DNA from: Gammaproteobacteria bacterium
GTDB lineage: Bacteria > Pseudomonadota > Gammaproteobacteria > Pseudomonadales > Litorivicinaceae
Reading direction: 5' to 3'
Length of the DNA stretch: 32,101 bases
Assembly (NCBI GenBank): GCA_002714245.1
Contig: PAWX01000035.1
Span: forward strand, 9,406 to 41,506
The notes beneath the pieces were generated by a model. It ran no database searches, had not been told where the DNA came from, and was given only the letters and a program-made list of their open reading frames with translations. Both the position numbers and the translations under genes were made by a program. Positions within the stretch are counted from its first letter, which is position 1; each line of letters starts with the position of its first letter. Below are positions 1 through 32,101 of this stretch, one piece after another.

Positions 1-785
1 ATATCCAAACGGCCAACACCGTGCCGACCCCCTATCGTGTTAAGTTCGGCAAGCAAACTCGCGGGTGACATTGATTGGTCATTGATGCTCACTGGGTCGC
101 CTTTTTCGAAGCCCAAGACGATTTCCTCGCCTTTATCGGGGGCCATCTCTGGAGACACCGACCAGCGCCACATATTCTCCTCAGGCTCTGTCCATGGATC
201 TTCCAAGATCGCACCTTCATAGCTGATATGAAGGAGATTGGCGTCCATTGAGTAAGGTGATTTTTTCCCGCGTTTTTGTTCAACCGGAATGCTGTGTTGT
301 TCACAATATGAAAGTAGCGTATCACGCGAAGTGAGGTCCCATTCGCGCCAAGGCGCAATGACTTGAATCGCCGGATTCAGCGCATACGCACCCAGCTCAA
401 ACCGAACCTGGTCGTTACCCTTGCCCGTTGCGCCATGGCTGATAGCGTCCGCTCCAGTTTCTTCGGCAATCTCCACCAAACGCTTAGCAATAAGGGGACG
501 CGCGATAGACGTGCCAAGTAAATATTCTCCTTCATAAATCGTGTTTGCTCGAAACATCGGAAAAACGTACTCGGATACAAACTCTTCGCGCAAATCCTCG
601 ATGAAGATCTCTTTCACACCGAGTGCCTCAGCCTTTGCTCGCGCCGGCTCAACTTCCTCGCCCTGCCCTAAATCAGCCGTAAAGGTTACTACCTCGCACT
701 GATAAGTTTCCTGAAGCCAACGCACTATTACACTGGTGTCCAGACCACCGGAGTATGCCAAAACGATCTTGCTAATATCCGACAT
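1..785 (-). CDS. argG: Argininosuccinate synthase, partial (C-terminus runs off the left edge)
   Basis: Reverse-strand translation from ATG at 785 gives [44 protein letters not shown]...[22 protein letters not shown], with the argininosuccinate synthase P-loop-like AYSGGLDTS and [13 protein letters not shown] motifs. Open to position 1. Confidence 0.97.
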
Positions 786-924
786 CGAAAAATCCTGAAC
801 GACTTTATGGATTGGCCGCGCATGATACCAGAGCACATGAAAGTTGCAGAGTCTTTGCCATGGAAACGGATGAATGAATCGTCATTTTCCTCTACCCTAT
901 CACACATAGATAAAGGATCATTTT

Positions 925-1950
925 GTGGAACTAACCCTCACCCGCCCCGATGACTGGCACCTGCATCTCCGTGACGACGCCGCTCTCTTAACCACTGTTC
1001 CCGATACCGCTAGAACATTTCATCGTGCGATCGTGATGCCAAACCTCAAGCCTCCTGTGACAACGGTGGAAGCTGCGATCGGCTACCGCGAGCGTATCCT
1101 CGACGCGCTTCCGTCGGGCATGTCATTCGACCCACTGATGACCCTCTATCTCGCTCCAGAACTCAGTCCAAGCACAATTCGAGAGGCCGTCGCATCCGCT
1201 CATATCCAGGGAGTAAAACTCTACCCTCGGGGTGCAACAACCAATTCTGATGCCGGGGTAGCGAATCTTACTGGTGTGATGACAACGCTCGAAACAATGG
1301 CCGAGGTCGGTTTACCACTTTTAATCCATGGTGAGGTCACAGACCGCTCGATCGATATCTTTGATCGCGAGGCTGTGTTTCTTGACAAGACTCTTGGCCC
1401 ATTGATGGAGCGACTACCCACTCTCCGTGTAGTTCTCGAACACATTACGACCGAGGACTCCGTTGATTTTGTCAAAGCACACCCAGAGATGGGCGCCACC
1501 ATTACGGTACATCACTTGATGTATGAACGTAACGACATGCTCGCGGGGGGTATCCGACCTCACTTGTATTGCTTACCGATACTGAAACGTAGCTCACACC
1601 GTGATGCTCTTATCGAGGCAGCGACCTCTGGAGAAGGTCAGTTCTTCCTTGGAACCGATTCGGCGCCTCATGCGATTAGCGACAAAGAATCTGACTGTGG
1701 ATGCGCCGGCTGCTATACCGCACCCTTCGCTTTAGAGCTCTACACCGAAGTCTTTGAGGCCCATGGCAAGCTTGACCGACTTGAGGCATTCGCAAGCATT
1801 AATGGTCCCGATTTTTACGGTCTTCCGAGAAACACCGACACCGTGACGCTGATCAAAAAAGAATCAACAATCCCAGTCGCCAAAGCATTTGGCGACAACG
1901 AAGTCCGTCTACTCCGTGGTGGAGAGCCCGTGACATGGAGCGTTATATGA
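925..1950 (+). CDS. pyrC: Dihydroorotase (class II, E. coli PyrC type), GTG start
   Basis: 341 aa; RPDDWHLHLRDD metal-binding motif, IHGEVTD, FLGTDSAPHA; purine-rich RBS-like sequence upstream of the GTG. Confidence 0.96.
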   Translation: MELTLTRPDDWHLHLRDDAALLTTVPDTARTFHRAIVMPNLKPPVTTVEAAIGYRERILDALPSGMSFDPLMTLYLAPELSPSTIREAVASAHIQGVKLYPRGATTNSDAGVANLTGVMTTLETMAEVGLPLLIHGEVTDRSIDIFDREAVFLDKTLGPLMERLPTLRVVLEHITTEDSVDFVKAHPEMGATITVHHLMYERNDMLAGGIRPHLYCLPILKRSSHRDALIEAATSGEGQFFLGTDSAPHAISDKESDCGCAGCYTAPFALELYTEVFEAHGKLDRLEAFASINGPDFYGLPRNTDTVTLIKKESTIPVAKAFGDNEVRLLRGGEPVTWSVI

Positions 1951-2642
1951 TTGAACCCGATGTTGTTTCAAATGATGACAACTCAAACGAAACACAGAAA
2001 CCAAAAAAGAAAACACGGCTTGGCGAACGTTTTAGGGGATTCTTGCCAGTGGTAGTTGATCTGGAAACCGGCGGTTTCAATGCCGAAACCGACGCATTGC
2101 TTGAGGTCGCCATGGTGATATTGGATATGGATCAAAACGGTACGATTTTCATTCATGATCAGGTCCACGCCCATATTCAGCCATTTGAAGGTGCTAACCT
2201 AGAGCCAGCAGCACTCGAGTTTACTGGTATCGATCCCTATCACCCCCTGCGCATGGCTGAAACTGAAAAAGAGGCGCTCGGTCGTATGTTTAAACCAATT
2301 CGCGATGCTATTAAGCATCACGGGTGTAATCGCGCCGTATTAGTCGGCCACAATGCTCACTTCGATCTTGGGTTTCTTAATCAGGCGATCGGGCGGTCAG
2401 GGATAAAGCGCGCACCCTTTCACCCATTCTCATGTTTTGATACCGCCACTCTTGGTGGACTCGCATATGGTCAAACCGTGCTCGCAAGAGCTTGCGATGC
2501 GGCGGGTTTGGAATTTAATCATGAGGAAGCACACTCGGCTCGCTACGACGCCGACTTAACCGCACAACTATTTTGCGAAATCGTCAATCGATGGCGCGAC
2601 CTTGGTGGGTGGAACCCGAACGAAGACTCAGCCGGCCAGTGA
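1935..2642 (+). CDS. rnt: Ribonuclease T (DEDD 3'-5' exonuclease)
   Basis: GERFRGFLPVVVDLETGGFNAETDALLEVA ... GHNAHFDLGFLNQA ... HSARYDADLTAQLF (DEDDh exonuclease motifs, RNase T-like). Overlaps the pyrC 3' end by 16 nt. Confidence 0.94.
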   Translation: MERYMIEPDVVSNDDNSNETQKPKKKTRLGERFRGFLPVVVDLETGGFNAETDALLEVAMVILDMDQNGTIFIHDQVHAHIQPFEGANLEPAALEFTGIDPYHPLRMAETEKEALGRMFKPIRDAIKHHGCNRAVLVGHNAHFDLGFLNQAIGRSGIKRAPFHPFSCFDTATLGGLAYGQTVLARACDAAGLEFNHEEAHSARYDADLTAQLFCEIVNRWRDLGGWNPNEDSAGQ

Positions 2643-3281
2643 CTCAATGTCCAACGATCGGGCCGCAATCACGGCCTGCGTTCGTGAGTGTACCTTGAGT
2701 TTTCTCAGAATAGCCGTGACATGGGCCTTGACGGTTGCCTCACTGACATCCAACTCGTAAGCGATTTGCTTATTCAAGAGTCCCTGCATCAACATCACCA
2801 GAACACGAAACTGCTGTGGCGTAAGTGACGCAATCCCTTCAGCGACTTTCGCTTCTTTATCATCGACAACAGGCGCATCTAGATTCACATTGTCAGGTAT
2901 CCATGCCTCACCCTCGAGCGCCGCCTGAACCGCCTCGACTATCGTTTCTAGAGCAACGCTCTTCGGAATAAATCCAAGCGCACCATACTCAATCGAGCGA
3001 CGAATAACTGCATGGTCTTCGCTTCCAGACACTACGACTACCGGCATTTCTGGACTCTGGCCCTTCAAATAAACAAGGCTCGAAAAACCACTGGCCCCGG
3101 GCATCGTTAAATCCAAAAGCACCAGATCCGCGTCATTGTGCTCCGATGCTGCATCTTGCAATTCAGCCATTGAAGATACCTCAACAATATCCACCTGTTT
3201 GGCTACCTTGGATACAGCTTGCTTTAAAGCCGCTCGAAATAAGGGGTGATCATCCGCGATCACAATCTTGCAATGATGCAT
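2628..3281 (-). CDS. Two-component response regulator, NarL/FixJ (LuxR-HTH) family
   Basis: Receiver domain (IVIADDHPLFRAAL, LVLLDLTMPG) plus C-terminal LuxR HTH (LTPQQFRVLVMLMQGLLNKQIAYELDVSEATVKAHVTAILRKL). Confidence 0.93.
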   Translation of the reverse strand: MHHCKIVIADDHPLFRAALKQAVSKVAKQVDIVEVSSMAELQDAASEHNDADLVLLDLTMPGASGFSSLVYLKGQSPEMPVVVVSGSEDHAVIRRSIEYGALGFIPKSVALETIVEAVQAALEGEAWIPDNVNLDAPVVDDKEAKVAEGIASLTPQQFRVLVMLMQGLLNKQIAYELDVSEATVKAHVTAILRKLKVHSRTQAVIAARSLDIESLAG

Positions 3282-3372
3282 ACCGTAAATCCGTTACTCT
3301 CCGGGTCAACAAAGATACCAAAGTTTTAGAGATAAGCGAAAACAACCGCAAATTTGTGCGCTTTTTTGTTAA

Positions 3373-3409
3373 AGAATACCCGCAATAGTTCTGGGCTTGC
3401 GGATATTCT
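3373..3409. terminator. Putative hairpin downstream of acs
   Basis: Inverted repeat agaatacccgcaa (3373-3385) / ttgcggatattct (3397-3409), one mismatch in 13, 11-nt loop. Only a weak U-tract on the acs-sense (-) strand. Confidence 0.4.
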
Positions 3410-3425
3410 AATGTGTGGCCTTAAA

Positions 3426-5375
3426 TCAGCGATTCATCCGATTATCGATCAATTCATCAACAACTGATGGATCCGCGAGCGTTGACGTGTCACCCAATGC
3501 ACCGTAGTCGTTAGCGGCAATTTTCCGCAGAATACGTCGCATAATCTTACCCGACCGGGTCTTGGGCAGGCTAGGTGCCCACTGGATGAAGTCGGGTGAT
3601 GCGATAGGTCCTATCTCAGAACGCACTTGATTCTTGAGTTCGATCCGGAGCTCCTCTGTCGGCTCGACGCCTTGCTGCAGGGTCACATAAACATAGATAC
3701 CTTCGCCCTTGATATCATGCGGATAACCCACCGTTGCTGCTTCGGCGACCGCACTATGAGCCACCATCGCTGACTCAATCTCAGCGGTACCCATCCGATG
3801 ACCCGAAACGCTCAATACATCATCGACACGGCCGGTAATCCAGTAATATCCGTCCTCATCTCGACGCGCACCATCACCAGTAAAATAGCGGTTCGCAAAT
3901 GAAGAAAAATAGGTTTGTTCAAATCGCTCATGATCCCCCCAGCAACTGCGGCCTGACGAGGGCCAGGAGTCGAGTATCACCAGATTACCGTCTGCAGCAC
4001 CCTCCAAGATGTTGCCGTCATTATCAACCAGCGCTGGCTGCACGCCAAAGAATGGTAAAGTCGCCGAACCGGGTTTAGCCGCGGTTGCCCCCGGCAACGG
4101 CACTATCATGATTCCACCGGTCTCTGTCTGCCACCATGTGTCAACGATCGGACATCGCCCTTCCCCGAAAACACGGCGGTACCATTCCCAAGCCTCTGGA
4201 TTAATTGGTTCACCGACAGAGCCCAAGAGACGGAGTGATGAGAGATCTGAGTCACCAAGCACACCCTCCCCTTTGACCATTAGCGACCGAATAGCTGTGG
4301 GCGCTGTATAGAACTGGTTGACCCTATGCTTTTCAATAACACGACCAACACGAGACGTATCAGGATAGGTTGGCACACCCTCGAACATCAAGGTGGTTGC
4401 CCCATTGGCAAGCGGCCCGTACACGATGTACGAGTGGCCTGTGATCCAACCCACATCGGCCGTGCACCAGTAAATATCACCATCCTTGTAGTCAAACACA
4501 TACTCGTGGGTCAGCGAAGCATAAACGAGATAGCCGCCAGTGGTATGTTTCAGACCCTTTGGCTTGCCTGTTGAGCCTGACGTGTAGAGTATGAACAACG
4601 GGTCCTCCGCGTTCATTGGCTCTGGATCACAGTCCGTCGATTGGTCGGCGCATACATCGTGGTACCAAATATCCTTCGGACCCATGGCTACATCACCACC
4701 CGTGCACTTCACAACGAAGACTTTTTCAACGCCTTTGCATGATTCAAGATCCATCGCCTTATCAACGTTGGCCTTTAATGCAACAGCACGACCGCCCCGA
4801 CGACCCTCGTCAGCAGTAATAATGATCTTGGAGCCCGATTCCTCAACACGCACAGCCAGAGCATCCGGAGAGAACCCACCAAAAACAATCGAGTGAACAG
4901 CGCCAATCCGGGTACACGCAAGCATCGCCACGGCCGCTTCAGGAATCATTGGCATGTAGAGAGTGACGACATCACCCTTCTTCACACCCTGAGCGCGTAA
5001 ACCATTTGCAAAACGACACACACGCTCGTATAAGTCTCGATAAGTCACTTTTTCATCAGAGCTTGGATCGTCCCCTTCCCAGATGATTGCTGTTTGATCG
5101 CCACGACCCTGAAGATGACGATCAAGGCAGTTATATGAGACGTTCAAAATACCGTCTTCATACCAGCGGATGTCAATATCGCCGGGAGCGAACGAGGTAT
5201 TCTTGATTTTGGTCGGAAACTGAATCCAATCGAGACGCTTAGCCTGCTCAGCCCAGAATGTGTCTGGATTTTCGATGGATTGTCGATACATCGCTTCATA
5301 GGTCCTCTCGTCTACCCAAGCACTCGCCGAAAGCGCAGGATCAACCGGATACAACTTGGAATCGGTCATGAACAC
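3426..5375 (-). CDS. acs: Acetyl-coenzyme A synthetase
   Basis: 649 aa; [29 protein letters not shown]-binding motif, [42 protein letters not shown]-terminal Lys motif. Confidence 0.97.
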
Positions 5376-5471
5376 TCCTCGATAACATATTTGATGGTCA
5401 AATTTTCAACCTTTAAGGAAAAACTCCCAATACGACAATCGTCTCGAAGGAACTAAATCAAAACATAATAA

Positions 5472-6074
5472 TCAAAGCAAGGTCTTCACTTGGTCGATCA
5501 TTGTGGGGATGTCGGTATCCATTGAAAAAAGGGCCATTAGCTTGGCGTCTTGGTTCATCAGGTAGATCCGTGATGAATGATCGACCGTGTAGTTACTGGG
5601 ATCCTCCCCGACCTTCTGAGCATACACCTGATAACGACGCATAACCTGCTCAATCCTTACGCGGTCTCCGGATAGGCCCTTAAAGGTGGGTTCAAATACC
5701 TGCGCGTACTCGGTGACGGCTGTAACCGTATCACGTTCAGGATCAACGGTAACAAACAGCCCAGAGACGCGAGTCTTATCGCCGCCAAGCCCCTTATACA
5801 CTTGTGCCATCCGTGCAAGCTCAGTCGGGCAAACATCAGGACAGTAGGTATAACCAAAATAAATCATGATTAATTCTGTTCCTAAGGATGCTGTGTCTAA
5901 AGGACCAGCGGATGTCTGAAGTGTAAAGTGCCCGCCAATCTGCGCACCGGGCATTCCGCGCTCTCCGGTAGCTAAGTTGCGCAGGAATGGAAACGCAACC
6001 AATCCAGCTAACAGACATGCGGCAACTAATGGTGCATAACGCTTCAATGGACCCACCTTTTTATGTATCTGCAA
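5472..6074 (-). CDS. SCO1/SenC/PrrC family protein (thioredoxin-fold copper chaperone-like)
   Basis: MIYFGYTYCPDVCPTELARM (CxxxC copper site), VTVDPERDT, distal VDHSSRIYLM His; N-terminal membrane anchor. Confidence 0.93.
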   Translation of the reverse strand: MQIHKKVGPLKRYAPLVAACLLAGLVAFPFLRNLATGERGMPGAQIGGHFTLQTSAGPLDTASLGTELIMIYFGYTYCPDVCPTELARMAQVYKGLGGDKTRVSGLFVTVDPERDTVTAVTEYAQVFEPTFKGLSGDRVRIEQVMRRYQVYAQKVGEDPSNYTVDHSSRIYLMNQDAKLMALFSMDTDIPTMIDQVKTLL

Positions 6075-8526
6075 TTTTTAATAAATAGGCTGGCGGCATT
6101 TGTCGTGCCTGCCTTGCTGACCAACGACCGATCACTCCAACGATAGCACCTGTTATTACCGGTGCAAATCCCCAGCCCTGCCACTTCGATGACCACTCAA
6201 GGTTGAAGACTTTTGAGTAGACGAACCAACTTAGAAAATCAGTTCCAAGCGCTGCCAGAAGGCCGCTGACAACCCCCAACGTTAGAAATTCGGCCCACTG
6301 CGACTGCGACAATAAATCATCAGAGCCACCAAGGCTCCTGAGGATCGCTGACTCCTTACGGCGCTCAGGAAGTGATGTTTGAATACTTGCCGCCAGTACC
6401 AGAATACCACCTACCAAAACGAAGTAGAGGACTACGCTAACAGCCTGAGAGACACGAGCGAGAATACCGCGTATCTGATTCAAAATTGCGTCCACCGATA
6501 GTAAGGTTACCTGTCGGAACTCCCTACTGATCTCAGCCGTTTGCGCCGACGGATTCGGGAGCCGCATGCTAGTCAATCGTGTCGACTGAAATGGCTCAAG
6601 AGTCCCAGGTGAAAAAATCATAAAAAAGTTTGGAAGCATAGATTCCCACTGCACCTTGCGGGTACCAATGACCTCAGCCGAAACACGATCTGGGCCAATG
6701 GTGTAACCAATGAAATCCCCTATTTCCAAGCCCAGTTCATCGAATAGCTTTGACTCAACAGTGACAAGCCCGGGGCCATCCGTGGATGTGAAAAAACGTC
6801 CGCGATCAATAAAATTGTCACGACCAAGAACACCTGATTCTGTCAAGCTCAACTCACGTCTGACCGATCCGGGCGGCTCCATCCCCCCTAGATGCTCGAC
6901 CAACAGCGTTCCATTCACCGTCTCCAAACGCCCACGGACAATCGGATACAAGGGTGCCAAATCACCACCTTTCGATATCACTGCCTGAATAAAATTGGCT
7001 TGATCCTGATCAGTTATATTCAAGGCAAAAGTATTAGGGGCGTCGTTTGGTACTTGTGTTTCCCAGGTAGAAATCAGATCGAATCGAATTAGCGCAACCA
7101 TTGCAACGGCGAGTGCGGTGAGAGAAAACGCCATCAATTGAGCGCCTGAGGATGCAGGATCTCGAATCAACTGCTGTATGCCAAACCGCCATGCAGGACT
7201 CAGCCGCTCCAGCGGGCTGAGTCCTCGGATGATGATACGACCTATCAAAGTAACGGCAGTGACGAGGATAATAACGGCTAACAAAACCCACCCGGTTAGA
7301 CGCAAGTCGTTACTGTAGAGATAACCGAGTGCCCCGACCGCAAAAAGTGCGAACAGATACCGACCAAGTTGTCCCATAACAGCGACCGGGTAATCGCGCT
7401 TAAAAACACGAATTGGTGGTACATTCGAGAGCAGAATTAATGCCGGTGCCGCAAACCCTAACAGGGTAACAAAGCCAGTCAGTAAACCCAGTAAGGCGGG
7501 CCGACCACTGGGTTCAGGCAAGCTGATTGTCAAGAGCCCCGCGATGGAATCAACGAGAACGATCTGCAGGACGTAGCCGATAATCACACCAAAACTACTT
7601 GCCACAACGCCAAGGACCACAAGCTCGGCGGCGAAAATCTTGAACGTCTCACGACCGCTCAGCCCGAATGTTCGAAATAATGCACTATCAGTGACGTGAT
7701 CCGAGGCCCACCGATTGGCGGTCATAGCAATTGCGGCCCCAGACAACAGAACCGTCAAGAGTCCCGCCAGCGACAAATATGTTGTTGCTCGTGTAAGTGC
7801 ATTACCAACCTCGGGGCGACCATCCACCACCCCACGTAACCGCTGACTGATATCGAGTTTCGATTCGACGTAGGCTTGAAAACCCTGAATATCGCCGTCG
7901 GCAAATAGCGTGACATAGCGCACACGACTACCTGGCTGAATGAGTTGGGAGGACTCCAAATCGACTCGGTTCATGAGCAGTCTTGGTGTCAGTGACACAA
8001 ACGAACCACCCCGGTCTGGCTCAAAAACAAGGATCTTGGTGATTTCAAGCTCGATCTCACCAACAGAAACTCGATCTCCGACATCGATATTGAGTTTCGA
8101 TACCAATTGAGGGTCAGCCCAAGCGGTACCCGGGTCCGGGATTCTCGATGTCGGATAGCCAATCCCCGCTCGACTGTCAGCAATTTCGAGCTGCCCCTTG
8201 AGTGGGTACCCATCGGTAATAATTTTGATGCCCGTTAGCTCAAAGGTGGAACCACTGCCAATAACTGAAGGAAATTCAATGGTCTCCGTCACGAGAACCC
8301 CCCTTGATTTGGCCTGAGCCAACCACTCGGTCTCAATCGGACGGGGCGCCCTCAGCTTTAGGTCGCCACCGAGTAAAGCGGCCGCATCCGCACGCATAGC
8401 CCGATCTATGCGATCGGTAAGTACCTCGGTGGTGGTCATCGCAGCGACGGATACAACAATCGCCAGTGCCAACAGTGTCAGTTGGCCGCTCGAAAATTCG
8501 CGCCACAAGAGCCGTAATGCAATCAC
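6061..8526 (-). CDS. FtsX-like ABC transporter permease (YbbP-like)
   Basis: 821 aa, multiple TM segments, N-terminal MacB-like periplasmic region and FtsX-type C-terminus (RRKESAILRSLGGS). Directly downstream of an ATPase gene that is divergent from tesA. Confidence 0.9.
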   Translation of the reverse strand: MIALRLLWREFSSGQLTLLALAIVVSVAAMTTTEVLTDRIDRAMRADAAALLGGDLKLRAPRPIETEWLAQAKSRGVLVTETIEFPSVIGSGSTFELTGIKIITDGYPLKGQLEIADSRAGIGYPTSRIPDPGTAWADPQLVSKLNIDVGDRVSVGEIELEITKILVFEPDRGGSFVSLTPRLLMNRVDLESSQLIQPGSRVRYVTLFADGDIQGFQAYVESKLDISQRLRGVVDGRPEVGNALTRATTYLSLAGLLTVLLSGAAIAMTANRWASDHVTDSALFRTFGLSGRETFKIFAAELVVLGVVASSFGVIIGYVLQIVLVDSIAGLLTISLPEPSGRPALLGLLTGFVTLLGFAAPALILLSNVPPIRVFKRDYPVAVMGQLGRYLFALFAVGALGYLYSNDLRLTGWVLLAVIILVTAVTLIGRIIIRGLSPLERLSPAWRFGIQQLIRDPASSGAQLMAFSLTALAVAMVALIRFDLISTWETQVPNDAPNTFALNITDQDQANFIQAVISKGGDLAPLYPIVRGRLETVNGTLLVEHLGGMEPPGSVRRELSLTESGVLGRDNFIDRGRFFTSTDGPGLVTVESKLFDELGLEIGDFIGYTIGPDRVSAEVIGTRKVQWESMLPNFFMIFSPGTLEPFQSTRLTSMRLPNPSAQTAEISREFRQVTLLSVDAILNQIRGILARVSQAVSVVLYFVLVGGILVLAASIQTSLPERRKESAILRSLGGSDDLLSQSQWAEFLTLGVVSGLLAALGTDFLSWFVYSKVFNLEWSSKWQGWGFAPVITGAIVGVIGRWSARQARQMPPAYLLKIADT

Positions 8527-9215
8527 CCAGCGACCTCATTCAATTGTCCATCTTCCAGATGCAGTATACGTCGACACTGATCAGCCAGACGCTCGTCGTG
8601 GGTGACCAGAATCAGAGTTGTACCGGTCTCTCGGTTAAGTTTAAACAATAGTTCAGTTATAGACTCACCAGTTTTACGATCGAGATTACCGGTCGGTTCG
8701 TCGGCAAATAAAAGAGCGGGTTCATTGACAAATGCCCGGGCGACAGCGACACGTTGTTGCTCACCACCTGATAACATCCTCGGTCGATGATGGATGCGGG
8801 CCTCGAGACCCACTCGATCAAGCCAACTGGTCGAACGTTGTTTCGATTCGTTTACCGATAGGCCCATCAATTCGAGTGGTAACATCACGTTTTCCAGAGC
8901 CGTTAGACCCTGCAAAAGTTGGAAACTTTGAAACACGAACCCAATACGACCGCGGCGAATACTCGCACGCTGATCTTCAGTCAGACCACTAAACGTCTCT
9001 CCGTTAAACAAAATATCACCAGATCCCGGTACATCCAGACCGGCCAACAGAGACAGTAGCGTGCTCTTTCCAGAGCCCGATGGGCCAACAATCGCTACAC
9101 TGTCTCCAGGGTTGATCTTCAGTTCGAGAGACTCTAAAACAGACAGACGATGACCGGTTTGGTCCTCGAACCCGTGTGACATATTGCGAACATGAAGGAC
9201 TGATTGTGCAGACAT
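8523..9215 (-). CDS. ABC transporter ATP-binding protein (YbbA/LolD-like); likely start at 9215 (ORF extends to 9356)
   Basis: Walker A GPSGSGKSTLL, signature LSGGEQQRVAVARAF, Walker B LLFADEPTGNLD. Start chosen at MSAQSVLHVRNMSHGFED. Confidence 0.92.
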   Translation of the reverse strand: MSAQSVLHVRNMSHGFEDQTGHRLSVLESLELKINPGDSVAIVGPSGSGKSTLLSLLAGLDVPGSGDILFNGETFSGLTEDQRASIRRGRIGFVFQSFQLLQGLTALENVMLPLELMGLSVNESKQRSTSWLDRVGLEARIHHRPRMLSGGEQQRVAVARAFVNEPALLFADEPTGNLDRKTGESITELLFKLNRETGTTLILVTHDERLADQCRRILHLEDGQLNEVAG

Positions 9216-9817
9216 TACGCGTCGTTTTCCTTTGGTTAGCTTTGATCTCATCCGCCTTTGCCGCACCGACGTTACTGGTCGTTGGTGACAGTTTGAGTGC
9301 GGGTTATAGACTTGATCAAGGCAGTAGTTGGGTTGATATCCTAGCCTCGGATACAAAGCGAATATTGGGGACAGATGTACAGGTTTTAAATGCTTCGATT
9401 TCAGGCGAGACTACTACCGGTGGTCTCTCACGTCTTCCTGGTTTGTTGGATCGCCACCAACCCACTTCAGTTCTCGTTGTGCTGGGGGCGAATGACGGGT
9501 TGCGGGGTCTGCCGTTAGAGACAATGCAAGAAAACTTAAAATCCATGTTCGCTATGGTGGAAGCAAGGGGGGCTCAAGTTCTATATGCCGGTGTTGAATT
9601 ACCACGAAATTATGGCGGCCCCTTCACGCGTGCATTTCGAGATGCTCAGGACTCGGTCGCCGAAGAGACCGGTGTATCCTATTTGCCGTTTTTTTTAGAA
9701 CCCGTCGCGCTTGATAGGAGTCTTTTTCAGGATGACGGACTACACCCAACGGCGGATGCACAACCTATCATTGCTGAATACGTTGGTCGATTCCTTCAGG
9801 AATCAATGTCAAGATAA
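9206..9817 (+). CDS. tesA: TesA-like SGNH esterase / acyl-CoA thioesterase I / lysophospholipase (GTG start proposed; ORF extends to 9176)
   Basis: Signal peptide VQTLRVVFLWLALISSAFAA, then LLVVGDSLSAGYR, SGETTTGGLSRL, LGANDGLRG, DDGLHPTADAQ (SGNH blocks I, II, III, V). Divergent from the YbbA-like gene. Confidence 0.94.
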   Translation: MQTLRVVFLWLALISSAFAAPTLLVVGDSLSAGYRLDQGSSWVDILASDTKRILGTDVQVLNASISGETTTGGLSRLPGLLDRHQPTSVLVVLGANDGLRGLPLETMQENLKSMFAMVEARGAQVLYAGVELPRNYGGPFTRAFRDAQDSVAEETGVSYLPFFLEPVALDRSLFQDDGLHPTADAQPIIAEYVGRFLQESMSR

Positions 9818-11148
9818 TTCAAACGGGTCAGATCATCAGCCAATCGGATCAGATACCTGTCCGTCATGGCAGAAACATAATCCGTCACTCTCAACAAGCG
9901 CTGATATTTTGAGTCCCCCGGTTGGGGTCTGAATTTACCAAGACGGATCAATGCATCGTGTGCTTTCGAGCCGACATTGGTCCCACCATCGGAGCTAGAA
10001 AAAGCCTCTACGCCGTCAATTAAATGCGACAACACGCCACCTAATAGGTGATCACACCGACCCTCATCAGATTGTTTCGTTAGATCGACATAAATCCGCT
10101 CGCGGGCCAAAGATTTCGCTCGCTGAATAACCTCGCCGGCGGACGCCCGCCGCCAATCGAGTAAGTCTTCGTCAAAGACACCTTTTAAGATATCGTCATA
10201 GTGCAATTGAAATCTTGCTTGTGCTTCATTGACTAGGGCATCGATCGCTGCAGATCGCAAAAGCTCAAGCTTTGCTTCCGAGTCGTCGAGCAGTTGTTCA
10301 TATAGATTTCGTCTCGCGCCGCGGTCAACGAGCTCTTTCATGATCGAAGAGACCTCTTGGTAATCGAGATGTCCGAGCTCGACCGCATCTTCCAGATCAA
10401 TCAGTGCATAACAAATGTCGTCAGCAGCCTCGACGATATACACAAGCGGATGACGAGCCCAAAAATCAGGTATCTTCTCCACAAGACCTAGGTGAGATGC
10501 AAGCTCCCGCATTAATGGAAGTTCCGCTTGATTAACTCCGTGTTTACCCTTGGTCTGACCAAACATAGAATCGGCAGTAAATGGGTATTTTAGAAAGGTA
10601 CCAAGCGTGGCGGCTGTCAAACGCATTCCCCCATCAAACCAGTGCCGCTCGAGACAAGAAATCACCCGAAATCCCTGTGCGTTTCCCTCGAAACCCAAGA
10701 GATCTGAGCGCTCAGCGCGTGTTAATCCATCCAAATACTCGGGGCTAAATTCAAAGAATTGACGTATAGCCCGCTCCCCGGCATGACCAAACGGTGGGTT
10801 ACCAATATCATGCGCCAAGCATGCAGCCTGAACCAACGCTCCAATCCCTAGATCGGAATGCTGGTCAGACAATAATCCTTGCTCTTGCATCCAACGACCG
10901 AGCCGTACGCCCAACGACCGACCGACCGATGCAACCTCCAAGGAGTGAGACAGACGGGTATGCACGTGGTCATTATCCGATAATGAATGCACCTGCGTTT
11001 TAACTGCCAATCGCCGGAAAGCACCAGAAAAAATTAGACGATCATGATCACGTTGCCACTGACTGCGCTCATCTTCTGGTCGCTGTGGCGCCCAAACATG
11101 GTCGCGCTCCATGCGGGCGGTTGAAAGCAATGTATTCCAATCCATCAT
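9796..11148 (-). CDS. dgt: Deoxyguanosinetriphosphate triphosphohydrolase-like HD-domain protein
   Basis: 450 aa; HTRLSHSLEVASVGRSLG and ACLAHDIGNPPFGHAGERAI HD motifs characteristic of dGTPases. Confidence 0.93.
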   Translation of the reverse strand: MMDWNTLLSTARMERDHVWAPQRPEDERSQWQRDHDRLIFSGAFRRLAVKTQVHSLSDNDHVHTRLSHSLEVASVGRSLGVRLGRWMQEQGLLSDQHSDLGIGALVQAACLAHDIGNPPFGHAGERAIRQFFEFSPEYLDGLTRAERSDLLGFEGNAQGFRVISCLERHWFDGGMRLTAATLGTFLKYPFTADSMFGQTKGKHGVNQAELPLMRELASHLGLVEKIPDFWARHPLVYIVEAADDICYALIDLEDAVELGHLDYQEVSSIMKELVDRGARRNLYEQLLDDSEAKLELLRSAAIDALVNEAQARFQLHYDDILKGVFDEDLLDWRRASAGEVIQRAKSLARERIYVDLTKQSDEGRCDHLLGGVLSHLIDGVEAFSSSDGGTNVGSKAHDALIRLGKFRPQPGDSKYQRLLRVTDYVSAMTDRYLIRLADDLTRLNYLDIDS

Positions 11149-11930
11149 CCGTCAATTAGTCCCTGATGTGGATACGCATCTTCATCCGTTAGCTTCCGTC
11201 GGGGGTACAGGTCGAAACGAACTGTTTTACCCATTACTTGCGATGAAGGTACGCGACCGGCCAAAAAATCAGCCTTGATTGGCCGCTTTACGACAACTCG
11301 GGCCGCACCCGAATCCAGAGCAGCATCAATCAGTCGTTCGGGTTGTTCTGTTGTCCCTCCGAGGCTGTGCAAAACCTGCATTGACAATGAGGGAGCTGAT
11401 TTACGGTCTTTTGGAAACATTGGATCAATATAAACGACTCCATGCGAAACGTGCGATATCAGATCAAGACTGTCCGCACACTGGAGTTGCACACGCTCAC
11501 ACCAGTCAGCATTGCTGTCTTCGGCACGACGCAACGCGTCTCTCAGCAAAGCAGCCACAACCGGTTGCCGCTCGACTGCACACACCGCGCACCCGATATT
11601 TGCAAGAACACTCAAATCACCACCTAGACCCGCGGTTGCGTCAAAAATTGCGGGGCGTAATCCTTTCTGGCAACCCATCGCACGAGTCAGTGGTTCACCC
11701 GTTACAGCCTTGATACGGCGCGCCTGTGTACCCTCAACAAAATCTACACGAACACCGGAACGGAAATCAAACGCCGCTGACTTTAGGGATAGGCCTTGGT
11801 CGTCCCACCAGAGATAATGCCCGGAAGCTGGAACATCGACCTGCCAATGAACACTTAGCCAGTGAATCTGAGCCATCGCTGTATCTCGACTCACCACTTG
11901 ACAGTGTCGATCGACACCAACCCAACCCAT
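11145..11930 (-). CDS. rsmJ: 16S rRNA (guanine1516-N2)-methyltransferase RsmJ (YhiQ family); likely start 11930 or 11966 (ORF extends to 12041)
   Basis: DATAGLGGDLSVLANIGCAVCAVERQPVVAALLRDAL, VVYIDPMFPKDRKSA, VVVKRP motifs; lies directly after purL. Confidence 0.88.
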   Translation of the reverse strand: MGWVGVDRHCQVVSRDTAMAQIHWLSVHWQVDVPASGHYLWWDDQGLSLKSAAFDFRSGVRVDFVEGTQARRIKAVTGEPLTRAMGCQKGLRPAIFDATAGLGGDLSVLANIGCAVCAVERQPVVAALLRDALRRAEDSNADWCERVQLQCADSLDLISHVSHGVVYIDPMFPKDRKSAPSLSMQVLHSLGGTTEQPERLIDAALDSGAARVVVKRPIKADFLAGRVPSSQVMGKTVRFDLYPRRKLTDEDAYPHQGLIDG

Positions 11931-11937
11931 CGCCAAC

Positions 11938-14900
11938 TCAGATTCCCGTGATGAAGCGCCAGGCATTATCAAACAGCCCCATCCAAGGCGTGATCCGTGA
12001 CGTGCCTGCTGGCACGAAGGATAGCTGTGAACGTAACACAACCCGTTCCGGGTGGGGCATCATAATGGTAACTCGCCCGTCCTCATTACAAAGACCAGCT
12101 AGCCCTGCCGCAGATCCGTTCGGATTACCGGGATAGCTCGTTTCCGGGTGCCCACTATCGTCGGTATACACGAGACTTGTGAGTCCAGACTCAGCCAATA
12201 CCTGCACCTCTTGAACATCATGTGCAAATCGGCCTTCTCCATGCGCAACAGCAATCGGGAAACGTGTACCCGTTAAATCCGTGAGTAATACTGACCGGCT
12301 CTGTGGCAGAGCCGCCAGTGTCAGACGCGCCTCAAATTGCTGAGACTTGTTTGCTAGCAGAGGCTTAAAGTGGTTCGCACCGGGTATCAACGGCGCCAAC
12401 TGGGCCATCATCTGGCATCCATTACAAATACCAAGTGATACGGTATTTTCTCGATCGAAGAAATCGGAGAACATCCTCGACAATTCGTCGTTGAAAAGGA
12501 TTGAGCGAGCCCATCCGGATCCAGCCCCAAGGACGTCACCGTAGCTAAATCCGCCACAGGCAGCCAAGGCATCAAAAGACTCCAAGGTCTGTCGACCACT
12601 CATCAGGTCCGACATATGCACATCGATGGCCTCAAATCCGCAGTGATCGAATGCATAGGCCATTTCAATCTGACCATTGACCCCTTGTTCACGCAATATT
12701 GCAACACGAGGCATCCGAACCTTACTTCGACGTCTATCAGGGATCTCTATCTCTGGAATCACTGAGGCTGCTAAGCCTTTTGTCTCCTTCTCGATGTTCA
12801 GAGACTCTTCCTTTACGCACCTCGGATTATCGCGCAATCCTGCAATCGCGAAGCTGACCTCGCTCCATGACCGCTCGAGTGCTATGCGGCTCTCCTCAAA
12901 AATAACCGAGCCGTTGGAAATAATCTTCAAGGTTTGTGTGCGGTCGGGTGCACCCAACACATGCGCACGCAGAGCTGCGTCCGCGCATTGGTCAAGCACT
13001 GCCTCAATATCTACGTTTGCGACCTCGAAAACACACCCCGCTTCTTCATTAAACCAGAAAGCTATTGGATCTAATCCTAAGGGAGTTTGCGCTTTCAGAC
13101 CCATACGAGATGCAAATAGCATCTCTGCAACGGTCGCGAGTAGACCACCATCTGAGCGGTCGTGATAGGCCAATAATCGACCGTCGGAATTTAATCGTTG
13201 CAGTAGCTCAAAACATGCTCTTAATTCACTGGGAGCCACGTCCGGCGATAGATCACCTAACTGTGACGTTACCTCACATGCGATTGAACCGGCCAACCGA
13301 TACTGGCCCAGATCAATCGCAATCAATACTGAATCGAAGCCCCGTAGCAGTGGGATTTTTGTCTTTTCGATGTCTGTAACGGGCGCGAAGCCGGAGCAAA
13401 TCAGAGACATCGGGCTAACTACCTCGTGGACACCGTCAGAATCGCTCCAACCTGTTTTCATCGACATCGAATCCTTGCCCACAGGAATACAAATCCCGAG
13501 TTCGGGACAGAACTCACCGCCTAAAGCCCTCACTGCATCATAAAGCCTGGCGTCCTCACCCTCTGTACCTGCTGCACACATCCAGTTAGCAGAGAGTTTA
13601 ATCTGACCCAAATCACCAATGGCAGCACCCGCCATATTCAAAACGGTCTCTGCCACAGCCATTCGAGCAGAAGCTGCAGCGTTAACAAGGGCCAGTGGAG
13701 ATCTCTCACCCATTGCCATTGCCTCGCCGGTTAGAGAACCGATTGCAGAGTGAGTGACTGAGCAGTCTGCTACTGGCACCTGCCAGGGTCCAATCATCTG
13801 ATCTCGATGAACTAAGCCAGATACTGTACGGTCACCAATGGTTATGAGGAAGTTCTTAGATGCCACCGTCGGATGCCTGAGAACGCGATGGGCGAGCTCA
13901 AGAAATGTAATCTCAGAAAAGTCAGCGGGTACAAGCTTAACTGGGATCGTCGACGCATCACGGTGCATCTTGGGTGGCTTACCAAAGATTACGTCAACCG
14001 GGAGGTCAACTGGCGCGATTTTTTTTCCTGTTTTTTCAACAGATAGATGCGGTTTATCGTGTGCGTAACCGACCACCGCGTAGGGACACCTTTCACGCAC
14101 ACAAATAGACTCAAATGTATCCAGCTTGTTCAAGTCAATCGCGAGAACATAGCGTTCCTGGGATTCGTTACACCACAACGCTAGTGGGGATAATGATGAA
14201 TCGGCCGATGGAATCCAATCCATCAAGAAATTAGCGCCCACACCTCCATCTTTAATCAATTCGGGCAAAGCGTTCGACAGGCCGCCGGCCCCAACATCAT
14301 GAATAAAAACAATCGGATTGTCCGGTCCACGTAACCAGCAGCGGTCGATCACCTCCTGGCAACGTCGTTCCATCTCTGGATTCGCACGCTGAACAGACGC
14401 GTAGTCCAAATCACTCCCGGAGGTGCCCTCACCGACCGAACTAGCTGCGCCTCCACCCAATCCGATAAGCATAGCTGGCCCACCCAAGACAACCAAGGGT
14501 GTGCCGGCAGAAAATGGTTTTTTGTAAACTTGGCCATCCGCAACGGACCCAATCCCACCTGCAATCATGATTGGTTTCACATAACCACGGCGCCGAGCTC
14601 CTGAAGGTGTAAGTTCAGAGGCCTCATAAGCTCTAAAGTAGCCATTCAGGTTCGGTCGGCCAAACTCATTATTGAAGGAGGCACCACCGATTGGTGCTTC
14701 CAGCATGATCTGCAAGGAAGAGGCCAGACGACTGGGCATCGGAAGATCATGCTCCCATGGCATTTCAAGTTCTGGGATCCTCAGATAATTCACGCTAAAT
14801 CCGGTAAGACCCGCCTTAGGCTTGGCGCCACGACCGGTTGCACCCTCATCCCGAATCTCGCCACCGGCACCGGTTGCTGCACCCGGATTCGGGGATACCG

Positions 14901-15765
14901 CTGTCGGATGGTTGTGAGTTTCCACTTTCATCACCAGATGAACCGGCTCGAGGACTGATTGATAACTGTTGGTGAGTGGATTGACATGGAATCTTTCAGC
15001 CAAAGGCCCTTCTACAACGGCGGCGTTGTCGGTGTAGGCAGACAAGACACCATCAGGAGAGATTTCGTGGGTATTCCTAATCCACTGAAATAAAGTCTTC
15101 GGTTGATCCTCGCCATCAAGCGTCCAAGATGCATTGAAAATTTTGTGGCGGCAGTGCTCTGAGTTTGCTTGTGCAAACATCATTAACTCTACATCGGTCG
15201 GATCGCGACCAAGTTTCTCGTACGCATGTGCTAGGTAGTCAATCTCATCCTGAGACAGTGCCAGTCCATATTTTTGATCGGCTGCGTTTAGGGCCCTCGA
15301 AGGTTCGGCTTCGAGTCTGACGATACCAAGCTGCTCAGGTGGACCAGAAGTGAAGAAGGTGTCTACAGGTAGTGAGTCAAGAACGTCTTCCATCATTGGG
15401 TCAGAAATGAGTCGATTTAAGAGGCCCCGGTCAGCTTCTCCATAATCACCTTCAATCACCACATGCATACCGCGTTCAATCCGCAAAACATCCTCAAACC
15501 CACAATTTTTTGCGATTTCAGTGGCCTTAGAGCTCCAAGGGGAGGTCGTCCCCGAGCGCGGTATTACGACACTGCCCGAACCCACATTCAAGGAATCTGC
15601 ATCGAGAAGTTGCTTAAGTTTTGTGGAATCACGGATCTGACCCATAACAAAGAATAGGTAGGTACAAGTCAAACCCTTAATCTGGATTCCAGCAACCTGA
15701 GCGCTCATGATAAGTGACTGAATACGAAAAGATGAGAGAGCACGACCTCCCTGCAGAATGAGCAT
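11938..15765 (-). CDS. purL: Phosphoribosylformylglycinamidine synthase, single-chain PurL
   Basis: 1275 aa; N-terminal MLILQGGRALSSFRIQSL, SEHCRHKIF, VETHNHPTAVSP, C-terminal glutamine amidotransferase domain (SLGICNGCQMM, PHPERV). Confidence 0.98.
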   Translation of the reverse strand: MLILQGGRALSSFRIQSLIMSAQVAGIQIKGLTCTYLFFVMGQIRDSTKLKQLLDADSLNVGSGSVVIPRSGTTSPWSSKATEIAKNCGFEDVLRIERGMHVVIEGDYGEADRGLLNRLISDPMMEDVLDSLPVDTFFTSGPPEQLGIVRLEAEPSRALNAADQKYGLALSQDEIDYLAHAYEKLGRDPTDVELMMFAQANSEHCRHKIFNASWTLDGEDQPKTLFQWIRNTHEISPDGVLSAYTDNAAVVEGPLAERFHVNPLTNSYQSVLEPVHLVMKVETHNHPTAVSPNPGAATGAGGEIRDEGATGRGAKPKAGLTGFSVNYLRIPELEMPWEHDLPMPSRLASSLQIMLEAPIGGASFNNEFGRPNLNGYFRAYEASELTPSGARRRGYVKPIMIAGGIGSVADGQVYKKPFSAGTPLVVLGGPAMLIGLGGGAASSVGEGTSGSDLDYASVQRANPEMERRCQEVIDRCWLRGPDNPIVFIHDVGAGGLSNALPELIKDGGVGANFLMDWIPSADSSLSPLALWCNESQERYVLAIDLNKLDTFESICVRERCPYAVVGYAHDKPHLSVEKTGKKIAPVDLPVDVIFGKPPKMHRDASTIPVKLVPADFSEITFLELAHRVLRHPTVASKNFLITIGDRTVSGLVHRDQMIGPWQVPVADCSVTHSAIGSLTGEAMAMGERSPLALVNAAASARMAVAETVLNMAGAAIGDLGQIKLSANWMCAAGTEGEDARLYDAVRALGGEFCPELGICIPVGKDSMSMKTGWSDSDGVHEVVSPMSLICSGFAPVTDIEKTKIPLLRGFDSVLIAIDLGQYRLAGSIACEVTSQLGDLSPDVAPSELRACFELLQRLNSDGRLLAYHDRSDGGLLATVAEMLFASRMGLKAQTPLGLDPIAFWFNEEAGCVFEVANVDIEAVLDQCADAALRAHVLGAPDRTQTLKIISNGSVIFEESRIALERSWSEVSFAIAGLRDNPRCVKEESLNIEKETKGLAASVIPEIEIPDRRRSKVRMPRVAILREQGVNGQIEMAYAFDHCGFEAIDVHMSDLMSGRQTLESFDALAACGGFSYGDVLGAGSGWARSILFNDELSRMFSDFFDRENTVSLGICNGCQMMAQLAPLIPGANHFKPLLANKSQQFEARLTLAALPQSRSVLLTDLTGTRFPIAVAHGEGRFAHDVQEVQVLAESGLTSLVYTDDSGHPETSYPGNPNGSAAGLAGLCNEDGRVTIMMPHPERVVLRSQLSFVPAGTSRITPWMGLFDNAWRFITGI

Positions 15766-15849
15766 GTCAATCGGTCCTTGATACGATTGAAGAACGAAAG
15801 TGATAGTTTAACAGAGCCAGCACCTACCCCGGAGTTTTCTCTGGATTTT

Positions 15850-16341
15850 TTACTCCGAAGCCATCCGATTTGTGGCCCGCCGTGATCGAAAAAATTGCCT
15901 CAGAAGTACAGCCGATTCATCCGCCAAAAGCCCACCAGCCACTTGAATCTGATGATTGTAAAAGTCAGCATTTGCGAGTTGTAGTTGAGAGACCAAAACA
16001 CCTGCCCTTTGCTCTTCTGTTGCATAAAAAACTCGCGCAACGCGCGCATGGATCAGCGCGCCAAAACACATGGTACAGGGCTCAAGGGTGACATAAAGTG
16101 TAGAGCCCGGTAGCCGATAATTATTGACCGAACGATTGGCCTCCCGAATTGCTGCGATTTCAGCGTGATGACTGGCGTCGCGACTCGAAATCGGGGCATT
16201 CCAACCCTCACCAAGCAGGATTCCGTCCCGGACCAAAACAGCGCCGACTGGCACTTCTTTAAGTGTTGCGGCGTGTTGTGCCAATTCGAGTGCCTGCCTC
16301 ATCCAACGCACATCATCGTTTGTAAATTCAATGGCCGTCAT
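15850..16341 (-). CDS. tadA: tRNA-specific adenosine deaminase (ORF extends to 16377; start chosen at 16341)
   Basis: HAEIAAIREA and TLEPCTMCFGALIHARVARVFYA zinc-deaminase motifs; VPVGAVLVRDG. Confidence 0.95.
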   Translation of the reverse strand: MTAIEFTNDDVRWMRQALELAQHAATLKEVPVGAVLVRDGILLGEGWNAPISSRDASHHAEIAAIREANRSVNNYRLPGSTLYVTLEPCTMCFGALIHARVARVFYATEEQRAGVLVSQLQLANADFYNHQIQVAGGLLADESAVLLRQFFRSRRATNRMASE

Positions 16342-16425
16342 AAGGTTCCCGCGTGCTCGTGTAAGTTGACGAGCCATTCCGAATAGGTTTTCCTACACGG
16401 CCTTTTGATTCGTGCAGAACATAGG

Positions 16426-17562
16426 ATGGCACCGTTGTCGACACTATATCCAAAAATCGATCCTGACGGACTACTCGAATATTCGGTTGTATTCAGCGAT
16501 CGCTCGATAAATCACATGTCTCTAGCCTTTCAGGACACCATGCGTGGACTACATGAGGGGCTTACATCTGTCTATAACGCATCATCCTGCGTATTGGTCC
16601 CGGGCGGTGGAACCTTTGGCATGGAGGCTGTCGCTAGACAATTTGCTAAAAATCAAAAAGTAGTTGTATTACGTAATGGCTGGTTCAGTTTTCGCTGGAC
16701 CCAGATTTTTGATCAGGGGGTCACGCCAACACATGTAGAAGTAGCAAAAGCGCGCGCGGATAGTGATCGATCAGATCAACAGTTTGCGCCAGCGCCTGTA
16801 GACGAAATCTTTGCCCAAATCCGATCTTTACAGCCTGATGTTGTTGTTGCGCCCCACGTGGAGACATCGGCCGGCATGCTACTGCCTGATGGTTACATCA
16901 AACAACTCACCGATGCGGCGCACGAGGTCGGCGCTATTTTCGTTCTGGACTGTGTTGCGGCCGGAGCGCTCTGGATGGATATGCAAGTGCTCGGGATTGA
17001 CGTTTTGATCACCGCCCCACAAAAAGGTTGGACATCAACCCCATGCGCGGGGGTGGTCATGCTCTCTGATCGCGCGTTAGAGCGGATGACAGTCACTGAG
17101 TCAGACAGCTTCGCTCTCGATCTTAAAAAGTGGCACAGCGTTATGGCAGCCTACCTTAATGGAGGCCATACCTATCATGCGACGATGCCGACCGACGGGC
17201 TCGTAAAATTTCACGAAACATACCAAGAAATGGCAAACCTTGGATTTGATTTCCTCAAAGCCCGACAAATTGAGCTAGGGAATGAAACTCGATCGTTGAT
17301 AGACGATTATGGGTTTAAAAGCCTCGCAGCCGAAGGATTCAAGTCTCCAACTGTTGTGGTTTCCCACACCGATCGAGCTGATTTCAAAAATGGTGTAGCG
17401 TTTGCGGGTGTCGGCATGCAGATCGCCGCTGGCGTCCCCCTCGAGTGTGGCGAATCGCCTAACTTTCAAACCTTCCGTATTGGATTATTCGGTCTCGACA
17501 AACTGTTGAATGTTGATCGTACTGTCTCCTATCTAAACATGGCTTTAAAAGAACTAAAGTAA
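16426..17562 (+). CDS. Class V aminotransferase family PLP enzyme (alanine/serine-glyoxylate aminotransferase-like); ORF opens at 16405 (TTG), ATG at 16426
   Basis: VPGGGTFGMEAVARQF, VVAPHVETSAGML, FVLDCVAAGA, LITAPQKGWTSTPCAG (PLP Lys region). Confidence 0.88.
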   Translation: MAPLSTLYPKIDPDGLLEYSVVFSDRSINHMSLAFQDTMRGLHEGLTSVYNASSCVLVPGGGTFGMEAVARQFAKNQKVVVLRNGWFSFRWTQIFDQGVTPTHVEVAKARADSDRSDQQFAPAPVDEIFAQIRSLQPDVVVAPHVETSAGMLLPDGYIKQLTDAAHEVGAIFVLDCVAAGALWMDMQVLGIDVLITAPQKGWTSTPCAGVVMLSDRALERMTVTESDSFALDLKKWHSVMAAYLNGGHTYHATMPTDGLVKFHETYQEMANLGFDFLKARQIELGNETRSLIDDYGFKSLAAEGFKSPTVVVSHTDRADFKNGVAFAGVGMQIAAGVPLECGESPNFQTFRIGLFGLDKLLNVDRTVSYLNMALKELK

Positions 17563-17638
17563 ATTGATGTACTATGGCAATTACGGTAGTAATTACACAA
17601 TCGCCTCGAAAATCCAACGAGGTGAGTAGCCACGCAGA

Positions 17639-18421
17639 GTGCACCGAGTGACATTTATAATGGTTGCGCCGAACGGCGCTCGCAGGACCACACAGGATCA
17701 TCCAGCCATTCCAGTAATGGACGAGGATTTGATCGAAACGGCAGCAGCCTGTTACGATGTCGGCGCTCGCGGCCTCCACGCACACATCCGTACTGAAAAC
17801 CAAACACATCTTCTGGATGTAGAACGGTATGAGACGCTGATTTCAAAACTGACCGAACGATTACCAAATTTAGAAGTTCAAGTTACCTCAGAGGCTGCCG
17901 GAATCTACGAGTCGGATGCTCAGATCGATTTATTATCGCGAATCAACGCGCCATGGGTTTCGGTCGCAATACGAGAGATCTTGCGTGCGCAGGATCCAGA
18001 AAAATTGCGGCCATTTTTTTATCAATTACTGTTGAAGCGTCGAGTGCAGTTTATTTTATATGATGCGGGTGATTTCAAAACACTAGCCTCGCTCATTGAT
18101 CGGTCGATTATTCAACCCAATGTGATTGAAGTGCTTTACGTCCTCGGTCGGTACGCGGCTGATCAGGAAAGCATTCCTGACCAACTTGATCCATTTTTGG
18201 ATATCAGAGAACGACTCAAAAAGACCTGTGTCCCTACTAGAGAAATGATTTGCGCATTCGGCAAAGGCCAGATCCCTTGCTTACTGCGAGCGGCTTCGGA
18301 GGGTATCGATCTCCGCATCGGTTTCGAAAATGGCATCTGGTTGCCCGATGGAACAATTGCCGAGAGCAATGCTGCGCTCGTTAGCGCTCTGGTTGAGTCA
18401 TTGCCGGACCGTGCCGCCTGA
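17639..18421 (+). CDS. BKACE (DUF849) family beta-keto acid cleavage enzyme-like protein
   Basis: FIMVAPNGARRTTQDHPAIPVMDEDLIETAAACYDVGARGLHAHIR (HxH Zn motif), VQVTSEAAGIY, WVSVAIREI. GTG start; alternative starts at 17648 (GTG) or 17660 (ATG). Confidence 0.85.
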   Translation: MHRVTFIMVAPNGARRTTQDHPAIPVMDEDLIETAAACYDVGARGLHAHIRTENQTHLLDVERYETLISKLTERLPNLEVQVTSEAAGIYESDAQIDLLSRINAPWVSVAIREILRAQDPEKLRPFFYQLLLKRRVQFILYDAGDFKTLASLIDRSIIQPNVIEVLYVLGRYAADQESIPDQLDPFLDIRERLKKTCVPTREMICAFGKGQIPCLLRAASEGIDLRIGFENGIWLPDGTIAESNAALVSALVESLPDRAA

Positions 18422-19279
18422 TACAAACATAATTATGCCGGATCCAATGATCAGGCTACTTCCTACAATCATCATCGGATTGATCTGCTCATCGAAGAAT
18501 GCGACAGCAAGTCCGAGAGCAAACAACAAACGCGTGTAGCGAAAGGGAGCTACGACAGCTACATCACCCCCCCGAGTTGCCATAACGATACAAAAATATG
18601 CCCCACTCCCGGCTAGGGCAGAAATAGCCAGAAGGCCAATATCGCCAGAAGTAATTACGCCAAATTTTCCGAAGAAGGGTATGGTGAAAATACCGGCACT
18701 AAAAAGCGCAAAGAATGCCCAAAAAGATACAGAGACTGCGTGAATCGATACAGAAATCGAACGAGTGATCGAATCTCTTAACGCGAGAAACATCACGCCT
18801 AGCACCGCGGATAGCGCGGCCGGCTTGAAGCCATCAAGGCCTGGCTGGATAACACAGAGAACCCCGACGAATCCGATACCAATCAACAACCATCGCCCAA
18901 GACTGACGTGCTGTTTTAGAAACAGTGCCGCAGCCAGAGAGACAGCCAATGGTGTGGCTTGAAGGATCGCTGAAGAAATCGAGAGTGATGCGTAAACGAT
19001 GGCGATCACGAAACATATAGCAGAAGCCAGTTCAGACATCGTTCTGATGATAAACCAGGGCTTCACCATCTCATCGGTCACCAGACGCACGCGGGTCTTT
19101 AGTGCTGTCATTCCAAACATCAACAGTCCACCGATCCCAATGAGTATAAGTACCTGCGAAATGGGCATCGTGTATGACAGCTTTTTGATCACTGCGTCTT
19201 CGACCGCAAAGCCAGCCATCGCGACAACCATAAACGCGATGCAACGAATATTCTCTTCTGAGGTCGTCTGCTTACTCAC
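18398..19279 (-). CDS. EamA/DMT-superfamily transporter
   Basis: 293 aa with about 10 hydrophobic segments in the duplicated EamA pattern (IRTMSELASAICFVIAIVYASLSISSAILQATPLAVSLAAALFLKQHVSLGRWLLIGIGFVGVLCVIQPG). Confidence 0.9.
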   Translation of the reverse strand: MSKQTTSEENIRCIAFMVVAMAGFAVEDAVIKKLSYTMPISQVLILIGIGGLLMFGMTALKTRVRLVTDEMVKPWFIIRTMSELASAICFVIAIVYASLSISSAILQATPLAVSLAAALFLKQHVSLGRWLLIGIGFVGVLCVIQPGLDGFKPAALSAVLGVMFLALRDSITRSISVSIHAVSVSFWAFFALFSAGIFTIPFFGKFGVITSGDIGLLAISALAGSGAYFCIVMATRGGDVAVVAPFRYTRLLFALGLAVAFFDEQINPMMIVGSSLIIGSGIIMFVSGGTVRQ

Positions 19280-20198
19280 AAGGTTGAATCTGATACCCAG
19301 CGATTGGTAGGTGAACCACTACGTCACCAACCTCAGGCGCATTGTGATCGATCGAAACGCGAACATCATCCAAATAACGGAGTTGGCCAATCACGGAAGG
19401 ATCCGAGGTCTCAGCCAGTGGCTTGATCGAAACTCGCATGCCCTCGTTCATAGAACATCCAATCTGACTTCGAACACCCTTAGGTGAACGGGAAAGTGAA
19501 TTATAAGCGATCGCTAACGCCGCCTCAGCACTGAGGTTGTCATAGCACTCAGTAGTCTGCTCATGAATCTCTTGTTCAATACGCTCGATATTCGGAAATT
19601 GCTTTAAAAAATCAGGACCATACTCCCAACGACCCCGTACAAACCAAGCGATGTAGGCAATTGAAATGTCCGCGTATGAAAGTACTTCGGTCACAAAGCC
19701 GCCGGATCCAGACAAGCCCTGATCAATTGATTTCAAATGGGCTCCCAGCTGTAAAATAACCCCTGATAGCTGACCTTTGAGTCTATCGGGTGTCCAGTTC
19801 GGTCCGAAGTACAACCCAGCTCTGTCTTGGATAAACTCTGGTGGCGCTGTATCCATCGCCGAAGTCAATATAACTCTCGCCGCTAAGTTGAAGACCGTGC
19901 CATCAATCCAATCAGTGAACGTTAGAATTTTCCCGCGCTCAGATTCTGGAAGTAGTCGATGATCATCGGTCAGTTCACCTATAGCCCTTACAATATTTTG
20001 GGTATCGCAAAAGATGTCTGCCCCACGCTGCAAGACAGGAGTCCTGCGATATCCCGCTGTTAACGGAATCAACAGCGGTTTGGGAGGGATTCTGGGAATC
20101 TCAACCGACCTCCATGAGAAATCGGTCAACCCAAGTACAAGGCGAATTTTATGTGCAAATGGTGACTGCCAATAGTGATGAAGAATAAGTTCTGACAT
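19272..20198 (-). CDS. Glutathione S-transferase-like protein
   Basis: N-terminal GST fold sequence LILHHYWQSPFAHKIRLVLGL...TAGYRRTPVLQRGADIFCDTQNIVRAI. Overlaps the DMT gene by 8 nt. Confidence 0.82.
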   Translation of the reverse strand: MSELILHHYWQSPFAHKIRLVLGLTDFSWRSVEIPRIPPKPLLIPLTAGYRRTPVLQRGADIFCDTQNIVRAIGELTDDHRLLPESERGKILTFTDWIDGTVFNLAARVILTSAMDTAPPEFIQDRAGLYFGPNWTPDRLKGQLSGVILQLGAHLKSIDQGLSGSGGFVTEVLSYADISIAYIAWFVRGRWEYGPDFLKQFPNIERIEQEIHEQTTECYDNLSAEAALAIAYNSLSRSPKGVRSQIGCSMNEGMRVSIKPLAETSDPSVIGQLRYLDDVRVSIDHNAPEVGDVVVHLPIAGYQIQPCE

Positions 20199-20269
20199 GC
20201 TGATTTACCCTTAGAAGACTTGAAAAAGATGGGAATCCATTCAATAACCTCGGTGGGAAAGAAAAGGTT

Positions 20270-22051
20270 TTACAGATTATTTAGAAAATCTAACAGATCT
20301 GATTGGGTCCCTCTATCCGGCAGATGAAGTCTGTCTACTTGCAGGTCCCAATTACCCCCCTTAAATTCATTCAGCCCCTCCTTAAAGTGCACATCGTTTT
20401 GATCGAAACCGCCAAGCTTGGACTTTGAATAATTCACAAATAACCAGGCTTTAAAGTTCATATGTTCTAATTTTTTCCCAATTTCTGAACATTTTTCAAA
20501 GTCACTTGCGAAGAAATACGCAAGTGTCAGGTCTGTGTACCTATTATCTGAATTCATTTGACCTTGCGGGATAGGATCGAGGGAGAGAGCTTTCTCGAGT
20601 AACTCGATACCTTTTTCTGGTTTCCCTAATCTGGCCAATACCTCCCCATAACCAGCAAGAACTCGGGGATCATTGGGGTTCATATCGTACGCTCTTCGCC
20701 CATGCTCTTCCGCTAATTGATACTCGTGCTGACTCAAATAAACAGCTGACAACATTCTGTGACATTCAAAGTCGTTCTCGTTCAGTTCCAACGCGCTAGA
20801 AATGCTATCCATAGCCTCGCCTATGAATTTATCGGGATCCCCCTCAAGAAACCCACGAACAACCCCCTGTGCGATCGTGCATGCCTTCCACGCGTAGGCT
20901 TGCGCGTTTGATGGATCAGCTTCGATCGCCTGGTCAAAAAATTCAAGCGCTTGGCTATTCGCTTCTTTGGTGAACCTGTGATGCATTTCCTTACCGCGTA
21001 ATAAGGATTCATAAGATGATATATTTTCTGTGGCCTTGCGCTTAGCTCGCTGTAAGCTTGATATCTCGATTTCTCCCAACAATGATATTGTGATAGTACG
21101 GACTATTTCGTCTTGTAAATCGAAAACATCCTCTATTACGCGGTCATACCTATCCCTCCATAAAGCTTTGCCACTTTCGACTTCACTCAATTCTAACGAG
21201 ATTCTGACGCGCTTACCGGAGGATCTGATTCCTCCCGAAATAATGAAGTCCAGTTTGTGGATAGCTGCGAATTCTGCGGTATCTTCCCCTTTGTCTCTGA
21301 AATCAAAACTGGTTTTACTCGATACGATCTCAAATTCACGTATCATCGAAAATTCGGTGATCAGGTCCTCGACAATTCCATCAGCAAGATAATCGCTGTC
21401 TTCGTCTCTTCCATCGTTTGTGAACGGAAGAATCGCCAACCTCGGTTTTTTACTAACGCCCTCTAAACTGAGCTGAGCAGTTTCTTTCGCCTTTGCAGGC
21501 GGGGCCTTCTTATCGAGATCACTCTCCTCCATCCTCTTGCCAATATAAAAAACCTCAAAGTCTTCTGAAATATTTTTCAGAGCTCGGGTACCAGCGGGAC
21601 TAACACTAAAATCCACTCGTTTTTGAACTTGTTCCTGGACTATTCGAGATAAAAGAATTTTGCCAGGCTCACATTGTGCTTCCAAACGGGCGGCAATATT
21701 CACTCCGCTTCCATATATGTTTTCACCCTCTGTGATCACGTCATCTACGTGAATACCGACTCGCCATTCTAGTTTTGGACCCTCCTCTACAGTCTCATTC
21801 CGGGAAGCGAGAGCTTCCTGAAATTTCATAGCAGCATTAACGCACTCAACAGGACTCCCAAAGTCAGCAATAACAGAGTCCCCCGCCGTGTGAAAAATTC
21901 TTCCGCCGTACTCTTCAATTATTGGATCAATAATTTGACGACAAGCACTTAGATTGGCCAGTGTAAGAACCTCCTGACTTTCCATGAACTTGCTGAAGTC
22001 CACGCAGTCACTAGCTAAAATGGTAGCTAGCTTTCTATTTACTTTTGGCAT
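20270..22051 (-). CDS. Class III adenylate/guanylate cyclase with TolB-like domain and C-terminal TPR repeats
   Basis: Cyclase core KLATILASDCVDFSKFM...GGRIFHTAGDSVIADFGSPVECVNAAMKFQ...GSGVNIAARLEAQCEPG retains both metal-binding Asp. RLAILPFTNDGRDEDSDYLADGIVEDLITE is TolB-like. C-terminus has TPR repeats. Confidence 0.92.
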   Translation of the reverse strand: MPKVNRKLATILASDCVDFSKFMESQEVLTLANLSACRQIIDPIIEEYGGRIFHTAGDSVIADFGSPVECVNAAMKFQEALASRNETVEEGPKLEWRVGIHVDDVITEGENIYGSGVNIAARLEAQCEPGKILLSRIVQEQVQKRVDFSVSPAGTRALKNISEDFEVFYIGKRMEESDLDKKAPPAKAKETAQLSLEGVSKKPRLAILPFTNDGRDEDSDYLADGIVEDLITEFSMIREFEIVSSKTSFDFRDKGEDTAEFAAIHKLDFIISGGIRSSGKRVRISLELSEVESGKALWRDRYDRVIEDVFDLQDEIVRTITISLLGEIEISSLQRAKRKATENISSYESLLRGKEMHHRFTKEANSQALEFFDQAIEADPSNAQAYAWKACTIAQGVVRGFLEGDPDKFIGEAMDSISSALELNENDFECHRMLSAVYLSQHEYQLAEEHGRRAYDMNPNDPRVLAGYGEVLARLGKPEKGIELLEKALSLDPIPQGQMNSDNRYTDLTLAYFFASDFEKCSEIGKKLEHMNFKAWLFVNYSKSKLGGFDQNDVHFKEGLNEFKGGNWDLQVDRLHLPDRGTQSDLLDFLNNL

Positions 22052-22307
22052 TTACGCACTGAATCCCCAATGTCGCACTGATCTACAATGACGCGCGTTT
22101 ATGTTCCAACTCTTGTTTCTTTACACACAAGTCAAAAAACTAATTCTTCCCGATAAATCTCGGAGTTTGAGTTTAAGACTTCCTCTACCTCCCGAGTTTT
22201 CTAAACTCTAAAGTTCCAGTAGCAACGAAATCCGTAATAGTTTGAGTAGCTTTTTAATCGATTATTTGTTCCAGATTATTGGTTTATCCAAAATTTTTTC
22301 ATAGGAT

Positions 22308-22388
22308 CTATGCACACTCGATTGTTACTGGCGGTACCAAGCTTACATCATAGACAACCCGACTGACGTCTTCGATCTCATTAATGTT
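22308..22388 (-). pseudogene. Remnant of a guaA 3' end (last ~26 codons plus stop), direct repeat of 27847-27927
   Basis: - strand translation [26 protein letters not shown] versus Gua[27 protein letters not shown]; about 63/81 nt identical by hand alignment; truncated upstream. Confidence 0.9.
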
Positions 22389-22504
22389 AAAATTTTAGAC
22401 GGTTCAACTATCAAAGAGTAATTCGACATGGTCAGTTAGATCCCGCTAATGAATCGTAACCGGTCTTACGTGAAGGGAAATACGTTACGCGACTTCCACA
22501 TGAT

Positions 22505-22510
22505 TATAAT
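22505..22510 (+). promoter_or_regulatory. Candidate -10 element (TATAAT) for the accessory operon
   Basis: Perfect TATAAT 18 nt before the ATG at 22529, RBS-like aagga at 22520-22524. No convincing -35 (acgtta at about 22482). Confidence 0.4.
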
Positions 22511-22528
22511 CCAATATCGAAGGATAAA

Positions 22529-23437
22529 ATGATAGAAAATTATCGACACATCAACATTTTAAAGGAAAGCGTTTGCTCGAAATTTCCCTACTTCATGGGT
22601 GGATTCGACCGTCAGTATGAGAAATTTGGCGACGATTGGGCTAGTGCTTTCAACAGAGAATTAGAGATTTTTTTTGGCTCCGATGATGGTCGTATCGAAT
22701 CGGCAGCATTGGGATATGGAGCTTTCTGCTTAGACTCGATGAAACTGCAAGTTGAGTTCAATAAAACATTGGAATATCGAAATAAGACTTATGCAGAGGC
22801 GTCCTCCGAGGTCTATCAAAATCGTGATTATATGTTCGGTCTGTATCTACCGGGAATATTAATTTCTCACTACCTGTGGGAGCATCATTATGTCCAACTG
22901 AAGTTCTACGAAAAAGAAGTAATCCCTCAGATCGAAGATATCGATAATCCATTAATCTATGACGTTGGGGTTGGCACTGGTTTCTACACGAAAGAGTATT
23001 TACGGCGTGTGGAATCGAGTCAGGTCGTTGGATTTGATATGAGCCCACATTCTCTGGAACATACAGAGATGATGGTCAAGCGTTGGGATTTTTCCGAACG
23101 ATATCAATCGAGACTTGGCGACATTTTAGAACGCGATCAAACCGAACTTTGCGATGTGATCAATTCGATCGAAGTGCTAGAACACCTAGAAAATCCAGTT
23201 GAATTCCTTCACGGACTGAACAAGATGCTTCGGCCAGGGGGATTAGGCTTCATATCTGCGGCCATAAATGCGCCTAATGCAGACCATATTTATCTCTATA
23301 GGAACGCAGACGCGGTCGCAGAACAAATCCAAACCGCAGAATTTACAATTCTTAGCCAGACCGTCGACCAGGCTTATGAGCCTCGCAAATCGGGTGACAT
23401 AGTTCCAACTAATGCGGCGTTTGTCGTAACGAAATGA
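22529..23437 (+). CDS. SAM-dependent class I methyltransferase
   Basis: IYDVGVGTGFYTKEYL (motif I), VVGFDMSPHSLE, CDVINSIEVLEHLENPVEFLHGLNKMLRPGG. Confidence 0.88.
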   Translation: MIENYRHINILKESVCSKFPYFMGGFDRQYEKFGDDWASAFNRELEIFFGSDDGRIESAALGYGAFCLDSMKLQVEFNKTLEYRNKTYAEASSEVYQNRDYMFGLYLPGILISHYLWEHHYVQLKFYEKEVIPQIEDIDNPLIYDVGVGTGFYTKEYLRRVESSQVVGFDMSPHSLEHTEMMVKRWDFSERYQSRLGDILERDQTELCDVINSIEVLEHLENPVEFLHGLNKMLRPGGLGFISAAINAPNADHIYLYRNADAVAEQIQTAEFTILSQTVDQAYEPRKSGDIVPTNAAFVVTK

Positions 23438-23441
23438 GGTA

Positions 23442-23696
23442 ATGATGACTACTATCGAACAGCTACAGCCCATTTTCAGATCGGTGTTTGAGGATGACGA
23501 TTTAATTGTCACTCGTGAAATGAGTGCAAACGACGTCGAGAATTGGGACTCACTCAATCACATAACTTTGATTGTTGAAATTGAAATGTATACAGGCTTA
23601 ACACTGACAACCGAAGATCTCATAAGCTTGGCAAATGTTGGAGATTTCGTCGATATGCTTGAATCCAAGGGCTTCGTTCCAAATGGCGCTGGTTGA
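23442..23696 (+). CDS. Acyl carrier protein (phosphopantetheine-binding)
   Basis: 84 aa; NWDSLNHITLIVEIEMYTGLTLTTEDL with DSL phosphopantetheinylation Ser; 4 nt after the methyltransferase stop. Confidence 0.9.
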   Translation: MMTTIEQLQPIFRSVFEDDDLIVTREMSANDVENWDSLNHITLIVEIEMYTGLTLTTEDLISLANVGDFVDMLESKGFVPNGAG

Positions 23697-24102
23697 CATT
23701 AAAGAGGGGGATGAGGTCGTAACCGACTTCCGGGTTACTGAAGAAAAAATTTCTCAATTCGCTGTGTTGGTTGATGATTTCGCGCCGGTACATTTCGACT
23801 CTGAATTTGCTAGAAATCAGGGTTTTGATGACACTATTGCCCACGGGCTGTTTACAGCGTCTTTTGTCTCGGGTGTCCTCGGAAATTATTTGCCGGGGCC
23901 TGAGAGCGTGATTAATGAGCTGAATTTAAAATACCACCAACCTGTCTATAAAGGTCAAACGATCCAGGTTCTCGTATCAGTCCAGCGTGTTGTCCACGCG
24001 GTAAGTGCAGTGTACCTAACAATAACTATCTCTGAGAAATCAAGCTCAAAAAAAGTCGTTTCTGGACGGGCAATATGTAGCTTCCCGTCTAAGGACGTTT
24101 AA
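23683..24102 (+). CDS. MaoC-like (R)-hydratase/dehydratase family protein (ORF opens at 23635; start at 23683)
   Basis: FAVLVDDFAPVHFDSEFARNQGFDDTIAHGLFTASFVSGVLGNYLPGP = MaoC/R-hydratase hot-dog signature with Asp/His dyad; overlaps the ACP by 14 nt. Confidence 0.9.
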   Translation: MALVDIKEGDEVVTDFRVTEEKISQFAVLVDDFAPVHFDSEFARNQGFDDTIAHGLFTASFVSGVLGNYLPGPESVINELNLKYHQPVYKGQTIQVLVSVQRVVHAVSAVYLTITISEKSSSKKVVSGRAICSFPSKDV

Positions 24103-24106
24103 AACC

Positions 24107-25213
24107 GTGAACCTTAAATTAGTAGACCAGTTACCTGGAGAGTATCTGGCAGACTTAGTTCAATTCATCCGACAAAATCATGGTGAAGAGCATGTCATGA
24201 CGTTGCCAATAATGCTGGATTATTATTTTAAAGATCTCGAAAATAGTAATTACAATATCGTTTGTGCTCTTGAAGCTAAAAGAATCGTCGGCATTCTCGG
24301 ATACGTGCCATCAAAGATCAGGTGGGGAGGCACAACGACCGAGGGGGTCTGGACATCTCACTGGACCGTAGATAGTGCTTATAGGCATGGTATAGGTATT
24401 TTACTTATGAAGCGGCTCCAGGAGCTGTACTCGATAATCCTCGGTCAAGGAGCGAACCAGCTCAACAAAAGCCTTGTGACCAAAATGGGACACCACTTCC
24501 TCGACGCCATACCACGATCAGTAAAGATTTATAACCGAAAGAGGTTAAATAAGATATTTCCAAAGCACAATCTACACGAGTTATTGCCCAGCTCTGAACC
24601 TGAAATACCTAGCTTAGACTCATTAAGATTTGAGGATATCCAATTAACTGACTTCGTAAATGAATCAAACTTCAGGCCTGACTGGGAGTACTATAAGTAT
24701 AATCATTATGGAACGCTACGAGACTATTCTTTTTTAAAAAAGAAATACCTTCAAACTCCTGCATTCAGGTACGAATTCTGTCTATTCGAGAACAGAGATA
24801 AACCGTATTTGTTAGTTTTTAGACTAGAGAGAACATCGGGTCAGTCTGTATTTAATTGCATAAGAATAGTTGAAATAATAATACCAGACGATCACCAAGC
24901 ACCTATTATCTTAGGCGCCATGCTAATGTATTTGGATTCATTCGCAAGAGAGCACGACGTCACGTTTTCTGACTTTTATTGTACAAATGTTGAGTTACAT
25001 AAACACCTCCAGCTGTTTGGGTTTGCGTCTGATGTGAATCATATTCTACCCAACCTACTCAATCCGATCGTTGAGAGACCGAGGGATCAAAATGTTGAAC
25101 TTTTTCTGAAAGACGGGACAAGACCGTCGTGGGATGAGCTATACATAACAAAATCCGATGGCGATCAGGATCGACCGAGCATAAGCAATGTAATCAGAGG
25201 TGGAAAGAATTGA
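24107..25213 (+). CDS. GNAT-like N-acyltransferase, GTG start
   Basis: IVCALEAKRIVGILGYVPSK...TSHWTVDSAYRHGIGILLMKRLQEL resembles a GNAT acyl-CoA/ACP binding core; 368 aa, starts 5 nt after the MaoC stop. Confidence 0.7.
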   Translation: MNLKLVDQLPGEYLADLVQFIRQNHGEEHVMTLPIMLDYYFKDLENSNYNIVCALEAKRIVGILGYVPSKIRWGGTTTEGVWTSHWTVDSAYRHGIGILLMKRLQELYSIILGQGANQLNKSLVTKMGHHFLDAIPRSVKIYNRKRLNKIFPKHNLHELLPSSEPEIPSLDSLRFEDIQLTDFVNESNFRPDWEYYKYNHYGTLRDYSFLKKKYLQTPAFRYEFCLFENRDKPYLLVFRLERTSGQSVFNCIRIVEIIIPDDHQAPIILGAMLMYLDSFAREHDVTFSDFYCTNVELHKHLQLFGFASDVNHILPNLLNPIVERPRDQNVELFLKDGTRPSWDELYITKSDGDQDRPSISNVIRGGKN

Positions 25214-26841
25214 AACTGGCGATACTCAGTAATGTAAGCACCCAATTTTTAACCCAAAATTTAAGTGTACTCCTCAAAAAAAAATATGAAGTCGAAGTTT
25301 TAGAAACTAGTTTTGGTTCTTGGAAAATCTGTAGCAGGGGTCTAGATCCAACATTAAACGACTTTGAACCCGATTCAATGCTTTTGTTCCTGTCTTCAAC
25401 TGCTGTTTCACCGGATAGACTGTCAAACGGTCAATTTCTCGAAGAAGTCAAGCAATCGATTGTTTCAATCACCGAGTGGTTTAGTGGAAAGCTATATATT
25501 ACCGGAATAGACTACCCAGAATCTGCTTGCCTTGACACCTCCCTCAAGCTAACGATCGATCATATTAACAGAGAGCTGTTTTTACTTAGGCAACAGGAAA
25601 AATATATATTCGTTGATCTATTCGACTTATTTTTTTTTGAGAAAGCCGAAACTTTTTTACCACGTAAATATCACGGGCTCGGGATATTCTCATTTCATCC
25701 AAAATACTATGAGGCTATTAGTCAACGTATTTCCAATATCATTGACGCGACAATTTCTCGTCCAATAAAAACTATTTTCGTAGACTTAGACAATACGCTA
25801 TGGCCGGGGATACTAGGCGATGAGGGCATTAAAGGAATCAATCTGGCACCGGATTCAGCTGCCCTGCCGCATCTAGACCTACAATACCTCCTAAAAAAGC
25901 TAAAACAGAGCGGCGTGATACTGAACATCGCGTCAAAAAACGATATTGATATTGTGAAGGAATTCTTTAACGTCCGAAGAGAGGAACTCTTACTCCATTG
26001 GGAGGATTTCGCTACCATTAAAGCCAACTGGGAGCCAAAATCCGCAAATATAAACGAAGCGCTTGCTGAGTTGAACTTGACACACTCGGGCGTTGTATTC
26101 ATTGACGATAGTAAGTTCGAACAAAACGAAGTGTCTTCGGCTCTACCGGAAATAATCGTTTTGAAAATGCCAGATGAGCCATACGAGTGGAACAAATACC
26201 TTGTAGATTCAAACCTCTTCCACACTCCAGTCGTTACCGGAGAGGACGTAATTCGCACGCAATTTTATCAGTATGAAGGAAAACGTTTAGCCTCGAGTAA
26301 ATCGATGTCAAGAACTGATTATCTCCAGTCGCTGCAACTAGTATTACGAGCGCAACCAGTATCATCCGAAAATATTGATCGGGCGATACAACTCCTAAAT
26401 AAAACTAATCAGTTTAATATCAAGGGTGCACAAATCGATTACGAAGAGGTAAAAAGATTTACCGCGGATGAAAGTAGTTTTTTTTGGCTATTCACGTTGC
26501 AGGATATTTATTCAAATTATGGGATCGTCTCATGTGTCTACGGTACTGAATATGGGGAACACACACTAGAAATTGAGGGTTGGTGCCTCTCATGTCGTGC
26601 CTTTACTCGAAACGTAGAAAATTCAATCCTACAATTTCTGTGTACCAACTACCCGCAGTGCAAGGCTATGTCTATAGCTTTTAACGCAACATCAAAGAAT
26701 AAATATGCGAAGAACTATTTTGTGAATAATAGTTTCAAAAAAACATCGTCCCAAGAACCAATCGTTAAATTTACTAAGGCCAGTAATATTATCATCAATG
26801 AGACAACTTATATCACACAAGAAATAGATGAGAACCAATGA
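25210..26841 (+). CDS. FkbH-like protein (HAD-superfamily phosphatase subfamily IIIC), TTG start
   Basis: TIFVDLDNTLWPGILGDEGIKGINL, LNIASKNDIDIVKEFF, FIDDSKFEQNEV HAD motifs; FNIKGAQIDYEEVKRF and C-terminal GNAT-like region typical of FkbH. Confidence 0.92.
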   Translation: MKLAILSNVSTQFLTQNLSVLLKKKYEVEVLETSFGSWKICSRGLDPTLNDFEPDSMLLFLSSTAVSPDRLSNGQFLEEVKQSIVSITEWFSGKLYITGIDYPESACLDTSLKLTIDHINRELFLLRQQEKYIFVDLFDLFFFEKAETFLPRKYHGLGIFSFHPKYYEAISQRISNIIDATISRPIKTIFVDLDNTLWPGILGDEGIKGINLAPDSAALPHLDLQYLLKKLKQSGVILNIASKNDIDIVKEFFNVRREELLLHWEDFATIKANWEPKSANINEALAELNLTHSGVVFIDDSKFEQNEVSSALPEIIVLKMPDEPYEWNKYLVDSNLFHTPVVTGEDVIRTQFYQYEGKRLASSKSMSRTDYLQSLQLVLRAQPVSSENIDRAIQLLNKTNQFNIKGAQIDYEEVKRFTADESSFFWLFTLQDIYSNYGIVSCVYGTEYGEHTLEIEGWCLSCRAFTRNVENSILQFLCTNYPQCKAMSIAFNATSKNKYAKNYFVNNSFKKTSSQEPIVKFTKASNIIINETTYITQEIDENQ

Positions 26842-27758
26842 TTATCATGTATCACTATGTTCGGCTATCCGATTCTTTCACTTCGAAGGTAAATAACTTT
26901 TATGACTTCGATTTATTTAAGAGAAATATTCTAGAACTACTCGAAGACGGAAAAGTTTTTTTAGACCCCAAATCTCTAACGATCGAGCAGTGGCTTGAAG
27001 TAGCGGATGATCAGGATAACATAGTCTTAACTTTCGACGATGGATACATTGATCATGCCCGGCTGGTGGCCCCATTCCTTGCGGAAATTGGTGTGCATGG
27101 ACTCTTTTTCGTACCGGCAAAGATACTAGTCACCCGCGAAGTGCTCTTGGTAAACAAAATACATCTTTTGCTAAATAAATTTAAGGGTCGTGAAGCCTAT
27201 TTAATGGATCACTTAATCCAATATTTAAATCAAATTGAGCAAATCAGTACCGATTATATAAGTGAACTAAAAACTAAATATTTTAAAAAAGGTAAATATG
27301 ACGATGCCGGTACTAACTTTCTAAAACGGGTATTCCAGAAAAAATTTGATAGTCGCCGACTGAGTTTATTTTGTGAGTCATTTTTAGATGATGAACCAAT
27401 AAACTTTGATCTTCTCAGAGATGAGCTATACATGTCTTCTGACGACTTTCGGTCGCTTCAGGAGCAGGGCCACAGCCTCGGGTTACATGGTTTTAATCAC
27501 CACTATTTGAGTTCACTTTCGAAGGCTAAGCAAAAGATAGACTTTGGAGAGAGCATTAAGGTTTTTCGAGAATTCGGTATTTCGCAGGACTTACTGGTCG
27601 CTTATCCTTATGGGGACTACAATAATGAAACATTGGATATATGCAAAGAGATTCAGATAAAGGCTGGTTTTATCGACAATCGTAATAACACCAAAGCTCA
27701 TTGTCCGAATTTGACCCTGCCAAGAATTGACTGCAATGATTTTTTTATTAACCACTGA
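26838..27758 (+). CDS. Polysaccharide deacetylase family (NodB homology) protein
   Basis: NIVLTFDDGYIDHARLVAPFLAEIGVHGLFFVPAKI (TFDDG), LGLHGFNHHYLSSLS, VAYPYGDYNNET; ATGA overlap with the fkbH-like stop. Confidence 0.9.
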   Translation: MIIMYHYVRLSDSFTSKVNNFYDFDLFKRNILELLEDGKVFLDPKSLTIEQWLEVADDQDNIVLTFDDGYIDHARLVAPFLAEIGVHGLFFVPAKILVTREVLLVNKIHLLLNKFKGREAYLMDHLIQYLNQIEQISTDYISELKTKYFKKGKYDDAGTNFLKRVFQKKFDSRRLSLFCESFLDDEPINFDLLRDELYMSSDDFRSLQEQGHSLGLHGFNHHYLSSLSKAKQKIDFGESIKVFREFGISQDLLVAYPYGDYNNETLDICKEIQIKAGFIDNRNNTKAHCPNLTLPRIDCNDFFINH

Positions 27759-27783
27759 AACCCAGAGTAAACCGATAGCTGGT

Positions 27784-27816
27784 GGTGATCTGCAACTCTA
27801 CAGATCACTATTTTTA
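27784..27816 (+). terminator. Rho-independent-type terminator ending the accessory operon
   Basis: Perfect 8-bp inverted repeat gtgatctg (27785-27792) / cagatcac (27801-27808), 8-nt loop, followed by tatttttat; 26 nt after the deacetylase stop. Confidence 0.7.
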
Positions 27817-27846
27817 TCAACAAAAAAGGGAATTACTGGCCAGCTG

Positions 27847-29402
27847 CTATTCCCACTCGATCGTCGCCGGTGGTTTCGAGCTCACGTCATACACAACCCG
27901 GCTGACGTCCTCGATCTCGTTAATAATTCTACCAGAGACCCGTTCGATAAATTCGTAAGGTAAATGCGCCCAGCGTGCTGTCATGAAGTCAATTGTTTCG
28001 ACGGCGCGCAAGGCAATCACAGGCGCATATCGACGCTGATCACCTACCACCCCAACAGAATTTACTGACAAAAAAACGGCAAATGCCTGTGACACCTTGT
28101 CGTATAGATCTGCCCTCCTTAACTCCTCGATGAAGATATGATCGGCTTTCCGGAGAATGTCCGCCGAATGTTTGTGGACCTCACCCAAAATCCGAACCCC
28201 AAGGCCAGGGCCCGGGAACGGGTGCCGGTAGACCATTGATTTGGGAAGACCAAGCGTCTCACCCAAAATCCTCACCTCATCTTTGAAGAGCTCACGCAAG
28301 GGCTCGACAAGCTCCATACGCATCTCTTCCGGCAAGCCACCTACATTATGATGACTCTTAATCACGTGTGCTTTACCTGAAGCAGCGCCCGCGGATTCGA
28401 TCACGTCAGGATAAATTGTCCCCTGTGCTAAGAAACGAACGTCCTTCAACTGCATTGCCTGCTCTTCAAATACCTCGATGAAGGTCCGGCCAATTATCTT
28501 GCGTTTACGCTCCGGATCTAGTTCGCCTTTCAAGGCGGTCAAGAAACGTGCTTCGGCGTTGGCTCGAATAACGCGTACCCCTAAATTCTGGGCAAATGTT
28601 TCCATCACCTGAGCGCCTTCATTTAGGCGTAAGAGTCCGTTGTCAACGAACACACACACCAACTGATTACCGATAGCTCTGTGCAATAATGCCGCAACTA
28701 CCGATGAATCTACACCACCAGATAAGCCGAGAAGAACCTGTCCGTCGCTGACCTGTTCACGGACTTTTGTAATTGCGTCATCAATGATGTTTTCAGGGGT
28801 CCACTCGCGACGACATCCACAAATCGCATGTGCAAACTTTGCAAGTATCTTGGAGCCACCCTCAGAGTGGGTTACCTCCGGATGAAACTGCAGCCCATAG
28901 ATCGCTCGTTCCTCATCGGCCATAGCGGCGATAGGTGCATGATCACTCGAACCGATCACTTTGAATCCTGGGGGGAGATCCGTGACTCGGTCACCGTGAC
29001 TCATCCATACAGACAGAGAGCCTGTGTCCGACACCCCAGTAAGAAACGACTCCTCTTTTTCAATGACAAGATCCGTGTGACCAAACTCTCGTAAATCACT
29101 TGATTCGACACGGCCACCGAGCTCCTGTGCCAAAGCCTGCATGCCATAACAAATACCCAACACAGGAACATTCAGGTCATAAACTTCCTTCGGAATTTTC
29201 CATCCGACCGCGTCTGTGGTGGACTCTGGGCCACCCGATAAGATGACTCCCTTTGGGGCAGACGCTCGAATCCGAAGCGGCTCCACGTCACACGGTAATA
29301 TTTCTGAATAAACGCCATGTTCACGTACGCGACGCGCAATTAGTTGAGTGTACTGAGAGCCAAAGTCGAGGATCAGTAATCGATCATCATGAAGACTCTT
29401 CA

Positions 29403-29403
<1 letters not shown>
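27847..29403 (-). CDS. guaA: GMP synthase (glutamine-hydrolysing)
   Basis: 518 aa; [12 protein letters not shown] amidotransferase, [18 protein letters not shown]-loop, C-terminal [17 protein letters not shown]. Confidence 0.98.
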
Positions 29404-30908
<1,505 letters not shown>

Positions 30909-30923
30909 TTAAGGAGTTAAGGG

Positions 30924-32101
30924 GTGTCGGAACAAGTGAAGCAGGCTGAAAATGTACTTACAGTCTCCGCTCTGTCAGCCCTACTGAGCCAGGCACTAAC
31001 TGAATTTTTCCCACAAACCGTAACCCTCGACGCGGAAATAAGTAACTTCAAAACTTATCCGTCAGGCCATTGGTACTTTTCATTAACGGATGGGGACGCC
31101 TCCCTAAGCGCGGTGATGTTCAAAGGCGCAAACCGTTTGGTCCGCATTGTGGCCCGGGACGGTCTCAAGGTACGGGTAAGGTGTGAGGTCAACTTTTACC
31201 CGCCGAATGGTCGTCTACAACTCATAGTCAAACACATGGCTGAAGGGGGTGTCGGAGACCAAAAAGCGAAACTGGAAGCTCTCAAGGCTAAGTTGATCGC
31301 TGAGGGACTAACAGATCTTCAGCGTAAACAACCACTCCCTCCGATGCCACGATGTATCGGACTAATCACCTCACCGAAAGGGGCTGTCCTTAGAGATATG
31401 CTCACAATTTTAAATAAGCGATGGCCGCTTGCCTCCGTACGCTTATATTCAGCAGCTGTCCAAGGTGAGAATGCGCCACAAGAGTTGGCATCTGCACTCA
31501 AACGAGCGACCACCGAAGGATTAGTTCAAGTACTGATCATTGGTCGTGGTGGTGGGGCATCCGAAGATCTAAGCGCATTCAATGACGAGCAACTGTGTCG
31601 ATCAGTTGCGGCATGTCCGATTCCAATTGTTTCAGCAGTTGGCCACGAGACCGATTCAGGACTGACGGATCTTGTCGCAGATTTACGAGCAGCCACACCT
31701 TCCCAAGCTGCAGAAATCGTCACACCAGATTTGCCCGAGATGATTGGACGATTAACGCAACTTGAGGCAAGGATCCTATCGCGGGCCGATACACTCATTT
31801 CGCTCGCGCAGCAGTATCTCGAGCTATCGGTACAAAAGCTTTCAATGAGCGTGAGCCAGCATACCAACCATTCACGAGACCGTTTACGACGGCTCGAGCG
31901 CAACCTCGTGCCACCCTCTGAGTATATCGGGCTAAAACGTCATGACGTTGGTCACTTACAAACACGCCTATCACGTGCTATCGATCAAGGGATCAAACAG
32001 ACCACGTCAGTACTCGGGCATCTGACCGCGCAGCTTGACTCACTCAGCCCACTAGCGACACTTGGTCGTGGCTACGGGATCTTATTGAAAGGTGATACTG
32101 A
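30924..32101 (+). CDS. xseA: Exodeoxyribonuclease VII large subunit, partial (runs off the right edge)
   Basis: GTG start after aaggag RBS; translation VSEQVKQAENVLTVSALSALLSQALTEFFPQTVTLDAEISNFKTYPSGHWYFSLTDGDASLSAVMFKG...IIGRGGGASEDLSAFNDE...PIVSAVGHETDSGLTDLVADLRAATPSQAAE. Confidence 0.96.
   Translation, partial: MSEQVKQAENVLTVSALSALLSQALTEFFPQTVTLDAEISNFKTYPSGHWYFSLTDGDASLSAVMFKGANRLVRIVARDGLKVRVRCEVNFYPPNGRLQLIVKHMAEGGVGDQKAKLEALKAKLIAEGLTDLQRKQPLPPMPRCIGLITSPKGAVLRDMLTILNKRWPLASVRLYSAAVQGENAPQELASALKRATTEGLVQVLIIGRGGGASEDLSAFNDEQLCRSVAACPIPIVSAVGHETDSGLTDLVADLRAATPSQAAEIVTPDLPEMIGRLTQLEARILSRADTLISLAQQYLELSVQKLSMSVSQHTNHSRDRLRRLERNLVPPSEYIGLKRHDVGHLQTRLSRAIDQGIKQTTSVLGHLTAQLDSLSPLATLGRGYGILLKGDT

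Follow-up and report, generated by a model that had tools for sequence, protein, structure and literature searches.

A six-gene operon inserted at guaA, a candidate acyl-remodelling cassette for nonulosonic acids

What might be made by an operon that combines a free-standing acyl carrier protein (ACP) and an FkbH-family protein with a GNAT-fold acyltransferase and a NodB-type deacetylase? The question is raised by six open reading frames, all on the forward strand (22529-27758) of the window, that is, the whole 32,101-nt stretch of a gammaproteobacterial contig analysed here. They lie in the order methyltransferase (MT), ACP, MaoC, GNAT, FkbH and deacetylase, with junctions of +4, -14, +4, -4 and -4 nt. 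In the congener G012, the five junctions are identical and all six frames are kept, with proteins that are 78-90% identical and under purifying selection. The genes and junctions of the original prediction were confirmed. Its transcription unit from a TATAAT box to a hairpin stood in part: the hairpin, which is followed by a U-tract at 27781-27812 (forward strand; -15 kcal/mol, z = -4.9), is a probable terminator, and the TATAAT box at 22505-22510 (forward strand) is present as a possible -10 element, but the promoter is unproven because this site is not among the -35/-10 pairs of the promoter scan and the equivalent in G012 is TACAAT.

With regard to the individual proteins, the first gene (22529-23437) encodes a class I SAM methyltransferase with an extra N-terminal region (PF08242, 51 bits; dN/dS ~0.09 against G012), which matches the MT of a pseudaminic acid locus also holding ACP and FkbH (L063) at 26% over 251 aa and would O-methylate the carrier-bound acyl unit, or else the sugar. 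It is followed by the ACP (23442-23696; PF00550 PP-binding, 21.2 bits, cut-off 20.8), in which the serine of the DSL motif (Ser37) is invariant in six relatives, and by a MaoC-like (R)-specific hydratase/dehydratase (23683-24102; PF01575, 67 bits). The closest solved structure to the latter is the (R)-specific enoyl-CoA hydratase 1iq6 (E 5e-14), and the sequence DFAPVH retains both catalytic residues of the hydratase motif, Asp and His. The fourth protein (24107-25213, GTG start) itself matched no Pfam or NCBIfam model; its homologue L058 passes the GNAT model PF00583 (26.3 bits, cut-off 20.7), and its predicted structure is a bilobal GNAT fold in a model of only moderate confidence (pLDDT 65, pTM 0.68). 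Foldseek of this model gave the GNAT 2ozg at the top (E 2.6e-10, probability 1.00), then N-myristoyltransferases and one glucosamine N-acetyltransferase. The assignment as a GNAT holds via the homologue and the predicted fold. The FkbH-family HAD-IIIC protein (25210-26841, TTG start; TIGR01686, 261 bits, cut-off 147) has the catalytic residues D192/D194 (DLDNT), T196, K243 and D299/D300, invariant in seven relatives. The last gene (26838-27758) encodes a putatively cytoplasmic NodB-type (CE4) deacetylase (PF01522 Polysacc_deac_1, 66 bits in two stretches), in which no strongly hydrophobic N-terminal stretch was found and about 100 aa are inserted between motifs 1 and 2. Its motif 1 Asp pair (D67, D68) and motif 2 HxxxH (H217, H221) are invariant in seven relatives; the Arg of motif 3 (RxPY) is missing, and (A/C)YPY stands there instead in all seven. 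The original prediction had assigned the deacetylase no role.

Judged from its sequence and setting, the operon is a foreign insert that was acquired horizontally. At 40.5%, its GC content is below the 50-51.5% of the flanking DNA, and it sits between a conserved gene and the 3' end of guaA (GMP synthase; 27847-29403, reverse strand; NF000848, 801 bits), the insertion site. It is missing from 20 of 21 congeners, G012 being the one that has it, and in G005 the site is empty, with 258 bp separating guaA from the next gene. The live guaA 3' end terminates in GAGTGGGA, which is the integration core of GIsul2 (PMC9376610). A decayed direct repeat of this end at 22308-22385 (79.5% over 78 bp against 27847-27924, E 1e-14) is a putative relic att-like boundary of the island, and G012 has a likewise decayed guaA-tail copy at the same place. 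The insert is like guaA 3'-end islands such as GIsul2 in its site, in the core sequence of the live guaA and in the far-end guaA-tail copy, while it differs from them in that no integrase was found among the ORFs between the repeats, the far boundary is decayed and the cargo is 5.5 kb of metabolic genes only. The guaA-tail repeat and the island context had been overlooked at first reading, as had the pseudaminic/legionaminic neighbourhoods described below.

The combination of genes is found well beyond this genus. A core of ACP, FkbH, double GNAT and NodB-type deacetylase is present again in unrelated members of the Gamma- and Alphaproteobacteria, in many cases accompanied by MaoC or MaoC-SDR. 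Neighbouring genes outside Pfam/NCBIfam were annotated with small purpose-built HMMs, and their matches weaker than ~1e-10 are leads only. In G447, FkbH-ACP-GNAT-deacetylase adjoins LegB, NeuC, NeuB, PtmE-like and Maf (flagellin-modifying) genes; in G217, GNAT, MaoC-SDR, FkbH, ACP and deacetylase stand together with NeuB, NeuC and CMP-synthetase; and in G806, FkbH, GNAT, MaoC and deacetylase are near LegB/LegC. G057, a member of the same order, has PseG and PseI over cut-off with an MT homologue, ACP, FkbH and WbuX. The linkage of FkbH, ACP and MT genes to a nonulosonic acid locus holds for the relatives L063, L060 and L059, and in a reverse test starting from the deacetylase subfamily, NeuB was found within ~15 kb in four of seven other genomes (G447, G217, G258 and G339). 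Two Alphaproteobacteria-type genomes (G465 and G471) have the deacetylase, an ACP-like ORF, FkbH and GNAT, with MaoC-SDR also in G471. MaoC is fused to SDR in L059, L101, L102 and L109, the two are separate in L106, and no MaoC was found in G447, G465 or G209.

A chance neighbourhood was rejected, since no more than 7 of the 97 relative genomes contain FkbH, yet it lies within 10 kb of 8 of the 13 non-congeneric GNAT relatives. A search of genome contigs with FkbH turned up a single close relative, which is the same congener under the deposit name Gammaproteobacteria isolate NP1444; the other matches were unrelated FkbH loci. When plasmids were scanned with two of the GNATs, the only record returned was a Subdoligranulum (Clostridia) plasmid with FkbH-ACP-MaoC-SDR-GNAT and no deacetylase. 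None of the papers searched combined FkbH with deacetylase, GNAT, MaoC and O-antigen.

The genome of the host, 78% complete, has LegB, LegC, NeuB, NeuC and NeuD over cut-off together with an N-acetyl-sugar amidotransferase, and encodes flagellins; the legionaminic-acid locus is on another contig and does not adjoin the operon. Among 11 congeners, NeuB is present in both genomes with the operon and in three of the nine without it, which is not significant (Fisher p ~0.18). Maf (PF01973) was absent from all eight genomes of the genus searched, and Maf-dependent transfer is unsupported there.

Our preferred reading, held with somewhat better than even confidence, is that horizontal transfer brought in this operon as a cassette that remodels the acyl groups of a legionaminic/pseudaminic-type nonulosonic acid or of its amino-sugar precursor. 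On a sialic-acid-like sugar, it probably replaces the small acyl group with one derived from glycerate; the chemical steps, their order, the acyl group and the acceptor are what we infer. FkbH would charge the free-standing ACP with glyceryl drawn from 1,3-bisphosphoglycerate, and the MT would O-methylate the bound unit. Dehydration by MaoC may lead on to pyruvyl or, in cassettes with a fused SDR, to lactyl. The NodB-type deacetylase would then remove an N-acetyl group, freeing an amine on the nonulosonic acid or a related amino sugar, and the double GNAT would move the ACP-bound acyl group onto this amine. Flagellin or a surface glycan would carry the product. The transfer to an amino sugar put forward originally gains support from legionaminic/pseudaminic acid loci in which relatives of four of the proteins (GNAT, deacetylase, FkbH and MT) are encoded. 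Counted against the preferred reading were the position of the operon, which is not next to the proposed substrate pathway in the window, the lack of nonulosonic genes at L100-L103 in the stretch read, the NeuB association at chance level in the genus, the absence of Maf, the incomplete genome and the moderately confident structure model. A further objection is that an end product with a plain glyceroyl group would leave MaoC without an evident role.

A close parallel by published description, rather than by protein sequence, is the cj1295-cj1302 region of Campylobacter jejuni NCTC 11168, where an fkbH-domain gene lies in a nonulosonic acid/flagellin locus and an O-methylated glyceric-acid-derived acyl group replaces N-acetyl. 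This analogy is stronger than the original prediction could know: cj1302 is the fkbH-domain gene, the dimethylglyceroyl sugar is likewise missing from strains in which cj1302 is a pseudogene or cj1301 is absent (PMC7099621), and the sugar is lost with cj1295, cj1301 or cj1302 (PMC7099621, PMC3068675). The published m/z of dimethylglyceroyl-pseudaminic acid is 391 versus 317 (PMC7099621, PMC3068675), and by our arithmetic the shift of +74 is what results when acetyl (42) gives way to dimethylglyceroyl (116), so that the Campylobacter acyl group also sits in place of N-acetyl. The window differs from this system by its NodB-type deacetylase and MaoC, and its operon is a mobile unit of its own at a distance from the sugar locus. 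No Cj1295-type DUF4910 gene is among the six genes of the window, such a gene stands beside FkbH in Maritalea, and nothing on Cj1298-Cj1300 was found among the papers searched. A second parallel, known by its product, is Pse5Am7Gra of Tannerella forsythia, with N-glyceroyl at C-7 of pseudaminic acid, for which the responsible genes and mechanism were stated to be unknown (PMC6120980, PMC6388019).

The same chemistry could act on a different acceptor, namely an ordinary amino sugar (QuiNAc4N-, GlcNAc- or anthrose-like) in LPS, a capsule or an exopolysaccharide. Nonulosonic genes were found beside the cassette neither in the window nor at L100-L103 and L098, and the weaker deacetylase relatives L121 and L122 are among AsnB-type glycan genes without NeuB. 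Deacetylation followed by acylation is what the rhizobial NodB/NodA pair does on chitin oligosaccharides, and the Nod system also includes a carrier protein (NodF) and a methyltransferase (NodS). This likeness is an analogy with no claim of membership, as the Nod system uses another acyltransferase family, has no FkbH and transfers a fatty acyl group rather than a C3 unit. We consider the ordinary amino sugar rather unlikely in view of the cassette parts inside Leg/Pse loci in G447, G217, G806 and G057, the deacetylase in those of G258 and G339, and the Leg locus of the own genome. With either acceptor, the acyl group may be something other than (methyl)glyceryl. Glyceryl-ACP is a beta-hydroxyacyl thioester, so that dehydration by MaoC would, by our own reasoning, yield enolpyruvyl, and with an SDR in trans the GNAT would receive pyruvyl- or lactyl-ACP. 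The conserved partnership with MaoC and its fusion to or company with SDR are consistent with this, but no MaoC was found in three of the genomes as noted above, the window operon has no SDR, and the MT implies a hydroxyl available for methylation; a lactyl or pyruvyl product is possible, at odds clearly short of even.

A small natural-product pathway is very improbable. FkbH, a free ACP and a methyltransferase are common to the methoxymalonyl-ACP and tetronate glycerate-utilisation cassettes (PMC7489565), the methyltransferase being an O-methyltransferase in the former. However, the window operon lacks the FabH-like protein, E2-type acyltransferase and PKS of the tetronate operon and the two acyl-ACP dehydrogenases (FkbI/FkbK type) of the methoxymalonyl cassette, and its deacetylase and GNAT are foreign to both. 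FkbH relatives truly in PKS-like plasmid clusters (Methylosinus, Pseudalkalibacillus) have no annotated GNAT or deacetylase, and this pathway was rejected. No inspected GNAT-bearing relative lies in a PKS/NRPS cluster, the setting named beforehand as the refuting case, in agreement with the predicted system free of PKS or NRPS modules.

In a wider sense, we tentatively suggest, with confidence well below even, that the cassette represents a widespread module of the 'deacetylate and re-acylate' kind, so far undescribed. Its N-acyl donors for nonulosonic acids would be C3 units supplied by FkbH on a free-standing ACP, in place of acyl-CoA, and the transferases would form a new double-GNAT family. 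Such a module would travel as mobile cargo apart from sugar biosynthesis and would explain nonulosonic acids with N-glyceroyl, O-methylglyceroyl or lactyl groups for which no genes are known.

Finally, the cassette is a candidate for a nonulosonic acyl step whose genes are listed as unknown, as for the N-glyceroyl group of Tannerella (PMC6120980, PMC6388019), and the enzymology of dimethylglyceroyl-pseudaminic acid in Campylobacter has so far rested on the phenotypes of single genes. With every required activity predicted within one compact cassette that is kept across distant bacteria, the question becomes testable in vitro. If our reading is true, a carrier-protein acyl donor and a deacetylase step would be added to nonulosonic acid tailoring, and surface-sugar tailoring could travel as cargo at the guaA hotspot.

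The six genes at 22529-27758 for a methyltransferase, an acyl carrier protein (ACP), MaoC, GNAT, FkbH and a NodB-type deacetylase were recovered with the coordinates and all five junctions of the original prediction, the 14-nt overlap between ACP and MaoC being set by the MaoC start at 23683. A strong hairpin was found 3' of the operon where a terminator had been claimed, while the proposed TATAAT box is present in sequence but lacked a scored -35 partner in the promoter scan. Five of the products are each backed by family models (Pfam, NCBIfam). The GNAT matched none in either database; its predicted structure, of moderate confidence (pLDDT 65), resembled bilobal GNATs and N-myristoyltransferases in a structure search, and its homologue at locus L058 matches GNAT models.

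The operon is present at the same site in the congener G012 with open frames and identical junctions (protein identity 78-90%, dN 0.05-0.12, dS 0.19-1.06), and FkbH was found in one of 21 congeners. The ancestral gene order is guaA, a cyclase-TPR gene, GST and EamA, and the congener G005 has no insert (258 bp from guaA to the cyclase gene). Just upstream of the operon lies a decayed copy of the guaA 3' end (22308-22385, direct orientation, 78 bp, 79%), which marks an old island's far edge and is decayed to a similar degree in G012. GIsul2 integrates at the guaA 3' end with the core GAGTGGGA (PMC9376610), which the window guaA still has. Thus, the low GC of the operon (0.405; flanks 0.50 and 0.515), the empty G005 site, the repeat and this core mark the operon as cargo that an old island brought to guaA; no integrase of its own was found in the island. 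In another congener, G020, a guaA-tail repeat (L041 on contig C4, 13755-17754; 242 bp, 95%) flanks a 3.75-kb block of HipA/HipB-like and other toxin-antitoxin-like ORFs, named by eye from translations, so insertion at the guaA 3' end has happened repeatedly within the genus. Since G005 looks closer to the window's genome than G012 does in core genes, loss in G005 or exchange between the other two must be assumed. A second contig of the G012 assembly (C80, L036, 1-2135) carries full guaA then GST without the operon, which points to mixed strains or contamination of this MAG.

Searches of 369 class, 399 phylum and 48 order genomes (overlapping sets) and plasmids gave 13 GNAT relatives outside the genus, among which "alphaproteobacterial" is a label by exclusion (same phylum, outside the class sample) and not a class taken from the record. 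Within about 10 kb of them lie FkbH (G447, G217, G806, G465, G471, G468, G462, a Subdoligranulum plasmid), the deacetylase (G209, G447, G806, G465, G471, G468, G540; at about 13 kb in G217) and, in five, MaoC, which is fused to SDR in G217, G471 and G468. A nearby ACP is profile-supported in G447, G217, G540, G591 and Subdoligranulum, and ACP-like ORFs in G465 and G471 are backed by position and a DSL motif only. None of these partners was near the relatives in G452 and G477. A match in G312 was too weak to count (E 9e-4, 57 residues). The methyltransferase is the variable member of the set; its only clear distant homologue found is in G057, which belongs to the same order, and lies there with ACP, FkbH and WbuX in a locus for pseudaminic acid (PseG 239 bits, cut-off 154; PseI 504 bits, cut-off 340).

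NeuB lies within about 15 kb of the deacetylase subfamily in four of seven other genomes. FkbH-ACP-GNAT-deacetylase adjoin LegB, NeuC, NeuB, CBS-NTP-transferase and Maf in G447, the cassette genes are intermixed with NeuB, NeuC and CMP-synthetase in G217, and the nonulosonic loci of G258 and G339 were reached via the deacetylase subfamily alone. Assuming about one NeuB per 3-Mb genome, a rough estimate is that about 1% of 20-30 kb stretches would contain a NeuB by chance. Four out of seven is thus not a coincidence, with the caveat that glycan genes generally tend to cluster. On a Maritalea plasmid (L109, 4708-10028), pseB and NeuB flank genes for FkbH, a DUF4910 protein and a fused MaoC-SDR protein that has a weak ACP-like match. 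Cj1295, which C. jejuni needs for its dimethylglyceroyl sugar, is of the DUF2172/DUF4910 type. The C. jejuni flagellin sugar masses (m/z 391 vs 317; PMC7099621, PMC3068675) agree with acetyl replaced by dimethylglyceroyl (116 - 42 = 74). This sugar is missing from a strain whose cj1302 (fkbH) is a pseudogene and from another without cj1301 (PMC7099621), a correlation in two strains.

The window's bacterium, presumably marine, has a draft genome (78% complete) that encodes flagellins and, on contig C27, a legionaminic acid locus that includes an amidotransferase. On the same contig a second, shorter NeuB homologue lies by an asparagine-synthetase-like gene (L074, 15844-18511), as also in the Tannerella Pse5Am cluster. 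In G012, a pseudaminic-type locus adjoins a flagellin C-terminal ORF and a TPR protein. Such a TPR protein adjoins flagellin and Pse genes at L077 (10222-13258) and L080 (4957-9416) in this genus without Maf, and is possibly an FlmG-like flagellin glycosyltransferase. Flagellin N-terminal domains also occur in frames of 850-1705 codons, unusual in size for gammaproteobacteria (congener contigs G009:C20, G013:C31, G012:C8, G001:C1).

Every step of the cassette chemistry is inferred. FkbH would form glyceryl-ACP, as proposed for FkbH-like proteins of polyketide pathways (PMC7489565), and the acyl unit may be methylated and acted on by MaoC; where MaoC and SDR act, it could instead be lactyl or pyruvyl. 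Since its N-terminal stretch is not strongly hydrophobic, the deacetylase should act on a cytoplasmic sugar, and GNAT would then transfer the new acyl to the freed amine. A different amino sugar could serve as the acceptor; the NeuB neighbourhoods point to a nonulosonic acid of legionaminic or pseudaminic type, which the cassette would re-acylate.
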